Below, in pieces: positions 1 through 64,000 of a DNA stretch of 64,000 bases (the stretch's first letter is position 1; each line of letters opens with the position of its first letter). The notes beneath the pieces were generated by a model that was not told the origin of the DNA, ran no database searches, and saw only the letters and a list, made by a program, of their open reading frames with translations. The DNA comes from Pseudomonadota bacterium (GTDB taxonomy: Bacteria > Pseudomonadota > Alphaproteobacteria > Acetobacterales > Acetobacteraceae). The stretch covers positions 1-64,000 of the forward strand of contig JAJZFB010000081.1 in assembly GCA_021805545.1 (NCBI GenBank). The letters run 5' to 3'. The position numbers were made by a program, and so were the translations under genes.

Positions 1-217
1 CGAGGAAGACGACCTCATCATCCACGGCACCGGCGCTCTTCCCGGCGGCGGGCTGGTGGAAACCCATATGGACCACCGCCTGGCCATGAGCGCGCTGGTG
101 CTGGGGCAGATTACCAAGGAACCGGTGAGCATCGACGATGCGCGCTTTATCGACACCTCCTTCCCCGGCTTCCTGCGCCTGATGCGCGGCCTTGGCGCGC
201 GCATGGAGGCGGCATGA
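1..217 (+). CDS. aroA: 3-phosphoshikimate 1-carboxyvinyltransferase (EPSP synthase), C-terminal fragment
   Basis: This is the last 71 codons of a gene that begins before the window. The reading frame starts at base 2 and ends with TGA at 215-217. The fragment carries the C-terminal EPSP synthase signature THMDHRLAMS, followed by a hydrophobic helix and the ending FIDTSFPGFLRLM. The enzyme joins PEP to shikimate-3-phosphate in aromatic amino acid synthesis in the cytoplasm. The stop overlaps the cmk start (ATGA), and aroA-cmk is a common alphaproteobacterial pair, which supports the assignment. Confidence 0.93.
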   Translation, partial: EEDDLIIHGTGALPGGGLVETHMDHRLAMSALVLGQITKEPVSIDDARFIDTSFPGFLRLMRGLGARMEAA

Positions 218-837
218 TTATCGCCATCGACGGGCCGGCGGCGGCGGGCAAGGGCACACTGGCCAAGCGCATCGCCACGGCGCTGAACCTGCCTTATTTG
301 GACACTGGCATTTTGTACCGCGCCACCGCCAAGCGCGTGCTGGAGGCAGGGCAAGACCCGGATGACGTGCAAGCCGCCCTGGCGGCGGCTCAGGCGCTGG
401 GGGCCGAGGATTTGAAGCGCACAGATTTACGCGATGCAGCAACCTCGAAAGCCGCGAGCCAGGTTGCCTCGATTCCACAAGTGCGCCAGGCGCTGCTCGA
501 TTTTCAGCGCCATTTCGGTAACAGCCATGGCGCGGTACTCGATGGCCGCGACATTGGCACGATTATTTTCCCGCATGCGGATGTAAAACTTTTTGTCACC
601 GCCAGCGTGGAGGCACGCGCGGAACGGCGGTATAAGGAATTTCTCGCGAAGGGCGAGGCCGTGGGTCTGGCCGAGGTCATTGCCGATGTGCATGCGCGTG
701 ACGAGGCCGACCGCACCCGCGCCGCCGCACCGTTGATGATGGCGATGGACGCGGAGCTGATCGACACGACAAGCATGGATGCCAGCACAGCCTTTGCTCG
801 CGCCCTGGAAGTGATCCGGAAAAAAACAAGCCGGTAA
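214..837 (+). CDS. cmk: Cytidylate kinase
   Basis: This 207-residue protein is the normal length for bacterial CMP/dCMP kinase, which uses ATP to phosphorylate CMP and dCMP. The P-loop GPAAAGKGT lies at residues 7-15, the substrate motif DTGILYR at 30-36 and the family motif DGRDIGT at 110-116. The ATG overlaps the aroA stop by four bases, so the two are translationally coupled. In many alphaproteobacteria rpsA follows cmk; here a promoter, a long leader and a Hint-domain gene follow instead. Confidence 0.97.
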   Translation: MIIAIDGPAAAGKGTLAKRIATALNLPYLDTGILYRATAKRVLEAGQDPDDVQAALAAAQALGAEDLKRTDLRDAATSKAASQVASIPQVRQALLDFQRHFGNSHGAVLDGRDIGTIIFPHADVKLFVTASVEARAERRYKEFLAKGEAVGLAEVIADVHARDEADRTRAAAPLMMAMDAELIDTTSMDASTAFARALEVIRKKTSR

Positions 838-1251
838 AATATTTAACGCGCTTAAGTCAAATAGTACGTTGACAAACAATATGGTTAATTTATCCTGCAA
901 CTCAAAGTTAAGCAGAGTTAAAGGAGAATCGTCCCTGCCAAGACCATTCTTTGCTAAAAGCGATTCCTGGCGGCTTGCCGCGCGTAAAGCGAAGTACGCA
1001 AACTATCCTGCCAAATCCACCATGCTGCGGCGCCGCGGTTAGCATGCTCCTGCGGCAATTTGCAGCAAAACCGCAATGCCTGCGGCCATCATTCAGGCAA
1101 AACCATAATCGCTCCGGAAATGCCCGGGTGTACCGGGTATGACCGCCCTGGGCACGGTCATATCCATCAGGCGCTGCCAAAAGCTGTGTACCGCAACCTG
1201 CTTGCGCGCCTCATGCCCAGATGAAAATAGCGGCTTGCAGAGGTACTCCAC
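838..1251 (+). other. Gene-free leader region upstream of the Hint gene
   Basis: I recognise no gene here. The stretch holds the promoter at 869-896 and several potential RNA hairpins: GCGGCGCCGC near 1027-1036, CCCGG/CCGGG around 1122-1137, and an exact TATGACCG/CGGTCATA stem at 1138-1162. A strong Shine-Dalgarno-like AAGGAG at 921-926 is not followed by ATG, GTG or TTG; a CTG lies eight bases further on. Reading 881-1042 from ATG gives a 53-codon frame of unknown reality. Confidence 0.4.
869..896 (+). promoter_or_regulatory. Sigma-70-type promoter ahead of the Hint gene
   Basis: TTGACA at 869-874 and TATCCT at 891-896 are separated by 16 bases, in an AT-rich patch just after cmk. Transcription would start near 903, giving a leader of about 350 bases before the Hint gene. 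A TTAACCAT-type site on the minus strand (881-893) overlaps the spacer and the -10 box, so a regulator bound there could block or modulate the promoter. Confidence 0.45.
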
Positions 1252-3372
1252 TTGAGTAGCACCATTACCGGCACAGTCACCGCGCTCATAACCCCCGGTA
1301 GCGGGGGGTATGCGGCCAGCCTGACCATCAGCCAAACTGGTGCCGCCCTGGGTACGCCAACCGCGGTTGCAGCCTTGAACTTGGGCGCCGATGTGACGAA
1401 TTTCGGGCAGATCGGCGGCGAAGTCTTTCTGTATCTCGATAGCACGCTTAACAATTTTGGCGATGTCAGCAGCAGCACAACCGGCGTGCTTGCCGACAGC
1501 AACGGCACTGTTGCAAATAGCGGCACAATTATTGGCGGAACGGTTGGCGTCGCGCTCAACAGCGCCGGCAGCGCCGTCAACTCAGGCCTGGTTCAGGGCG
1601 GCAATATTGGGCTGTATGCGAATTCCGGCGGGTATGTGCTGAATACTGGTACTATTCTGCAAGCAAATTTCACGAGTGGCTTCCAGCAGTTGGGGATGTA
1701 TCTGAAGGGAGCGGCTCTCAACAACACTGGCGTCATATCCGGTTTGTACGGCCTGCAGGTACAAAACAGCAGCGTCGTGAACAGCGGCACAATCGAGGGG
1801 CAAAGTGCCGCCATCATCGCCCTCGGCGGCAGCGGCATACTCCTTAATACCGGAAAAATCACCAGCAGCCGCGAGGCCATTTATACTTCCGGCGTAGCCG
1901 TCAACAATGCTGGTACAATCAACGCGCTTGTCTACGGTATAAAGGCCACGGGCCAGGAACAGATTATCAATTCTGGCAGCCTTTATGGAAACAATCGCGC
2001 CATCAGCCTGCGGGACGGCGGAGCCATAATCAATTCCGGTACAATAGATGGCAGCCAAGACGCCATACTGAACACAAATACCAGCCTCGGCCTTACCCTT
2101 ACGGCCGAATCAGGAGCCAAATTCATCGGCTTGGTACAAGATTCTAGCGGCCTGGGCGAGCTAATCTTGGGGAGCTCGGGCACGGGCACCAGCACCCTCA
2201 ACATGGGCGGCAACTTCAGCGGCTTCTCGCAAATTTCTTTTAGCGCCAACTCAACATGGACGCTGGAGGGCAACGTCCAGGAACTTGCCAGCGGCCAGAC
2301 CATCAGCGGTTTCAACCAGAGTGACAAGATCGTCCTGACTGGTTTTTCCACAAGCTCGGAAACATTTATCAGCGGCACCGGGCTTATTCTGTCTAACGGC
2401 ACGAGCAATGAAACCGTGGATATAGCCGGAAGTTTTTCGGCTTATATACCAAGCGTTACGACCATCGCGGGTAATCGCGTGATCGATCTGGCCCCCGCCC
2501 CATGCTTCTGCGCCGGCACGCGCATCGCCACGGCGCGCGGCAATGTGCCTGTGGAAAAGCTGCGCGCGGGCGATTTGGTGAAAACCGCAACACAAGGGTT
2601 TCAGCCCATACTCTGGATTGGCCGCCGCGGCTATGATGGGCGCATGATTACCGGTAACCATCTCGCCCTGCCGGTAAAAATCCGCCGCCATGCTTTTGCG
2701 CGTAACGTGCCATCGCGTGACCTTTATCTTTCGCCCGATCATTCCTTGTGCGAGGGCGGTGTGCTGGCGCATGCGTGGCGCTTCATCAATGGCGTGTCAA
2801 TCACGCAGGCGCAGAATGCCGCGGTGGTTGAATATTACAATATCGAACTGGAAAACCATGCGGTGATTTTTGCTGAAAATACGCCCGTGGAAAGCTATCT
2901 CGACACCGGATGCCGCAACCGTTTCCAGAATGCGCACACCGCCCCTGCCCGCGCCGCCACCACACAGGCACCATGCCTGCCACGGGTGGAGGATGGTTAT
3001 TATTTAGCCAGGCTGCAAGCGCGCATCAATGCGCGCGCAGGCATTGTTTGCCCCCAGGCCAGCAACGGGCCATTACGGGGAAATATCGACACGGTTGGAC
3101 TAGCATTGAGCGGCTGGGCGCAGGATGAAGCCGCGCCGGAGGCGGCGGTGGAACTGGAACTGCACGGCAACGGGCGAATTCTGGCCCGTTTTCTCGCCAA
3201 CCGCTACCGGGCCGATCTGCGGCGCGCCGGGCTTGGCTCCGGCTGCCATGCGTTTCAGCTAACACCGCCGCCATGGCAAGGGGCCATAACAATACGGCGC
3301 GCAGCTGATGGCGCTGTGCTCGGCGGTTCAGGACTGGATTGCCGCCAGCCGCGCCAGAAAACCGCCGCGTGA
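1252..3372 (+). CDS. Beta-repeat protein with Hint (hedgehog/intein-type) domain
   Basis: This is a 706-residue protein. Residues about 30-275 are degenerate repeats built on N-(S/A/T)-G-T-I and N-T-G-x-I, typical of right-handed beta-helix surface proteins. Residues 418-560 form a Hint_2-type domain: it starts CFCAGTRIATARG, contains VEKLRAGDLV and LSPDHSLC, and ends ENTPVESYLDTG. Residues about 605-700 form a small beta domain (LSGWAQDEAAPEA, then NRYRADLRRAG). TTG at 1252 is the only start after an in-frame stop at 1222 and has AGAGG upstream. There is no signal peptide or membrane segment, so export by a leaderless route such as type I secretion is possible but unproven. The Hint domain may process the protein autocatalytically; no intein partner half is visible. 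Confidence 0.85.
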   Translation: MSSTITGTVTALITPGSGGYAASLTISQTGAALGTPTAVAALNLGADVTNFGQIGGEVFLYLDSTLNNFGDVSSSTTGVLADSNGTVANSGTIIGGTVGVALNSAGSAVNSGLVQGGNIGLYANSGGYVLNTGTILQANFTSGFQQLGMYLKGAALNNTGVISGLYGLQVQNSSVVNSGTIEGQSAAIIALGGSGILLNTGKITSSREAIYTSGVAVNNAGTINALVYGIKATGQEQIINSGSLYGNNRAISLRDGGAIINSGTIDGSQDAILNTNTSLGLTLTAESGAKFIGLVQDSSGLGELILGSSGTGTSTLNMGGNFSGFSQISFSANSTWTLEGNVQELASGQTISGFNQSDKIVLTGFSTSSETFISGTGLILSNGTSNETVDIAGSFSAYIPSVTTIAGNRVIDLAPAPCFCAGTRIATARGNVPVEKLRAGDLVKTATQGFQPILWIGRRGYDGRMITGNHLALPVKIRRHAFARNVPSRDLYLSPDHSLCEGGVLAHAWRFINGVSITQAQNAAVVEYYNIELENHAVIFAENTPVESYLDTGCRNRFQNAHTAPARAATTQAPCLPRVEDGYYLARLQARINARAGIVCPQASNGPLRGNIDTVGLALSGWAQDEAAPEAAVELELHGNGRILARFLANRYRADLRRAGLGSGCHAFQLTPPPWQGAITIRRAADGAVLGGSGLDCRQPRQKTAA

Positions 3373-3387
3373 TCGCCGCGCGGCGAT
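3372..3387. other. Perfect 16-bp palindrome between convergent genes
   Basis: ATCGCCGCGCGGCGAT begins at the last base of the Hint gene stop codon and is its own reverse complement. It lies between two convergent genes, where a terminator is expected, but neither side has a T-tract. It may slow or terminate transcription, or it may be chance in GC-rich DNA. Confidence 0.3.
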
Positions 3388-3438
3388 GAGTGGCGGTGGC
3401 CTTGTCCACGCACCACCCATGTGGCTTAACCGCAAGGC

Positions 3439-4875
3439 CTACAAACTGGCCTGAGACACGAACTTGGTCACCAAATAAGGCTCAAGCCCTTCTGCGCCAC
3501 CTTCAGAGCCATAGCCGCTATCCTTCAAGCCGCCAAACGGCGTCTCGGTAAGGGCCAGGCCATGGTGGTTAATACCCACCATACCGGCTTCAATGGCTGC
3601 GCCCACTGCGGTAGCCGTGGTGTTGCTGCTGGTAAAAGCATAGGCGGCCAAGCCATATTCCAGCCGGTTGGCTTCCGCCACAGCTTCATCAAACGTGCTG
3701 AATGGCAGTATCAGCGCGAGCGGGCCAAACGGTTCCTCATGCAGCACGCGGGCATTGGCGGGAATGTCGGTCAGCACCGTGGGCTGAAAGAAATAGCCGT
3801 TATTGCCGGCGCGCTGCCCACCCGTGCGCAGCTTGGCACCCTTACCCACCGCATCGGCCACAAAACTTTCCATGGCGGCCACACGGCGGCCATTGGCCAG
3901 CGGCCCCATGGTGGTGCCATCGGCCTGCCCGTCGCCCAGTTTCAGGGCTTCCGCCTTGGCCACGAATTTCCGCACAAACGGCTCATACACCCCGTCTTGT
4001 ACCAGCAAGCGCGTGGGGGCGATGCACACCTGCCCGGCATTGCGGAATTTGTTGGCGGCCAGCACATTCACCGCCACGTCCAAATCGGCATCGTTAAACA
4101 CCAGCGCGGGGGCATGGCCGCCCAGCTCCATCGTCACGCGCTTCATGTGCAACCCCGCGAGCGCGGCCAGGTGCTTGCCAACGGCGGTGGAGCCGGTGAA
4201 CGAGATTTTGCGTACCACAGGATGCGGAATGAGGTATTCCGAGATTTCCGCGGGCACGCCAAACACAAGCTGCACCACGCCCGCGGGGATTCCCGCATCC
4301 ACATAGGCGCGCACCAGTTCGGCACAGGCAGCCGGGGTTTCTTCCGGCCCTTTCAAAATAAACGAGCACCCGGCGGCAAGTGCTGCGGAAATTTTGCGCA
4401 CCGCCTGGCTCATGGGGAAATTCCAGGGCGTGAACCCCGCCACAACACCAACAGGCTCGCGGAGCGAAAGCTGGTACACACCCGGGCTACGCGCCGGAAT
4501 AACGCGGCCATAGGCCCGGCGGCCTTCCTCGGCAAACCACTCGATAACATCGGCGGACCCGGCAATCTCGGCACGCGACTCGGCCAGCGGCTTGCCCTGT
4601 TCCATGGTCAGCAGCCGGGCAATATCCTCGGCGCGCGCGCGTAGCATTTCCGCTGCCTTGCGCAGCAGCTTGCTGCGCTCATAGGCCGGCATTTTGCGCC
4701 ACACGGCAAAGCCCTTGGCCGCATGGTCCAGCGCCTCGTCCAAATCTTCCCTCGAGGCATGGGCGAGCTTGCCAATCACCTCCTCGGTGGCGGGGTTGAC
4801 AACATCGATTGTCCGCCCGCCTGTTGCCGCGCGCCATTTGCCGCCAACATGCAGCAACACATCTTTATACATCAT
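3439..4875 (-). CDS. NAD(P)-dependent semialdehyde dehydrogenase (GabD-like)
   Basis: The 478-residue protein belongs to the aldehyde dehydrogenase superfamily and most resembles succinate-semialdehyde dehydrogenases. Visible motifs are FTPWNFP (148-154), FTGST, the general base Glu250 in MELGGHAP and the nucleophile Cys284 in FRNAGQVC. Two adjacent ATGs (4875 and 4872) follow AAGGA at 4-7 bases; a longer frame from a TTG at 4920 would overlap the upstream gene and lacks such a site. It lies seven bases after the aminotransferase gene, so the pair probably converts an omega-amino acid to a semialdehyde and then to an acid, as in GABA or beta-alanine breakdown. The exact substrate cannot be read from the sequence. 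Confidence 0.85.
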   Translation of the reverse strand: MMYKDVLLHVGGKWRAATGGRTIDVVNPATEEVIGKLAHASREDLDEALDHAAKGFAVWRKMPAYERSKLLRKAAEMLRARAEDIARLLTMEQGKPLAESRAEIAGSADVIEWFAEEGRRAYGRVIPARSPGVYQLSLREPVGVVAGFTPWNFPMSQAVRKISAALAAGCSFILKGPEETPAACAELVRAYVDAGIPAGVVQLVFGVPAEISEYLIPHPVVRKISFTGSTAVGKHLAALAGLHMKRVTMELGGHAPALVFNDADLDVAVNVLAANKFRNAGQVCIAPTRLLVQDGVYEPFVRKFVAKAEALKLGDGQADGTTMGPLANGRRVAAMESFVADAVGKGAKLRTGGQRAGNNGYFFQPTVLTDIPANARVLHEEPFGPLALILPFSTFDEAVAEANRLEYGLAAYAFTSSNTTATAVGAAIEAGMVGINHHGLALTETPFGGLKDSGYGSEGGAEGLEPYLVTKFVSQASL

Positions 4876-4882
4876 GAAATCC

Positions 4883-6208
4883 TTAAGCCGTCTCTTTGAT
4901 GAGTTTACGGATGATATCAATCATCTTGCTTATTTCATCCGCCGTGGCGGCAAAGGGCGGCGCAAGCACAATGGAATCGCCAGCGGCGCGCATCACCAGC
5001 CCTTCCTCGAAACCACGGCGCAAAATCTTGAAGCCGCGCTCGCCAGGCTTGCCGGCCGGCGCCAGCTCCACCGCGCCCAGCAGGCCAAAGCCACGCGTGT
5101 CCACCACACCATCCACGCCCTTGAACGCGCCAATCTGCTCCAGAAAAGCAGGCGCCAGAGAGCGGACACGCGCGAACACGTCCTCATCGCGGTAGATTTT
5201 CAGCGTGGCCAGGGCAGCCGCGCAGGCCACCGGATGCGCTGTATAGGTATAGCCGTGATAAAACTCCACGCCATCCGGCGGCGCCGCGTCCAGAATCGTC
5301 TGCTGAATATCCTCGCGCACCGCCACGGCGGCCATGGGAATCACCCCATTGGTCAGCGCCTTCGCCATGGTCATAATATCGGGCACCACCCCAAACGTTT
5401 CAGCCGCGAAGGCCTGGCCGGTGCGGCCAAAACCGGTGATAACCTCGTCGAAGATCAGCAAAATGCCATGTTTGGTACAAATCTCGCGCAGGCGCTTCAG
5501 GTAGCCCTTGGGCGGCACCAGAATACCCGTGGACCCGGCAATGGGCTCGACAATGCAGGCGGCAATCGTATCCGCGCCGTGCAGATTGACGAAGCGCTCC
5601 AGGTCGTCCGCCAGATCGGCGCCATGACCTCCCTCGCCCATCTGGAAATAATTTTCCTTGATGTGCGTGTGGCGCAAATGCGCGACTCCGGGCAGGCCAA
5701 CTCCGAAGGCTTTGCGGTTATTCACCATGCCGCCCACGGACCAGCCGCCAAAATTCACGCCATGGTAACCGCGCTCGCGGCCAATAAAACGCATCCGCGC
5801 GCCTTCGCCACGCACACGATGATATTGCAGCGCCACCTTCAACGCCGTTTCCACGGCTTCGGAGCCGGAATTGGCGAACATGATCCGGTTAAGGCCGCTG
5901 GGGAGCATCTGCGCCATTTCGGTAGCCAGACGGAAGGCGGATGGCACCCCATATTGAAAAGGCGGCGCGTAATCCAGCTCCTCTAATTGCTTGGTAATGG
6001 CCTCGCGAATCTCACGGCGCCCATGGCCCAGCGGAATGCAGTACAGGCCCGACGACCCATCCAGCAGCTTCTCGCCACGCGTGTTATAATAATAAACACC
6101 CTCGGCGCGGGTGATAATACGCGGCTGCTCCAAAAATTGCCGTGTCGCGGTAAAAGGCATCCATTGATGAACCAGAGGATCGTTACTTGGACGGGTGGCT
6201 AGGCTCAT
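4883..6208 (-). CDS. Class III omega-aminotransferase
   Basis: The 441-residue protein is a fold-type I PLP enzyme of the omega-amino acid:pyruvate transaminase group. It has NSGSEA (113-118, PLP phosphate), RGYHG near 146-150, FDEVITGFGRTG with the cofactor Asp254, and the Schiff-base Lys283 in MAKALTNG. The N-terminus (HQWMPFT, then GLYCIPLGHGR) matches beta-alanine/pyruvate aminotransferases. A good Shine-Dalgarno (AGGAG) precedes the ATG. It is the first gene of a two-gene minus-strand unit with a semialdehyde dehydrogenase. Possible substrates include beta-alanine, GABA and other terminal amines. Confidence 0.86.
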   Translation of the reverse strand: MSLATRPSNDPLVHQWMPFTATRQFLEQPRIITRAEGVYYYNTRGEKLLDGSSGLYCIPLGHGRREIREAITKQLEELDYAPPFQYGVPSAFRLATEMAQMLPSGLNRIMFANSGSEAVETALKVALQYHRVRGEGARMRFIGRERGYHGVNFGGWSVGGMVNNRKAFGVGLPGVAHLRHTHIKENYFQMGEGGHGADLADDLERFVNLHGADTIAACIVEPIAGSTGILVPPKGYLKRLREICTKHGILLIFDEVITGFGRTGQAFAAETFGVVPDIMTMAKALTNGVIPMAAVAVREDIQQTILDAAPPDGVEFYHGYTYTAHPVACAAALATLKIYRDEDVFARVRSLAPAFLEQIGAFKGVDGVVDTRGFGLLGAVELAPAGKPGERGFKILRRGFEEGLVMRAAGDSIVLAPPFAATADEISKMIDIIRKLIKETA

Positions 6209-6309
6209 TGTTGCGCTCCTTTAGATGCCTGGGCAGTTTACTATTTTAAACGTTTTTGACCAGAACTTTCTTTGAGAACCGGCATGCGGGGGCGTCATGG
6301 CGGAGCACG

Positions 6310-6325
6310 GTTAAAAATACTTAAC
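6310..6325. promoter_or_regulatory. GTTAA-N6-TTAAC inverted repeat
   Basis: GTTAA, six bases, then TTAAC forms an exact inverted repeat between the divergent aminotransferase and 6509 genes. The same pattern occurs at 34199-34214 ahead of the XRE regulator. It resembles a CtrA box but with a 6-base rather than the canonical 7-base spacer, so the factor is uncertain. Confidence 0.35.
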
Positions 6326-6438
6326 GGACACCCTTTTGGCAACCGGCCTCATTCACCGCAGCCCCCGTGCGCCACACCGCGCGGTTTAGCCAGGCAGGGC
6401 GTAATTGATACGGTGTCGCCCAGATTCCGTAAGCAAAA

Positions 6439-6457
6439 ATGTTTCGAATAGAAACAT
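6439..6457. promoter_or_regulatory. Operator-like inverted repeat ATGTTTC-N5-GAAACAT
   Basis: Two exact 7-base arms flank GAATA, placing half-site centres 12 bases apart. It lies 52 bases before the start of the 6509 gene, in the 300-base divergent region 6209-6508. That region holds only this site, the GTTAA repeat and an AAACGTTT palindrome at 6248-6255. This looks like a binding site for a dimeric repressor or activator; the regulator is unknown. Confidence 0.4.
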
Positions 6458-6508
6458 ATACTGGCGTTGACACATCATCCCGGCTAGGTTGTGCGCCGGA
6501 ATACGCAT

Positions 6509-7588
6509 GTGACTGACACGCACTTCATAAAACCAGAGCAAGGGCTTTGCTCCCCCGCCCAGGCGGCACAAATGGCCAGAGCGGGGCGGGTTATGCTGCT
6601 GGCCGGGTGCGAGGCCGACCTAGCCACAATACCAGCTGGTTGCTGGATTGGCGGCACTGTGGGGCATTTCGTTACCCCGCAAGGCAGCGTGGCGGCCCAA
6701 GGGACGATTTTTTTTACCGACTTCACCGCCCTGACCAGCGGCGCCACATGGCGCAGCTTCGGCGCCGCGGATATTCACGAACTCGCGCAACATTACCCTG
6801 CCAATGGTTTTGCTCTGCTCATTCTGCCTGGCTTCTCGCGGCTGCTCAGCACAGTCGCGGGGCACATCATGGAGTTCGATGGGCTGTATAACGTACCGCT
6901 CATGGGCTGGGTGAGCGCCGTGGCCCTGAACGAGCCACCCGCAACACTGTCCGGGGAAACACCCAAGGTTTTTGCCGGCGGGCCTCAGGCTTTCGCTGAA
7001 CGCGCGGCTGTACTTTATGTCAGCCTGCCCGTGCAATATTTCGCCCAACTGCACATCGCCAATTTGTTCACCCCAGGCCAGGGGCCAGACATACGCTTCT
7101 TCCGGTCAGGCCAATACCACGCATATGATTGCATGATCGGCGGCACATCCGAAAATCTGGCGCGTTACATACAAAACCACGCAATAGATAAGCGCCTGCC
7201 GCTGGTAGCCGACCAGGACGGCGCACTGATCAATATGGCGATTCTGGCCCATGATACGAACGCGGGATGTGTTACGTTCCTTACCCCCGTATCTGCCTCT
7301 CTAACCTACCGGTTTGCCGAGGAAATACTGGATTACAGCGAGGAATTCGCACGCGCCGCGGCGGATGTGGAACTGCCCCATGCGGCACATGCCTGCGTCT
7401 GCGTGCTGCATTATTATTTTGCCAGCCAAACCGGCACGGCGAACAGCCACCAGCCCAGCATCACCCTGCCCATGACCTTCGGCCAGATTGCCTATACCAT
7501 CCTCAACCAGACACTCACCTGCCTCACCATTGCCCATAGCGAGGATTTTTTCGATGACCTGCCAGACGATCCGCCAATAGATGGATAA
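6509..7588 (+). CDS. Conserved-looking hypothetical protein
   Basis: I do not recognise this 359-residue protein. It is soluble, without signal peptide or clear membrane segments. It has a Gly-rich segment (CWIGGTVGHFV, then GTIFFTD) loosely reminiscent of FIST-type sensory domains, and a Cys/His-rich C-terminal part (HAAHACVCVLHYYF). Two GTG starts are possible, 6491 and 6509; I prefer 6509 because GGA sits eight bases before it. It overlaps the next gene by eight bases and so is probably cotranscribed with the DUF952 gene. An operator-like inverted repeat precedes it. Confidence 0.6.
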   Translation: MTDTHFIKPEQGLCSPAQAAQMARAGRVMLLAGCEADLATIPAGCWIGGTVGHFVTPQGSVAAQGTIFFTDFTALTSGATWRSFGAADIHELAQHYPANGFALLILPGFSRLLSTVAGHIMEFDGLYNVPLMGWVSAVALNEPPATLSGETPKVFAGGPQAFAERAAVLYVSLPVQYFAQLHIANLFTPGQGPDIRFFRSGQYHAYDCMIGGTSENLARYIQNHAIDKRLPLVADQDGALINMAILAHDTNAGCVTFLTPVSASLTYRFAEEILDYSEEFARAAADVELPHAAHACVCVLHYYFASQTGTANSHQPSITLPMTFGQIAYTILNQTLTCLTIAHSEDFFDDLPDDPPIDG

Positions 7589-7913
7589 AATGGCCTATAA
7601 AATACTGACCACGCCGCAATTCGCCGCGCTGCGCCAGGGGCAATTCCGGGGCGCGCCGGTGGATATTGCCGATGGCTATATCCACCTCTCCAGCGCGGCG
7701 CAGCTTGCCGGCACGGCGCGCAAACATTTTGCCGGGCAGGAAGGGCTTTTCGTGCTGGCAATCGGCCTTACGCGCCTGGGCAATGCCGTGCGCTGGGAGG
7801 CTTCACGCGGCGGGCAGCTATTTCCTCACCTATACGGCAGGCTTGGCATGGAGCATGTGCTGGCTCACACAACGCTGCGCTGGCAGGGCGATGAGGTGGT
7901 GCTACCCGCCTGA
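7581..7913 (+). CDS. DUF952 family protein
   Basis: The 110-residue protein matches the DUF952 pattern: an N-terminal (M)AYKILT strand, DGYIHLSSA in the first half, and HLYGRLGMEHV toward the C-terminus. The family is small, soluble and without a firmly assigned reaction. The ATG lies within the last codons of the 6509 gene (8-base overlap). The oxyR gene follows 65 bases later on the same strand. Confidence 0.8.
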   Translation: MDKMAYKILTTPQFAALRQGQFRGAPVDIADGYIHLSSAAQLAGTARKHFAGQEGLFVLAIGLTRLGNAVRWEASRGGQLFPHLYGRLGMEHVLAHTTLRWQGDEVVLPA

Positions 7914-7978
7914 CATATTTGCCAGGGTTTCTTAATCGGCCTAACCAATCGTTTTCGCTCACTTCAGCGGATTTACCG

Positions 7979-8878
7979 ATGACCCCACTACCCACCCCGC
8001 AGCAGCTCCGCTACCTCGTCACCCTGGCCGAAACCGGGCATTTTTCCCGCGCCGCCTCGGCCTGCGCCGTGTCGCAATCCACCCTCTCCGCCGGCATATT
8101 AGCGCTGGAACGTCAGCTCGACGCGCAAATTCTCGACCGCTCCGCCTCCAAGCATGCCGTTTTCACCCCTCTGGGGCTGGAACTTGTCAGCAAAGCCCGC
8201 GCCGCCCTTGCCGCCCTTACCGCCGTGGCGGAAGCCGCCGATGCCGCGCGTGCCCCCATGTCCGGCCCGCTGCGCATGGGCATAATCCCCACCGCCGGTC
8301 CATTCCTGTTGCCCAAACTCATGCCCGCCCTGCGGGACGGGTTTCCGGCGCTCAAGCTCTTCCTGCGCGAGGACCAGACGGAGCGGCTATTGGAACAGCT
8401 CGAAGACGGACATCTCGATGTTCTGGTTCTGGCCGAGCCTTGCGCCTGCGCGGGCACCGAATCCATCCCTTTAGCGCGCGACGAATTCCTGGCTGCCCTG
8501 CCGCCCGGCCATGTGCTGGCCGCGCGCGAGCGCGTCGCGGTGGCGGACCTCGCCGCCGAGCAATTCCTGTTGCTTGAAGACGGGCATTGCCTGCGCGACC
8601 AGGTGCTTTCCGTCTGCGGCGCGGTGGCCGGGCGCGAGCAACGCTTCGCCGCCACCTCGCTGCACACGCTCATTCAAATGGTGGCGGGCGGGCTTGGCGT
8701 TACATTGCTGCCCCGCCTGGCGGTGGAAGCCGGACTTGCACGCGGCACCGGCGTGGAAATCAGGCGGCTCGATGGCGCGGGCGGCTGGCGTACCCTGGCC
8801 CTGGCCTGGCGCCATGGCAGCCCCAAGGCTCCCGACTACAAAGCCCTCGGCCCCATGGTGGCGCAGGCCTGCGGTTAA
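7979..8878 (+). CDS. oxyR: Hydrogen peroxide-sensing LysR regulator OxyR
   Basis: This 299-residue LysR-type regulator has an N-terminal winged helix (QQLRYLVTLAETGHFSRAA) and a substrate-type domain. It has GHCLRDQ with Cys204 and a second Cys213 nine residues later, the same spacing as the redox pair Cys199/Cys208 of E. coli OxyR. The following ATSLHTLIQMVAGGLGVTLLP also matches OxyR. ATG 7979 is preferred to an upstream TTG (7919), which would add 20 unrelated residues. Peroxide should oxidise the cysteine pair and switch on defence genes; no catalase or peroxidase gene lies nearby, so targets must be elsewhere. A rho-independent terminator follows directly. Confidence 0.9.
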   Translation: MTPLPTPQQLRYLVTLAETGHFSRAASACAVSQSTLSAGILALERQLDAQILDRSASKHAVFTPLGLELVSKARAALAALTAVAEAADAARAPMSGPLRMGIIPTAGPFLLPKLMPALRDGFPALKLFLREDQTERLLEQLEDGHLDVLVLAEPCACAGTESIPLARDEFLAALPPGHVLAARERVAVADLAAEQFLLLEDGHCLRDQVLSVCGAVAGREQRFAATSLHTLIQMVAGGLGVTLLPRLAVEAGLARGTGVEIRRLDGAGGWRTLALAWRHGSPKAPDYKALGPMVAQACG

Positions 8879-8884
8879 AAAAAC

Positions 8885-8916
8885 CCGCCAAGAGCAGCGC
8901 TCCTGGCGGTTTTTTT
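8885..8916 (+). terminator. Rho-independent terminator of oxyR
   Basis: CCGCCAAGAGC (8885-8895) pairs with GCTCCTGGCGG (8899-8909) around a 3-base loop with one mismatch, followed by seven Ts (8910-8916). A run of As precedes the stem, so it may also act in the other direction. Confidence 0.85.
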
Positions 8917-8933
8917 GGTGGGGAAGCCGCCTT

Positions 8934-9067
8934 AGCGCGATGACTTGAGATGCGCTCGCTTTGCGAGCGATTCGAAAGTCTGAATCGCGCTCTAGTTCAT
9001 TGATTGATAGCCGGATTCAGATTTTAGAGCGGATCACAACGTGATCCGCTCTAAAATCATCCGGCTA
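8934..9067. repeat. Two-module palindromic element, copy A (full length)
   Basis: Module 1 (8934-8990) is bounded by AGCGCGAT and ATCGCGCT and contains the small hairpins CGCTCGC/GCGAGCG and GATTC/GAATC. Module 2 (9008-9067) is bounded by TAGCCGGAT and ATCCGGCTA. It contains a perfect 18-bp stem, GATTTTAGAGCGGATCAC and its complement, with loop AAC. The right end supplies the TAG stop codon of sdhB (9065-9067). Related copies lie at 14257, 27874 and 34829. Confidence 0.85.
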
Positions 9068-9847
9068 GCCCTGGCGTTCCAGCATAAGCTGCTTGATCTT
9101 GCCGATGGCCTTGGCCGGGTTCAGGCCTTTCGGGCAGGTCTGGGTGCAGTTCATGATGGTATGGCAGCGATAGAGCTTGAAGGGGTCTTCCAGCGCATCC
9201 AGGCGCTTGCCGGTGGCCTCGTCGCGGGAATCCGCAATCCAGCGATAAGCCTGCAGCAGCACGGCGGGGCCGAGATAGCGGTCGCCATTCCACCAATAGC
9301 TGGGGCAAGAGGTAGAGCAGCAGAAGCACAGAATGCACTCCCACAAACCATCCAGCTCGGCGCGCTCTTCCTTCGATTGCAGGCGCTCGGCATCGGGCGG
9401 CGGGGCCGTCTCGGCCTGCAGCCAAGGCTCGATGGAGCGGAGCTGCGCGTAAGGCTGGTTGAGGTCGGGCACCAGATCCTTCACCACCGGCATATGCGGC
9501 AGCGGGGTGATGCGCACCTCACCCTTCACCTCGCCGATGGGCTTGAGGCAGGCCAGCGTGTTGGTGCCGTCAATGTTCATCGCGCAGGAGCCGCAAATGC
9601 CCTCGCGGCAGGAGCGGCGGAAGGTGAGCGAGGCATCGATCTCGTTCTTGATCTTGACGATGGCGTCAAGCACCATCGGCCCGCATTTATCGAGATCGAC
9701 CTCATACGTGTCCATCACCGGATTTTTCCCGTCATCCGGGTTCCAGCGGTAAACCTTGAATGCCTTCACGCGCGTGGCGCCAGCGGGGGCTTTGTAGGTT
9801 TTGCCCACACCCACCTTCGAATTCGCAGGAAGCGTAAATTCAGCCAT
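9065..9847 (-). CDS. sdhB: Succinate dehydrogenase iron-sulfur subunit
   Basis: The 260-residue subunit carries electrons from SdhA flavin to quinone. The plant-type [2Fe-2S] ligands are in [15 protein letters not shown] plus a downstream Cys. The ligands for [4Fe-4S] and [3Fe-4S] are in [12 protein letters not shown] and [20 protein letters not shown] 9847 has GGAAGGAG upstream. The gene is last in sdhCDAB, 15 bases after sdhA. Its TAG stop lies in the end of a repeat element, so insertion there may have reset the C-terminus (ending MLERQG). Confidence 0.96.
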
Positions 9848-9862
9848 TGTTCTGCTCCTTCC

Positions 9863-11674
9863 TTAGTACACGCGCTTCTTGGGCGGGAACACAGACACTT
9901 CATTGGTCAGTGTCTTCATCTTCACGGGGCGGTAGGTAAGGTCCACCTTCCCGTTTTCCTGCACATGGGCGACCGTGTGCTTCATCCATTCATGGTCGTC
10001 GCGCTCGGGGAAGTCGTCATGCGCCTGGGCGCCACGGCTTTCCTTGCGGGCCTCCGCTCCTACCATGGTGGCGGCGGCGTTGCCCATCAGGTTCTGCAAC
10101 TCCAGCGCTTCCATCAGGTCAGAATTCCAGATCAGCGAGCGGTCAGACACACCCATATCCTTCATGCCGCCCCACAGCTTCTCCATCTTGTCCACACCTT
10201 CGGTCAGGCTTTTGGAATTGCGGAACACGGCGGCATGGGCCTGCATGGTACGCTGCAACTGGTCGCGCAACTGCGCCACCGGCGTGCCGCCCTTGGCGTG
10301 GCGCGTGGCATCGAACCGGGCCAGCGAAGCATCGCCCGCACCGGAAGGCAGCGGCGCCTGGGTGGCGCCGGTCTTCACAATTTCGGCGGCACGGTGGGCA
10401 GCGGCACGTCCGAATACCACCAGGTCGAGCAGCGAGTTGGTGCCCAGGCGGTTGGCGCCATGCACCGACACGCAAGCGGCCTCGCCCACGGCCATCAGGC
10501 CCGGCACCACGGCATCCGGGTTTTCCGGTGTGGGGCGCAGCACTTCGGCATGGTAGTTCGTGGGGATGCCGCCCATGTTGTAATGCACGGTGGGCAGAAC
10601 CGGGATCGGCTCCTTGGTCACGTCCACACCCGCGAACACGCGCGCCGTCTCGGAAATGCCGGGCAGGCGCTCATGCAGAATATCGGCGCCGAGATGTTCG
10701 AGATGCAGCAGGATGTGGTCCTTGTGGACGCCAACGCCCCTGCCCTCGTTGATCTCGATGGTCATGGAGCGGGACACAACGTCGCGCGAGGCAAGGTCCT
10801 TCGCCGTGGGGGCGTAACGCTCCATGAAGCGCTCGCCTTCCGCATTGGTGAGGTAGCCGCCTTCGCCGCGCGCGCCCTCGGTAATGAGGCACCCGGCGGG
10901 GAAGATGCCGGTGGGGTGGAACTGCACGAATTCCATGTCCTGCACCGGCAGCCCGGCGCGGATGACCATGCCACCGCCATCGCCCGTGCAGGTATGGGCG
11001 GAGGTGCAGCTAAGATAGGCGCGGCCATAGCCGCCCGTGGCCAGCACCACCGTCTGCGCGCGGAAGCGGTGGATGGTGCCATCTTCCAGGCACCAGGCCA
11101 TCACGCCACGGCACGCGCCTTCCTGGTCCATGATGAGGTCGAGCGCGAAATATTCGACGAAGAACTCCACCTCGTGCTTCAGGCTTTGCTGGTACAGCGT
11201 GTGCAGCATGGCGTGGCCGGTGCGGTCGGCGGCAGCGCAGGCGCGCATGGCCGGCTCCTTGCCGTAATCCTTCATATGGCCGCCGAAGGGGCGCTGGTAG
11301 ATTTTGCCGTCCTCGGTACGCGAGAAGGGCATGCCGAAATGCTCCAGCTCGCGGATGGCGGGCACGGCCTCGCGGCACATATATTCGATGGCATCCTGGT
11401 CGCCCAGCCAGTCCGACCCCTTCACGGTGTCGTACATATGCCAGCGCCAGTCATCCTCGCCCATATTGCCAAGCGCGGCGGAAATGCCGCCCTGCGCCGC
11501 CACCGTGTGGCTGCGGGTGGGGAAAACCTTGGTGATGCAGGCGGTTTTGAGGCCAGCCGCGCCCATGCCGAGCGTGGTGCGCAGGCCGGAGCCGCCGGCG
11601 CCGACGACCACCACATCGTAGGTGTGGTCGATGACGTTATAGGCACCGTTGGAGAGGTTTGGGATCGCGTTCAT
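9863..11674 (-). CDS. sdhA: Succinate dehydrogenase flavoprotein subunit
   Basis: The 603-residue subunit oxidises succinate to fumarate in the TCA cycle and passes electrons to SdhB. The FAD dinucleotide motif [10 protein letters not shown] is near residues 22-31. His56 in SHTVAAQGG is the covalent flavin attachment site. The substrate region has [18 protein letters not shown] and the conserved [21 protein letters not shown]. The length is typical of the family. It lies between sdhD and sdhB on the minus strand. Confidence 0.97.
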
Positions 11675-11689
11675 GTGCGCAGTCTTCCG

Positions 11690-12097
11690 TTACGAGAAGG
11701 CGAGTTTAAGGACGGAAATAAGGCTGGCCAGCGCCAGCAGGGCGATGGCGGCCTTGACGAGCATCAGCACGGTCAGCCGCGTTGAATCCGTCCGGATGTA
11801 ATCCTCCAGCACCACCTGCATGCCCTGGTCGAGATGCGAGAACAGGGCGGCGATGAGGGCGATGAAGAGCACGGTATTCCATGGCTCGGCCATATAGGCC
11901 GCCATGGCGGCATGGCCAGCACCCTTCAGCATCAGCACGGAGACGATGAAGTAAAGCACCAGCGGCAGCAGCGCCACGGCGGAGAGGCGCTGCACCCACC
12001 AATGGTGCGAGCCGGTTTTGGCGGCGCCAAGCCCGCGGGCACGGCCCAGCGGCGAACGGCGGATATGAATGGAGGGGGCGGGATCCTTGCTGCTCAT
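11690..12097 (-). CDS. sdhD: Succinate dehydrogenase membrane anchor subunit SdhD
   Basis: The 135-residue protein has a short basic cytoplasmic start, the HHWWVQRLSAVALLPL segment of SdhD, three membrane helices, and SHLDQGMQVVLEDYI, whose His is the usual heme b ligand region. ATG 12097 is five bases after the sdhC stop; a longer open frame upstream is only an overlap with sdhC. With SdhC it anchors the SdhAB head in the inner membrane and forms the quinone site. Confidence 0.92.
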   Translation of the reverse strand: MSSKDPAPSIHIRRSPLGRARGLGAAKTGSHHWWVQRLSAVALLPLVLYFIVSVLMLKGAGHAAMAAYMAEPWNTVLFIALIAALFSHLDQGMQVVLEDYIRTDSTRLTVLMLVKAAIALLALASLISVLKLAFS

Positions 12098-12102
12098 ATA
12101 AC

Positions 12103-12540
12103 TCACCCGATGAAGGAAGCGATGACCCAGAAGGCCACGGTAAGAATGATAGCGGCGGCGATAACCAGCGCGCCGCTGCGGTGCATGGCGGGCAGCTCGA
12201 AGCCCTTGCCCGCGTCCCAGGCCAGATGGCGGATGCCATTGCAGAAATGGTAGAACAGCGACAGGGTGAAGCAGAACAGGACGAACAACCCAACCCAGGA
12301 GGCCAGAAGCGCCTGCACCAGCGAGAAGGCCGAGTCGCCCGCTGCGGCAGCCACCAGCCAGGCGGTGAACAGCAGCGTGCCGAGGCCCAGGCCAACACCG
12401 GTAATGCGGTGTAAGATGGACGTCGCGGAGGACATCTGGAACTGGTAGGCGCTGCCAAGCATGAACGGGGAGATAGGCCGGCGGACCAGCTTCCCCTCCG
12501 TATTGCGCCCCACCATCAGGGCTTCGCGGACATCCTTCAT
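12103..12540 (-). CDS. sdhC: Succinate dehydrogenase cytochrome b556 subunit SdhC
   Basis: The 145-residue protein has the SdhC signature RPISPFMLGSAYQFQMSSAT followed by SILHRITGVGL, then three membrane helices, with the heme ligand His in FYHFCNGIRHLAWD. ATG 12540 is preceded by AAAGG at seven bases; the longer upstream frame adds residues not found in the family. It opens sdhCDAB and lies 65 bases downstream of a methyltransferase gene on the same strand. Confidence 0.93.
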   Translation of the reverse strand: MKDVREALMVGRNTEGKLVRRPISPFMLGSAYQFQMSSATSILHRITGVGLGLGTLLFTAWLVAAAAGDSAFSLVQALLASWVGLFVLFCFTLSLFYHFCNGIRHLAWDAGKGFELPAMHRSGALVIAAAIILTVAFWVIASFIG

Positions 12541-12605
12541 CGGAAACCTTTCTTCGCCGTTTGAGCAATTTTGTGCAGGTGCGTTAGTCCCAGGACCGGG
12601 GGCAG

Positions 12606-13286
12606 TCAATAATGCTGTACCAATGTGTTGTTACGTATCGGTGTAAGGCGTAGCAGCCGCACGCGGCGCGAAGCCGAATCCTCCAGCTCCAAATTGGTGG
12701 GAACTTCAATTTCATCAATGATTTCAAACCCATCTTTAGGGGAATAGCGGCGCCCCGGATCGGCCATGACAACCGGGATTTGCGCCGCGCAGGCTTGCAG
12801 CCAGGGCATGATGTGGCGCGTCATCGGCGCCTCGTAACATACGTCCCCGCACAAAATAACATCCCAGCGGCAAGGCGCGCCGACAATATCGCCCAGCAGC
12901 GGGTGGATGGTAAGGCCGTTGGCTTCCGCATTCAGGTGCATGGCCGCCACGGCCAGCGGGTCTATCTCGGCGGCCTCCACATGGGCGGCCCCGGCGCGGG
13001 CGCAGGCCAGCGCGGCAATGCCGCCGCCAGCCGCGAAATCCAGCACGGATTTGCCCCTTACCAGCTCGGGGTATCCGGCAATATAATGCGCAAGCGCCTC
13101 GCCGCCCGGCCAGGCGAATGCCCAAAAAGGTGGCGCCATGTTGCGGGCAGCCAGGAATTTCTCGGTGGCCAGCCAAAGCGGCGTGATCTCGCTGGCCAAA
13201 TATAATTTGAGCCCCGGCTGCAATACCGAGGCCCCGATTACAGTGTGCGCGCGGATAAAACCGGCCGCTTCGTCGTCCGGCAGCAG
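12606..13286 (-). CDS. Protein lysine methyltransferase of the ETF-beta type (METTL20-like)
   Basis: This class I SAM methyltransferase has PPFWAFAWPGGEALA, the SAM loop VLDFAAGGGIAALA, the acidic residue in AAEIDPLA, and DPGRRYSPKDGF, as in bacterial electron-transfer flavoprotein beta-subunit lysine methyltransferases. The first ordinary start, TTG 13223, cuts off the family's N-terminal FIRAHTVI-type segment. The frame stays open to a CTG at 13286, eight bases after AGGAG, giving 226 residues; I use that start but it needs proof. The gene follows a small membrane protein gene and precedes sdhC, consistent with a role in respiratory electron transfer. The exact target protein is inferred. 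Confidence 0.78.
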   Translation of the reverse strand: MLPDDEAAGFIRAHTVIGASVLQPGLKLYLASEITPLWLATEKFLAARNMAPPFWAFAWPGGEALAHYIAGYPELVRGKSVLDFAAGGGIAALACARAGAAHVEAAEIDPLAVAAMHLNAEANGLTIHPLLGDIVGAPCRWDVILCGDVCYEAPMTRHIMPWLQACAAQIPVVMADPGRRYSPKDGFEIIDEIEVPTNLELEDSASRRVRLLRLTPIRNNTLVQHY

Positions 13287-13298
13287 GGCTGCGGCTCC

Positions 13299-13547
13299 TC
13301 AGGCGAGCTGGCGAAACTTCTTCGGGGTACGGCCATACGGGTCATTGGCCAGCTTGTTGGTCTCGGAGAGCTCGTTAAGGAGCCGCTCTATGCCCATGCG
13401 CTCATACGACACATACGCCCAGCGTGACGCCAGAGGCCAGAAAACCAGCGAAAGCTGGAGCAAAAAGGCAACCGCGCCGGCAAACGGGCGGCCCTGCCCG
13501 AGCAGCACGAGAAAAGGGAAGATCCGGGCCATTTTCAGACTATTCAT
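13299..13547 (-). CDS. Small membrane protein, paralogue of 13851-14105
   Basis: The 82-residue protein starts MARIFPFLVLLGQGRPF (five residues in), has one strong hydrophobic helix (FLLQLSLVFWPLA), and then a charged helical tail (ERMGIERLLNELSETN). The length and GRPF segment loosely recall YqaE/Pmp3-type proteins, but I cannot confirm that. ATG 13547 has a weak AGGG nine bases upstream; an ATG at 13532 is also possible. It ends just before the probable start of the methyltransferase gene, so the two are likely cotranscribed. The upstream 13548-13850 is AT-rich and gene-free. Confidence 0.6.
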   Translation of the reverse strand: MNSLKMARIFPFLVLLGQGRPFAGAVAFLLQLSLVFWPLASRWAYVSYERMGIERLLNELSETNKLANDPYGRTPKKFRQLA

Positions 13548-13850
13548 AAGCACAACCCTAACAGCAATGTTATCTTGTTCCGTGACTAACCAGACGTCAA
13601 GAAAATTCATCGGAAAATATTATCTTGGAAAATCAGCTTCTTCAAAACCATATCCAAAACCGGCTCAAGCCCGCGAAGCGTTTTTTAAATTTAGACAAAC
13701 CCTAACCGCTTCACAAAATAGTGACCTTAGACATTCAAGTTAAGTAATTGTTTATAAAAATTTTCTTTCAAAAAGATACTTTTCTCAACATCACTAACAC
13801 GCAACTCTCGGGCGCAATGCAAAAATGACAATTTAGATATGTTATTCTAT

Positions 13851-14105
13851 CTATCCGTGAAAAACCCGCCCGGCCTGCACCTCATCTAGCAATGCCAAAT
13901 CTTGTTGCGGCGGTGTGGCATTGGCTTCAGCCAGCATATCAAGCAGCCGCTGCTTCCTCTCATCCCGTTCAGCACGCTGGGCCAAACGCACGGCCGCGGG
14001 CCATAGCACCAGGCTAACCTGCATAAACAATAACAACCAGGCAAAGCCCGTGCGCCCTTGCGCGCGAGCGCCCGCCCAGGGGCACAGGACCAAATCTGCT
14101 TGCAT
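13851..14105 (-). CDS. Small membrane protein, paralogue of 13299-13547
   Basis: The 84-residue protein has an AWLLLFMQVSLVLWPAAVR membrane segment followed by a charged tail (RKQRLLDMLAEAN). It aligns by eye with the 13299 protein over about 45 residues (QLSLVFWP/QVSLVLWP, ERLLNELSETN/QRLLDMLAEAN). ATG 14105 follows AGAGG at five bases. Function is unknown. The two paralogues are separated by an AT-rich interval (13548-13850) with no gene. Confidence 0.6.
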   Translation of the reverse strand: MQADLVLCPWAGARAQGRTGFAWLLLFMQVSLVLWPAAVRLAQRAERDERKQRLLDMLAEANATPPQQDLALLDEVQAGRVFHG

Positions 14106-14256
14106 TGCACCTCTCCGGCGGCAAAATTTTAGGTTGCCGGTTATACCAGACAAAATGAGATTTTCTGTTCAGGTACAAGCCTTAAGCGCTGCCCCGGGAA
14201 TCACGTTTGTGTGAATACAATACGCACACTGATGAATTCCTGGGCTTGAGCCTCTG

Positions 14257-14366
14257 GAGCCGGATGATTTGAGATACGCTCGCTTTGCGAGCGACTCGAA
14301 GGGCTGCATCACGCTCTACTTGATTGATTGAGAGCCGGATTCAGATTTCAGAACCAGGATACTAGA
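14257..14366. repeat. Palindromic element, copy B (degenerate right module)
   Basis: The left part keeps TTGAGATACGCTCGCTTTGC and the GCTCGC/GCGAGC hairpin. Its left end, GAGCCGGATGAT, is the reverse complement of the right end of copies A and D. The right module starts AGAGCCGGATTCAGATTTCAG but loses its partner arm. The element overlaps the stop codon of the ubiK gene (14362-14364). Confidence 0.7.
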
Positions 14367-14637
14367 GAGCGCTTGCCTCGCCTTTGCCTGCCGCGTCAGT
14401 TGCCGCCTCCAGCGCGGCCAGGCGCTGCTCCAGCGCGTCGGCCTGCATCTTGGCCCGGCGCGCCAGCTCCGCCATGGCCTCAAACTCGTCGCGCCGCACA
14501 AGGTCGAGCCGGCGCAAAGCCTCCTCGGCCCTGGCCTTGGCCATCGAGGCCATTTCCTCGCGCAACCCCGCCAGCACTGAAATGGCGCCACCGGCAACAC
14601 CGGCCAGGTCATCGAAAATTTTCGGGCGGTCAGTCAT
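14362..14637 (-). CDS. ubiK: UbiK/BMFP family accessory factor
   Basis: The 91-residue protein has an amphipathic N-terminal helix (KIFDDLAGVAGGAISVLAGL), the family core LVRRDEFEAMAELARRA, and a C-terminal coiled coil (ADALEQRLAALE). Proteins of this family (formerly YqiC) form trimers and assist ubiquinone synthesis in proteobacteria. ATG 14637 has AGAAGG eight bases upstream. It is divergent from hldD with only 46 bases between them. Confidence 0.82.
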   Translation of the reverse strand: MTDRPKIFDDLAGVAGGAISVLAGLREEMASMAKARAEEALRRLDLVRRDEFEAMAELARRAKMQADALEQRLAALEAATDAAGKGEASAL

Positions 14638-14683
14638 GGTCAGGGCCTTCTCTCTCGTGATGCAACTCCATATAACCCGGCCT

Positions 14684-15667
14684 ATGATACTGGTCACGGG
14701 TGGCGCTGGATTTATTGGCTCTAACCTTCAGGCGGCACTGGCCGCCGAGGGGCAGGAAGTGATCATTTGCGACTGGCTGGGCCAGGAAGGCACCAAATGG
14801 CGCAACCTGCTGCATCACCCGCCCTCCGCCATACTACGCCCCGAGGCGCTGGACACGTTTCTCGCCGAAGATCTCCGCCTCTCCACCATCGTGCATCTCG
14901 GCGCCATATCCGAGACCACGGCGCGCGATGGCGACCTAGTCTGGCACAGTAATGTCACGCTGAGCCAAAAATTATGGAACTGGTGCGCGCAGCGCCGCGT
15001 GCGCTTCATCTACGCCTCGTCCGCCGCAACCTATGGCGGCGGCACAAGCGGTTTCGACGATGACATGCACCTTGCCGCCCTGCATAAGCTGACCCCGCTC
15101 AACCTTTATGGCTGGAGCAAGCATGCTTTTGATCTATGGGTCGCACGCCAAGTAAATAACCAGGCCCCGGCCCCGCCAGCCTGGGCTGGCGTTAAATTCT
15201 TCAACGTTTATGGCCCTAACGAGTACCACAAGGGCAAGATGATCTCGGTGGTAAAGGTAAAATATGATGAATTGCGCGCCGGCGGCCCGGTGCGGCTGTT
15301 CAAGTCCGGCCGCGCGGATATTGCAGATGGTGAGCAGAAGCGCGACTTCATTCATGTAAAAGACGCCGTGGCGGCGCTGCAATTCCTTATCAACGCGCCG
15401 CGGGTTGGCGGCATCTATAATCTCGGCACCGGCATTGCACGCTCTTATGCCGATCTGGCCCGCGCCGTGTGCGCCGCCTGCGGCCAGCCCGCGCGGATTG
15501 AATATGTCGACATGCCAGAAGCGCTGCGCGGCCAGTATCAATCTTTTACACAAGCGCGTATGGCGCGGCTGCATAAGTTGGGTTTCAATCATCAATTCGT
15601 CACGCTTGAGCAGGGTGTCGCGGATTATATCAACAATTACCTGGACAAGGCGGACCCTTACCGATGA
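14684..15667 (+). CDS. hldD: ADP-glyceromanno-heptose 6-epimerase
   Basis: The 327-residue extended short-chain dehydrogenase starts with the NAD(P) motif VTGGAGFIGSN. It continues with IVHLGAISETT, YASSAATYG, the catalytic YGWSK, FNVYGPNEYHKGKM and KRDFIHVKDAV, all typical of HldD (RfaD). It epimerises ADP-D-glycero-mannoheptose to the L form for LPS core. ATG 14684 is chosen over an extended frame antisense to ubiK. The stop overlaps lgt (ATGA). Confidence 0.9.
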   Translation: MILVTGGAGFIGSNLQAALAAEGQEVIICDWLGQEGTKWRNLLHHPPSAILRPEALDTFLAEDLRLSTIVHLGAISETTARDGDLVWHSNVTLSQKLWNWCAQRRVRFIYASSAATYGGGTSGFDDDMHLAALHKLTPLNLYGWSKHAFDLWVARQVNNQAPAPPAWAGVKFFNVYGPNEYHKGKMISVVKVKYDELRAGGPVRLFKSGRADIADGEQKRDFIHVKDAVAALQFLINAPRVGGIYNLGTGIARSYADLARAVCAACGQPARIEYVDMPEALRGQYQSFTQARMARLHKLGFNHQFVTLEQGVADYINNYLDKADPYR

Positions 15668-16473
15668 GCCCCATCATCCTCCCCGTATTTCCGCGCGGCT
15701 TTCATATCGGCCCCGTTTTCATCCATTATTACGCCCTGGCTTACATGCTGGGGCTTCTGGCGGGCTGGCAGCTTGTCCGGCGCCTCTCGCAGCGCCTGCC
15801 CGTGGCCTCCACCATGGAGCAGGTGGACGATTTTCTCACCTGGGCGGTGCTCGGCGTTATACTGGGCGGGCGCACAGGCTATGTGCTGTTCTACCAGCCT
15901 GCCTACTATTTCCACCACCCGCTGCAAATTCCCGCCGTTTGGGATGGTGGAATGAGCTTCCATGGCGGTTTCCTCGGTGTTTCCATCGCCATTCTCTGGT
16001 TCTGTATCCGCAATAATCTGCATCCGCTGCGCTTTGCCGACCGTGTGTCCGTGGCCGTGCCGATTGGGCTGTTCCTTGGCCGTTGCGCCAATTTCATCAA
16101 TGGCGAGTTATGGGGGCGTCCCGCCCCGGCCAGCTTTCCCTTCGCCATGATCTACCCTGGCGACCCCGCGCATTTGCCGCGCTATCCATCGGAACTCATC
16201 GAGGCGTCGCTCGAAGGCATCCTGCTCTTCCTGGTCATGCTATTCGCCGCGCGCTTTCAGGCCGTGCGCGCGCGGGCAGGGTTGCTAACGGGCATTTTCA
16301 TCGCCGGTTACGGGGTGGCGCGCATCACCGGCGAATGTTTCCGTGAGCCAGACTGGTTCCTCGGCTTCCTGCCATTCGGCACCACCATGGGGCAGCTTCT
16401 TTCCATACCGATGGTCATTGCCGGAACCGGGTTGATTATATACGCAACGCGGCGGACGCCGCGTGCCAGCTGA
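15664..16473 (+). CDS. lgt: Prolipoprotein diacylglyceryl transferase
   Basis: The 269-residue inner-membrane protein has seven predicted hydrophobic segments and the Lgt motifs GGMSFHGGFLG and GRCANFINGELWGRP, plus YPSELIEA. It transfers diacylglycerol from phosphatidylglycerol to the lipobox Cys of prolipoproteins. The start overlaps hldD by four bases and the end overlaps the next gene by 11. A lipoprotein gene and lnt occur elsewhere in the window. Confidence 0.95.
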   Translation: MSPIILPVFPRGFHIGPVFIHYYALAYMLGLLAGWQLVRRLSQRLPVASTMEQVDDFLTWAVLGVILGGRTGYVLFYQPAYYFHHPLQIPAVWDGGMSFHGGFLGVSIAILWFCIRNNLHPLRFADRVSVAVPIGLFLGRCANFINGELWGRPAPASFPFAMIYPGDPAHLPRYPSELIEASLEGILLFLVMLFAARFQAVRARAGLLTGIFIAGYGVARITGECFREPDWFLGFLPFGTTMGQLLSIPMVIAGTGLIIYATRRTPRAS

Positions 16474-17383
16474 ACGTTTCGACCACTTCATGGCGCGGGC
16501 CAATGCGGCCTATTATGCCACGCAGAATTTCTCAACCGATTTTGTAACAGCGCCCGAACTCACGCAGGTCTTCGGCGAGTTGCTCGGTGCCTGGGCCAAG
16601 GTGGTGTGGCAAATGCTGGGCACCCCCTCCAACGCCATGCTGGTGGAAGCCGGTGGCGGGCGCGGCGTGATGATGGCGGATGCGCTGCGCGCATGGAACG
16701 CGCCTGCGGTGCATTTCATCGAAACCTCGCCGCGCCTGCGGGCCGAGCAAGCGCGGCGCGTGCCAAACGCGCATTGGCACGATAGCCTGGCCAGCCTGCC
16801 CGATGGCCCCGTTATCCTGCTGGGTAATGAATTTCTCGACGCGCTGCCTGTACGCCAATTCATCCGCCGTGAGATGGGCTGGATGGAGCGTTACGTGCAG
16901 GATGGCGCCTATGTGGAACATCCCGCCGATTATGATCTGCCAGACAGCCCCGCGGGCGAGGTACGCGAGGTGAACGAGGCCGCGCTGGAATTCGTGCGCG
17001 CGCTGGCGGCCCGCGGCGGTGTGGGCTTGCTCATCGATTACGGGCCAATGCAATCCGGCGCGGGCGAGAGCGTGCAAGCCATACACAACGGCCAATACGC
17101 CAACCCGCTGGCCAATCCTGGCAGCGCCGACATCACCGCGCATGTCGATTTTGCCGCCATTGCCCGCACGGTGCATTGCCAGGGGCCGGTAAAGCAGAAC
17201 AGTTTTCTCACCGCGCTGGGGCTGTATCAGCGCTCTGATGCGCTGGCACGGAAAAATCCGCACAAGGCCGATGCCCTGCGCCTGGCCGTGCAGCGCCTTA
17301 CCGCGCCCGAGGCCATGGGCAGCCTGTTCAAGGTTGTCGCCGTGTGTCCTGAACACTTTCCAACTCTGCCGGGGTTCGCATGA
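16463..17383 (+). CDS. SAM-dependent methyltransferase of the MidA/NDUFAF7 family
   Basis: The 306-residue protein has the family N-terminal YYAT...FVTAPELTQVFGELLG, the SAM-binding LVEAGGGRGVMMADALRA, LLGNEFLDALPVRQF, GGVGLLIDYGPM and DITAHVDFAAIA. Mitochondrial relatives methylate an arginine of complex I. It is somewhat shorter at the N-terminus than usual. The GTG at 16463 overlaps lgt, and the stop overlaps pgeF by four bases, so translation is coupled along the operon. Confidence 0.83.
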   Translation: MPAERFDHFMARANAAYYATQNFSTDFVTAPELTQVFGELLGAWAKVVWQMLGTPSNAMLVEAGGGRGVMMADALRAWNAPAVHFIETSPRLRAEQARRVPNAHWHDSLASLPDGPVILLGNEFLDALPVRQFIRREMGWMERYVQDGAYVEHPADYDLPDSPAGEVREVNEAALEFVRALAARGGVGLLIDYGPMQSGAGESVQAIHNGQYANPLANPGSADITAHVDFAAIARTVHCQGPVKQNSFLTALGLYQRSDALARKNPHKADALRLAVQRLTAPEAMGSLFKVVAVCPEHFPTLPGFA

Positions 17384-18114
17384 GCATTTACGCCAGCCCT
17401 CTCCTGGGCGCACCGCACCGTTTTTTCACCCGCAATGGCGGCGTTTCCACGGGTGCCTATGCCAGCCTTAATTGCAGCTTCACGTCCGACGGCCCGGCCA
17501 ATGTGCGCGAAAACCGCGCCCGCGTGGCCGCCGCCCTGGGGGTGGAGCGCCACATGCTGCTGGGCTGCAAGCAGGTGCATGGGCGCGAGGTGGTAACAGT
17601 AACGCAGCCCTGGGCGGAAGGTGATGGCCCGGCCGCGGATGCGCTGGTGAGCAACGTGCCGGGCTTTGGGCTGAGTGTGATTACGGCGGATTGCGCGCCG
17701 GTATTATTCTACGGCAACGGCGTGTCCGGCGCGGCCCATGCGGGCTGGCGCGGCGCTGTGGGCGGGGTGCTGGAAGCGACCATCGAGGCGATGCGCGCCC
17801 TGGGCGCGACGCAGATTTGCGCTGTTATCGGCCCCTGCATTCAGCCGGAAAGTTACGAAATCGGCCCTGATTTGCGCGACGCCGTGCTGGCCGGGCGGCG
17901 CGGCGCCGCGCGCTTCTTCACCGCCGGGCGGCCTGGGCATTGGTGGTTCGACCTGCCCGGCTATTGCCTGGCGCGGCTGGAAGAGGCCGGGGTTAAGGCT
18001 GAGTCGCTGGGTGCGGATACATGCAGGCTGGAGCAGGTGTTTTTCTCGCACCGGCGCCGCACGCTGCGCGGCGAGGCAGCCCTTGGCCATCAGATTTCGG
18101 TGATATGCACATGA
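17380..18114 (+). CDS. pgeF: Purine nucleoside phosphorylase/laccase-domain protein (YfiH family)
   Basis: The 244-residue protein starts FFTRNGGVSTGAYASLN and has LLGCKQVHG, ITADCAPVLF, AAHAGWRGAVGGVLEATI, IGPCIQPESYEIG and FFSHRR. These hold the His and two Cys residues of the metal-dependent multicopper-like active site. Family members were called laccases; later work shows purine nucleoside activity and editing of peptidoglycan precursors. It overlaps both neighbours by four bases. Confidence 0.9.
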   Translation: MSIYASPLLGAPHRFFTRNGGVSTGAYASLNCSFTSDGPANVRENRARVAAALGVERHMLLGCKQVHGREVVTVTQPWAEGDGPAADALVSNVPGFGLSVITADCAPVLFYGNGVSGAAHAGWRGAVGGVLEATIEAMRALGATQICAVIGPCIQPESYEIGPDLRDAVLAGRRGAARFFTAGRPGHWWFDLPGYCLARLEEAGVKAESLGADTCRLEQVFFSHRRRTLRGEAALGHQISVICT

Positions 18115-19052
18115 AACGTTTAATTCTGGCGCTGCCCCTGGTGCTGGCAAGCTGCGGCACTTTGCCGCAACCTTTCTACGGCAATCCTGGCGGCCCAGAG
18201 GCGGAGCGGCTGTCTCTGCCCCCCGCCCCGATATTGATGGTGCCCACCCCCGCCAAGGCGCTTCTCGGCCATGACGCGGCCCAGCTCTATGCAAAGGATG
18301 TCGCCGCCGCCATGGCGGCGCATGATGTGCCAAGCGTACCTGGCGCACCGGAAAAAGACGAGTGGCAGCTTGCCATAACCGCCAGTGCCAGCGGTACGCT
18401 GGTAACACCCGCTTATGCCATTATCGGGCCAAACGGCAAAACCTATGGCCGCCAGAGCGGCGCGCCAGCCCCGGCCGCCGCCTGGGCCAATGGCGACCCC
18501 TCAACGCTGGGCGCAGCCGCCAAGGCTGACGCCCCGGCGCTGACACAGTTGATGACCAGCATCAACGCGCAGATTCAGCAAAGCAACCCTGAATCTTTAG
18601 AAAACCGCACGCCGCGCATCTTTATCGGCGCGGTTACCGGCGCGCCCGGTGATGGCGATCAATCCCTGCCGCTGAATATCAGCCGCGACCTGGCCGGACC
18701 GGATTTGCAGGTGGTCTCAAACGCCGCCCAGGCCGATTTTACAGTAACGGCATCCGTCAAAACCTCACCCGCGCCACAAGGGCAGGTACAGGTGGAGCTG
18801 AATTGGGTGGTACGGGACCGCAATAACCGCATTGTGGGCCAGGTAACGCAGCTTCACGACCTCGACCCCCAGGACATCAGCCCCTATTGGGGCGACGTGG
18901 CGGCAGCGGCGGCACAAGAGGCCGCGCAAGGCATTACAACCGTGGTGCAGAATGAAATTTTGAAGAAAAGCGCACGTGCCGTTACGGATTCGCCCAAGCC
19001 GGCCCCAGCCACCACGGCGCAAACTACTCCCGCCGCAGCAGCTTCGCATTGA
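18111..19052 (+). CDS. Outer-membrane or periplasmic lipoprotein, unknown role
   Basis: The 313-residue protein has a clear lipoprotein signal: MKRLILALPLVLASC with the lipobox LASC. The mature part is rich in Ala, Pro and Gln, with a repeated DFTVTASV/VQVELNWVVRDRNNRIVG segment and an Ala/Pro/Thr-rich tail. I do not recognise a functional family. The ATG at 18111 overlaps the pgeF stop (ATGA); an ATG six bases earlier is also possible. Its end overlaps the convergent phosphatase gene by 29 bases. Confidence 0.72.
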   Translation: MKRLILALPLVLASCGTLPQPFYGNPGGPEAERLSLPPAPILMVPTPAKALLGHDAAQLYAKDVAAAMAAHDVPSVPGAPEKDEWQLAITASASGTLVTPAYAIIGPNGKTYGRQSGAPAPAAAWANGDPSTLGAAAKADAPALTQLMTSINAQIQQSNPESLENRTPRIFIGAVTGAPGDGDQSLPLNISRDLAGPDLQVVSNAAQADFTVTASVKTSPAPQGQVQVELNWVVRDRNNRIVGQVTQLHDLDPQDISPYWGDVAAAAAQEAAQGITTVVQNEILKKSARAVTDSPKPAPATTAQTTPAAAASH

Positions 19053-19695
19053 TGAATTCCGCCACCTTGCCCGCCGTAAAGGCCGCGCGCAGCCCGGTCT
19101 CGTCGTAGTCTTCACGCACCCAGTCCAGGAAAGGCTTACGCCCCTCTCCCGTGCGCTGGTACAGCCGGAAAAACGCGTCCAGCACGCCGGTTTTGGATTG
19201 CTTGATATGCCCGAAGCGGAGCGAAAGCTGGCGCAGCGCCTCTTCCACAGTGCCGCCTTCCATCAGTACAAACAGCCCAGCCACAAGTCCGGCACGGTCG
19301 GCGCCGGATTTGCAGTGGATAAGGGCGGGCGCCTTCATGCCCGCGAATATTCCGGCAAGGCGCAAAATCCGGTCCCGGTGCGGCGCGCCACGGCTCTCGA
19401 AGGCCATGTCGTAAAACGCCAGCCCCAGCCTGTGTGCCGCATCGCGCGAGAGCGCGTCGGACCCGTTTTTAGCCTGCCCGCGCAAATTAATAAGGGTTTT
19501 CAGCCCCACCTTGCGGGTGAAAAAAGCCAGGTTACCCGGCGTGGGATGGTTGGAACGGTACAGCACGCCCGGCTTCACCACGGCAAAATTCGTCCAAAAA
19601 ATCCGCAGGAACGCATGGTCGACAAACAGCGCATCGAGCCAGGCATTGCGGCGCCCCCGCCGGGTAGAAAGGTCGCCCTTGTAGATTGTATCCAT
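19024..19695 (-). CDS. Tyrosine/dual-specificity protein phosphatase-like protein
   Basis: The 223-residue protein contains the Cys-phosphatase loop HCKSGADRAG (C-x5-R) and an upstream VGLKTLINLRG strand with a conserved Arg. It has a basic N-terminus and no membrane segment. The family dephosphorylates protein tyrosines or phosphoinositide-like substrates; the target is unknown. ATG 19695 is chosen because a longer frame runs antisense into the neighbouring ABC gene. It is divergent from the MsbA-like exporter. Confidence 0.82.
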   Translation of the reverse strand: MDTIYKGDLSTRRGRRNAWLDALFVDHAFLRIFWTNFAVVKPGVLYRSNHPTPGNLAFFTRKVGLKTLINLRGQAKNGSDALSRDAAHRLGLAFYDMAFESRGAPHRDRILRLAGIFAGMKAPALIHCKSGADRAGLVAGLFVLMEGGTVEEALRQLSLRFGHIKQSKTGVLDAFFRLYQRTGEGRKPFLDWVREDYDETGLRAAFTAGKVAEFINAKLLRRE

Positions 19696-19753
19696 GGGCC
19701 CGCGCTGTAGCGCATTTTTGCTCCGGCCCAAACTGTGCTTGAAGAGCGCCGCC

Positions 19754-21481
19754 ATGAGCCAAAACGCCGCCACCTTCCCCCTTATCCGCCGCCTGTGGCG
19801 TGAGCATGTACGGCATTTCAAGGGCCGCATCGCCCTTATCGTGGTGGCCACGCTCATCATGTCCGGCACCACGGCACTGTACCCGGCCATTATAGACTGG
19901 GCCTTCACCCTGCTCACCCATAAGGATAAGCGCATCCTCTACCAGGTGCCGCTGCTCATGTCCGCCGTGGCCTCGGCGCGCGGGGCCTCGATGTATTTCC
20001 AGGCGGTGCTTACGCAGGATCTGGTGCTGCTGACCATCCGCAGGCTGCAGAACGAGATGTTCGGCCACCTCTCCAACGCCACGCTGGCGCGCGTGGAGCG
20101 CGAGGCCCCGGCCCAGCTCGCCGCCCGCTTCACCACCGATGCCACGGTGATCCGCGAGGCCATGACCCGCGCGGTGAACGCCATTGGCGATGCCGCCACA
20201 GTGGTGGGGCTGGTCGGCACCATGGTCTATCTGGACTGGAAAATGAGCCTCATTGCGCTCGTGCTCTTCCCCATTGCCGCCGTGCCGGTGGAAAAAATCG
20301 GCCGGCGCATCCGCCGCGCCTCGGGCGGCATGCAGGAGCGCATGGGCGAGGCCGCCGCCATGCTGAATGAGAGTTTCGCCCAGGCCCGCATCGTGCGCGC
20401 CTATGGGCTGGAGCAGCACGAAAGCCGGCGCGCGGAGAACACCTTCACCCAGCTTTATGCCTCGCTGCTGCGCATGGCGCGCATCCGCGCCAGGCTGGAC
20501 CCGATGCTGGAAGCCCTGGCCGGCGCCGCCGTGGCGCTGGTCATCGGCTTCGAGGGCTGGCGCGGTGTCTCGCCCGGCGCGTTCATGGGCTTCATCTCCG
20601 CCTTGCTCATGGCCACCCGGCCCTTGCGCGCCCTGGGCACCATGAATGCCGCCATGCAGGAGGGGATGGCCGGCATCGTGCGCGTTTTCTCCGTCATCGA
20701 CGAACCCCCCGCCATTGCCGACGCGCCGGGCGCCGTCCCGTTGCCGCCCGGCCCGGGCGAGGTACGCTTCGAGCGCGTCGCCTTCACCTATCCGGATGGC
20801 CGCCCTGGGCTGAAAAACCTCGACTTCACCGCCGAGCCAGGCCGCATGCTGGCACTGGTCGGCGCCTCGGGCGCGGGCAAATCCACCGCTCTTGCGCTTA
20901 TTCCGCGGCTTTACGCCCCCAGCAGCGGGCGCGTGCTCATCGACGGCATGGACATTTCCAATGTCACGCTTGCCAGCCTGCGCGGCGCCATCGCCTATGT
21001 GGGTCAGGAGGCCCTGCTATTCGACGATACGATCGGCGCGAATATCCGCCTTGGCCGGCCCGATGCCGCGCCCGATGACATTTGGGCGGCGGCGGAAGCG
21101 GCGGCATGCGGCTTTATCCAGGACATGCCAGATAAGATGGGCACGCGCGTGGGCGTTAATGGCCAGCGGCTCTCGGGCGGGCAGCGCCAGCGCGTGGCCA
21201 TTGCCCGCGCCTTCCTGCGCAACCCGCGCATCCTGCTGCTGGACGAAGCCACCAGCGCACTGGACACGGAAAGCGAAGCCCTGGTGCAGACTGCGCTGAC
21301 CAAGCTGCGCCAGGGTCGCACCACCATCGTCGTGGCGCACCGGCTCTCCACCGTGCGCGATGCCGGGCTGATTGTGGTGATGGCCGATGGCCAGGTGGTG
21401 GAGCTGGGCACCCATGCCGGGCTTCTGGCCTCTGATGGCGCATTCGCCCGGCTGGTAAGGGCGCAGGCACTGGCGGCCTGA
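19754..21481 (+). CDS. MsbA-like ABC exporter (fused permease and ATPase)
   Basis: The 575-residue half-transporter has six membrane helices in residues 20-310. The ATPase follows, with Walker A GASGAGKST, signature LSGGQRQRVAIARA, Walker B ILLLDEATSALD and the switch His in VVAHRLS. The family exports lipid A-core, lipids or drugs across the inner membrane. ATG 19754 (MSQNAATF) is chosen. The MFS gene starts two bases after the stop, so the pair is cotranscribed. The substrate is not determined. Confidence 0.88.
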   Translation: MSQNAATFPLIRRLWREHVRHFKGRIALIVVATLIMSGTTALYPAIIDWAFTLLTHKDKRILYQVPLLMSAVASARGASMYFQAVLTQDLVLLTIRRLQNEMFGHLSNATLARVEREAPAQLAARFTTDATVIREAMTRAVNAIGDAATVVGLVGTMVYLDWKMSLIALVLFPIAAVPVEKIGRRIRRASGGMQERMGEAAAMLNESFAQARIVRAYGLEQHESRRAENTFTQLYASLLRMARIRARLDPMLEALAGAAVALVIGFEGWRGVSPGAFMGFISALLMATRPLRALGTMNAAMQEGMAGIVRVFSVIDEPPAIADAPGAVPLPPGPGEVRFERVAFTYPDGRPGLKNLDFTAEPGRMLALVGASGAGKSTALALIPRLYAPSSGRVLIDGMDISNVTLASLRGAIAYVGQEALLFDDTIGANIRLGRPDAAPDDIWAAAEAAACGFIQDMPDKMGTRVGVNGQRLSGGQRQRVAIARAFLRNPRILLLDEATSALDTESEALVQTALTKLRQGRTTIVVAHRLSTVRDAGLIVVMADGQVVELGTHAGLLASDGAFARLVRAQALAA

Positions 21482-21483
21482 CC

Positions 21484-22605
21484 ATGCCCTACAGGCTTCT
21501 CCTCGCCACCGCCGCCAGCTTCTTCTCGGCAGGCTCCTTCTGGATGTTCCTGCCCCTGCTATCGTTCTCGCTCCGCGCGCAAGGCGCCAGCGACGCGCTG
21601 GTGGGGCTTATGTCCGGCCTGCCCTGGGTGGGGTTGCTCGCGGTTTCCACTTTTATTCCGCACATCATCCACCGCATCGGGCTGCAGCGGATGGTGCTGG
21701 CGGGGCTGGCGCTCGCCGCTGTCACGTATCTCGGCTTTAGCGCCACCCATATCATCGCCATCTGGGCCGCGCTCACCCTGGTACTGGGCGTCTCGCTGGG
21801 CTTGCGCTGGGCGGGCATGGATATTTGGATCAATGGCAGCGTACCGGAGCATCTGCGCGGGCGGCTCATCGGCGCGTATGAGCTGATCCTCAGCGGCTCC
21901 ATGGCGGCAGGGCCTGGTGCGCTGGCGCTCATCGGGCACCACGGGCCAGAGGCGTTTCTGCTGGCCGCCGCCGTGGTGCTGGGCGCGATGGCCCTGCTAC
22001 TGGCGGCGGGGCGCGAGGCCGGGGGCATTGCCGAGCCGCCCGGCACCGTGCGGGCCGCCACGGTGCTACGCGCGGAGCTGGCCAGCTTCATCGGCATCGG
22101 CATCGTGGGGCTTACCGAGGCATGCAACCTCTCGCTCCTGCCGGTTATGGGGCTGGGGCTTGGCATAAGCGTGCACCGCGCGGCGCTGCTGGTGGTGGTG
22201 TGCCAGACGGGCGTTGCCACCGGGGCATTCCTGGCCGGAATTCTGGCCGACAAGCTGAACCGCTTCGCCCTGAAACTCGCCTGCGGCACGGCCATGATTT
22301 TGCTGCCCCTGGCTGTACCCGCCAGCACGCATGGCGGCGCGGTTTGGGTAACGCTGGCGCTGTGGGGCGTGGCACAAGGCGGGCTGTTCACCGTGGGCAT
22401 GGTCAAGCTCGGCACGCGCTTTTCCGGCACCGCGCTCGCGCGTGCCATGTCGCTGGCGATGGTCGTCTATACACTAGGCGGCATAGCCGGGCCGCCTTTG
22501 CTGGGCGGCGCCATGGCGCTTCTGGGGTCAGCCGGGCTGGCCTACGGGCTGGCGGCGCTGGCGGCTGTTAGCACGGTGATGATTGCGCTGCGGCGCAAGG
22601 ATTAG
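21484..22605 (+). CDS. Major facilitator superfamily transporter
   Basis: The 373-residue protein has about twelve hydrophobic segments. It has a cytoplasmic loop DIWINGSVPEHLRGRLIGAY after the fourth or fifth segment, the position of a degenerate MFS motif, and a second-half repeat. It lies two bases after an MsbA-like exporter and converges with purD (4-base overlap). Family members of this type transport drugs, sugars or amino acids; the substrate is unknown. Confidence 0.85.
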   Translation: MPYRLLLATAASFFSAGSFWMFLPLLSFSLRAQGASDALVGLMSGLPWVGLLAVSTFIPHIIHRIGLQRMVLAGLALAAVTYLGFSATHIIAIWAALTLVLGVSLGLRWAGMDIWINGSVPEHLRGRLIGAYELILSGSMAAGPGALALIGHHGPEAFLLAAAVVLGAMALLLAAGREAGGIAEPPGTVRAATVLRAELASFIGIGIVGLTEACNLSLLPVMGLGLGISVHRAALLVVVCQTGVATGAFLAGILADKLNRFALKLACGTAMILLPLAVPASTHGGAVWVTLALWGVAQGGLFTVGMVKLGTRFSGTALARAMSLAMVVYTLGGIAGPPLLGGAMALLGSAGLAYGLAALAAVSTVMIALRRKD

Positions 22606-23876
22606 ACCTGCCCCAGCGCCCGGCGGCCAATATCGCGGCGGCAGAAACCGTCTTCCCAATCCAGCGTGTCAATCGCCGCGTAGGCGCGGGCCAGCGCGGT
22701 GCGCAAATCGGCGCCAACGCCATTCACCGCCAGCACGCGCCCGCCATTGGCAAGAATACCATTCTGCTCGGCCATGGTCCCGGCATGGAAAATCGTCACG
22801 CCCTCAACCTGCCCGGCCTCTTCCAGCCCGTAAATCTCGGAGCCGGTGGCATAGGCGCCGGGATAGCCCTTGGCGCACATTACCACCGTGGCGGAACCGC
22901 CGTTATGCCATTCCAGCCTCACATCTTTCAGCGTGCCGTCGGTCGCGGCCTTCAGCGCGCCCAGCAGATCGCTTGCCAGCATGGGCAGCACGGTCTCGCA
23001 TTCCGGGTCGCCAAAACGCACGTTGAATTCGATGAGCTTCGGCCCTTGCGCCGTGACCATAAGCCCGGCGAAGAGAAAGCCGCGGAACGGCGTGCCGCGG
23101 CGCGCCATCTCGCGCAAGGCGGGGCGCACAATGCGCTCCATGCTCTCGCGCACCACCTCTTCCGTGGCCCAGGGCGGCGCGAAAATGGCGCCCATGCCGC
23201 CCGTATTGGGGCCGGTATCGCCCTCGCCCACGCGCTTATGGTCGGCGGCCACGCCGAAATACAGCGCCTCCTCGCCATCGCACAGGGCGAAGACGGAAAT
23301 CTCCTCGCCCACCATGCATTCCTCGATAACCACCAGGCTGCCCGCCGCGCCATGCACGCGGTCTTCCATGATGGCGGTTACGGCGTCATGCGCCTCTTCC
23401 AGCGTGGCGGCCACCACCACGCCCTTGCCCGCCGCCAGCCCGTCGGCCTTGATAACGATGGGCGCGCCCACGGCCTCGATATAGTCATGCGCTTCCTCCG
23501 CATGGGCAAAGCTGGCCCAGGCGGCGGTGGGGATATGCGCGGCGTCGGCAATTTCCTTGGTGAATTTCTTGCTGCCTTCCAGTTCCGCCGCCGCCGCGCT
23601 GGGGCCGCAGCAGGCAATGCCGGCCTCGGCCAGCGCATCGGCAATGCCGGCCACCAAGGGCGCCTCGGGGCCGGGCACCACCAAATCTATCTTCTGGTCT
23701 TTCGCGAATGCCACCAGCCCCGCGATGCCGTTAGCACGCAGCGGCACGTTCTCCGCCAGTTCCGCCGTGCCGGGGTTGCCGGGGGCAACAAACAGCTTGG
23801 TCAGCAGCGGGCTTTTGGCAATAGCCCAGGCCAGCGCATGCTCACGCCCGCCCGACCCGATGATGAGAACACGCAT
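22602..23876 (-). CDS. purD: Phosphoribosylamine-glycine ligase
   Basis: The 424-residue ATP-grasp enzyme makes GAR in purine synthesis. It starts MRVLIIGSGGREHALAW and has VPGPEAPLVAGIAD, FTKEIADAAHIPTA, the ATP-grasp VIKADGLAAGKGV, FGVAADHKRV, GPNTGGMGA and EFNVRFGDPECE. ATG 23876 follows AAAGGGGGG; a longer frame adds 12 unrelated residues. It is divergent from xseA with 47 bases between them. Confidence 0.96.
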   Translation of the reverse strand: MRVLIIGSGGREHALAWAIAKSPLLTKLFVAPGNPGTAELAENVPLRANGIAGLVAFAKDQKIDLVVPGPEAPLVAGIADALAEAGIACCGPSAAAAELEGSKKFTKEIADAAHIPTAAWASFAHAEEAHDYIEAVGAPIVIKADGLAAGKGVVVAATLEEAHDAVTAIMEDRVHGAAGSLVVIEECMVGEEISVFALCDGEEALYFGVAADHKRVGEGDTGPNTGGMGAIFAPPWATEEVVRESMERIVRPALREMARRGTPFRGFLFAGLMVTAQGPKLIEFNVRFGDPECETVLPMLASDLLGALKAATDGTLKDVRLEWHNGGSATVVMCAKGYPGAYATGSEIYGLEEAGQVEGVTIFHAGTMAEQNGILANGGRVLAVNGVGADLRTALARAYAAIDTLDWEDGFCRRDIGRRALGQV

Positions 23877-23923
23877 AAAACCCCCTTTGTGCAACGCGGC
23901 GCGCTGTACCATACTCCGCCGCC

Positions 23924-25402
23924 ATGAGTGAAATCGGCCAGAACACCCCTGAATTCTCCGTCTCCGAGCTGGCGGGCGCGGTCAAGCGCACGCTGGAGGG
24001 CTCGTTTGGCCGCGTGCGGGTGCGCGGCGAGATTACCGAGTTCAAGGCCTATGGCTCCGGCCACCAATATTTCGCGCTGAAGGATGAGGGCGCCAAGATC
24101 CGCGCCATTATCTGGAAAGGCGTGGTGCCGCGCGTGGGGTTGAAGGCCGAGAACGGGGTGGAGGTGATCGCCACCGGCAAGCTCACCTCCTACCCCGAGC
24201 GCTCGGAGTACCAGCTTATCATCGAGCGGCTGGAATATGCCAGGGCCGGCGCGCTGCTGGCGCGCATCGAGGCGCTGCGGGCGAAATTGCAGGCGGAAGG
24301 GCTGTTCGAGCGCCGCCGGGCGCTGCCTATGCTGCCGCGCATTATAGGCGTGGTAACCTCGGCCCAGGGTGCCGTGCTGCAGGACATTAAAACCACCATC
24401 GCCCGGCGTTTTCCGCGCCCGATTCTGCTGTGGCCCGTGCCGGTGCAGGGCGAGGGCGCGGCGGAGAAAATCGCCGCCGCCATTACCGGCTTCAACAATC
24501 TGCCGCCGGACATGCCCCAGCCGGACGTGCTGATTGTGGCGCGCGGTGGTGGCAGCCTGGAAGACCTGATGGCCTTCAACGACGAAGCCGTGGTGCGCGC
24601 GGCGGCTTCCAGCCGTATCCCGCTCATCTCCGCCGTGGGGCATGAAACGGATACCACGCTCATAGACTTCGCCGCCGACCGCCGCGCCCCTACCCCCACC
24701 GCCGCCGCTGAAATGGCCGTGCCGGCACGGGCCGAGCTGCTGGCCGATTTGGCCCAGCGCGCCGCGCGGCTGGAAGGGGCGGCGGACCGCCTGCTGCATT
24801 TGGCCCGCGCCGGGCTGGAACGCAGCGCGGCGAGGCTGCCAGACCTGCCCGCCATGCTCGGCGCGGCCCGCCAGCGGCTGGATGACCGCGCCGAGCGCCT
24901 GGCCCTTTCGCTTCCCAATTTTCTGGCCGCCAAACGCGGACAGGTGGAGCGCGTGGCGCTGCGCCACCCGCGCGAGATTATCGCCGATATGCGCGGCCGC
25001 GTGGCGGTGCAAGCGCAACGGCTGCTCATGGCCCTGCCCACCCTGTTGCGCGCGGGCGGCAAGCGGCTAGATGCAGCCAGCTACCGCCTCGCCCATCCCG
25101 GCGCGGAAATCGCGCTGCGGCGCGGCCGGGTGGAGGCGCTGGGCCAACGCCTAACCCCCCCCCTGCCCGGCCAGTTGCGCGCGGCGCGGCTGCGGCTGGA
25201 GACAATTACGGCGCGGCTGGAAAGTGCAAGCTACGAACGTGTGCTGGCGCGCGGTTTTGCGCTGGTGACCACGGCCAAAGGCGCTCCTGTTACGTCTGCT
25301 GCAACGGTTACGCATGGCATGGCGCTAAAATTGCGCTTTGCCGATGCCGAGGTCGCCGTACGGGCGGAGAAACAGACAAAACAGTTGGATTTGGGCTTAT
25401 AG
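23924..25402 (+). CDS. xseA: Exodeoxyribonuclease VII large subunit
   Basis: The 492-residue protein has the N-terminal OB fold (FGRVRVRGEITEFKAYGSGHQYF) and catalytic-region motifs VTSAQGAVLQDI, ARGGGSLEDLMAFNDE and ISAVGHETDTTLIDFAAD. A long helical, Arg/Leu-rich part and a C-terminal GFALVTT segment follow. The enzyme degrades single-stranded DNA to oligonucleotides with XseB, which is not in this window. It is slightly longer than the E. coli protein, the extra length lying in the helical region. Confidence 0.95.
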   Translation: MSEIGQNTPEFSVSELAGAVKRTLEGSFGRVRVRGEITEFKAYGSGHQYFALKDEGAKIRAIIWKGVVPRVGLKAENGVEVIATGKLTSYPERSEYQLIIERLEYARAGALLARIEALRAKLQAEGLFERRRALPMLPRIIGVVTSAQGAVLQDIKTTIARRFPRPILLWPVPVQGEGAAEKIAAAITGFNNLPPDMPQPDVLIVARGGGSLEDLMAFNDEAVVRAAASSRIPLISAVGHETDTTLIDFAADRRAPTPTAAAEMAVPARAELLADLAQRAARLEGAADRLLHLARAGLERSAARLPDLPAMLGAARQRLDDRAERLALSLPNFLAAKRGQVERVALRHPREIIADMRGRVAVQAQRLLMALPTLLRAGGKRLDAASYRLAHPGAEIALRRGRVEALGQRLTPPLPGQLRAARLRLETITARLESASYERVLARGFALVTTAKGAPVTSAATVTHGMALKLRFADAEVAVRAEKQTKQLDLGL

Positions 25403-25434
25403 GCCAGGTTTATGCTTGCCGCGGGTCCGCGCGC

Positions 25435-25860
25435 CTACCCGCCATCGCCCGTAAACCCAGCCGCCGCAATCCCCGCCAGCGCCGCCGCCTCGTCATTATC
25501 GGATGTATCGCCGGAAACACCCACCGCACCGATAATCTCCTCGCCGGATTTAACAAGCGCGCCGCCTGGCACCGGCACCAGCGCCCCGCCTATGGCCAAG
25601 GTGGCGGCGGCGATGAAATAAGGCTGCTGCTCGGCCCGCTTCATCAACGCCCTTGAGCCCATGCCCAGCCCCAGCGCGCCTTGCGCCTTGGCCAGTGCCA
25701 CCTCGCCGCGTTTCAGCGATGTGCCGTTCTGCGCGGCGAATGCCTTCAGCGCCCCGCGCGCATCCAGCACGCCAATGGCAAGCGGTTTGAATTGCTGCCC
25801 GCCGGCGAAAACCATGGCGCCGTTGAGGATATTCTGTGCGTCTTCGAGGGTCAGCGTCAT
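25435..25860 (-). CDS. GlcG/HbpS-type heme-binding domain protein (DUF336)
   Basis: The 141-residue protein has the family pattern LTLEDAQNILNGA, then IGVLDARGALKAFAAQNGT, a KAQGALGLGMGSRAL helix, and GGALVPVPGGALVKSGEEIIGAVGVSGD with the ending DNDEAAALAGI. ATG 25860 has AGGAGG seven bases upstream. Members bind heme or cobalamin-like ligands and often sit beside catabolic genes. It converges with xseA. Upstream lies a 245-base gap before the divergent EthD-type gene. Confidence 0.88.
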   Translation of the reverse strand: MTLTLEDAQNILNGAMVFAGGQQFKPLAIGVLDARGALKAFAAQNGTSLKRGEVALAKAQGALGLGMGSRALMKRAEQQPYFIAAATLAIGGALVPVPGGALVKSGEEIIGAVGVSGDTSDNDEAAALAGIAAAGFTGDGG

Positions 25861-26056
25861 CACTCTGCCTCCTATACGTGTGGACGGCATCAGACCAGAT
25901 CGCCCCTGGCGGATCAAGCATTATCGCGGCAGCCTTGACGGCGGCGGCGCGGTTGGGAATACAGGTTAGGCAGTTGCTTAAAAATACCAGGCCTTCATGC
26001 AAAGGCCCGTAAAACGGGAGTTGTCCAAATTACGTTCATGGCGTGGCGCCATTTGC

Positions 26057-26096
26057 GCCGCGCATCATCATAAACAGCCGCGCATCATCATAAACA
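26057..26096. repeat. Perfect 20-bp tandem duplication
   Basis: GCCGCGCATCATCATAAACA occurs twice with no spacer (26057-26076 and 26077-26096), ending nine bases before the EthD gene start. It is either a recent slippage duplication in the leader or a paired binding site. No neighbouring gene shows the same motif. Confidence 0.9.
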
Positions 26097-26105
26097 CAGG
26101 GCAGG

Positions 26106-26546
26106 ATGGCCATGTACAGGATAATGTTTCTCCTCAAACGCAAACCGCACATGACGCATGAACAATTCCGCGCGCATTTCGAACGCTCGCACGCGCCAAT
26201 GGCGCTGAAGTTTTGCGGCCATCTCTTCAGCCAGTACCAGCGCCATTATGCGGATACAGTATGGTGCGGCGGCGACTCCCGCAAACCGGATAGCGGCTTT
26301 GGCCCCACACCCTGGAATTGGGATTTGCTCTCGGTTTGGACCTTGCCCAGCGAGGCGCATTACCACGAGGTCATCCGCATCATGGAATCACCCGGGATCA
26401 AGCCATTATTTGAAGCCGATGAAGACCGCATCATCGACCGCGAGGCCACTGTGATGATTCCCTGCAACGTTGCGGACACAGGTACAAATTTTGCCGCCAC
26501 AGGCACCGTGTTCGATACCCCCACGGGCATCCCCTCCTGGAACTAA
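26106..26546 (+). CDS. EthD domain (ferredoxin-fold) protein
   Basis: The 146-residue protein has the EthD pattern: a YRIMFLLKRKP strand, MTHEQFRAHFERSHAPMAL, and WDLLSVWTLPSEAHYHEV further on. Proteins of this group are small dimers found with ether, steroid or aromatic degradation genes. A purine-rich AGGGCAGG precedes the ATG. A dehydrogenase gene follows 30 bases later, so they form an operon. The reaction is unknown. Confidence 0.83.
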   Translation: MAMYRIMFLLKRKPHMTHEQFRAHFERSHAPMALKFCGHLFSQYQRHYADTVWCGGDSRKPDSGFGPTPWNWDLLSVWTLPSEAHYHEVIRIMESPGIKPLFEADEDRIIDREATVMIPCNVADTGTNFAATGTVFDTPTGIPSWN

Positions 26547-26576
26547 ATCGCCACATTTTACGGAAAGGCTGAAAAC

Positions 26577-27635
26577 ATGACGAAACCGGGTAAACGCTAC
26601 CGCGTGGCGCAATGGGCCACGGGCAATGTGGGCACGCGGGCCCTGCGCCGCGTCATCGAGCATCCTGATCTCGATTTGGTTGGCGTATGGGTACATAGCA
26701 CCAGCAAAGCGGGGCGCGATGCTGGCGAGCTGGCGGATTTGCCGCATACCGGCGTTAAAGCCACAAACAAGATGGAGGATATTCTCGCCACCAAGCCCGA
26801 CTGCGTACTGTATATGCCGCATGTCTGCGATTTTGACGAGATTTGTACCTTGCTGGAAGCGGGCATCAACATTGTCACCACGCGCATGGAATTGCAGAAC
26901 CCCAAAGCGCTCGACCAGAAAATTTACGATCGCGTGCAGGCGGCGTGCCATAAGGGCCAAAGCTCCATCCACGCCACCGGCTCCAGCCCTGGTTTCATTT
27001 CCGAGGCTATTCCCATCGTGCTCGCCTCCATCCAGCGCCGTTTTGACTATCTCACCATCAATGAATTCGCCGATTGCTCCTCGCGCAACTCACCCGAGAT
27101 GCTGTTTGAGATGATGGGATTCGGCAAAACCCCGGGGGCAGCCAACCAGGCGGCACTCGACCATGCGCGGCTTTGCTTTGGCCCATCGCTCCAGCTTTTT
27201 GCCACCAGCATCGGCCTGCCCGTGGAAAATTTTGAAGTCTCCGGCGCGGTGGGTCTGGCGCGGCGGGATGTCCACATTGCTGCTGGCATTGTCCCGGCCG
27301 GCACCATCGCCGCCATGAAGACAATAATCGCCGGGATGCGGGGGGGCAAACCCATTGTCAGCTTCACGTCCAACTGGTTTGTTTCGGCTGATGTAAATAC
27401 CAGCGATGGGCAGGAATGGGAATTTCTTTCCCCCTCTGGCTGGCGGGTAAGGCTGCAGGGTGATTGCCCTCTGGATGTTGCCATCTCCTTCCCCTGCCCG
27501 ATTGAGGATTATGCGGATATGACGCCAGGCCTTACCGCGCACCGGCCCGTAAACGCCATACCTTACGTGTGCGAGGCACCACCCGGCGTACAAACCACGG
27601 CTGATTTGCCGCAAATTATCGCGCGGCTGGGATAA
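26577..27635 (+). CDS. NAD(P)-dependent DapB-like / 2,4-diaminopentanoate dehydrogenase-like protein
   Basis: The 352-residue protein starts with the Rossmann segment VAQWATGNVGTRALRRVIEHP. It continues DLVGVWVHS, DCVLYMPHV and GINIVTTRMEL, the layout of the dihydrodipicolinate reductase N-terminal family and of amine dehydrogenases such as OrdH. The C-terminal half has no recognised motif beyond that. Together with the EthD gene it suggests a small catabolic operon of unknown substrate. A GC-rich hairpin follows the stop. Confidence 0.78.
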   Translation: MTKPGKRYRVAQWATGNVGTRALRRVIEHPDLDLVGVWVHSTSKAGRDAGELADLPHTGVKATNKMEDILATKPDCVLYMPHVCDFDEICTLLEAGINIVTTRMELQNPKALDQKIYDRVQAACHKGQSSIHATGSSPGFISEAIPIVLASIQRRFDYLTINEFADCSSRNSPEMLFEMMGFGKTPGAANQAALDHARLCFGPSLQLFATSIGLPVENFEVSGAVGLARRDVHIAAGIVPAGTIAAMKTIIAGMRGGKPIVSFTSNWFVSADVNTSDGQEWEFLSPSGWRVRLQGDCPLDVAISFPCPIEDYADMTPGLTAHRPVNAIPYVCEAPPGVQTTADLPQIIARLG

Positions 27636-27638
27636 CGG

Positions 27639-27671
27639 GGCCCCCGGTTGAGCCGCCACTCAACCGGGGCC
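27639..27671 (+). terminator. Strong GC hairpin after the dehydrogenase gene
   Basis: CCCCGGTTGAG (27642-27652) pairs with CTCAACCGGGG (27659-27669) around a 6-base loop, extended by GG/CC after one bulged C. It begins three bases after the stop codon. No T-tract follows, so it may end transcription weakly or protect the 3' end. Confidence 0.45.
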
Positions 27672-27873
27672 TATGGAATGAATTGGCATGCGGCCCAAGC
27701 GCTTTTGCGGCAAGGCAATTTCAGGACCAAACACATAGCGGCAAAAAATCAGCCCCGATTCGCGCTGCACCGCGTGGCGCAGCGTGGAAGCCACCAAATT
27801 CAGCCCGGCCCGCCTGGGCACGCTGGCCAAAAAAATTCAGCGCCGCCATATCCGGCTCGCCCTCGGGCAGTTT

Positions 27874-27957
27874 AGCGCGCGATGACTTGAGATGCGCTCG
27901 CTTTGCGCGCGATTCGAAAATCTGAATCGCGCTCTACCTCATTGAGTGAGAGCCGTG
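27874..27957. repeat. Palindromic element, copy C (left module only)
   Basis: It carries AGCGCGCGATGACTTGAGAT, the GCTCGCTTTGCGCGC hairpin, GATTC...GAATC, the partner ATCGCGCT and the AGAGCCG start of the right module, then stops. The 3' hairpin module is absent, so modules can exist apart. Confidence 0.75.
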
Positions 27958-27996
27958 TGCATACGCATAATCCAGCCGCGGTAGCTTCTGGCGCGG

Positions 27997-28557
27997 CTAC
28001 CCTTCCAGCTCGGAATCCCAGTACAGAAAATCCCGCCAGCTTTCATGCAGATAATTGGGCGGGAAATGCCGGCCATTATCCTGCAGCTCGTAACTGGTCG
28101 GACGGCGCGGTTCCACACGCGGAATCATGCCGCATTCGCGCGGCATTTTGCTGCCCTTGCGTAAATTGCAGGGGCCGCAGGCGGTTACCACATTCTCCCA
28201 GCTCGTGCGCCCGCCGCGGGCGCGGGGAATAACATGGTCGAAGGTCAGCTCCTGCGTCACGCGCCTGGCATCGCAATACTGGCAGCTAAACCCGTCGCGC
28301 AGAAACACGTTAAAGCGCGTGAAAGCCGGGGTGCGGGCGGAGGGAATGAAGTCACGCAGCGCGATAACACTGGGCAGACGCATGGAAAACGACGGCGAGC
28401 GGACCTCTTTTTCATATTCCGAAAGCACGGAAACCCGGTCGAGGAACACCGCTTTCACGGCATCCTGCCAGGTCCAGGTCGATAACGGAAAATAAGACAG
28501 CGGACGGAAATCCGCATTCAGCACAAGGACGGGGTAATGCATCCCGCCGTCAGGCAT
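27997..28557 (-). CDS. HNH endonuclease
   Basis: The 186-residue protein has the HNH/RRXRR-type layout of chromosomal alphaproteobacterial HNH proteins. It starts VLVLNADFRPLSYFPLSTW; a CQYC zinc pair, LTFDHVIPRARGG with the catalytic HV, WENVVTACGPCNLRKG with the second CxxC, and a C-terminal Trp-rich tail follow. ATG 28557 follows AGGG at six bases; ATG 28542 is also possible. The family is widespread and not linked here to any restriction or phage gene; its cellular role is not established. Confidence 0.88.
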   Translation of the reverse strand: MPDGGMHYPVLVLNADFRPLSYFPLSTWTWQDAVKAVFLDRVSVLSEYEKEVRSPSFSMRLPSVIALRDFIPSARTPAFTRFNVFLRDGFSCQYCDARRVTQELTFDHVIPRARGGRTSWENVVTACGPCNLRKGSKMPRECGMIPRVEPRRPTSYELQDNGRHFPPNYLHESWRDFLYWDSELEG

Positions 28558-28736
28558 TACACGCCCTATCCCAGCGAGGGACAAAATCTTGAGGGGCAGC
28601 CACGAAAACCGCCCACATATGGTAGCGCGTCCGAGTCATGGGGGATTTATGACAAACAAGGCGCTGCACCGCAACCCATATGTCCAAATGTCAGCCATTT
28701 GTCATGCGCCCCTGGCGTACTTACACTCCGGCACGC

Positions 28737-29549
28737 ATGCCCGTCATTTCCCGTTTTGCCCCCAGCCCCACCGGCTATCTGCATCTGGGCCACGCCTATT
28801 CGGCGTGGATGGCCTGGCGCCGCGCGGATGTTTTCCGCCTGCGGCTGGAGGATATAGACCGCACGCGCTGCCGCCCGGAATATTACCCCGGTATTGAGGA
28901 AGATTTGCACTGGCTGGGGCTAAGCTGGCAGGGCGAGGTGCGTGTGCAGTCGGCACACATGGCCGATTATGCCGCCGCCCTGGCCAAATTGCAGGCGCGC
29001 GGCCTGCTATACCCCTGCTTTTGCACCCGTGCCGATATTGCCCGCGCCGCCACCGCCCCGCATGGGCCGGAAAGCATTTACCCTGGCACTTGCCGGCATC
29101 TTTCCAGCTCGGCGCGGCAGGCCCGGATAATTGCGGGCACGCCCTACGCGCTGCGGCTGAGTATCGCCAAAGCCCGGGCTGAAACCGGGACTTTGCGTTT
29201 TTTCGAAGAAAATACCGGCTGGACCGAAGCGCAGCCGGAACGGCTGGGAGACGTGGTGCTGGCCCGCAAGGACACACCAGCCAGCTACCATCTTTGTGTT
29301 GTACATGATGACGCGCTGCAAGGCATCACCCATGTCATACGCGGCGAGGATCTGCGCGAGGCCACGCATGTTCATGTGCTCCTGCAAAATCTGCTGGGCC
29401 TGCCAACCCCCATTTACGCGCACCACAAATTGCTGCGCGGGCCAGATGGCAACCGCCTGGCAAAGCGCAGCAACAGCGCCACATTGCGGGCATGGCGCGC
29501 CGCTGGTGTCAGCGCTGCAAACATTCTTAACAATTTCGAGGAAGCATGA
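28737..29549 (+). CDS. gluQRS: Glutamyl-Q tRNA(Asp) synthetase
   Basis: The 270-residue protein is a truncated glutamyl-tRNA synthetase paralogue lacking an anticodon-binding domain. It starts RFAPSPTGYLHLGHAYSA (HIGH motif as HLGH) and has RLEDIDRTRCRP, a Cys/His zinc site around YPCFCTRADI and CRH, HVIRGEDL, and the KMSKS-like RLAKR. It attaches glutamate to queuosine in tRNA-Asp. ATG 28737 is chosen by family N-terminus. The stop overlaps the CPBP gene (ATGA). Confidence 0.92.
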   Translation: MPVISRFAPSPTGYLHLGHAYSAWMAWRRADVFRLRLEDIDRTRCRPEYYPGIEEDLHWLGLSWQGEVRVQSAHMADYAAALAKLQARGLLYPCFCTRADIARAATAPHGPESIYPGTCRHLSSSARQARIIAGTPYALRLSIAKARAETGTLRFFEENTGWTEAQPERLGDVVLARKDTPASYHLCVVHDDALQGITHVIRGEDLREATHVHVLLQNLLGLPTPIYAHHKLLRGPDGNRLAKRSNSATLRAWRAAGVSAANILNNFEEA

Positions 29550-30508
29550 AAAAAATCCTCTGGGCACTGCTCTGGTTCCTCGCTTTCGCGCTCGCGGGTT
29601 GCGCCGCCATGGCCGGGGCATCCCTGGCCATGCTGCGCCACGCCGTGCCGCCATTCATCTTGCTGCGCCTCGCCGCCTTTGGGGCGGTGCCGGGCATTCA
29701 GCTATGGGTCATTGCCCTGGTATTTGCCGCCCTGCCCGGCGCCCGCCCAGCACCCAGCGCCCAGCGCGGCTTTGGGCTGGCCCAAGGGCTGTGGAGCATG
29801 GCTGGCACCGCCCTGATGATGGGCTGCGGTGCCATGCTTGCCTACGGGGCGGGCATCTACCTGGTGCTGCTGCAGCGCCTTGCCGGCCACCGCCTCGCTT
29901 TTCCTGGCCAGCACAACATCCCGCTGCTCATGGCCTCTCTGCTGGCCAGCGAGCTGCTCGCCGCCTGGTGGCTCATCTGGTATGTGCGCCGCCAAGGCCC
30001 GGCCAGGCTTACCGAAGGCGGTGCTGGCGGCATTGCCTGGCGTCCGGCCCCACCCCGGGCCTATGGCATGGCGGCACTCGGCGCGCTGGCTGTCATGCTG
30101 CTGGTTGGGGCGGAGGCCACGCTCTACCCGCCTGATCTCAGCCAGCTTTCAAACCTCGCCCTGGCACGGCTGCTGCAAGGCCCGGCCATTATCACCCTGC
30201 TTACCGCGTCGGTCATCATTATCATGGCCCCGCTTATCGAGGAGCTGCTGTTCCGCGGCATCGCCTTTGCCGGAATCGCCGCCAGGCTGGGGCCGGGCTG
30301 GGCAACGGCGCTCACCACGCTCGTCTTCACCGCGCTGCATGCGCCGGAGAAAATCCTCTACCCGCCGGGCTTTGCCGATGTTGCCGCCATTGCCCTGCTT
30401 TCCTGCTGGCTGCGGCTGCGCTACCGCTCCATCCGCCCCGGTATGATGATGCATTTTTTGTATAATGGCGGCATGCTGCTGGTGCCACTGCTGGGCGCGG
30501 GCAAATAG
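29546..30508 (+). CDS. CPBP-family intramembrane glutamic protease
   Basis: The 320-residue protein has about eight hydrophobic helices. The CPBP/ABI motifs are EELLFRGIAF (Glu-Glu-x3-Arg), ALTTLVFTALHA and the later HFLYNGG with conserved His and Asn. Family members cleave within membranes or act in CAAX processing. It starts within gluQRS (4-base overlap), so translation is coupled. The role in this organism is unknown. Confidence 0.86.
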   Translation: MKKILWALLWFLAFALAGCAAMAGASLAMLRHAVPPFILLRLAAFGAVPGIQLWVIALVFAALPGARPAPSAQRGFGLAQGLWSMAGTALMMGCGAMLAYGAGIYLVLLQRLAGHRLAFPGQHNIPLLMASLLASELLAAWWLIWYVRRQGPARLTEGGAGGIAWRPAPPRAYGMAALGALAVMLLVGAEATLYPPDLSQLSNLALARLLQGPAIITLLTASVIIIMAPLIEELLFRGIAFAGIAARLGPGWATALTTLVFTALHAPEKILYPPGFADVAAIALLSCWLRLRYRSIRPGMMMHFLYNGGMLLVPLLGAGK

Positions 30509-30604
30509 CGGGAAACCGCGCATGGCCGTGTGCCGCGCCCTTCATTTGGCAGAGACCGAAAACTTGCGTAAACAGACCCGCAATATCCGGTTGGAGACGA
30601 GACA

Positions 30605-30841
30605 ATGGGTGGATTGAGCATTTGGCACTGGCTGGTGGTGCTGGCCGCGATCACGCTGATTTTCGGCGTGGGGCGCATCGGCAACGTAATGGGCGAAGTC
30701 GGTAAGGGCATCAAGAACTTCAAACAGGCGATGAGCGAGGACGAGACGAAGAAGACCGAGGATGCCTCAATGAGCGCCCCAGGCTCTCTCAACGCACCTG
30801 CCCCCGAGCAGCAGCAGAAAACCACAATCAACCAAGGCTGA
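30605..30841 (+). CDS. tatA: Twin-arginine translocase subunit TatA
   Basis: The 78-residue protein has the TatA layout: one short N-terminal membrane helix (LSIWHWLVVLAAITLIFG), the hinge FGVGRIGNVMGEVGKGIKNF, an amphipathic helix, and an acidic, Gln/Pro-rich tail. It forms the pore for folded proteins with TatBC, which are not in this window. GGAG precedes the ATG. mtnB follows two bases after the stop, an unusual partner for tatA. Confidence 0.92.
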   Translation: MGGLSIWHWLVVLAAITLIFGVGRIGNVMGEVGKGIKNFKQAMSEDETKKTEDASMSAPGSLNAPAPEQQQKTTINQG

Positions 30842-30843
30842 TT

Positions 30844-31437
30844 GTGGTTCCCGCAGAGCTGGCGGCGCAGCTGGCCGAGGCCGGCCGGCGCATGGATACA
30901 CGCAACTGGGTGCCCGGCTCCGCCGGTAACCTCTCCGCGCGCATCGATGCCACGCGCCTCGCCATCACCCGCTCCGGCGTGCATAAGGGCCGGCTGGCCG
31001 ATGCCGACATCATTGCCGTGGATTATGCGGGCGAGGCGCTGGTGGACGGGCAGAAGCCCAGCGCCGAAACGCTGCTGCATTGCCAGCTCTACCGCCTGTT
31101 TCCGCCCATCGGCGCGGTGCTGCATGGCCATTCCGTGGCCGCCACCGTGCTTTCCATGCGCGGCGCCATCACCTTCTCCAATTACGAGCTGGTAAAGGCC
31201 TTCGGCTTCGCCACGCATGAAATGGATGTGGTGCTGCCCGTGTACGAGAACGACCAGGACATGGCGCGTCTGGCCGCCTGTATCGAGCCGCTGCTGCAAA
31301 ACAACCCTCCCATTGGCTACGTGATTGCCGGGCACGGCGTTTACGCCTGGGGCACCACTGTGGAACACGCGTTCTGGCGCCTGGAGGCGCTGGAATTCCT
31401 GCTGCAATGCGAGCTGGAGCAAAGGCGCCTGCCATGA
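30844..31437 (+). CDS. mtnB: Methylthioribulose-1-phosphate dehydratase
   Basis: The 197-residue class II aldolase/adducin-fold enzyme dehydrates methylthioribulose-1-phosphate in methionine salvage. Visible features are WVPGSAGNLSARID, ITRSGVHKG, KPSAETLLH, the zinc ligands in VLHGHSVAA, and GYVIAGHGVYAWG. The start is GTG two bases after tatA; the stop overlaps mtnD (ATGA). mtnB, mtnD and mtnC are contiguous. Confidence 0.93.
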   Translation: MVPAELAAQLAEAGRRMDTRNWVPGSAGNLSARIDATRLAITRSGVHKGRLADADIIAVDYAGEALVDGQKPSAETLLHCQLYRLFPPIGAVLHGHSVAATVLSMRGAITFSNYELVKAFGFATHEMDVVLPVYENDQDMARLAACIEPLLQNNPPIGYVIAGHGVYAWGTTVEHAFWRLEALEFLLQCELEQRRLP

Positions 31438-31973
31438 CCAAACTGACCGTTTATGCCGATAACGCGCCTGGCGTGCCGGTATTCGAATCCGGGAACCCGG
31501 GCAAAATCGTCCCCGTGCTGCGCGAAATCAATGTGGGGTTCGAACGCTGGGACGCGCCGGTGCATGTGGCGCCGGATGCGGATAACGCGGCAATCCTCGA
31601 CGCCTTCCGCCCGTTTCTCGACGCGCTGATGGGCGAAACCGGCGCAGGCTCGGCCGATGTGGTGAAGCTGACGCCGGAACACCCGCAAGCCGCGGCGCTG
31701 CGCGCGAAATTTCTCGCCGAGCATACGCATACCGAACCTGAAATCCGCTTCTTCGTGGCCGGCTCGGGCCATTTCGTGCTGCATGAAAATGGCAAGGTTT
31801 ACGATATTCTCTGCGAAAAAGACGACCTGATCCAGGTGCCCGCGGGCATCAAACATTGGTTCGATGCGGGTACAGCGCCCTTCTTCACCGCCTTGCGGGT
31901 CTTTACCGACACATCGGGCTGGGTCGCGCATTACACGGGCGATACAATCTCGCAGCGCTTTCCCGTCACGTGA
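31434..31973 (+). CDS. mtnD: Acireductone dioxygenase
   Basis: The 179-residue cupin has the metal site HTHTEPEIRFFVAG (H-x-H-x4-E) and a second His in IKHWFDAG. With Fe(II) the family produces the keto-acid precursor of methionine and formate; with Ni(II) it goes off-pathway to CO. ATG 31434 overlaps mtnB and the TGA overlaps the mtnC GTG start. The length is normal. Confidence 0.93.
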   Translation: MTKLTVYADNAPGVPVFESGNPGKIVPVLREINVGFERWDAPVHVAPDADNAAILDAFRPFLDALMGETGAGSADVVKLTPEHPQAAALRAKFLAEHTHTEPEIRFFVAGSGHFVLHENGKVYDILCEKDDLIQVPAGIKHWFDAGTAPFFTALRVFTDTSGWVAHYTGDTISQRFPVT

Positions 31974-32626
31974 CAATTTCCGCCATCATCACCGATATCG
32001 AGGGCACCACAACGCCCATCGCCTTCGTGCATCGCGTGCTGTTCCCCTATGCGCGGGAGCGCATGGCCCAGTTCGCCGCCTCGGGCCATGCTGCCCTGGC
32101 CGGTGTGCCGGAGCCAAAGCTGGAAACGCTGCTGGGATGGATGGAGCGCGATGAGAAAATCACCGCGCTGAAGACCATCCAGGGCATTTTGTGGGAAAAT
32201 GGCTACCGCAGCGGCGCGCTAAAGGCCGAAATTTACGAAGACATCGCCCCTGCTTTGCGGCGCTGGGCACGCGCCGGGCTGCGGCTTTACGTTTATTCCT
32301 CCGGCTCGGTGCCTGCACAAAAGCTGCTCTTCGGCCACACCCCGGCGGGCGATCTAACGCCCCTTTTCCAATCCTATTTTGATACAGGCGCCGGCCCCAA
32401 GCGCGAGCGGTCGAGCTATGAGGCCATTGCCAAGGGAATCGGCCTGCCGGGCGCGGAAATCCTCTTCCTCTCAGACATGGAGGTAGAGCTGGACGCCGCC
32501 AAGGCAGCGGGGCTGCAAACCTGCCAGCTCATCCGCGCGCAAGACGGCACAAAGCCCAGCACCCGCCACCCCACTGCCGCCAGCTTCAGCGAAGTGGCTC
32601 AGCAATTTGGCCTGCCCCATGCCTAA
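31970..32626 (+). CDS. mtnC: Enolase-phosphatase E1 (methionine salvage)
   Basis: The 218-residue HAD-superfamily enzyme enolises and dephosphorylates diketo-methylthiopentane phosphate to the acireductone used by MtnD. HAD motif I is TDIEGTTTPI, motif II YVYSSGSVPAQKLLF, and motif IV LFLSDMEVELDAAKAAG. The start is GTG 31970, overlapping the mtnD stop (GTGA). Its end overlaps lnt by eight bases. Confidence 0.93.
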   Translation: MTISAIITDIEGTTTPIAFVHRVLFPYARERMAQFAASGHAALAGVPEPKLETLLGWMERDEKITALKTIQGILWENGYRSGALKAEIYEDIAPALRRWARAGLRLYVYSSGSVPAQKLLFGHTPAGDLTPLFQSYFDTGAGPKRERSSYEAIAKGIGLPGAEILFLSDMEVELDAAKAAGLQTCQLIRAQDGTKPSTRHPTAASFSEVAQQFGLPHA

Positions 32627-34124
32627 ACGCCCCAGGGAAATCGCCCGCGCCGTACATCGCTACACCAACGCCCGCCCCGCTTTGCGGGCGTTTTTATGGG
32701 GGCTGGCCGCCGCACTGGCTTTGCCGCCCGTACATTTCCTGCCTGCGCTGCTTTTCTCCGTTCCCGGCTTTCTGCGCATCATCAATCAGGCAGGCTCCAT
32801 CCGCCGCGTTATGGCCCTGGGCTGGCTTTACGGTTTTGGCACCGCCCTGGCCGGGCTTTACTGGATCACGGAACCCATCCTCACCGAGGCTTCCACCTTC
32901 TGGTGGCTGGTGCCCTTCGCCGCCCCGGCCATAGCCGCGGCCGTGGCCTGCTACACCATCCCGCCCGCCCTGGCGGCCTGGGCCACCCGCCCCGGCGCCG
33001 GGCGGCTGCTGGTGTTCGCGGGGGTGTGGACCATCTCCAATATTGGCCAGCAATTCTGGTTTTCGGGTTTTCCCTGGAATTATTGGGGCACGGACTGGAC
33101 CATTCCTGGCATTATCGGCGATATTTTCATCCAGCCCGCCGCCTGGGTTAGCGTGCATGGGCTTACCCTGCTCACCGTGCTGCTGGCCGGGCTGCCCACG
33201 CTGCGCAAGCGCGGGCCAGAAATTCTGCTCTCCGCTCTATTGCTCTGGGGCGGCTTTGGCTGGCTACGGCTGCAAACGCCCCTGGCTTTCACCGGGCTTA
33301 CCGTGGCCATGCTGCAGCCCAACGCGCCCGAGCCGCCCGATTATTCCCGCCGCGCGCTGGAGGCAAGCTGGCAGCGCCTGCTAAGCATGAGCAACGCGGC
33401 CCTTAGCACACACCCCAACGCCATTATCTGGCCCGAAGGCGCCAGCCCCTGGCTGTTGGACAGCGACGCCACCGCCCGCGCCCAGCTTGCCAGCGTAACC
33501 GGCAGCACCCCCGTGCTGGCCGGCAGCCTGCGCATCGCCGGGCCGGGTGATTTCCGCAATTCGCTGGTGGCGCTTTCTGGTCCTGGCCCTGCTCTGGCTT
33601 ACTACGATAAATGGAAGCTGGTGCCGTTTGGCGAATACATGCCTAGATGGATCCCGCTCAAAATCATCCCCGACGCGCTGGGCGGCGGTTTCACCCCCGG
33701 CCCAGGGCCAAGAACAATAAGCATCAATGGCTTGCCGCCATTCGGTCCGCTTATCTGCTATGAGGACGTGTTCCCCGGCGAGATCGTGGACGAAGCGCAC
33801 CGCCCATCCTGGCTGGCCGCCATCACCGATGACTCCTGGTTCGGCAATACCAGTGGCCCCTACCAGCACTTCGTCAATGCCCAGCTCCGCGCCGTGGAGG
33901 AAGGCCTGCCACTCGCGCGCACCGCGAACTCAGGCCCCTCCGCCATGATTGACCCTTACGGCCGCGTCATCGCCTATTTGCCGCTTGGCGTGCAAGGCGT
34001 GCTCACCGCCCCATTGCCAGACGCCATAAGCCCCACTTTTTTCGCTCGGCATGGGCTGGAAATTCCGCTAGTACTAGGAGTTGTGACGATGCTTGCCGGG
34101 GTGCTGGTTTCCGCTTATATTTAA
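32619..34124 (+). CDS. lnt: Apolipoprotein N-acyltransferase
   Basis: The 501-residue inner-membrane enzyme adds the third acyl chain to lipoproteins. It has about six N-terminal membrane helices and a periplasmic nitrilase-fold domain with the catalytic triad Glu in IIWPEGASPW, Lys in YYDKWKLVPFGEY and Cys in LICYEDVFPG. A last membrane helix is at the C-terminus. ATG 32619 overlaps mtnC. lgt is at 15664, so two of three lipoprotein maturation enzymes are in the window. Confidence 0.95.
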   Translation: MPKRPREIARAVHRYTNARPALRAFLWGLAAALALPPVHFLPALLFSVPGFLRIINQAGSIRRVMALGWLYGFGTALAGLYWITEPILTEASTFWWLVPFAAPAIAAAVACYTIPPALAAWATRPGAGRLLVFAGVWTISNIGQQFWFSGFPWNYWGTDWTIPGIIGDIFIQPAAWVSVHGLTLLTVLLAGLPTLRKRGPEILLSALLLWGGFGWLRLQTPLAFTGLTVAMLQPNAPEPPDYSRRALEASWQRLLSMSNAALSTHPNAIIWPEGASPWLLDSDATARAQLASVTGSTPVLAGSLRIAGPGDFRNSLVALSGPGPALAYYDKWKLVPFGEYMPRWIPLKIIPDALGGGFTPGPGPRTISINGLPPFGPLICYEDVFPGEIVDEAHRPSWLAAITDDSWFGNTSGPYQHFVNAQLRAVEEGLPLARTANSGPSAMIDPYGRVIAYLPLGVQGVLTAPLPDAISPTFFARHGLEIPLVLGVVTMLAGVLVSAYI

Positions 34125-34198
34125 TGTAATAAATTAACCATTGCCCAAGGCTTGTCTATTTAATAATCCATTTTATCCAGATTTACATTGCGGTGATT

Positions 34199-34214
34199 GT
34201 TAATATATATTAAC
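34199..34214. promoter_or_regulatory. GTTAATATATATTAAC palindrome ahead of the XRE gene
   Basis: This perfect 16-bp palindrome is a GTTAA-N6-TTAAC site like the one at 6310. It lies in the AT-rich 34125-34349 gap, 58 bases after a TTAACCAT-type 13-mer (34129-34141) also present upstream of the Hint gene. It is probably part of the promoter control of the XRE regulator. Confidence 0.45.
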
Positions 34215-34349
34215 TTTCAACGTAATGCTGTAAATTGCGTGTCAAATATGGTCCGCTATTGTTATACAAGGGTTCGCGTGAACCAGTCTCTTACCGGAGC
34301 CGGAATTTCACGACGCCCACAACTGCCAGTTGGAGTAAATTGAGTAGTT

Positions 34350-34829
34350 ATGGCCGATGAAAACGCCGTACGTCCGGAACGGGAAAGCCGCCCAAGCCCC
34401 ATCGACATCCACGTCGGGTCACGCATTAGAATGCGCCGCACCTTGCTCGGCATGTCTCAGGAGCGGCTGGGCGATGCACTGGGGCTGACATTCCAGCAGG
34501 TGCAGAAATATGAGCGTGGCGTGAACCGGGTCGGCGCCTCCCGGCTGTTCGATATTTCCCGTGTCCTCGATGTGCCCATCTCCTTCTTCTTCGACGATAT
34601 GCCCGAAGGCATGTCCGAAACGCCCGTTTCTGGCCCTCGCGGCCGCGTTTACGGGTTCGCCGACCAGCAGGAGCCGTTCAATGCGGGTGTCGATGACCAG
34701 TTGACCAAGCGCGAAACCCTGGAACTCGTCCGCGCTTATTACCGTATTCCCGATGCCGCCATGCGCAAGCGCATGTTCGACCTCATGAAATCCCTGGCCC
34801 CGCCCGAAGCCGCTTTCGAGCCCAGCTAA
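34350..34829 (+). CDS. XRE-family helix-turn-helix regulator (alphaproteobacterial type)
   Basis: The 159-residue protein has an HTH_3 domain at about 20-82: VGSRIRMRRTLLGMSQERLGD, then LTFQQVQKYERGVNRVGASR and VPISFFFDD. A C-terminal helical region has the conserved-looking KRETLELVRAYYRI. This regulator often follows lnt in alphaproteobacteria and precedes metK, which is absent here. The AT-rich gap before it carries two palindromic sites. Its TAA stop abuts repeat copy D. Confidence 0.87.
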   Translation: MADENAVRPERESRPSPIDIHVGSRIRMRRTLLGMSQERLGDALGLTFQQVQKYERGVNRVGASRLFDISRVLDVPISFFFDDMPEGMSETPVSGPRGRVYGFADQQEPFNAGVDDQLTKRETLELVRAYYRIPDAAMRKRMFDLMKSLAPPEAAFEPS

Positions 34830-34963
34830 GCGCGATGACTTGAGATGCGCTCGCTTTGCGCGCGATCCGAACGTCTGAATCGCGCTCTCCTTCATTGCTT
34901 CAGAGCCGGATCCAGATTTCAGGCCGGATCACAACGTGATCCGGCCTGAAATCATCCGGCTCT
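34829..34963. repeat. Two-module palindromic element, copy D (full length)
   Basis: Module 1 is bounded by AGCGCGAT (34829-34836) and ATCGCGCT. Module 2 is bounded by AGAGCCGGAT (34902-34911) and ATCCGGCTCT (34954-34963). The 18-bp stem is GATTTCAGGCCGGATCAC and its exact complement, with loop AAC. Compared with copy A, changes on one arm are matched on the other. It begins at the last base of the XRE stop codon. Confidence 0.85.
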
Positions 34964-35005
34964 AAGGAACAGCATACAGCGCGGGGCAAAATACCCCTGC
35001 TCTGC

Positions 35006-35893
35006 TCAACCAATTCGTTTGCCGGCGCCCAAATTCAGCCTCAGCCTGCTTCCTGGCGCAAACTGGCCAAGCCGCCCATCCGGTAAATCCACCAGCAGCC
35101 GCGGCGCTTCACCGCAAACCATATGCAGACCCGTGCCTGTCTCGCGCACTGAAAGTACCGTGAATTCCTCGCCTGCGTCATCCGGCACAATACGCCGCGC
35201 CTGTAGGGCCCATAGCGCGCCATTGCGCGCGAATATATTTTCATAACCCAGCAGCTCCGCCGCCGCGCGGCTGGCGGGTGCCTCGAACACCTCGCGCGCC
35301 AGACCGTGCTGAACAATCCGCCCCTCCGCCAGCAGGGCCAAATGCCCCGCCCGCGCGGCAACTTCATGGTCATGCGTTGCCGCCAGCACGGGCACCTGGC
35401 GGGCCGCGGCGGTTTCCATCACCCAATCCAGCGTGGCATCGCGGGTCATTGTGTCCAGCCCGGCGGAAGGCTCGTCCAGCAGCAAAAGTTCCGCCCCATG
35501 GGCCAAGGCCCGTGCAATCGCCACACGCTTGGCCTGGCCGCCGGATAATTCATGCGGACGCCGCGCGGCCAGCATTTCCAGCCCCAGCTCCGCCAGCAAC
35601 GCCCGGGCCTTTCTCCACCGTTCCCGCCCGCGCAGCGCATAGGCTGTGTTTTCCAGCACGGTGAGGTGAGGAAAAAGCAGCGTCTCCTGCGGCAAATACC
35701 CGACTGGCCGGCGCTCCGGCGCCAAACCGCCCCACGGCGTGCCCGTGGCGGGCAGCAGCCCGGCCAAGGCTTTCAGCAACGAGGTTTTTCCCGTGCCAGA
35801 GCGGCCCAGCAGCGCGGTAAAGCCCCGCACCTCGCACTGTACACGCAGGGCCATGGGCGCGTGCAGCGTATAATCTATGGTCACGCCTTTCAT
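35006..35893 (-). CDS. modC: Molybdate ABC transporter ATP-binding protein
   Basis: The 295-residue ATPase has Walker A GRSGTGKTS (30-38), the signature LSGGQAKRVAIARAL (116 on), Walker B LLLLDEPSAGLD (137 on) and the switch His in AATHDHE. The C-terminal 60 residues form a TOBE/Mop-like beta domain, as in ModC. The start ATG 35893 overlaps the modB stop (ATGA); another ATG lies 27 bases upstream. It powers molybdate uptake. Confidence 0.9.
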   Translation of the reverse strand: MKGVTIDYTLHAPMALRVQCEVRGFTALLGRSGTGKTSLLKALAGLLPATGTPWGGLAPERRPVGYLPQETLLFPHLTVLENTAYALRGRERWRKARALLAELGLEMLAARRPHELSGGQAKRVAIARALAHGAELLLLDEPSAGLDTMTRDATLDWVMETAAARQVPVLAATHDHEVAARAGHLALLAEGRIVQHGLAREVFEAPASRAAAELLGYENIFARNGALWALQARRIVPDDAGEEFTVLSVRETGTGLHMVCGEAPRLLVDLPDGRLGQFAPGSRLRLNLGAGKRIG

Positions 35894-36648
35894 GGCTGCC
35901 GCGCCCGCAGGCTCAGCCATAGCGGTGCCGGCAAAGTAACCAGCAGAAAGATGGCAACCAGTGGAAACACCGCCTGCAGGCCCAAATCCTGCACATCCGT
36001 CCAAAGTTGCACCGGCATGCCGGCGGGGTAATAGGCAATAATCAAAACAATACCAAACTCCCCCAGCGCCCGCGCCCAGGCCAATGCCAGTGCGGCGGCA
36101 AGGCCGCGCCGGGCCAGCGGCAATGTTACGCGCAGCCGTGCCCGCAACGGCGTGTCGCCCAGGGTGCGCGCCAGCGCCTCATATTCCGGCGAAACCTGCG
36201 CCAGCGCGCCGCGCGCCGCGATAACATAGGTGGGCAAAGCCGCATAAACCGTGGCCAGCAGAAACGCCGCGGGCGTGTTGGTGAGAACAACGCCAATGGC
36301 CGCGAAGGCCCGGCCCAGCGGTGCGGCTGGGCCATAGGTGACGGCCAGCAATATGCCCAGCGCCAAAGTGGGCGTGAGCATGGGTATAAGCACCACGGCT
36401 TCGGCCAGCAGTACCGGCCCGCTACGCGCCCGTGCCAGATAAAAAGCCAGCGGCGTGCCCGCCAAAATAACCACCACCATGGCGGCCGCGCCACCCAGCA
36501 GAGAGACCGCAATCGCCACCCAATCCTGCTGGCTGAGCACGGCCTGCCGCCAATCCACGCCATGCGCGCCCAGCCCCGCCATCGGGGCAAGGAGAAAGCC
36601 CAGCACGAGGAGGAGCAGCCCCGCGCGCGGCCATCCTCCGGTGCTCAG
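35890..36648 (-). CDS. modB: Molybdate ABC transporter permease
   Basis: The protein has five or six membrane helices and the permease coupling motif EYEALARTLGDTPLRARLRVTLPLARRG. The first ordinary start, GTG 36606, begins inside the first hydrophobic helix and has no Shine-Dalgarno. The frame stays open upstream to CTG 36648, which overlaps the modA stop as CTGA and gives MSTGGWPRAG as a cytoplasmic start (252 residues). A run of G precedes it. I use the CTG start but it is inferred. Stop overlaps modC. Confidence 0.82.
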   Translation of the reverse strand: MSTGGWPRAGLLLLVLGFLLAPMAGLGAHGVDWRQAVLSQQDWVAIAVSLLGGAAAMVVVILAGTPLAFYLARARSGPVLLAEAVVLIPMLTPTLALGILLAVTYGPAAPLGRAFAAIGVVLTNTPAAFLLATVYAALPTYVIAARGALAQVSPEYEALARTLGDTPLRARLRVTLPLARRGLAAALALAWARALGEFGIVLIIAYYPAGMPVQLWTDVQDLGLQAVFPLVAIFLLVTLPAPLWLSLRARQP

Positions 36649-37550
36649 ATTGCCCCCCCCAGCGCGGGGCCATAACCAAACTGCTTGAATATGGCCTGCC
36701 CATCCGCCCCGGTGAGGAAAGACATATACGCCGCAGCCGCCCTTGGGTTGGCGGCGGCCTTCAACGCCATGGCGTAAAACACCAGCGGGCTTGGGCGCAA
36801 AACCCTGGCCTTGCCATCTTTACCCGCCAGCGTGAGGCTGGCCCTTGCATAGATTTGGGCCAGGGCCGGGTTGGACAAGTTCACGGCGTCCGGCAATTCG
36901 ATGTAAGGCAGATTTTGCGACACCACTGCACTTTTATAGCCCAGCGTGGCATCCACCTGCCCGGCTTGCAGGCGTGCCAGCAGCGAAGGCTCGGCGAAAA
37001 TCTGCGCCGGATTCTGCAGTGCTCCGGTTACTTTGGCGGCAAAACCGGGCAATTTATAGTATTGCCCGGCCAATTGCAGCGCAAACAGAACATATTGCCC
37101 CTGCGGGTCCACCGCCGGATCTGTGCGCCCAAGGCGGAAGGATGGGCCGAGAAAAATCTTCGTCCACTCCGCGCCTTTATTGGTGGCAAATTGCCTGGCA
37201 AACCGCGAAACCGGCGAATAGGCCAGCACCATGGATGTGCTGGCCACCGGAACGGCTTTGTCCGCTCGCCCCGCCGCGCGCACCAGCTTGGCTGGCCCGG
37301 CGGAAACGGGGATGAATACATCCGGGTTCAGCGTGCCGCCTATAATAAAGTGCGCCAGCGCCATCGCCGCCTGGCCCATGCCATGCACCGTCACCCCGCT
37401 TGCGGCGGTAAAAGCCGGATTCAACCCCTTATCCATCAACCGTCCCATGGAACCTGCATACGCAACCTCTATGGCACCAGCGGCGTATGCCCGCCCCGCC
37501 GCGGCAAGGGCAAGTGGCATGGCAAGCAGCAGGCGGCGCGAGACGGACAT
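36645..37550 (-). CDS. modA: Molybdate/tungstate-binding periplasmic protein
   Basis: The 301-residue protein has a signal peptide (MSVSRRLLLAMPLALAAAG, then AYA-A as probable cleavage). The mature part follows ModA/WtpA-type binding proteins: VAYAGSMGRLMDKGLNP, then PDVFIPVSAG and ASTSMVLAYSP. The start lies ten bases from a ModE-type operator, so the operon should be repressed when molybdate is plentiful. It is the first gene of modABC on the minus strand. WtpA-type tungstate specificity cannot be excluded. Confidence 0.85.
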   Translation of the reverse strand: MSVSRRLLLAMPLALAAAGRAYAAGAIEVAYAGSMGRLMDKGLNPAFTAASGVTVHGMGQAAMALAHFIIGGTLNPDVFIPVSAGPAKLVRAAGRADKAVPVASTSMVLAYSPVSRFARQFATNKGAEWTKIFLGPSFRLGRTDPAVDPQGQYVLFALQLAGQYYKLPGFAAKVTGALQNPAQIFAEPSLLARLQAGQVDATLGYKSAVVSQNLPYIELPDAVNLSNPALAQIYARASLTLAGKDGKARVLRPSPLVFYAMALKAAANPRAAAAYMSFLTGADGQAIFKQFGYGPALGGAI

Positions 37551-37560
37551 TGAAAATTCC

Positions 37561-37584
37561 CGATATGTTTGCCTGAATATATCG
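37561..37584. promoter_or_regulatory. ModE-type operator between modA and the ModE-like gene
   Basis: A 24-bp inverted repeat, CGATATGT ... ATATATCG, is flanked by CC on the left and GG on the right. It has the same overall length and GCCT centre as the E. coli modA ModE site. It lies 11 bases upstream of the modA start and 48 bases before the regulator start, so it can control both directions. Confidence 0.75.
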
Positions 37585-37631
37585 GGGATTCGAACGTGAC
37601 GGTCAAATGGACTTCGTGATTGAATGGCACC

Positions 37632-38000
37632 ATGAGTGAGGAACGCAAATTAAGGCTGCGCCTGCGGCTGACGAATGAAACAGGCATCGTCATGGGGCCG
37701 GGCCGGGCCGATTTGCTAGGGCTGATCGCGGAAACAGGCTCGATAGCCGCCGCCGGAAGGCGCATGGGCATGAGCTACCGGCGCGCCTGGAGCCTGGTGG
37801 AGGCGATGAACAGCAGTTTCACCTTTCCCCTGGTGGAAACCGCCAAGGGCGGCGCGGAGCGTGGCGGCGCGCGCCTGACCACATTGGGGCACGAGCTGCT
37901 CGCCGCCTATAGCGCCCTGGTAGCCGCCGCTGAAAGCGCCGGGCACAAAGAGCTGGCGCGCTTCGAAGCGGCGATGCTCGCGCCGCCCCTGCCAGGCTAA
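37632..38000 (+). CDS. ModE-like molybdate regulator, DNA-binding domain only
   Basis: The 122-residue protein has the ModE N-terminal winged helix: GPGRADLLGLIAETGSIAAA, then RRMGMSYRRAWSLVEAMN and GGARLTTLGHELL. The C-terminal molybdate-binding Mop/TOBE domains of full ModE are missing, so it either senses molybdate otherwise or works with ModC's Mop-like domain. ATG 37632 is chosen; a TTG four codons upstream is possible. It is divergent from modABC and shares its operator. Its stop overlaps the convergent dehydrogenase gene by four bases. Confidence 0.85.
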   Translation: MSEERKLRLRLRLTNETGIVMGPGRADLLGLIAETGSIAAAGRRMGMSYRRAWSLVEAMNSSFTFPLVETAKGGAERGGARLTTLGHELLAAYSALVAAAESAGHKELARFEAAMLAPPLPG

Positions 38001-39163
38001 TCGCCCAGCCCCGCCAGCGTACCCGCCATGGCGGCCTGCAAAATGCGCAGCATATCGGCCTGGGTGGCGGGGCGCGGATTATCCGGCGTGTTGGGGTCGG
38101 CCACGGCCTCGGCGGCCAGCTCCTCAAGCGCGTCCGGCGTCACCTTCAGCGCCTCAATCGTATGCGGAATATTCAGGGCCGAGCGCAACTCCAGCACCCA
38201 GCTCAGGAAACCATCGAACCCGTTGGCCAGCCCCAAGGATTGCGCCGCGGCAGCCATCTTGGCCTCGATAAACGGGCGGTTAAAGGCCAGCGCATAGGGC
38301 ATGAGCACGGCATTGGTAAGGCCATGATGCGCATGGAAGCGCGCACCAATGGGGTGCGACAGCGAATGGATGACACCAAGCGCCTTCTGGAAGGCAGTGG
38401 CACCCATCGAGGCCGCCGCCAGCATGTTCATGCGCGCCGCCGTGTTGCGCGGCGCGCTGAAGGCGGTGATGAGATTATCCTTCACCAGCCGCATACCCTC
38501 TATGGCTATGCCATCGGCAATGGGGTGATAAAACGGGCCGTAATAGGCTTCCAGGCAATGCGCCAGCGCATCCATGCCGGTCCAGGCGGTAATGGCGGCG
38601 GGCAGGCCGTACGTCAGCTCGGGGTCCAGAATGACCAGGCGCGGCAGCATCTGCGCGTGCAGCAGAATATATTTGCGGCGCTTTTCCGTGTCGATAACAA
38701 CCGTGGCACGCCCCACTTCGGAGCCTGTGCCGGCGGTGGTGGGCACCGCAAAGATGGGCGGGATGGGGGAGTCCAGCACCGGGGTTGCCTGGGTGATCTC
38801 GAAATCCCACAGCGGGCGGGAGGTAGAGACAGCCAGGCCGATGGACTTGCCGCAATCCAGCCCCGAGCCGCCGCCAATGGCAATGATGGCCTCTGCCCCA
38901 TGCGCCTTGTAGGCCGCAGCACCTGCCAGCACGTCCTGCTGCTGCGGGTCCGGGTGCAAATCCTTGAACAGAGCAGGCGCGATGCCCGCTTTTTCCAGCG
39001 CAGCCAAAATCCCGGCCAGAAAGGGCAGCCCGGCCACGCCGGGGTCGGTAACCACCAGCACGCGCTTAACGCCCAGCGCGCCCACCCGCTCCGGCAGCTC
39101 CGCAATACGCCCGGCACCCGCCAGAATCTCGGTCGGGATCCGCCAATTACCACGCAATTCCAT
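37997..39163 (-). CDS. Iron-containing alcohol dehydrogenase
   Basis: The 388-residue protein has the type III dehydrogenase pattern: VLVVTDPGVAGL, GGGSGLDCGKSIG, PTTAGTGSEV, and the metal ligands in AWTGMDALAHCLEAYYGP and HSLSHPIGARFHAHHGL. It oxidises or reduces small alcohols and aldehydes with NAD(P). It starts just 4 bases after the stop of the glutamine-synthetase-like gene, so they form an operon. The substrate is likely an amino-alcohol or aldehyde related to that ligase, which is inference. Confidence 0.9.
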   Translation of the reverse strand: MELRGNWRIPTEILAGAGRIAELPERVGALGVKRVLVVTDPGVAGLPFLAGILAALEKAGIAPALFKDLHPDPQQQDVLAGAAAYKAHGAEAIIAIGGGSGLDCGKSIGLAVSTSRPLWDFEITQATPVLDSPIPPIFAVPTTAGTGSEVGRATVVIDTEKRRKYILLHAQMLPRLVILDPELTYGLPAAITAWTGMDALAHCLEAYYGPFYHPIADGIAIEGMRLVKDNLITAFSAPRNTAARMNMLAAASMGATAFQKALGVIHSLSHPIGARFHAHHGLTNAVLMPYALAFNRPFIEAKMAAAAQSLGLANGFDGFLSWVLELRSALNIPHTIEALKVTPDALEELAAEAVADPNTPDNPRPATQADMLRILQAAMAGTLAGLGD

Positions 39164-39167
39164 CAGG

Positions 39168-40529
39168 TTACATCCTCTCGAAAGACCGGAAACGCTCCCA
39201 GTCGGTCACTGCCGAATTGAACGCATCCAGCTCTACCTTGGCCATGTTGGTGTAGTGCTTCACCACATCCGTGCCGAAAGCAGCATGGGTGAACGCGCTC
39301 TCGCTGAACAGCTTGGCGGCGTCCGCCAGCGTATGGGGCACGCGCGGCAGATCGGCCGTGTAGGCATTGCCCTTGAACATCTCCACCGGCGCGAAATCGC
39401 CCTCTATCCCTTCCAGCCCCGCCGCGATCATGGCGGCCAGCACCAGATACGGGTTCACATCGCCGCCCGGCAGCCGGTTTTCCACGCGGATGGATTTGCC
39501 ATGCCCCAGCACACGGAAGGCACAGGTGCGGTTATCCATGCCCCAGGCCAAAGCGGTGGGGGCAAAGCTGCCCACGGCAAAGCGTTTGTAGGAGTTGATG
39601 TTGGGCGCGAAGAACAACGCGATTTCTGGCGCGCGGCGCAGCAGCCCGGCCATGAACTGCTTGAAGAGCTTGGACGGCGAATGGCCATCGGCATCGAGAA
39701 ACACAGCATTCCCCGCCTCATCGCGCAGCGAGAGATGAGTGTGGCAGCTATTGCCCTCGCGCTCGTTGAACTTGGCCATGAAGGTGAGCGCCATGCCCTC
39801 CTGCGCGGCAAGCTCCTTCGCGGCTTCCTTGTAGATTACATGCTTGTCGCACGAGGTTAGCGCCGGGCCGTAGCGAAAATTAATCTCGTGCTGGCCGAGA
39901 TTGCATTCGCCCTTGGAATTTTCCACCTGGATGCCAGCCGCCTCCATGGCGTTACGGATGCGGCGGATAAGCGGCTCTACCCGCGCCGTGCCCAGGATGG
40001 AATAATCGTTATTATACTGGTTGGCGGGCGTCAGGCCCCGGTAGGCCTTGTCCCAGGCATCCTCGTACGTGTTACGGAACAGGATGAACTCCAGCTCCGT
40101 CGCGGCCCAGGCGCTAAGGCCGTGGCGTTGCAGCCGGCCGAGCTGCTTCTTCAGCATGGTGCGCGGCGACACCTCGGCGGGCTCATGCCCGTGCAGCTCG
40201 ATGTCGCACAGAATAATGGCGGCTTTTTCTTGCCACGGCGCCAGGCGCAATGTCGCAATGTCGGGCGCGAAGATAAAATCGCCATAACCCTTTTCCCAGC
40301 TCGTCAGCTCGTAGCCTGGCACCGGCGCGCACTCAATATCCGTGGCCAGCAGATAGGAGCAGCCCTCCGCCGCCTCGGACGCCACCGATTCGAAGAAGAA
40401 TTTGGGCATCACCCGTTTGCCCTGCAGGCGCCCCTGCATGTCGCAAGCAGCGACGATGATGGTGTCGATCGCACCTCCATCCGCCATGGATTTGAGTTCA
40501 GACAGGGTCAGTTGGGGGGATGAGGCCAT
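39168..40529 (-). CDS. Glutamine synthetase-like gamma-glutamyl ligase
   Basis: The 453-residue protein has the GS beta-grasp N-terminus and catalytic motifs ELEFILF, GECNLGQHEINFRYG, KFNEREGNSCHTHLSL, NSYKRF and RVENRLPGGDVNPYL. It resembles PuuA/GlnT-type ligases that join glutamate to amines rather than housekeeping GlnA. ATG 40529 is chosen; the longer frame adds 31 unrelated residues. It is divergent from an amino acid/amine permease and upstream of an alcohol dehydrogenase, suggesting use of an amine such as putrescine or ethanolamine. Confidence 0.87.
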   Translation of the reverse strand: MASSPQLTLSELKSMADGGAIDTIIVAACDMQGRLQGKRVMPKFFFESVASEAAEGCSYLLATDIECAPVPGYELTSWEKGYGDFIFAPDIATLRLAPWQEKAAIILCDIELHGHEPAEVSPRTMLKKQLGRLQRHGLSAWAATELEFILFRNTYEDAWDKAYRGLTPANQYNNDYSILGTARVEPLIRRIRNAMEAAGIQVENSKGECNLGQHEINFRYGPALTSCDKHVIYKEAAKELAAQEGMALTFMAKFNEREGNSCHTHLSLRDEAGNAVFLDADGHSPSKLFKQFMAGLLRRAPEIALFFAPNINSYKRFAVGSFAPTALAWGMDNRTCAFRVLGHGKSIRVENRLPGGDVNPYLVLAAMIAAGLEGIEGDFAPVEMFKGNAYTADLPRVPHTLADAAKLFSESAFTHAAFGTDVVKHYTNMAKVELDAFNSAVTDWERFRSFERM

Positions 40530-40556
40530 GAAAAATGCTCCCGAGCGCCGGTTTTG

Positions 40557-40570
40557 TCGATTATAATCGA
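40557..40570. promoter_or_regulatory. Perfect 14-bp palindrome TCGATTATAATCGA in the divergent promoter
   Basis: The site lies 28 bases upstream of the ligase start and 110 bases before the permease start. It is an exact palindrome and is probably an operator that coordinates the two divergent genes. No regulator gene lies next to it. Confidence 0.4.
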
Positions 40571-40679
40571 AGTTTTTGTTCTGCCCAGCCCACTCACACG
40601 CAAGTTTGTGTTGGCGGATCAACGGGCGGCGTATTAGTCTTCGTTTATAAAATCAAACACAACAATAAGGGACCGAAAA

Positions 40680-42263
40680 ATGGCTACAGAAGGCGATCAA
40701 GAGGTTCTTGAACAGGATATCCTGGCCGCGGATGCCGCCGCGCTCCATAAAATGGGTTATGCGCAGGAATTGTCGCGCCGCATGCATGGCTTTTCCAATT
40801 TTGCCGTGTCTTTCTCCATCATCTGTATTCTCGCTGGTGGCATCACCTCATTCCAGACCGGTTTTTGCACCGGTGGCGGGTTCACCACCATCATTGGCTG
40901 GGTGGTTGGTGCCATCTTCGCCATGATCGTGGGCAGCTCGATGGCGCAAATCGCCTCCGCCTACCCTACGGCTGGCGGGCTTTACCACTGGTCGTCCATC
41001 CTTGGCGGGCGCGGCTGGGGCTGGGTCACGGCCTGGTTCAACCTGCTTGGCCTCATCTTCGTGGTCGCCTCGGTGAATGTCGGCGTGTATCTGCTCTTCA
41101 CCGGCCTTATCCTTGGCGATATTTTCCACATCAACACCTCGGCCTGGGCCAATTTTTGGCCAAGCTGGGCCGGGGGCTGGCCGCAAGTGCTGGCGGTCAC
41201 AATCATCACCGGGGCACAGGGGCTGCTCAACCATTTCGGCATCCGCCTCACCACCAAGCTCATCGACTTCTCGGGCTATCTCATCCTGGTTGTGGCGGCA
41301 ATCCTCACCCTGTCTCTGCTTGGCACCACCCCGCATCTCGACGTCTCCGCCTTGCTCGCCTTCCATAATTTTTCGGGCAATGCGGGCGGCGGGATTGTTC
41401 CGCACAGCGAGTCTCACCTTTATATCTTCCTGCTGGCACTGCTCTACCCCCTCTACACCATTACCGGGTTCGACGGCTCCGCCCACACCTCGGAAGAGAC
41501 CGTGGATGCGCGCCGCAACGTGCCGCGCGGTATCCTTAACGCTATTTTCTGGTCCGGCATATTTGGCCTGGCCATGGCCGGGGCCTTCGTGCTCTCCATT
41601 CAAGACCCGGCCAAGGCCGCCAGCGCGGGGGGCAATATTTCCTTCAACATCCTTGGCGGGCTGGCGGTGCCCACACCGCTTAAGGACGCGCTGCTGATCG
41701 CCATCGTGCTGTCCAACTTCCTCTGCGCGCTGGCTGGCGTTACCTCCACCTCGCGCATGATCTACGCCTTCTCGCGCGATGGCGGATTGCCCTTCCATAA
41801 TTTATGGCGGCGCGTGGACCATAAGCACCGCTCGCCCGTGCCCGCCATCTGGCTCACGGCCGGGCTTTCCGTCATCGTCACCCTCTACTCATCGGCATTC
41901 TGGACGCTGGCGGCGGGCTGCGCGATGTTTCTGTATATCTCCTACGCCATGCCCACCCTGGCAGGGCTGTTTGCCGAGGGTAAAAGCTGGACCGAATTCG
42001 GCCCGTTCCGCCTGGGCGCGTTCTCCAAGCCGCTGGCCGTGCTCACCGTGCTGGGCGCGGTCGTGATCGTCTATATCGGCACCCGTCCGCCGAATGCGCA
42101 GCTTGTCGATTACCTGGTCGGGCTGCTGGTCATTCTGGCGGTGCTCTGGTTTGGAGTCGCGCGCACACGCTTCCCCGGCCCGCCCATCACCGCTGGTGAA
42201 ATTGCCGCCCGCGCCGCCGAAATTGCCGCTGAGGAAAAGGCGCTCGAAAGCGCTGTAGATTAA
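40680..42263 (+). CDS. Amino acid/amine permease (APC family)
   Basis: The 527-residue protein has twelve predicted membrane helices. The N-terminus (RRMHGFSNFAVSFSIICILAGG) and the segment IASAYPTAGGLYHWSS match the GABA/choline/amine branch of APC permeases; GFDGSAHTSEETVDARRNVPRGI is the conserved loop. The ATG follows AAGGGA. A rho-independent terminator follows. Divergence from a GS-like ligase suggests it imports the ligase's amine substrate. Confidence 0.9.
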   Translation: MATEGDQEVLEQDILAADAAALHKMGYAQELSRRMHGFSNFAVSFSIICILAGGITSFQTGFCTGGGFTTIIGWVVGAIFAMIVGSSMAQIASAYPTAGGLYHWSSILGGRGWGWVTAWFNLLGLIFVVASVNVGVYLLFTGLILGDIFHINTSAWANFWPSWAGGWPQVLAVTIITGAQGLLNHFGIRLTTKLIDFSGYLILVVAAILTLSLLGTTPHLDVSALLAFHNFSGNAGGGIVPHSESHLYIFLLALLYPLYTITGFDGSAHTSEETVDARRNVPRGILNAIFWSGIFGLAMAGAFVLSIQDPAKAASAGGNISFNILGGLAVPTPLKDALLIAIVLSNFLCALAGVTSTSRMIYAFSRDGGLPFHNLWRRVDHKHRSPVPAIWLTAGLSVIVTLYSSAFWTLAAGCAMFLYISYAMPTLAGLFAEGKSWTEFGPFRLGAFSKPLAVLTVLGAVVIVYIGTRPPNAQLVDYLVGLLVILAVLWFGVARTRFPGPPITAGEIAARAAEIAAEEKALESAVD

Positions 42264-42304
42264 AGTTTGATTAAATACACCCGCAAGTTACCGGCTTGTG
42301 GTGC

Positions 42305-42341
42305 AAAAAGCCCGGGCGCCGAAAAGCGCCCGGTTTTTTTT
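42305..42341. terminator. Bidirectional rho-independent terminator
   Basis: CCGGGCGC (42312-42319) and GCGCCCGG (42326-42333) pair around a 6-base loop, with AAAAA before and eight Ts after. It ends the permease gene and, read from the other strand, the GNAT gene. Confidence 0.92.
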
Positions 42342-42373
42342 GGCCGACAGCATCAGCCCCAGAATAGGCTGGC

Positions 42374-42865
42374 CTACAGCGCCTTCTGCATCATCACCAC
42401 ATCTAGCCAGCGGTCTAATTTATAGCCAACCTTGCGCATGGTGCCGCAATGCGTGAACCCCAGGCTGGCATGCATGCCAATTGAGGCAACATTCTCGGAA
42501 TCACCAATAAGCGCCAGCATTTGCTTGAAATTTTGCGCGCGGGCACGGACGAGCAAGGCCGCAACCAAGGCTTTGCCCACCCCTTGTCCCCTCACGCCCT
42601 CACGGACATAAACGCTGTCCTCCACCGTGTAACGGTAGGCGGCACGGTCGCGGAACGGCGCATAATAGCCAAAACCAAGTATGCCCGAGGCATCGCGGGC
42701 AACAAGCCAGGCCAGACCCGCGGCGCGTTTGCCCGCCAGACGCGCGGTCATTTCCTCCAGAGCGGGCGGAACATCCTCGAACGTGCCGGTGCCGGTGAGA
42801 ACATGGTGGGCATAGATGGATTGGATGCTGGGCAGGTCTCCATCCCGTGCGTCCAAAATTTCCAT
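42374..42865 (-). CDS. GNAT acetyltransferase, phosphinothricin/methionine sulfoximine type
   Basis: The 163-residue protein has the PAT family order: IQSIYAHHVLTGTGTFE, GFGYYAPFRDRAAYRYTVEDSVYV, the acetyl-CoA loop VRGQGVGKAL, then IGMHASLGFTHCGTM and VGYKLDRWLDVVMMQ. ATG 42865 follows AAGGAG at six bases. Family members acetylate methionine sulfoximine, methionine sulfone or phosphinothricin; the natural substrate here is unknown. It diverges from the secretion operon. Confidence 0.9.
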   Translation of the reverse strand: MEILDARDGDLPSIQSIYAHHVLTGTGTFEDVPPALEEMTARLAGKRAAGLAWLVARDASGILGFGYYAPFRDRAAYRYTVEDSVYVREGVRGQGVGKALVAALLVRARAQNFKQMLALIGDSENVASIGMHASLGFTHCGTMRKVGYKLDRWLDVVMMQKAL

Positions 42866-43130
42866 GCTGTGCTCCTTATTGTTCAACGCAACATGGCAAA
42901 TTGGGCCGCATCCGGAAAGGGACTTGATGATCGGCACGGAAGTTTATCATTTTGCGTTATTTTCACACTCCTGGGAGCATCAGGGCCCGAGGCGGGATTG
43001 CCGTTGTGTTCCGGCACTGTTTTCAGGCATAAGGCAAGGAGCGCACCGGCCGGGCGGCCAGCCGGCCGCTTTTGCCATGCCTGGGCGTTGCCCCTGGTGC
43101 GGCACAGCTTGTGAAGAGGGTTGAGACCGT

Positions 43131-45422
43131 ATGAACGACACACCGCGCAACCCTGGTCTGGGAGACACGGCCGGCCAAACCGCCGCGAACCCGGACATTG
43201 CCGCGCTGAACGATGCGGGCCTTGGGACCAATGCGCAATTGCAGGCCCGGCTGGCGGCGGTAATGTACACGGCCCGGTATCATGGCGTGGAAATAAACCT
43301 GGAGAGCCTGCGGCTGCGCCCGGATGAGCCCGCGCCCTCTCCGCCCGTGCTGGTGGAATGGCTGCGCGAGGCCGGGCTTTGGGCCCGGGGCGTGCCGATG
43401 AATTTCCGCCAGTTGATAAAGGTCGATGATCCCTCGCCCATCGTGCTGCTGCTTAACGATGGCGGCGCGGCGCTGGTGGTGGGACGCAACCGCGAGACAC
43501 AGACACTTCTGTTGCGCGACCCGCGCGCTGGCACCCACGACCCCACCATAGCCGTGGACGAGTTAAGGCTGAAGCAAGTATGGAGCGGTGGCGTGCTGCT
43601 GATCCGCGCCAACCGCGCCGGGGTGGAGGGGGATCCGCCGATTAACCTCGCAATGCTCGCCAAGCTGGTCTGGGGCGACAAAACCATTCTGCGCGACATC
43701 GCCATCGCCTCCATCACCATTACCATTTTATCACTCGTGCCAATCCTTCTGGTCATGCGTACCATCAGCTCGGTAATGCAGTACCGTAGCACCGATACGC
43801 TTGACGTCATCATCGTTGTTCTGTTCACGGCCATTGTCTTCGAGGCGCTCTTAACCTGGGGGCGCAAGACGATGGAGGTCGTCTTGGGCGCCAAACTCGA
43901 CTCTCGGCTGAACCTGATTATCTTCGACCGGTTAATGGCCCTCCCCATCGAGTTTTTTGAACGGCAACGGGCCGGTGAGCTGACCTACAAGGTACAGCAG
44001 GTCAACCGCGTGCGGGAGTTCCTTACCGGCAAATTGATGAACACGTTCATCGACGTGGTCATGCTGGCCATCCTGCTGCCGGTCGTTTTTTTCATCAACG
44101 CCACCCTGGCCTGGACAGTGCTGGTGGCGGCGGCGCTCATCGCCGTCATCATCGCCATCTTCCTGCGCCCCCTGGGCGCGCTCACCGGCAAAATCGTCGA
44201 GGCGGAATCCGGCAAGGGCTCGGTGCTCGTGGAATCGATCGGCGGTATAAAAACAGTGAAGGCGCTGGCGCTGGAACCTGCCCGCAGCGCCGATTGGGAC
44301 CGGCGCGTGGCCCATGTTGCCGAACTGCACATTGAAATAGGCAACATGGCCAACTGGCCGGCCTCTCTCACCCTGCCGCTGCAACGCTACTGCTCTTATG
44401 GCGCGGTCACGCTCGGCGCCTATATCGCCCTGCACAGCAATTCCGCCTTCGATGCAGGCAGCATCGCCGGCTTCATGATGCTGGGCGGGCGCGTTGCCGG
44501 GCCACTCGTCAGCCTGGCCAGCATCATGGAAGATGTGGAGAAAGCCAGAGCCTCGATTCAGCATGTGGCCTGGGTGCTCAACCGCCCCAACGAGAAACAC
44601 GCGCTTACCCACGGGCTACGGCCGCGTTTCGAGGGGGCCATCGAATTCGATGACGTGACATTCCGCTATGAGGGCACAAAAACCCCGGCGCTGGAAAAAA
44701 TGAGCTTCAAAATTCCGGCGGGCACCATGCTTGGGCTGGTTGGGCGCTCAGGCTCTGGTAAATCCACCATCACACGCCTGCTGCAGGGCATCAACCGCGA
44801 CTATGCCGGCTCCATCAAGGTTGACGGCAACGATATGCGCGAGATCAACCTGCGGCATTTGCGCAAGAGTTTTGGCATGGTGCTGCAGGAAAACTTCCTG
44901 TTCCGCGGCTCCATCCGGGAAAATCTCATCGCCGGCCGTCCGGGCCTATCCTTTGAAGACGCGGTGCGCGCCGCGCGCCTTGCCGGCGCCGAGGAATTCA
45001 TCGAGCGCATGCCCAATGGCTACGACACCTTCATCCAGGAAGGCTCACCCAACCTTTCTGGCGGGCAAAGGCAGCGTCTGGCCATCGCCCGCGCCCTGAT
45101 CACCGACCCCAAGGTGCTGATTATGGATGAGGCGACCTCGGCACTGGACCCGGAATCGGAAGCGTTGGTCAATGCCAACATCCAGCGCATCGCCAAGGGG
45201 CGGACGATGGTCATCGTCTCGCACCGCCTGTCCTCGCTGCTCGATTGCGACCTGATCATGGTGCTCGACCGCGGCCGCACGATCGATATCGGCACGCATC
45301 ATGAGCTTGTGGAGCGTTGCGCCATCTACCGCCATCTCTGGTTCCAGCAGAACCGCCACCTCGCTCCCGAAGGCTTTGAGAATGATTCCAAAACTCCGCC
45401 AGCTCTTACCCAAGGCCTCTGA
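43131..45422 (+). CDS. Type I secretion ABC transporter with inactive C39-like domain
   Basis: The 763-residue protein has three parts: a peptidase C39-like domain at about 25-160, six membrane helices at about 175-455, and an ATPase. The ATPase has Walker A GRSGSGKST near 540, signature LSGGQRQRLAIARAL near 641 and Walker B LIMDEATSALDPES near 661. The C39 part has no catalytic Cys (ARLAAVMYTARYHGVEIN) and lacks the His, as in HlyB-type proteins that bind rather than cleave their substrate. It should export a leaderless protein with the adjacent adaptor; a TolC partner is not in the window. A terminator-like hairpin lies in its leader near 43050-43073. Confidence 0.9.
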   Translation: MNDTPRNPGLGDTAGQTAANPDIAALNDAGLGTNAQLQARLAAVMYTARYHGVEINLESLRLRPDEPAPSPPVLVEWLREAGLWARGVPMNFRQLIKVDDPSPIVLLLNDGGAALVVGRNRETQTLLLRDPRAGTHDPTIAVDELRLKQVWSGGVLLIRANRAGVEGDPPINLAMLAKLVWGDKTILRDIAIASITITILSLVPILLVMRTISSVMQYRSTDTLDVIIVVLFTAIVFEALLTWGRKTMEVVLGAKLDSRLNLIIFDRLMALPIEFFERQRAGELTYKVQQVNRVREFLTGKLMNTFIDVVMLAILLPVVFFINATLAWTVLVAAALIAVIIAIFLRPLGALTGKIVEAESGKGSVLVESIGGIKTVKALALEPARSADWDRRVAHVAELHIEIGNMANWPASLTLPLQRYCSYGAVTLGAYIALHSNSAFDAGSIAGFMMLGGRVAGPLVSLASIMEDVEKARASIQHVAWVLNRPNEKHALTHGLRPRFEGAIEFDDVTFRYEGTKTPALEKMSFKIPAGTMLGLVGRSGSGKSTITRLLQGINRDYAGSIKVDGNDMREINLRHLRKSFGMVLQENFLFRGSIRENLIAGRPGLSFEDAVRAARLAGAEEFIERMPNGYDTFIQEGSPNLSGGQRQRLAIARALITDPKVLIMDEATSALDPESEALVNANIQRIAKGRTMVIVSHRLSSLLDCDLIMVLDRGRTIDIGTHHELVERCAIYRHLWFQQNRHLAPEGFENDSKTPPALTQGL

Positions 45423-46803
45423 AAAGGGAGCCCTGGCAAACGCGGCGGACGAACCCATGCCGCTTGCCGTGCTGGAATTTCAGTCGCCGACGGCCGCCGT
45501 CATCGCCACGCCATTGCCGCCAATGGCCCGCTCAACCACGCATATGCTTGCGGGGCTGATCGCCATATTGCTCATCATCGGCTCAACCATGAAGCTGAAC
45601 GAAGAAGTGCCTGGCACGGCGGTACTGACCTCGACAGCACCAGATTTCACGGTCCAGGCTTTCAATTCCAGCTCCATTCTCCGCGAAATCACCGTTGCTC
45701 CCGGCCAGCTTGTGCATAAGGGCGAGGTGGTGGCGCGGCTGGACCCAACTTATGCTGAGGCCGACCTTAAAGGCATGACGGAACAGGAGCAGAATTACGC
45801 CGCCCAGGTGGCGCAGCTACAAGCCCAGGAATACGGCAAGCCCTACGTGCCAGACCCGAACAACCCTTACGGGGCCCTGCAACTGCAAACCTACACCCAG
45901 CAAATGGGCCAGTATAGCTACACGATGCAGAACTACCAGCAGCAGATCAACCAACTGCAAACCCAGATTAACGGCTATAACAGCCAGGCCGCCTATTTCC
46001 GCCAGCGCCTCGGCATCGCCGAGAATGTCGAAAATATGCGCAAGAAGCTGCAGAAGCTGCAAGTAGGCAGCGAGCTGGACACGGAGGCGGCCATCGATGA
46101 CCGCGTTTCCATGCAGGCGCAAATGGAAAATAATATATCGGACGCGGCGGCGGCGGAAAAGCAGCTCGCCGCGACGACCGCGCAGATGAACAGCTTCGCG
46201 CAGCAATTCAAGGCGCAGACCTCGACACAACTGGCCACGGCGCTCAACAATCTGGCCCAGGCACGGCAAAACCTGACCAAAGCCAAAATGAACAGCCAGG
46301 AAATTGACCTGACCGCGCCGCAGGATGCGGTGGTGGAATCCGTGTCTCAGGAATCTCCCGGCGCGGTGCTGCAACCGGGCGAAACCCTCCTTACCCTCTC
46401 CCCCATCCACGCGCCGTTTACTGTGGAGGCGCAAATCAATGCCACCGAGTCCGGCTATGTAAGCGTGGGTAACCGGGTGAATCTGGAATTCCAGACCCTT
46501 CCGCAAACCGTTTATGGCGGCGCCATTGGCACGGTCAAATCGATCTCCGCCAACAGCTTCAACCCGAATGACCAGCAGAATAATGCAACAATCGGCACGC
46601 CGCTGCCCGGAACCGGACAGAATTTATACTACCGGGTCAGCATCTCGCTGGACCAGCTTAACCTGCATAACGTGCCAAGGGGCTTCCAGTTAATGCCGGG
46701 CATGCCCATCAGCGCTAATGTTATTGTCGGCAAACAGACCTTCATGGAATGGCTCTTCAAGAACTACGCTTCAATCGCCACCAAAGCCTTCCATGAGCCC
46801 TGA
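45382..46803 (+). CDS. HlyD-family periplasmic adaptor of the type I secretion system
   Basis: The 473-residue protein has a cytoplasmic start, one membrane helix (LAGLIAILLIIGS, residues about 54-66), and a lipoyl-type strand region (SSILREITVAPGQLVHKGEVVARLDP). A long coiled coil unusually rich in Gln, Tyr and Asn (about 140-330) follows, then a second lipoyl half (APQDAVVESVSQESPGAVLQPGE). The ATG overlaps the ATPase gene by 41 bases and has GAAGG upstream. It bridges the inner-membrane ATPase to an outer-membrane channel. Confidence 0.9.
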   Translation: MIPKLRQLLPKASEKGALANAADEPMPLAVLEFQSPTAAVIATPLPPMARSTTHMLAGLIAILLIIGSTMKLNEEVPGTAVLTSTAPDFTVQAFNSSSILREITVAPGQLVHKGEVVARLDPTYAEADLKGMTEQEQNYAAQVAQLQAQEYGKPYVPDPNNPYGALQLQTYTQQMGQYSYTMQNYQQQINQLQTQINGYNSQAAYFRQRLGIAENVENMRKKLQKLQVGSELDTEAAIDDRVSMQAQMENNISDAAAAEKQLAATTAQMNSFAQQFKAQTSTQLATALNNLAQARQNLTKAKMNSQEIDLTAPQDAVVESVSQESPGAVLQPGETLLTLSPIHAPFTVEAQINATESGYVSVGNRVNLEFQTLPQTVYGGAIGTVKSISANSFNPNDQQNNATIGTPLPGTGQNLYYRVSISLDQLNLHNVPRGFQLMPGMPISANVIVGKQTFMEWLFKNYASIATKAFHEP

Positions 46804-46812
46804 GGCAGCCGC

Positions 46813-48564
46813 ATGAGCGTTAAAGCGAGCATTTCCGACAATCTGGCCGCGCGGAATCCACAAAAGGCGCTTAAACGCGCCCTGACCCTGCAGGCGCAAG
46901 CAGCGCATGAGCGGGCGTTCAAGCTGTTCGTCACCGCCGCCGAGGCCGGGCTGACCGAAGCTGAGCGCGAGCTTGGGTTCTACTACATTACCGGCGAGGG
47001 GCACGGGCTGCTCGACCCGGTACAGGCCGTGCGCTGGATTACCCGCGCAGCCGAAAAAAATGATGTAGCGGCACAGGCAAAGCTGGCCGAGCTTTACCTC
47101 GCGGGCTTCCAGAAAGAGCGCCTGGAGCAGGGTCTGTTCACATCCTCCGAGACAGCGCAGCAGGTGGACGTGGAAACCGCCCTGCACTGGGCGCTGCGCG
47201 CGGCCGAAGCCGGCGATGCAAAAGCCCAGGCCATGGCGGGGTATATCTATGCCAGCGCCCCGCCGCCACTGCGCGATGCGGCCAGGGCCGAGCATTGGTA
47301 CAAGCTGGCGGCGGCGCAAGATGTACCGCAGGCGCATCTCGGCCTTGGCATCAACCTGCTGTTCAACGCAACGGCAGACGAGCCAACTTTTGCCGGCCTG
47401 GCGCACATACGCAAAGCCGCCGAAGCAAATCTGCCCGATGCGCTTTATTATATGGCCGTGATTTATGAGCGCGGCATCGGCGTGCTGCCAGACCAGCAGC
47501 AAGCCGCTGAATTTTACGGCAAAGCCGCCGAGGGTGGGGTCAATAACGCGCGCGCCAAATATGGCCTCATGCTGTTCAATGGCATTGGCGTAAAGCAAAA
47601 CAAGCTAGAGGGCGAAACCTGGCTGCGCCGCGCCGCGCTTGGGGGCGATGGCGAAGCGGCAATTCTCGTCGCCAATATTTACGTGCGCGGCGAAGGCAAT
47701 ATGCCCCCCGCCTTTGCCGAAGCGGCGCAATGGTTCCGCCTTGCCGCCGAAGCCGGCAACAAGGACGCGGCACGCTCCCTGGCCGTGATGCACCTGACTG
47801 GTGCTGGCATGCCGCGCGACGCTGATGAGGCCGCCAGCTGGTTCCGCAAGGCAGCCGAAGCCGGCGATGCAATGGCGCAATCGGACCTGGCCGAGCTGAT
47901 GCGGCTCGGCCGCACCAACCCGCGCTTCACCGAGCCAGCGCCAGTGCACGATTGGTTCGAGAAGGCCGCCGAAGCTGGTGATGCCGTCGCCGCCTATAAT
48001 TTTGGCGTATGCCTGGCCGAGGGCGTGAACCTGGAAAAAGATGAGGTCCGGGCAGTCTATTGGTTCCGCAAGGCGGCCGATACCGTGGCCGACGCCACCT
48101 TCGCCTATGCCATGGCGCTGGAGCAGGGGCGCGGCGTGGAGAAAGACGAAATTGCCGCGCGGGAATGGATGATGCGCGCGGCAGACGCCAAACTGCCTCA
48201 GGCCCTGCTCAATCTGGGACGCATGCATAATCAGGGCATTGGCGGGCCGCGTGATGACGAGGCGGCCCGGCAATGCTTCGAGCAAGCAGCGGCAGCCGGG
48301 CAGGTTGACGCCATGTTCGCGCTTGGCGCGTTTTATGGCGGCGGGCACGGCATCCCCACCGATCGCGCGGCATCTCTGGAATGGTACCGCAAGGCCGCCG
48401 CTGCCGGGCATGCCGGCGCGGCGCTCATGCTGGGTAAATATCTGAGCCTGGGTATCGCCACGCCGGTTGATCTGGACGGAGCGCGGCAATGGTTCGGCCT
48501 TGCCGCCAAGGCAGGCATACCCGGCGCGGCGGAAGAACTGGCCGCGCTGGATGCGGCGGCCTGA
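46813..48564 (+). CDS. Sel1-like repeat protein
   Basis: The 583-residue protein is built almost entirely of about 14 Sel1-like (TPR-related) repeats of 36 residues, e.g. AASWFRKAAEAGDAMAQSDLAELM and YWFRKAADTVADATFAYAMALEQG. No signal peptide or membrane segment is visible. It begins nine bases after the adaptor gene, in the same operon. Such repeats bind proteins, so it may be an assembly or chaperone factor for the secretion or glycosylation machinery. Confidence 0.87.
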   Translation: MSVKASISDNLAARNPQKALKRALTLQAQAAHERAFKLFVTAAEAGLTEAERELGFYYITGEGHGLLDPVQAVRWITRAAEKNDVAAQAKLAELYLAGFQKERLEQGLFTSSETAQQVDVETALHWALRAAEAGDAKAQAMAGYIYASAPPPLRDAARAEHWYKLAAAQDVPQAHLGLGINLLFNATADEPTFAGLAHIRKAAEANLPDALYYMAVIYERGIGVLPDQQQAAEFYGKAAEGGVNNARAKYGLMLFNGIGVKQNKLEGETWLRRAALGGDGEAAILVANIYVRGEGNMPPAFAEAAQWFRLAAEAGNKDAARSLAVMHLTGAGMPRDADEAASWFRKAAEAGDAMAQSDLAELMRLGRTNPRFTEPAPVHDWFEKAAEAGDAVAAYNFGVCLAEGVNLEKDEVRAVYWFRKAADTVADATFAYAMALEQGRGVEKDEIAAREWMMRAADAKLPQALLNLGRMHNQGIGGPRDDEAARQCFEQAAAAGQVDAMFALGAFYGGGHGIPTDRAASLEWYRKAAAAGHAGAALMLGKYLSLGIATPVDLDGARQWFGLAAKAGIPGAAEELAALDAAA

Positions 48565-48633
48565 ACCGCGTGGTCTTGCGGCGGCATGGTGCGCGATGGC
48601 ATGGATTGTAATCCGCAGCAACGATGAGCCGCG

Positions 48634-51381
48634 ATGAAAACAGGGAGTTTGACGCGGCGGCGGCATGATGAGGCGGCGGCCGCCTGGGTAAAGGCGCGCG
48701 AGGACAAGGGCCAGGCATTGCGCTGGTTGATGCGCGCCGCACGCCTGGCGCCGGATGATCCACGCATCGCGCTGGAACTGGCTCAAGCCCAGCTTCAGTC
48801 TGGCGAAGCCGCCGCGGCGGCTGCTGGCTTTGCCCGGCTGAGTAAAGAGCACGACATTGCCGCCATATGGATGGGCTTAGCCCTGGCGAGCCTGCAAACT
48901 GGCGATGGCCCGCAAGCCGTTGCCGCGTTAGAGGCCATGCTACAGCGCCATTGCCTGCCAGATGATCCGGGCTTTTCCAACTTTGCGCTGCTTGTGGCCA
49001 CAGCCAACGGTCATGGCGGATTCCAGGCTGTGCGGCCAGATGGCAGCCTGGTTCTGCGGGGGGCGGGCCACCTGCTGGGCGCCAGGCCCAACCACGGCGC
49101 GCTAACGCGGGTGGAAGGCTTGGTGACTTGGGAAAAGAACGGTTTAAGCGGCTGGGCCGCACACGCCGCAGCGCCAGAGGCACCACCGGATTTATGGCTG
49201 CAAGATACACATGGCGCACGCCGCAAGGTGAAGCTGGGCAAAATTCTGCCACCAGATTCCGCCGCCCCGTTTCTGCCACGCTATAAATTCCGCCTGGGGC
49301 CGGTGCAGTTGCGCGGCCTCACACCACCTTTCCATCTCGGCGGCGCCTCGGGGCCAGAAATTTCCGGCAGCCCGGTTCAGCCCGAGGCCCTTCAGCAAAA
49401 CCTTCAACAAAACCCGCGCCCAGCCAAACGCCGTGGCAAGCCCCCAGCCCGCACCCCACGGCGCGCCAAGCTGGCGCTGCTAATGCCGGTTTACCGTGGC
49501 CTTGCGCAAACCAAGGCGGCACTTACCTCCACCCTGGCCGCCGCGCCAGCAGGCACTAAAATCATCGTAGTGGATGATTGCACCCCTGAGCCCGCCCTGG
49601 CGCGCTGGCTGGACCGGCTGGCGGCGTCAGGCCGCATCATCCTGCACCGGCATGAGCGCAATCTGGGCTTCTGCGCCGCCGTGAATCACGGCATCGCCCT
49701 GGCTAAAAACCACGACGTGCTCCTGTTGAATGCCGACATATTGCTCCCGCGCGGCGTAATTGAGGCGCTGCGCGAGGTTGCCTATGCCGATAAAGCCACG
49801 GGCACCGTCACGCCCTTTTCTAACGAGGCGACACTCTGCTCCTACCCCAGCCGCAAAGGCGGCAACCCGATGCCCGATGCCCGCCAAACGGCCCGGCTGA
49901 ATGCGCTGGCGCGGCAGGCAAACGGGCTGGAAGCCGTGGAAATTCCCACGGCAGTCGGGTTCTGCATGTTCATCCGCCATGATTGCCTGCGCGCCACAGG
50001 CAAGCTCCGGGGTGAAATTTTTGCCCAAGGCTATGGCGAGGAAAATGATTTCTGCCTGCGCGCCCGGCATCTCGGCTTCCGCCACATGGCGGCGCCGGGC
50101 GCGTTTGTGGCGCATCAGGGCGGGGTCTCGTTCCGCGCCGCGGCGCGCGGGTTGATGATTCGCAACCTGCGCATCTTGAATGATTTATTTCCCGGCTATC
50201 TGGCGCTGGTGCAGGCGCACGAGGCAGCAAACCCGCTGGCCCCGTACCGTGCCCGGCTGGATACGGCGCAGCTCCTGGCGCAGCGCGCGCGCAAGGGGGC
50301 GGTGCTGCTCATTTCGCACGGCCATGGCGGCGGTGTGGCCCGGCAGGTGCAGGCCGATATGGCACGCTGGCGCGCGGAAGGTTTCCTGCCCTTGCTGCTC
50401 TCCACCCAATTTCCAGAAAATCCCGATAAAACCCCGTATCCTTGGCCCGCCCAGCTTGGCATGGGCGAGAAAAACACCTGCCCCAACCTTACCTTTACGT
50501 TGCCCGGCACCCTGCCTAACTTACTGGCCCTGCTACGGCAATTAAGCGTGCGCCGCGTGGTGCTGCACCACGGCCTGGGCCACCATGAGAGCGTGCGCGG
50601 CCTCGCCGCGATGCTGGGCGTACCGCAGGATATCGTGGTGCATGACTACGCCAGCTTTTGCCCGCGGGTTAATCTCCTCAACCGGCCAGATAAAACGGCG
50701 CCGCTGCGCTATTGCGGCGAGCCCGCGCTGGCAGGGTGCATCACGTGCTGCAAAATACGCGATGGCGGGGTGCGCGAAACATTGCCCGTGGCACAATTGC
50801 GCGCCCGTTCCGCCGCCGAATTTGCTGCGGCGGAACGGGTTATTGTTCCCTCCGCCGATGCAGCGCGGCGGCTGCAAAGGCATTTTCCCGGGCTTAAGCC
50901 AGTTATAACGCCCTGGGAAGACGACAGCTCGCTGCCCCCGCCCATCCTCGTGCAACGGCATGCCGCGCCGCGCCGCGTGGCGGTCATTGGCGGCATAGGC
51001 CCATCCAAGGGGTTCGATGTGCTGCTGGAATGCGCCACGGATGCCAAGGCGCGGAATTTGCCACTGGAATTCATCGTCATCGGCAATAGCGCGGATGACG
51101 AAAAATTATTGGCGGCCGGCATTTTCGTCACGGGCGCATACCGCGAGGGCGAGGCAACAGCGCTCATCGAGTATTTCAAACCCAGTATTGCCTTTTTACC
51201 TTCCATCTGGCCGGAAACCTGGTGTTTCGCGCTGAGCGAGGCCTGGCGGGCGGGGCTGCGCGCCGTGGTGTTCGGGCTGGGCGCACAGGGCGAGCGCATG
51301 CACGCCACCGGGCGCGGTACGAGCCTGCCCCTTGGTCTGCCACCGCAACGTATTAACGAGTTGCTATGCCGCCTGCCATGA
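48634..51381 (+). CDS. Large multidomain glycosyltransferase (TPR, beta domain, GT2, GT-B)
   Basis: The 915-residue protein is a fusion. Residues 1-130 are TPR-like (ALRWLMRAARLAPDDPRIALELA). Residues about 155-240 form a small beta domain (LSGWAAHAAAPEA) resembling the one in the Hint protein. Residues about 280-510 are a GT2 domain (LALLMPVYRG, VVDDCTPE, LLLNADILLPRG, GYGEENDFCLRAR). Residues about 545-905 are a GT-B region with VAVIGGIGPSKGFDVLLECA and WPETWCFALSEAWRAGL. No membrane segment is seen. It probably adds sugars to a surface polysaccharide or protein; neighbours favour a secreted protein target. Function is inferred. Confidence 0.82.
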   Translation: MKTGSLTRRRHDEAAAAWVKAREDKGQALRWLMRAARLAPDDPRIALELAQAQLQSGEAAAAAAGFARLSKEHDIAAIWMGLALASLQTGDGPQAVAALEAMLQRHCLPDDPGFSNFALLVATANGHGGFQAVRPDGSLVLRGAGHLLGARPNHGALTRVEGLVTWEKNGLSGWAAHAAAPEAPPDLWLQDTHGARRKVKLGKILPPDSAAPFLPRYKFRLGPVQLRGLTPPFHLGGASGPEISGSPVQPEALQQNLQQNPRPAKRRGKPPARTPRRAKLALLMPVYRGLAQTKAALTSTLAAAPAGTKIIVVDDCTPEPALARWLDRLAASGRIILHRHERNLGFCAAVNHGIALAKNHDVLLLNADILLPRGVIEALREVAYADKATGTVTPFSNEATLCSYPSRKGGNPMPDARQTARLNALARQANGLEAVEIPTAVGFCMFIRHDCLRATGKLRGEIFAQGYGEENDFCLRARHLGFRHMAAPGAFVAHQGGVSFRAAARGLMIRNLRILNDLFPGYLALVQAHEAANPLAPYRARLDTAQLLAQRARKGAVLLISHGHGGGVARQVQADMARWRAEGFLPLLLSTQFPENPDKTPYPWPAQLGMGEKNTCPNLTFTLPGTLPNLLALLRQLSVRRVVLHHGLGHHESVRGLAAMLGVPQDIVVHDYASFCPRVNLLNRPDKTAPLRYCGEPALAGCITCCKIRDGGVRETLPVAQLRARSAAEFAAAERVIVPSADAARRLQRHFPGLKPVITPWEDDSSLPPPILVQRHAAPRRVAVIGGIGPSKGFDVLLECATDAKARNLPLEFIVIGNSADDEKLLAAGIFVTGAYREGEATALIEYFKPSIAFLPSIWPETWCFALSEAWRAGLRAVVFGLGAQGERMHATGRGTSLPLGLPPQRINELLCRLP

Positions 51382-51474
51382 CACTACGGTTTTTATAGTA
51401 AACAGGCTCAAAATTATCCTGGGGGACTGGATAAACACCCAGCTTTAAACTAACCCTGTCATAGAAATGATCTG

Positions 51475-51496
51475 GCCGGGAAACCGCTTTCCCGGC
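51475..51496. other. Perfect 9-bp hairpin upstream of the ChW-like gene
   Basis: GCCGGGAAA and TTTCCCGGC flank the loop CCGC in the 149-base gap between the large glycosyltransferase and the ChW-like gene. No T-tract follows. It may be an RNA processing or leader structure that separates expression of the two genes. Confidence 0.45.
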
Positions 51497-51530
51497 TGCG
51501 TGCCACGTCATAACAGCTTTAGGATTCGAC

Positions 51531-52481
51531 ATGCCTGCTCCCGCCCAAGCGCCCGCTTCCACCCAAACAGCGCCCCGGCCCGGTGCTAAACGGGGCGACG
51601 GCCTTGGTATTGGCGCTGTGCCACAGCAGGCACAGCCGCAGGCCCAGGGGGGTATTGCCGGCGCGCAGGTCGATGAGCTGAAGGTCACTGGCCACCTGAT
51701 GACTCTGCCGCCTGGGCTGTTTTGTATTATCAACGAGATCAATCCAGCCGCCTCGCGCAATAATGGCATGCCGGGCGTCCGCATCTCGCCGCCGCCGGTG
51801 GGCGGGCAAAACGTCGAAATCTCGGGCTTTCGCGGCGATGGCTGGCTGAGCGCCGAGGGTGATGCCACGCTGGTGCGCATCCGTGCCAAACCATCGCAGA
51901 TTCTCGTCACCATCTACCAATTGCCCGGCGAGGCATCCTCGGCGCCGCGCCTGCAGGTGCGCCAGTTGCTGGGGCCGGAGGAAATGGCAAACGGCCAGGC
52001 CGCGGCGGCGGCACCAGCTCCCGCGCCTGCCCCGGCTCCCGCCGTGCCGGCCAAAATCAACCTCGTCGCGCATATCCAATCGCGTGGCGATGTGGGCGCC
52101 TCTTTTGGCGAGTGGCTGGGCGAAAGCGGCAGCAATAACTGGATCGAGGGTTTCGCCATCAACGCGCCAGCGGACATCTCTCCCGCCAGCTTCACCTACC
52201 AGGCCGTGCTGGGGCGCGGCTGGCTCAGCCCCTGGGTGGAAGCCGGGCAATATTGCGGCTCGCGCGGCATGGCCCTGCCACTGCTCGGCCTGCGCATCCG
52301 GCTGAGCGGCGAAGCCGCCGAGCAATACGACATCTCCTACGCCGCCAGCTTCGTCGGGGGCGCCAAGGCGGGGCCCGTGGGCAACGATGAAACCTGCGAG
52401 GCCGACACGCTGGCACCACTTGAAGCCATTCAGGTCACCCTCACCCCGCGCGCGCGCAAGGGCGGCCGCGCCAAAAAATAA
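51531..52481 (+). CDS. Protein with ChW-like repeat, unknown function
   Basis: The 316-residue protein starts with a Pro/Ala/Gln-rich segment, then a beta-rich part (KVTGHLMTLPPGLFCIINEI). A Pro/Ala linker lies at about 160-175 and the C-terminal part carries two related segments. The second (FTYQAVLGRGWLSPWVEAG, then GMALPLLGLRIRLSG) follows the clostridial hydrophobic W pattern Y-x-a-h-v-x3-GW-x-W-x-G-x2-G-x9-I-x-L. The first is AHIQSRGDVGASFGEWLG. No signal peptide is visible. It sits between two glycosyltransferases. The ChW call is by pattern only. Confidence 0.6.
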   Translation: MPAPAQAPASTQTAPRPGAKRGDGLGIGAVPQQAQPQAQGGIAGAQVDELKVTGHLMTLPPGLFCIINEINPAASRNNGMPGVRISPPPVGGQNVEISGFRGDGWLSAEGDATLVRIRAKPSQILVTIYQLPGEASSAPRLQVRQLLGPEEMANGQAAAAAPAPAPAPAPAVPAKINLVAHIQSRGDVGASFGEWLGESGSNNWIEGFAINAPADISPASFTYQAVLGRGWLSPWVEAGQYCGSRGMALPLLGLRIRLSGEAAEQYDISYAASFVGGAKAGPVGNDETCEADTLAPLEAIQVTLTPRARKGGRAKK

Positions 52482-52499
52482 GCGGCGGCGGAGCCAAAC

Positions 52500-53885
52500 G
52501 TGAATTTTCTTTTCGTCCACCAGAACTTCCCTGGCCAGTACCTGCACATAATCCGCAGCCTGCTGGCCGATAACGAGGCACGGCCCGGCACGCATGAAAT
52601 CGTGTTCATGACCGAGCCAAACCAGAACCAGATGAATGGCGTGCGTAAGGTGACTTACGCAAAGCCGCCTGAAATGTCGCCCAGCCTGTCATGGGACACG
52701 CGCGAATTCGAAACCGCCTCACGCCGTGCCCAGGCCGCCTATCGCGGTGCGCTGCAAATCAAGGCGCTGGGGTTCCAGCCCGATGTCATTATCGGCCACC
52801 ATGGCTGGGGCGAACTGCTTTATCTGGTCGATGTATTTCCCGGCGTGCCGGTTGTCGGGTATTTCGAGTTCTACTACCGTATCCTTGGCACGGATGTGAA
52901 TTTCGACCCCGAATTCCCGATGGACACAGCGTTGTTCGGCGGCGTGCGCGGCAAAAATTCCACCAACCTGCTGGCGCTGAACCTGGAACAATACGGCCAG
53001 ACGCCGACACGCTGGCAGCACAGCACCTACCCGGAATGGGCCAAAAAGCAAATCCGCATCATCGAGGAAGGTGTCGATCTCGAACAATGCAAGCCCGACC
53101 CAGCGCTGCATAAAAAGCCTCTAACGGTAGGCAAGCTAACCGTTACACCAAAACAGAAACTTGTTACGTATGTGGCGCGTAACCTGGAGCCTTATCGCGG
53201 CTTCCATACCATCATGCGCGCCCTTCCCCGCCTGCTGCGTGAGCGTCCGGATGCCTTGGTCTCGCTGGTGGGCGGAGATAGCGTGAGCTACGGTGTGCCG
53301 CCGCGCCAGGGCGGAACCTGGCGTGAGCTGCTGCTGAAGGAAACTGCCGGCCAGATCGACCTCTCACGCGTGCATTTCATGGGCAAAGTGTCCTACGAGG
53401 AGCATCTGGCGCTGCTGAAGCGCTCCGACGCCCATGTGTACCTCACCTACCCGTTCGTGGCCTCGTGGAGCCTGCGCGAGGCGCTGGCCTGCGGCTGCAT
53501 GGTGGTGGGATCGGATACGCAAACTGTAACGGAATTCGTGCAGCATGAGGTAAATGGGCTGATTACTCCCACGCTGGACCATAACGCGCTAACAGACACC
53601 GTGTTGCGCGCGCTGGCAGACACCAAGCTGGCAGCCAGACTGCGTGCCAATGCCCGCGAATATGCCGAAAAGAAGCTGGGCATGGATGACTATCTGGCCC
53701 GCTACCGCGCCTATATAGAGGAAGTAACGGGCAAAACGCTGCTACCCGCGGGTACGGCAAAGGCCGAGGCAAAAGCCGGGAGCAAGCCAAAAGCCACGGC
53801 ACCTTCCAAACCCAGCATACAGGCAAAAGCCAGCCCAAAAGCGGCGCCAAGGCAAAAACCCCGCGCCAACCCCACAAAAGCGTAA
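52500..53885 (+). CDS. Glycosyltransferase family 4-type protein with Lys/Ala/Pro tail
   Basis: The 461-residue GT-B protein begins MNFLFVHQNFPGQYLHI and has DVIIGHHGWGELLYL, VPVVGYFEFYY, VTYVARNLEPYRGFHTIMRALP, HFMGKVSYEEHLALLKRSD, and the donor-site YLTYPFVASWSLREALACGC. The last 45 residues are a low-complexity Lys/Ala/Pro/Ser tail. The start is GTG with GGAG seven bases upstream. It ends the secretion/glycosylation locus; its stop lies within the first hairpin of a repeat cluster. Confidence 0.87.
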   Translation: MNFLFVHQNFPGQYLHIIRSLLADNEARPGTHEIVFMTEPNQNQMNGVRKVTYAKPPEMSPSLSWDTREFETASRRAQAAYRGALQIKALGFQPDVIIGHHGWGELLYLVDVFPGVPVVGYFEFYYRILGTDVNFDPEFPMDTALFGGVRGKNSTNLLALNLEQYGQTPTRWQHSTYPEWAKKQIRIIEEGVDLEQCKPDPALHKKPLTVGKLTVTPKQKLVTYVARNLEPYRGFHTIMRALPRLLRERPDALVSLVGGDSVSYGVPPRQGGTWRELLLKETAGQIDLSRVHFMGKVSYEEHLALLKRSDAHVYLTYPFVASWSLREALACGCMVVGSDTQTVTEFVQHEVNGLITPTLDHNALTDTVLRALADTKLAARLRANAREYAEKKLGMDDYLARYRAYIEEVTGKTLLPAGTAKAEAKAGSKPKATAPSKPSIQAKASPKAAPRQKPRANPTKA

Positions 53886-54020
53886 TACCAACGGTCATGC
53901 TCAATGACCGTTGGTATTAGAGCAATATCCGATCAGCTTGAATCGAAGATTTAAGCTGATCGGATGAAATTGCTCGCCCAAGAAAATTTAGAGCGTTTCC
54001 GATTGATCGGAAAATGCTCT
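53883..54020. repeat. Cluster of three palindromic repeat hairpins
   Basis: Hairpin 1 (53883-53919) is a perfect 16-bp stem, TAATACCAACGGTCAT and its complement. Hairpin 2 (53920-53975) is nested, GAGCAAT/ATTGCTC outside and ATCCGATCAGCTT/AAGCTGATCGGAT inside. Hairpin 3 (53990-54020) has AGAGC/GCTCT outside and TTTCCGAT/ATCGGAAA inside. It fills the gap between convergent genes. Confidence 0.88.
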
Positions 54021-54061
54021 AGGTGTGCGCGGCAACGTATCGCCGCGGCACCGGCTGGGCG

Positions 54062-56278
54062 CTACGCACCAAACTTGTTGCCCCTTGGGAACCCGCTAGG
54101 CGGCAAGCGCCCGGCACTGGCGCGCGCACCCATCCACTCCACCAGCTTCGTTTCGGTTCTCGTCTTTTCTCCAATGCGCCAGCTCAGCCCTGCCGCCAGG
54201 GTAAACACCTTGGCATCGGCCAGCCCGCCATCCTTGTATTTTTGCAACTGCACGCCAGCGCCTTTCGGCATTTCCGGCAACTGGTCCAGCGGGAATACAA
54301 GCAGCTTGCGGTTCTCGCCGATCACCGCAACATGGTTGCCCTCGGCCGGCACGCAAACCGCCCATTCCTCTCCGGGCTTCAATGTTAAAATGGTCTTACC
54401 CGCGCGCCGTTCCGAGGCCAGCTCGCTTCCCGGCACAATAAAGCCTCGCCCCGAGGATGAAGCCACCAGGTATTTCCCCGCCGCATCCGGCACAAACAGG
54501 CGCAGCACCCCATCCTCATTGGCCAATTCCACCATCAGGCGGATCGCCTGCCCATCGCCGCGCCCGCGCGGAATATCCGCGCCCTTTATGGTATAAACAC
54601 GCCCATTGGTGGCCAGCAGCGCGATCTTGTCGATGGATTCGCAGCGCAGCATATGGGCGAGCCTGTCGCCTTCCTTGAATTTCAGCTCCACATCATCAGC
54701 CAGATGGCCTTTCTGGGCGCGTACCCAGCCTTTCTCCGAGAGGATCACGGTAATCGGCTCACGCTCCACCAGTGCTTCGGCCACAATCTCCACCACGGGC
54801 GCGGCGGCGGAAATTTTGGTGCGCCGCGCGCCAAGCACGCCGCTGCCAAATTTTTCCCGCACCTCGGCAATCTCTTCGCCAATCTTCGTCCAGCGCTTTT
54901 CCTCATCCTTCAACAGCGCCTGGATGCCCTTTTGCTCCGCACTCAACTTTTTATGCTCGTTGCGGATTTCCATTTCTTCCAGCTTGCGCAACGCGCGCAG
55001 CCGCATGTTCAAAATGGCCTCGGCCTGCACCTCGGTCAGTTCAAACGTCTTAATCAGTACCGTCTTTGGCTCATCTTCATAGCGGATGATACGGATCACC
55101 TCGTCAAGATTTAAAAAAACCTTGATATAACCATCGAGAATTTCCAGCCGCCGGGCGATTGTCTCCAGCCTGTAATGGGCACGGCGGATCAGCACCTCAT
55201 GCCGGTGGTCCAGCCAGGCACGCAGAATGGCCTTCAATCCCATCACGCTTGGCGTACGCCCATCCAGCACATTCATGTTCAATGCAAAACGGGATTCAAG
55301 CTGCGTGGCACGGTATAGCGAGGCCATCAGCATGTCCGGGTCCACCGCGCGGCTCTTCGGCTCCAGCACAAGGCGGATGGTCTCCGCGCTCTCATCGCGT
55401 ATATCGCCCAGCAGCGGCAGTTTCTTCTCCGTCAGCAGCAGCGCAATCTGCTCCACCAGGCGCGATTTCTGCACCTGGTAGGGAATGTCGGTAACGACAA
55501 TCACCCAAGTGCCGTGCTTGCCTTCCTCGCGCACCCAGCGCGCGCGCGTGCGCAAACTGCCGCGCCCTGTCTCATAGGCCGCAATCAGCGTTGCCTCATC
55601 CTCCACCAGCTCTCCGCCAGTGGGAAAATCCGGCCCGCGCACATGCTTCAGCAATGCCGCCGTATCCGCCTGCGGATTGGCGATGAGATGAAGTGAAGCC
55701 GCGCAAATCTCGCCCACATTATGCGGTGGAATAGAGGTTGCCATGCCCACCGCAATGCCCGAGGCGCCATTGGCCAGCAGGTTGGGAAACGCCCCCGGCA
55801 GCACCACCGGCTCGCTTTCCTCGCCATCGTAAGTGGGCCGGAAATCCACCGCATTCTCATCGATGCCGCGCAGCAAATATTCCGCGATCTCGGTCAGGCG
55901 CGATTCGGTATAACGCATGGCCGCGGCATTATCGCCGTCGATATTGCCAAAATTCCCCTGCCCCTCGATCAGCGGGTAGCGCGAGGAGAAATCCTGCGCC
56001 AGCCGCACCAGCGCCTCGTAAATCGAGCTATCGCCATGCGGGTGGAACTTACCCATCACATCGCCCACCACGCGGGCGCATTTTTTGAAGCCTGAGCGCG
56101 GGTCCAGCTTAAGCTGGTGCATCGCATAAATCAGCCGCCGGTGAACCGGCTTCAGCCCATCGCGCACATCGGGCAGCGAGCGCGACATGATTGTGGACAG
56201 CGCATAGGCCAGATAACGCTCCGAAAGCGCATTGCCCAGCGCCAGCTCTTCCACGTGCCCGCCTATATCAATCGGCAT
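54062..56278 (-). CDS. parC: DNA topoisomerase IV subunit A
   Basis: The 738-residue protein has the type IIA topoisomerase breakage-reunion domain: [41 protein letters not shown], and the catalytic Tyr123 in [13 protein letters not shown] coiled-coil and a C-terminal beta-pinwheel follow, shorter than in GyrA and without the GyrA box, which favours ParC. ATG 56278 has GGAG upstream; a longer frame overlaps recO further. It overlaps recO by 11 bases. Confidence 0.93.
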
Positions 56279-57002
56279 GTTTCTCCGCCCCCCGCTGTCT
56301 CTCGCAGAGGGTTTCATAAAGAAGCGCCCGCGCCGGGGGAAGAGGACAATGACGCGCGCCGAATACGTCACGGGTGAGGAAATGCCCGGTCAGGCGCAAG
56401 GCGTCCTGGCAATCCGCCATGCTTGCCTCTCTGCCGTCCAGCAAAAAGCCTGGCAAAGGCAGCAGCCTGTCCACCCATTCTCCGGCCTGGCTCAGCGTTA
56501 CAGCGCGCCCCGTGCGGGGCGAGACATAGGCCAGCACGTCATTATCGCCGCCACCGGAAAAATCGAGCCCAAATCCCAGCTCACGCAGCAGCACCAGCTC
56601 CCAGCGGCATAATTCGGGCAAGGCAAAGCCTGGAATATCAATACCCGCGAAAAGGCGAATCAGCCCGGCGAACACCTCTGGCGCCGCCTCACGCTCGGCC
56701 AGCGCGCCCACCACCAGCGCACTTGCGGCATCCAGAATGGCAAGAGTCTCCGGCGCGCCCATGGCCAAGGCCGCCACTGGCCGCACCAGCTCGGCCGAGA
56801 GCGCGCCCAACTGCCCCTCGGTTCTCGCCACCCAGCGCGCGGCCAGAATATTGCCACGCTGCCAGGTGGCGGCCTGGCGTCGAGAGGCACCACCTTTAGC
56901 CAGCCCGCGCCACAACCCGCGCGCGGTAAGCACAGTCGCAAGCAGCCCGCCCTCGCCGTAGGGAATGGCCTCCAGCAAAATGGAAGGCGCTTCCCACTCC
57001 AT
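56268..57002 (-). CDS. recO: DNA repair protein RecO
   Basis: The 244-residue protein has the N-terminal OB fold ([25 protein letters not shown]) and alphaproteobacterial RecO features: [19 protein letters not shown], then [18 protein letters not shown] and [10 protein letters not shown]. It loads RecA with RecR. It overlaps parC at its end and follows the FkbM-like gene by three bases. The length is normal for the family. Confidence 0.92.
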
Positions 57003-57005
57003 GCG

Positions 57006-58181
57006 TCAAACCAGGGTGGCGGAGATTATCTCGGCCCAGGCCCCGCCATTCGATGCGCCCGGTTCGGCCATTTCCGTGGTAAACACAACCTCGCAGCGCC
57101 CCTGGTGCTCGCGCAGCGGCAGCACCAGCCCGCGCGGCAGGGGGCCGCTCAACGTCTCGCCGCCACTGGCCAGCACGGCGCCGGATTCGGTGAAAATCCT
57201 CGCGGTAAAATGCACCGCTCCTGCATTTTCATTAGAAATTCGCATCGAGACCTGCAGTTCCTCGTGGCCGCATATTTCCGTTGAGAAGGTGAGCCTCGCC
57301 AAAGGCGCGCCGCTCTGGTTGGGGTGCAACCTTACCCCGCCCCCAGGCAGATGGAAAAACCCGCCCTCGGATACGTTTTCTATATGGAACAACCGCAACG
57401 GCCCGTCCGCCGCCAGTACCGATAAGGGGCGCGGCGCGGGCGGCAGAGATTGCTGGCCACGCCGGTAGAGCAAAACGTAATCGCCTGAAATAACCGTAAC
57501 GAACTGCGCCAGGGGATAGCAGTGGGCCATATCCGCCGATAATGGTTCTCCGCCGGTTTCAACCGCGACAAGCTGAATCGCGGGCGGCAAGGGCGCGCGC
57601 AAAATCCGCGCCGAGGCGGCATCGGGCGTGATAACCAGCATATCGGCATCGGTGAAGCGGTGGAAGCTCAGAAGCTGCGCTAATTTGCGGCTTTTGATGG
57701 GTCCAGCGGGATGTTGCAGCAAGGCCGGTTCGCCACAAGGGCCAAGCCGGCTGAAATATCCATATTGCTCCTCCCCGGTGCTCACCGCGGCGCTCACATA
57801 GGTTATGTTGTCGTAGGGCAATGTATTGAGCAATCCGGTACGATGAAGCAACGGGTCCGCCTCGGCCGCCAGAATTTCGCAGCCAGGGTACTCGGCGGCC
57901 AGCGCCACGGCGCGGTAGCCCGCTCCAGCGCCAATTTCAATAATACGGCGCGGTTCATGGGCGCATTTCAGCCCGCATGAGGCCAGATCAAGCATGCCGA
58001 TGGCGCGGTCCACATCTCCCGTGCCAGCCCGCAGCCATAGCGGGTGGACACGCTCCTCCACCATAATCGCGGCTAAACCAGTCAGGCCGTGTGTCTCCTG
58101 CCTAAGGCGCACGGCACTGGCGGCGGCGGCAATGGCACCACCGCCCCGCTGAGCGGTTCTGTCTGGTATCTCGCCCTTCAT
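57006..58181 (-). CDS. FkbM-like methyltransferase with C-terminal beta domain
   Basis: The 391-residue protein has a SAM-binding segment IIEIGAGAGYRAVALAAEYP (about 80-99) followed by ILAAEADPLLHRTGLLN, as in FkbM-type methyltransferases. From about residue 260 it continues as a beta-rich domain (FFHLPGGGVRLHP, then LQVSMRISNENAGAVHFTARIF) I do not recognise. The substrate is unknown; FkbM enzymes methylate sugars or small molecules. It overlaps the upstream amidohydrolase gene by four bases. Confidence 0.65.
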   Translation of the reverse strand: MKGEIPDRTAQRGGGAIAAAASAVRLRQETHGLTGLAAIMVEERVHPLWLRAGTGDVDRAIGMLDLASCGLKCAHEPRRIIEIGAGAGYRAVALAAEYPGCEILAAEADPLLHRTGLLNTLPYDNITYVSAAVSTGEEQYGYFSRLGPCGEPALLQHPAGPIKSRKLAQLLSFHRFTDADMLVITPDAASARILRAPLPPAIQLVAVETGGEPLSADMAHCYPLAQFVTVISGDYVLLYRRGQQSLPPAPRPLSVLAADGPLRLFHIENVSEGGFFHLPGGGVRLHPNQSGAPLARLTFSTEICGHEELQVSMRISNENAGAVHFTARIFTESGAVLASGGETLSGPLPRGLVLPLREHQGRCEVVFTTEMAEPGASNGGAWAEIISATLV

Positions 58182-59326
58182 GCCCGTCCCTCCCCGCGCT
58201 GCAAGGCCGCCAGGGCGGTAACAGCCAGGTAGCGCGCCGCCACCGGTAGCAACGCATCGTCGAAATCGTATTCAGGATTATGCAGCGCGGCGGAAGACCC
58301 GTTGCCAATCCAGGCATAGGCACCCGGGATCTCCCGCAAAAAACGCCCAAAATCCTCGGCCGCCATCGAAGGGCGCAAATCGCGCCGCACCTCAAGCCCC
58401 GCCGCGCGCGCCGCGGCACCGGCCAGGCTCACCGCCGCGCCATCATTCACCGTGGCCGCGAGCGGGCCAAAAATCTTCAAACTGGCTGTTAGATCATGGG
58501 CCAAGGCGATATGAGTGGCCAAACCACGCAGGCGGCTTTGCAGCAATTCCATGGTGGATTGGGAAAGCGCGCGGATGGTGCCAGAGGCAGAAGCCTCGTG
58601 CGGGATCTGGTTGCGGGCCTCGCCCGCCGAAAGCGTGCAGGTTGAGATCACGCCAGCCTCCAGCGGGTCGGCATTGCGTGCCGGGATGGTGTTGAGCGCG
58701 ACGATGAGATGGGCGAGGCCCTGTACCGGGTCGGCGGTCAAATGCGGCATGGCGGCATGGCCGGCGCGGCCGCGCATGGTCACCGCAAAATTCGCCGCCG
58801 CGGCCATCACCGGCCCATCATGCAGGGCCACCACCCCCAGCGGCAGGCCAGGCCAATTATGGTAGCCAAATATCCACCGCATGGGAAACCGCGCCAACAG
58901 CCCATCCTCCAACATCGCCGCGGCGCCGCCATGGCCCTCCTCGGCAGGTTGAAAGACGAAATTGATGACGCCGCGCCAATCCGGGTCATCACGCAACAGC
59001 CGTGCCGCGCCCAGCAAAGAGGCCGTATGGCCATCATGGCCACATGCATGCATCACACCGGCGCGGCACGAGGCATAAGCGGCGCCGGAGCTCTCAACAA
59101 CCGGCAAGGCATCCATATCGGCGCGCAGGCCAATGCTTACCCCCGCGCCGCGCCTGAGCTGCGCCACCACGCCATGCCCGCCAATGCCTGCCGTATAGGG
59201 GATGCCCAGGGCCGCGAGCTGGGCGCACACAAAGCCGGCCGTATCTATCTCCTGGCAGGAAAGCTCCGGGTGACGATGCAAATGGTGCCGCCAGGCAACC
59301 ATATCGGCAGCTAGGTCGTAAGTCAT
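58178..59326 (-). CDS. M20-family amidohydrolase (hippurate hydrolase-like)
   Basis: The 382-residue metallopeptidase has WRHHLHRHPELSCQE, GLRADMDALPV, VMHACGHDGHTASLLGAA with the metal His, VFQPAEEGHGGA with the catalytic Glu pair, and HAAMPH. Family members split N-acyl amino acids such as hippurate or N-acetyl-diaminopimelate. It is first in a minus-strand run with the FkbM-like gene, recO and parC. No signal peptide is seen. Confidence 0.9.
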   Translation of the reverse strand: MTYDLAADMVAWRHHLHRHPELSCQEIDTAGFVCAQLAALGIPYTAGIGGHGVVAQLRRGAGVSIGLRADMDALPVVESSGAAYASCRAGVMHACGHDGHTASLLGAARLLRDDPDWRGVINFVFQPAEEGHGGAAAMLEDGLLARFPMRWIFGYHNWPGLPLGVVALHDGPVMAAAANFAVTMRGRAGHAAMPHLTADPVQGLAHLIVALNTIPARNADPLEAGVISTCTLSAGEARNQIPHEASASGTIRALSQSTMELLQSRLRGLATHIALAHDLTASLKIFGPLAATVNDGAAVSLAGAAARAAGLEVRRDLRPSMAAEDFGRFLREIPGAYAWIGNGSSAALHNPEYDFDDALLPVAARYLAVTALAALQRGEGRA

Positions 59327-59687
59327 ATTCTGCCCTCAAAACTCCCAGCGGAATAGTAGAGATCACGTTCTCGTCTTTGTCGATATGAAAGACGCGCTAC
59401 AATCAGCCGCATCTTAATTATAAGTACACTAAATTACTTACTGGTAATATGTTACAATGCGTTTCCAGCCTCATTATATCAATTTACCAAACCAGGCTTG
59501 ACGCCACGCGGCCACCATCATGTCTCGGGTTTTGCACCGCGCCCCGGCCATGCGACGGGCCACATAAAATCTCATTTTTTAATACACCTTCTAAAAATAG
59601 ATATTAATCAATATTAAAAAATTTTAACTCATTCTTTAGCCCTGAAAAATTCGATAACACCCACGAGATTGCTCTGCTTTGCAGCCA
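59327..59687. other. Gene-free AT-rich interval
   Basis: I see no gene here. The stretch is far richer in A and T than its surroundings, with a TTAA-N6-TTAA motif at 59604-59617 and several runs of A or T near 59575-59635. It likely holds the promoter of the amidohydrolase unit and the 3' end region of ubiG. Confidence 0.4.
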
Positions 59688-60395
59688 TTACATAATACTG
59701 GCCATGGCCAGATAATTAACCGGCAAGTCGCGGCTGACATGAAAGCCCCGCGCGGCAGGAGAAAAACTCAACCCAGCCGTGTCCTTCAAACACAACCCCA
59801 CAGCGCGGCAATGGCGCGCCAATTCCGCCGGGGTAATAAATTTGCGCCAATCATGCGTGCCCACTGGCAGCAGCCGCAGCACATATTCCGCCCCAAGTTT
59901 GGCCACCACGTAAGACGCCGCGGTACGGTTGAGGGTTGAGAGAAACAGCAGGCCTCCCGGCGCCAGCAACCCGGCCAGGCTGCGCAAAAACGCCTCCGGC
60001 TCAGCCACATGCTCAATAACCTCCAGCGCCGTAACCACCGGAAATTTCATTCCTTCTTCCAGCAGCGCCTCGGCCGTGCCGCAGCGGTATGCCAAATCCA
60101 GCCCCTGCCCCGCCGCATGTGCCGTCGCGGCCTCTATCACCGCCGCCCCCGCATCCAGCCCCAGCACGCTATACCCTGTTTTCGCCAAAGCCTCGGCGAG
60201 CAGGCCAGCACCACACCCCACATCCAGCACCCGCGTTCCCGCCGGAAACCGCCGCGCGATGCGCTCGGCCACCCAGGCCGCGCGCGGCCCGTTCATCAGG
60301 TGCAGCGGCCGCATGGGGCCTGCTTCGTCCCACCAGCGTGCCGCCAGGGCGTTAAACTGCGCGATTTCCGCATCGATGACAGAAGATGACCGCAT
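59688..60395 (-). CDS. ubiG: Ubiquinone biosynthesis O-methyltransferase
   Basis: The 235-residue protein has the UbiG order: FNALAARWWDEAGPMRPLHLMN, the SAM loop VLDVGCGAGLLAEALA, VVTALEVIEHVAEPEAFL, FLSTLNRTAASY, and LLPVGTHDWRKFITPAEL. It does both O-methylations in ubiquinone synthesis. It is divergent from lysC, an arrangement common in alphaproteobacteria. Confidence 0.94.
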   Translation of the reverse strand: MRSSSVIDAEIAQFNALAARWWDEAGPMRPLHLMNGPRAAWVAERIARRFPAGTRVLDVGCGAGLLAEALAKTGYSVLGLDAGAAVIEAATAHAAGQGLDLAYRCGTAEALLEEGMKFPVVTALEVIEHVAEPEAFLRSLAGLLAPGGLLFLSTLNRTAASYVVAKLGAEYVLRLLPVGTHDWRKFITPAELARHCRAVGLCLKDTAGLSFSPAARGFHVSRDLPVNYLAMASIM

Positions 60396-60459
60396 TGCCG
60401 AATAATGTCTCCGCCGCTATGTGATCCCGCCAGCTTTTTTGCACAAGGGTTTGCTTAAC

Positions 60460-61671
60460 GTGCGTATCGTGATGAAATTCGGCGGCACCTCCGTCGCCGG
60501 CCTCGACCGGATCAGAAATGCCGCCCAGCGCGTAAAGGCGGAGGTCGATGCCGGCAACCAGGTTGCGGTTGTTGTCTCGGCCATGGCCGGTGTTACCAAC
60601 CAGCTCGTCGGCTGGTGCCAGGAGCTCTCGCCAATGTTCGACGCGCGCGAGTACGACGCCGTGGTGGCCACGGGCGAGCAGGTAACAGCCGGGCTGACCG
60701 CCATTGCCCTGCAAACGCTGGGGGTGGACGCGCGTAGCTGGCAGGGCTGGCAGGTGGCCGTGGAAACGGACGGGCAACATTCCAAGGCCCGCATCCAGGG
60801 CATCGATGGCGAGGAGCTGTTGAGCCGCATGGCCCAGGGCCAGGTGCCGGTCATGGCGGGTTTTCAGGGCATTGGCCCGGATAACCGTATAACCACGCTG
60901 GGACGCGGCGGCTCCGATACCTCAGCCGTGGCCTTGGCGGCGGCGCTGAAGGCGGAGCGTTGCGACATCTATACGGATGTGGATGGCGTCTATACAACCG
61001 ATCCGCGAATCGTCCCTGGTGCGCGTAAGCTGAACAAAATTACCTACGAGGAGATGCTGGAGCTGGCCTCGGTGGGTGCGAAAGTGCTGCAGACGCGCTC
61101 GGTGGAGCTGGCGATGAAGGAGCGGGTGCGGGTGCAGGTGCTGTCCAGCTTCCAGGACCTGCCCGGGACTATGGTTGTTGATGAGGAAGAGATCGTGGAA
61201 CAGGAAATTGTGGCGGGCATCGCCTATTCGCGGGACGAGGCTAAAATCACGGTGCGCCGTGTGCCGGACCGGCCAGGCATCGCCGCCGCCATTTTCGGCC
61301 CGCTTTCCGATGCGCATATAAACGTGGACATGATCGTGCAGAACGTCTCGGCTGACGGCACCACGGACATGACGTTTACTGTAGGCAAAACCGATTTCCT
61401 GCGCGCCCAGGCCGTGCTGGAAGAGGCCAAGAAGGAAATCGGCTATGCCGAGATCACGGCCGACCAGGATGTGTCGAAGATTTCGGTCGTCGGCGTTGGC
61501 ATGCGCTCTCATGCCGGCGTGGCCGGCACCATGTTCAAAACCCTGGCCGATGAAGGCATCAACATCCAGGTCATCTCCACCTCCGAGATAAAGGTAAGCG
61601 TGCTGGTGGCCGCTAAATATACCGAGCTTGCAGTGCGGGCCTTGCACACGGCGTACCGGCTCGATGCTTGA
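60460..61671 (+). CDS. lysC: Aspartate kinase
   Basis: The 403-residue protein has MKFGGTSVAGLDRIRNAA, TLGRGGSDTSAVALAAAL, CDIYTDVDGVYTTDPRIV, the MLELASVGAKVLQTRSVE segment and two C-terminal ACT domains for lysine/threonine feedback (VPDRPGIAAAIFGPLSD and SHAGVAGTMFKTLADEGI). It phosphorylates aspartate for lysine, threonine and methionine. I choose GTG 60460, with AAGGG ten bases upstream; GTG 60421 and ATG 60472 are alternatives. It overlaps the next gene by eight bases. Confidence 0.95.
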   Translation: MRIVMKFGGTSVAGLDRIRNAAQRVKAEVDAGNQVAVVVSAMAGVTNQLVGWCQELSPMFDAREYDAVVATGEQVTAGLTAIALQTLGVDARSWQGWQVAVETDGQHSKARIQGIDGEELLSRMAQGQVPVMAGFQGIGPDNRITTLGRGGSDTSAVALAAALKAERCDIYTDVDGVYTTDPRIVPGARKLNKITYEEMLELASVGAKVLQTRSVELAMKERVRVQVLSSFQDLPGTMVVDEEEIVEQEIVAGIAYSRDEAKITVRRVPDRPGIAAAIFGPLSDAHINVDMIVQNVSADGTTDMTFTVGKTDFLRAQAVLEEAKKEIGYAEITADQDVSKISVVGVGMRSHAGVAGTMFKTLADEGINIQVISTSEIKVSVLVAAKYTELAVRALHTAYRLDA

Positions 61672-62722
61672 GCGAATAGCGAGCGCTGACAGCCAGCGCA
61701 CCCGCCAGGCGGAAGCAACCTGGACCGCGCTGACCAGGCGCGGGCGCGAATTCCTGGGCACGGAGCATGCCATTATGGGCGGCGCCATGAGCTGGGTATC
61801 CGAGCGCAACCTTGTTTCCGCCATCTCCAACGCGGGCGGGTTTGGGGTGATTGCGTGTGGCGCCATGCCCCCTGCCCTGCTGGAAAAAGAGATCGAGGCC
61901 ACCAAGGCGCTCACCGCCAAGCCGTTCGGGGTGAACCTCATCACCATGCACCCGCAGCTCGATGAGCTGGTGCAGGTTTGCGTGCGCCAGAAAGCCGGCC
62001 ATGTGGTGTTCGCGGGCGGGATTCCCTCAACCGCTCACATCAAGGCGGCCAAGGAAGGCGGGGCGAAAATCATTGCCTTCGCCCCGGCGCTGGTTCTGGC
62101 CAAGCGGCTGGTGAAATCCGGCGTGGATGCGCTGGTTATCGAAGGTTCGGAAGCAGGCGGGCATATCGGCCCGGTTTCGCTCACCGTGCTGGCACAGGAA
62201 ATCCTGCCGCATATTACCGAGGTGCCGGTTTTCGTGGCTGGCGGGCTTGGCCGGGGCGAAGCCATTCTCGGGTATCTGGAAATGGGGGCCGCGGGCGCGC
62301 AGCTCGGCACGCTGTTCGCCGCCTCGGCGGAGAGCATCGCGCATGAGAATTTCAAGAAGGCCTTCATCCGCGCCGCCGCGCGCGATGCCGTGCCGTCCGT
62401 GCAGCTCGATGAGCGTTTCCCCGTCATCCCCGTGCGCGGCCTGAACAATGACGGCACCAAGCGCTTCATGCGCCATCAGGCCGATGTGCTACAAAAATTC
62501 CAGTCCGGTGAACTGGATAAAACCGCCGCGCAGCTCGAAATCGAGCATTTCTGGGCAGGCGCGCTGCGCCGCGCGGTTATTGAGGGGGACATTGAAAGCG
62601 GCTCGGTCATGGCCGGGCAATCGGTGGGCATGGTGACGGAAATTCTGCCCGTTGCCGAAATTCTGGCGGCGCTGCGCTCCCAAGCCATCGCTGCCCTGGC
62701 GGCGCGTGCAGAGCGGGGCTGA
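61664..62722 (+). CDS. Nitronate monooxygenase-like flavoprotein
   Basis: The 352-residue TIM-barrel flavoprotein has IMGGAMSWVSERNLVSAISNAGG-type FMN-binding start, then PFGVNLITMHP, GGIPSTAHIKAAKEGGAKI, VIEGSEAGGHIGP with the active-site His region, and VAGGLGRGEAILGYLEMGA. Family members oxidise nitronates or act as 2-nitropropane dioxygenases or enoyl reductases. It sits between lysC and ptsP, overlapping both, a link I cannot explain biochemically. Confidence 0.85.
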   Translation: MLERIASADSQRTRQAEATWTALTRRGREFLGTEHAIMGGAMSWVSERNLVSAISNAGGFGVIACGAMPPALLEKEIEATKALTAKPFGVNLITMHPQLDELVQVCVRQKAGHVVFAGGIPSTAHIKAAKEGGAKIIAFAPALVLAKRLVKSGVDALVIEGSEAGGHIGPVSLTVLAQEILPHITEVPVFVAGGLGRGEAILGYLEMGAAGAQLGTLFAASAESIAHENFKKAFIRAAARDAVPSVQLDERFPVIPVRGLNNDGTKRFMRHQADVLQKFQSGELDKTAAQLEIEHFWAGALRRAVIEGDIESGSVMAGQSVGMVTEILPVAEILAALRSQAIAALAARAERG

Positions 62723-64000
62723 AAACACGCCGCCCAAACGGCGCAAGCGCAAGCCGAAATTCGGCGATACAAGGCGGCTTTTTGCCTCGCTGCGGGAGCA
62801 TCTGGCCTCCGGCACGGCCTCGCTGGCCGATATTGCCCGCCTTGTTACTGAAGGGCTGCAGGCCGATGCCTCGGTCATCTATATCGCCCGGCCCGGTGAA
62901 ATCCTCGAACTCGCCGCCGTCCAGGGGCTGAATATCAGCGCCGTGGGCCATACGCGCCTGCGCGCGGGCGAAGGCATTGTGGGCATGGTCGCGGCCTCGG
63001 GCGATATTCTCAACCTGGCCGATGTGCAGAACCACCCGCGTTATGTGTACAGGGCCGAAATTGGCGAGGAGGAAATGGCCTCCATGCTCGCCGTGCCGGT
63101 AAAGCGCGCCGGGCGCACGCTGGGGGTTATCGGCGTTATGTCGCGCGAGGCGCGGGCCTACACGCCGGTGGAGGTAGAGGCGCTTGCCACCGTCTCGATG
63201 CTGTTGGCCGAGCTGCTGGTAAAGGCCGGCGCCACCGATATTCATGAGGAGGGCTTCTCCGATACACTGCCCCGGCGCTTCGCGGGCCATGTGCTGGCCG
63301 CCGGTATCGCGCGCGGCAAAATCCTGCCTTATGGCGCGCAGGCGCCCATCGCCAAGCTGCTGACCGACGACCCGGAAGCAGAGAGCGCGCGCCTGGACGA
63401 TGCGGTGGAGGCCGTGAACAAGGGGCTGGACAAGCTGTTCTCGGCCAATATGCCAGCCGGCCCCACCTCGCGCGATGTGCTGGAAGCCTACCGCATGGTG
63501 ACGCAAAGCGCGGGCTGGCTGACGCAGATACGCGACGCCATTAACGACGGGCTAACCGCCGAAACCGCCGTGGACAAGGTGGCGCGCGCTCTGCGCGACC
63601 GCATGCGCCGCATTGCCGACCCGTATTTGCGCGAGCGCCTTGCCGATATTGAGGACATGGTAGGGCGGCTGATGGTGGCGCTGGGCGGCATGGCGCCAAA
63701 GCCCGAGCGCGCCGACGGGCTGTTGCTGCTGGTGCGGCGCCTGGGGCCAGCCGATTTGCTGGATTGGCACGCGCGCGGCATAGCCGGTGTGGCGATCGAG
63801 GAAGCCTCGGCCTCCGGCCATGCCGCCATCCTGGCCCGGGCGCTGGGCCTGCCCGCCTTGCAGGTGGACCGTGGCGCGGTGGATACGGCGCAGGAGGGCG
63901 ACCCGGCGATTCTGGACGCTGAGGGCGCGACGCTGATTTTGCGCCCCGAGCCCGCCGTGGTGGAAGTTTATGAGCGCGCGGTGGAGTCCCGTAACCAGCG
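62706..64000 (+). CDS. ptsP: Nitrogen PTS enzyme I (PtsP), 5' part
   Basis: The frame is open from GTG 62706 to the window end (431 codons so far), so the 3' part is missing. A basic N-terminus (PKRRKRKPKFGD) is followed by a GAF domain (about 25-165: LVTEGLQADASVIYIARPGE, LRAGEGIVGMVAASG). The enzyme I N-terminal domain (FAGHVLAAGIARGKI) starts the second half, with the phosphorylated His372 in ASGHAAILARALGLPAL. It starts the PTS-Ntr phosphorelay. The GTG overlaps the previous gene by 17 bases; lysC-ptsP linkage is usual in alphaproteobacteria. Confidence 0.92.
   Translation, partial: MQSGAENTPPKRRKRKPKFGDTRRLFASLREHLASGTASLADIARLVTEGLQADASVIYIARPGEILELAAVQGLNISAVGHTRLRAGEGIVGMVAASGDILNLADVQNHPRYVYRAEIGEEEMASMLAVPVKRAGRTLGVIGVMSREARAYTPVEVEALATVSMLLAELLVKAGATDIHEEGFSDTLPRRFAGHVLAAGIARGKILPYGAQAPIAKLLTDDPEAESARLDDAVEAVNKGLDKLFSANMPAGPTSRDVLEAYRMVTQSAGWLTQIRDAINDGLTAETAVDKVARALRDRMRRIADPYLRERLADIEDMVGRLMVALGGMAPKPERADGLLLLVRRLGPADLLDWHARGIAGVAIEEASASGHAAILARALGLPALQVDRGAVDTAQEGDPAILDAEGATLILRPEPAVVEVYERAVESRNQ

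Follow-up and report, generated by a model that had tools for sequence, protein, structure and literature searches.

ABC exporters that carry a dead C39-like domain (CLD) move large cargo by means of C-terminal signals and are tied to RTX cargo, as has been reviewed (PMC8277102). In the accessory Sec pathway of serine-rich-repeat glycoproteins, glycosylation of adhesins in the cytosol is coupled to a dedicated exporter and accessory proteins (PMC5578698). Among Hint domains, those of the B-type BIL group cleave on their N side (PMC7765530). In this study, we analyzed a six-gene locus of the Acetobacteraceae; full-text searches of the literature on type I secretion, Hint proteins and glycosyltransferases in this family found no description of it.

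Considering all the results below, we favor, at somewhat better than even chances, a model in which the locus encodes a dedicated system for type I secretion that brings its own cytosolic glycosylation and whose main cargo is leaderless Hint_2 proteins, encoded at scattered sites of the genome. Two glycosyltransferases would decorate the Hint_2 cargo in the cytosol with help from the Sel1 and ChW proteins, which would act as scaffolds or in docking. The cargo would then leave the cell through the HlyB-like exporter, the HlyD adaptor and a TolC whose gene lies elsewhere, directed by a C-terminal signal, and the Hint domain would act last, cleaving (or transferring) the passenger off the C-terminal part.

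Organization and Conservation of the Locus

The DNA studied is a window of 64 kb, the whole stretch analyzed, in a genome of 2.79 Mb and 96 contigs. An earlier note on this DNA had described six genes on one strand; all six open reading frames (ORFs) were found, collinear and closely spaced on the + strand, their coordinates as first given were confirmed, and the Pfam families agreed with those first assigned. The first gene (43131..45422, +) encodes a divergent HlyB-type ABC exporter with a C39-like domain, TMD and NBD (Pfam ABC_membrane and ABC_tran, with a weak C39 match). It is followed by the HlyD-family type I adaptor, or membrane fusion protein (45382..46803, +; Pfam HlyD_3 and TIGR01843). 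As printed, the HlyD ORF starts at 45301, with an overlap of 122 bp with the ABC gene; translation more probably starts at the in-frame ATG at 45382. The conserved third gene (46813..48564, +) encodes a Sel1-repeat protein by Pfam, with 9 repeats scored and no evident signal sequence. The fourth product (48634..51381, +) is a glycosyltransferase combining TPR, a beta (“GWA”) domain, GT2 and GT-B (Pfam TPR, GT2 and GT group 1), in which the GWA domain (49111..49392, +) was related by hhalign to the C-terminal domain of many Hint proteins. A ChW-like protein of two beta domains, without an evident signal peptide (51531..52481, +; Pfam ChW and structure prediction), and a GT4 glycosyltransferase of the PF12000 family (52500..53885, +; Pfam PF12000 and GT group 1) complete the locus. 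Most homologues retain the motifs NxD, GEEN and PETWxxxxxE of the GT2 and GT-B sites, as well as the catalytic motifs of the GT4 domain. Elsewhere in the window, positions 29546-30508 encode an Rce1-like protein of the CAAX protease family (PF02517), and the gene immediately before it encodes a short protein with the catalytic domain of Glu/Gln-tRNA synthetase.

A locus with two glycosyltransferase proteins might make or export a polysaccharide or glycolipid, and exopolysaccharide enzymes are among the best NCBIfam matches of the GT4 enzyme, each scoring far under its cut-off. However, the earlier statement that a polysaccharide polymerase is missing from the locus was borne out by Pfam for all six proteins, a flippase and a Wza-type exporter are likewise absent among the six genes, the ABC protein, with its C39-like domain, resembles HlyB, and the adaptor exceeds the cut-off for type I protein secretion. 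We therefore regard such a product as very improbable.

Conservation of the gene neighborhood among relatives had been proposed as a check, and the exporter and glycosyltransferases do co-occur there in fixed order. Among Acetobacteraceae loci of at least 20 kb, the arrangement ABC exporter–HlyD–Sel1–TPR/β/GT2/GT-B–ChW–GT4 on a single strand was found undisturbed in 39/39, drawn from Acidocella, Acidiphilium, Acidisphaera, Rhodovastum, Asaia, Acetobacter and MAGs. It was also intact in 19 of 20 further loci of the family, the twentieth being interrupted by a contig end. Conservation of all six genes rules out chance ORFs. No flanking gene was convincingly conserved outside Acidocella, which argues that the functional unit consists of these six genes. 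With the ChW protein as a tag for the locus, 83 of 120 genomes sampled evenly across the Acetobacteraceae were positive; G069 was scored positive through its locus-type GT4, giving about 84/120 locus-bearing genomes. Elsewhere in the class, ChW relatives were found in only two genomes, inside ORFs of 1197 and 1334 codons, and the locus is nearly absent from the class outside the Acetobacteraceae. Together with the class of the exporter, this conservation forms the strongest part of our case.

The Exporter and Its Adaptor

Residues 41-738 of the ABC exporter align to residues 11-703 of HlyB of E. coli (7sgr; E 1.8e-106). Its best NCBIfam model was TIGR01846 (HlyB; 501.7 bits, cut-off 725.55) and its second-best was TIGR03375 (LssB; 457 bits, cut-off 693); since neither curated cut-off was passed, the protein represents a divergent subfamily. 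The HlyD protein did pass the cut-off for type I adaptors (TIGR01843, 267 bits vs 208.65). It is the only TIGR01843-type adaptor in the genome of the window, as is also the case in G029 and G061, and no type I exporter other than the ABC protein of the locus was found in the genome of the window. The other ABC_membrane proteins of this genome were rejected as type I exporters, being MsbA-, ATM1- or CydDC-like, as was one further such protein, which is SbmA-like and adjoins a Hint gene.

The exporter can also be aligned along its length to PCAT1, an active C39 transporter, as would be expected if the locus exported a peptide with a double-glycine leader (bacteriocin or RiPP). The catalytic Cys of the C39 site is, however, absent in 24 of 24 exporter homologues and the adaptor belongs to the HlyD type I family, so that we give this alternative hardly any weight.

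The earlier note had further stated that TolC and an RTX substrate are lacking. The former statement is correct for the locus; elsewhere in the genome, TolC-like outer-membrane factors (several OEP proteins) are encoded. The latter is true of the whole genome: the RTX family PF00353 (GGxGxDxUx) had no match in the genome of the window (G000), nor in six other locus-bearing genomes. Across the family, RTX matches per genome had a median of 1 with the locus vs 38 without it, and six locus-bearing genomes had at least 20.

Hint_2 Proteins as Candidate Cargo

The genome of the window encodes 14 Hint_2 proteins and one fragment, and up to 24 were found per genome in the Acetobacteraceae sample. One of the 14 lies in the window (1252..3372, +) and is predicted to be cargo; it is a leaderless beta-repeat protein with a Hint_2 domain (2500-2907) and a C-terminal GWA domain (about 3061-3369). 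Co-occurrence of the locus with Hint proteins across genomes, which had been put forward as a further check, was observed: Hint_2 was present in 78/83 genomes with the locus vs 17/36 without it (raw counts, kinship ignored, G000 uncounted), and the median copy number was 5 vs 0, again with kinship ignored.

A leaderless cargo had also been proposed, and a simple test of charge and hydrophobicity, which recognized no signal peptide in 49 Hint ORFs, supports it. A GH5 cellulase without a leader, encoded in the genome of the window (L095 5640-7781) and joined to Hint_2 and a GWA domain, suggests a non-Sec route. Other passengers include AIDA-like repeats (L073) and a subtilase domain; the subtilase-bearing protein (L163:7362-10706) is encoded about 3 kb from a six-gene locus. 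By eye, a stretch resembling HExxHxxGR (AEHELTHALGR) was noticed in another Hint protein (L089:11700-13337), possibly marking a metalloprotease passenger; Pfam matched only Hint_2 in this protein.

The last residue of the Hint proteins was Ala in 29/47 vs 18% expected, an enrichment whose p-value makes it look stronger than it is because the sequences are related, and this terminal Ala spans several different C-terminal architectures. The shared Ala end would suit type I secretion and may act as an export signal at the C-terminus. Another, short class of C-terminus (L073, L097, L098, L100 and L101) has the conserved motif PRxKxxRQ(V/I)P, in the form PRAKSARQVP in several of its members, followed by a predicted helix.

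It is possible that the locus glycosylates and exports one or more other leaderless proteins, and that a common ecology or the history of the lineages lies behind its association with Hint. Five locus-bearing genomes have no Hint_2 match (G017, G041, G043, G049 and G058), and further leaderless repeat proteins exist, such as L068 6148-8802. Hint proteins are also found with other type I systems: 15 of the 17 Hint-bearing genomes without the locus have another type I adaptor, and the remaining two have fragmented or incomplete assemblies. Three near-complete genomes without a type I adaptor (G045, G066 and G097) have no Hint_2 protein. Against another cargo, the Hint proteins of the genome of the window, one of them a cellulase, would be left without any other type I exporter, and the physical links between Hint and glycosyltransferase genes described below speak for a functional connection. 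We thus consider this alternative rather unlikely, and we hold the Hint proteins to be exported cargo of the locus with moderate confidence.

Links Between Hint Proteins and Glycosyltransferases

Hint genes are mostly remote from the locus. They lie near it only in L117 (0.4 kb), L108 and L163 (about 3 kb) and L075 (about 11 kb), and with four loci only, adjacency as a general rule was rejected. In L117, the Hint gene is downstream of the GT4 gene of the locus on the same strand. Three ORFs combine a passenger, a Hint_2 domain, two GWA domains and a C-terminal GT4 region in one chain, with AIDA-like or other repeats (L107:2-4444, L217:68-3169 and L218:3-3290, from genomes G030 and G022); the fusion was confirmed by Pfam in L107 and by similarity to L107 in the other two. 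In L202, a Hint ORF (1923-3965, -) abuts a separate GWA-GT4 gene (283-2352, -), and this pair is a split form of the L107 fusion. A Hint gene abuts a PF12000 GT4 in L068, and GT61-ChW-ChW comes after an AIDA-Hint gene in L073. From these fusions, and from the Hint gene downstream of the locus, we argue for a functional link.

By hhalign, the C-terminal GWA domain carried by many Hint proteins and the beta domain of the TPR/GT2/GT-B glycosyltransferase are related (probability 93.7, E 2e-7), whereas control comparisons with ChW domains gave a probability under 1. G028, a genome with 8 Hint proteins and without the locus, has another type I system, of two ABC proteins and HlyD, whose neighbors are several glycosyltransferases, an ORF with a GWA domain and a PF12000 GT4 (L078:204-14854).

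The ChW protein looks like a cytosolic accessory of the glycosyltransferases. Its structure prediction gave two beta domains (pTM 0.51), for which Foldseek returned no match at E<=0.001; a second structure comparison aligned mainly residues 47-159, with a best Z of 5.8, within the range of common arrangements. The ChW domain has relatives joined to GT61, GT2 and GT90 enzymes, which suggests a cytosolic role beside glycosyltransferases. Large proteins with ChW-like domains and GT61, GT2 or GT90 were seen in L070, L071, L072 and L074, all from Acetobacteraceae. Sel1 repeats are protein-binding solenoids, and the Sel1 protein could serve as a scaffold.

In the favored model, the glycosyltransferases of the locus would place sugar onto the cargo; this is the weakest part of the model. 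Fusions with the glycosyltransferase at the C-terminus fit a C-terminal export signal poorly, and we count them against the model. Cleavage by the Hint domain would follow export; in this domain, Cys1, the SPxH motif and the block-B His are kept, and the C-terminal His-Asn of inteins is absent.

These features also allow a reading akin to Hedgehog, in which the glycosyltransferases would make a glycan or glycolipid, the Hint thioester would be transferred to it to give a C-terminal anchor, and the exporter would move the precursor or the conjugate. The combination of Cys1 and SPxH without His-Asn, as in the N-side-cleaving B-type BIL domains (PMC7765530), agrees with this proposal, as do the three ORFs with GT4 C-terminal to Hint, and the Hint-GT4 fusions would be its single-chain form. 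The acceptor is, however, hypothetical, a sterol-binding region was not noticed, and a fused glycosyltransferase is absent from most Hint proteins; we judge the proposal improbable. That it should extend to a bacterial Hedgehog-like conjugation with RTX-independent type I export for a whole class of surface proteins is likewise a long shot.

Comparison With Known Systems

The outline first proposed for this locus, that of glycosylating and exporting a leaderless protein, is largely upheld by the conservation of the exporter with the glycosyltransferases and by the predicted leaderless Hint cargo. The part that assigned the ChW-like protein to anchoring is not: the protein has no evident signal sequence and the relatives of its domain are part of GT61, GT2 and GT90 proteins, so a surface anchor was rejected. 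If the favored model is true, one conserved locus accounts for the exit of the abundant Hint_2 proteins of the Acetobacteraceae, and HlyB-type secretion reaches beyond RTX cargo, contrary to the correlation of CLD exporters with RTX (PMC8277102).

The locus resembles HlyB/HlyD/TolC systems of the CLD and RTX kind in its dead C39-like exporter, its HlyD adaptor and a predicted cargo that is large and leaderless. It differs from them in an ABC protein below the HlyB and LssB cut-offs, in the absence of RTX cargo from the genome, and in having glycosyltransferases, Sel1 and ChW proteins as permanent partners. To the LapB/LssB exporters of large adhesins it is related through TIGR03375, its second-best and sub-threshold match (457 bits against 693), but the locus holds no LapG/LapD-like partner. 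The predicted cargo shares with B-type BIL and Hint_2 domains the Cys1 and block-B His without the C-terminal His-Asn; the difference is the candidate export route proposed here, none having been found in the literature searched. No SecA2, SecY2 or Asp protein was recognized by Pfam among the six proteins, and the locus is not a member of the accessory Sec family (PMC5578698). If the model holds, however, the two would share the same working principle, and this locus, an ABC/HlyD machine with an unrelated cargo, would be a counterpart of that glycoprotein pathway in Gram-negative bacteria.
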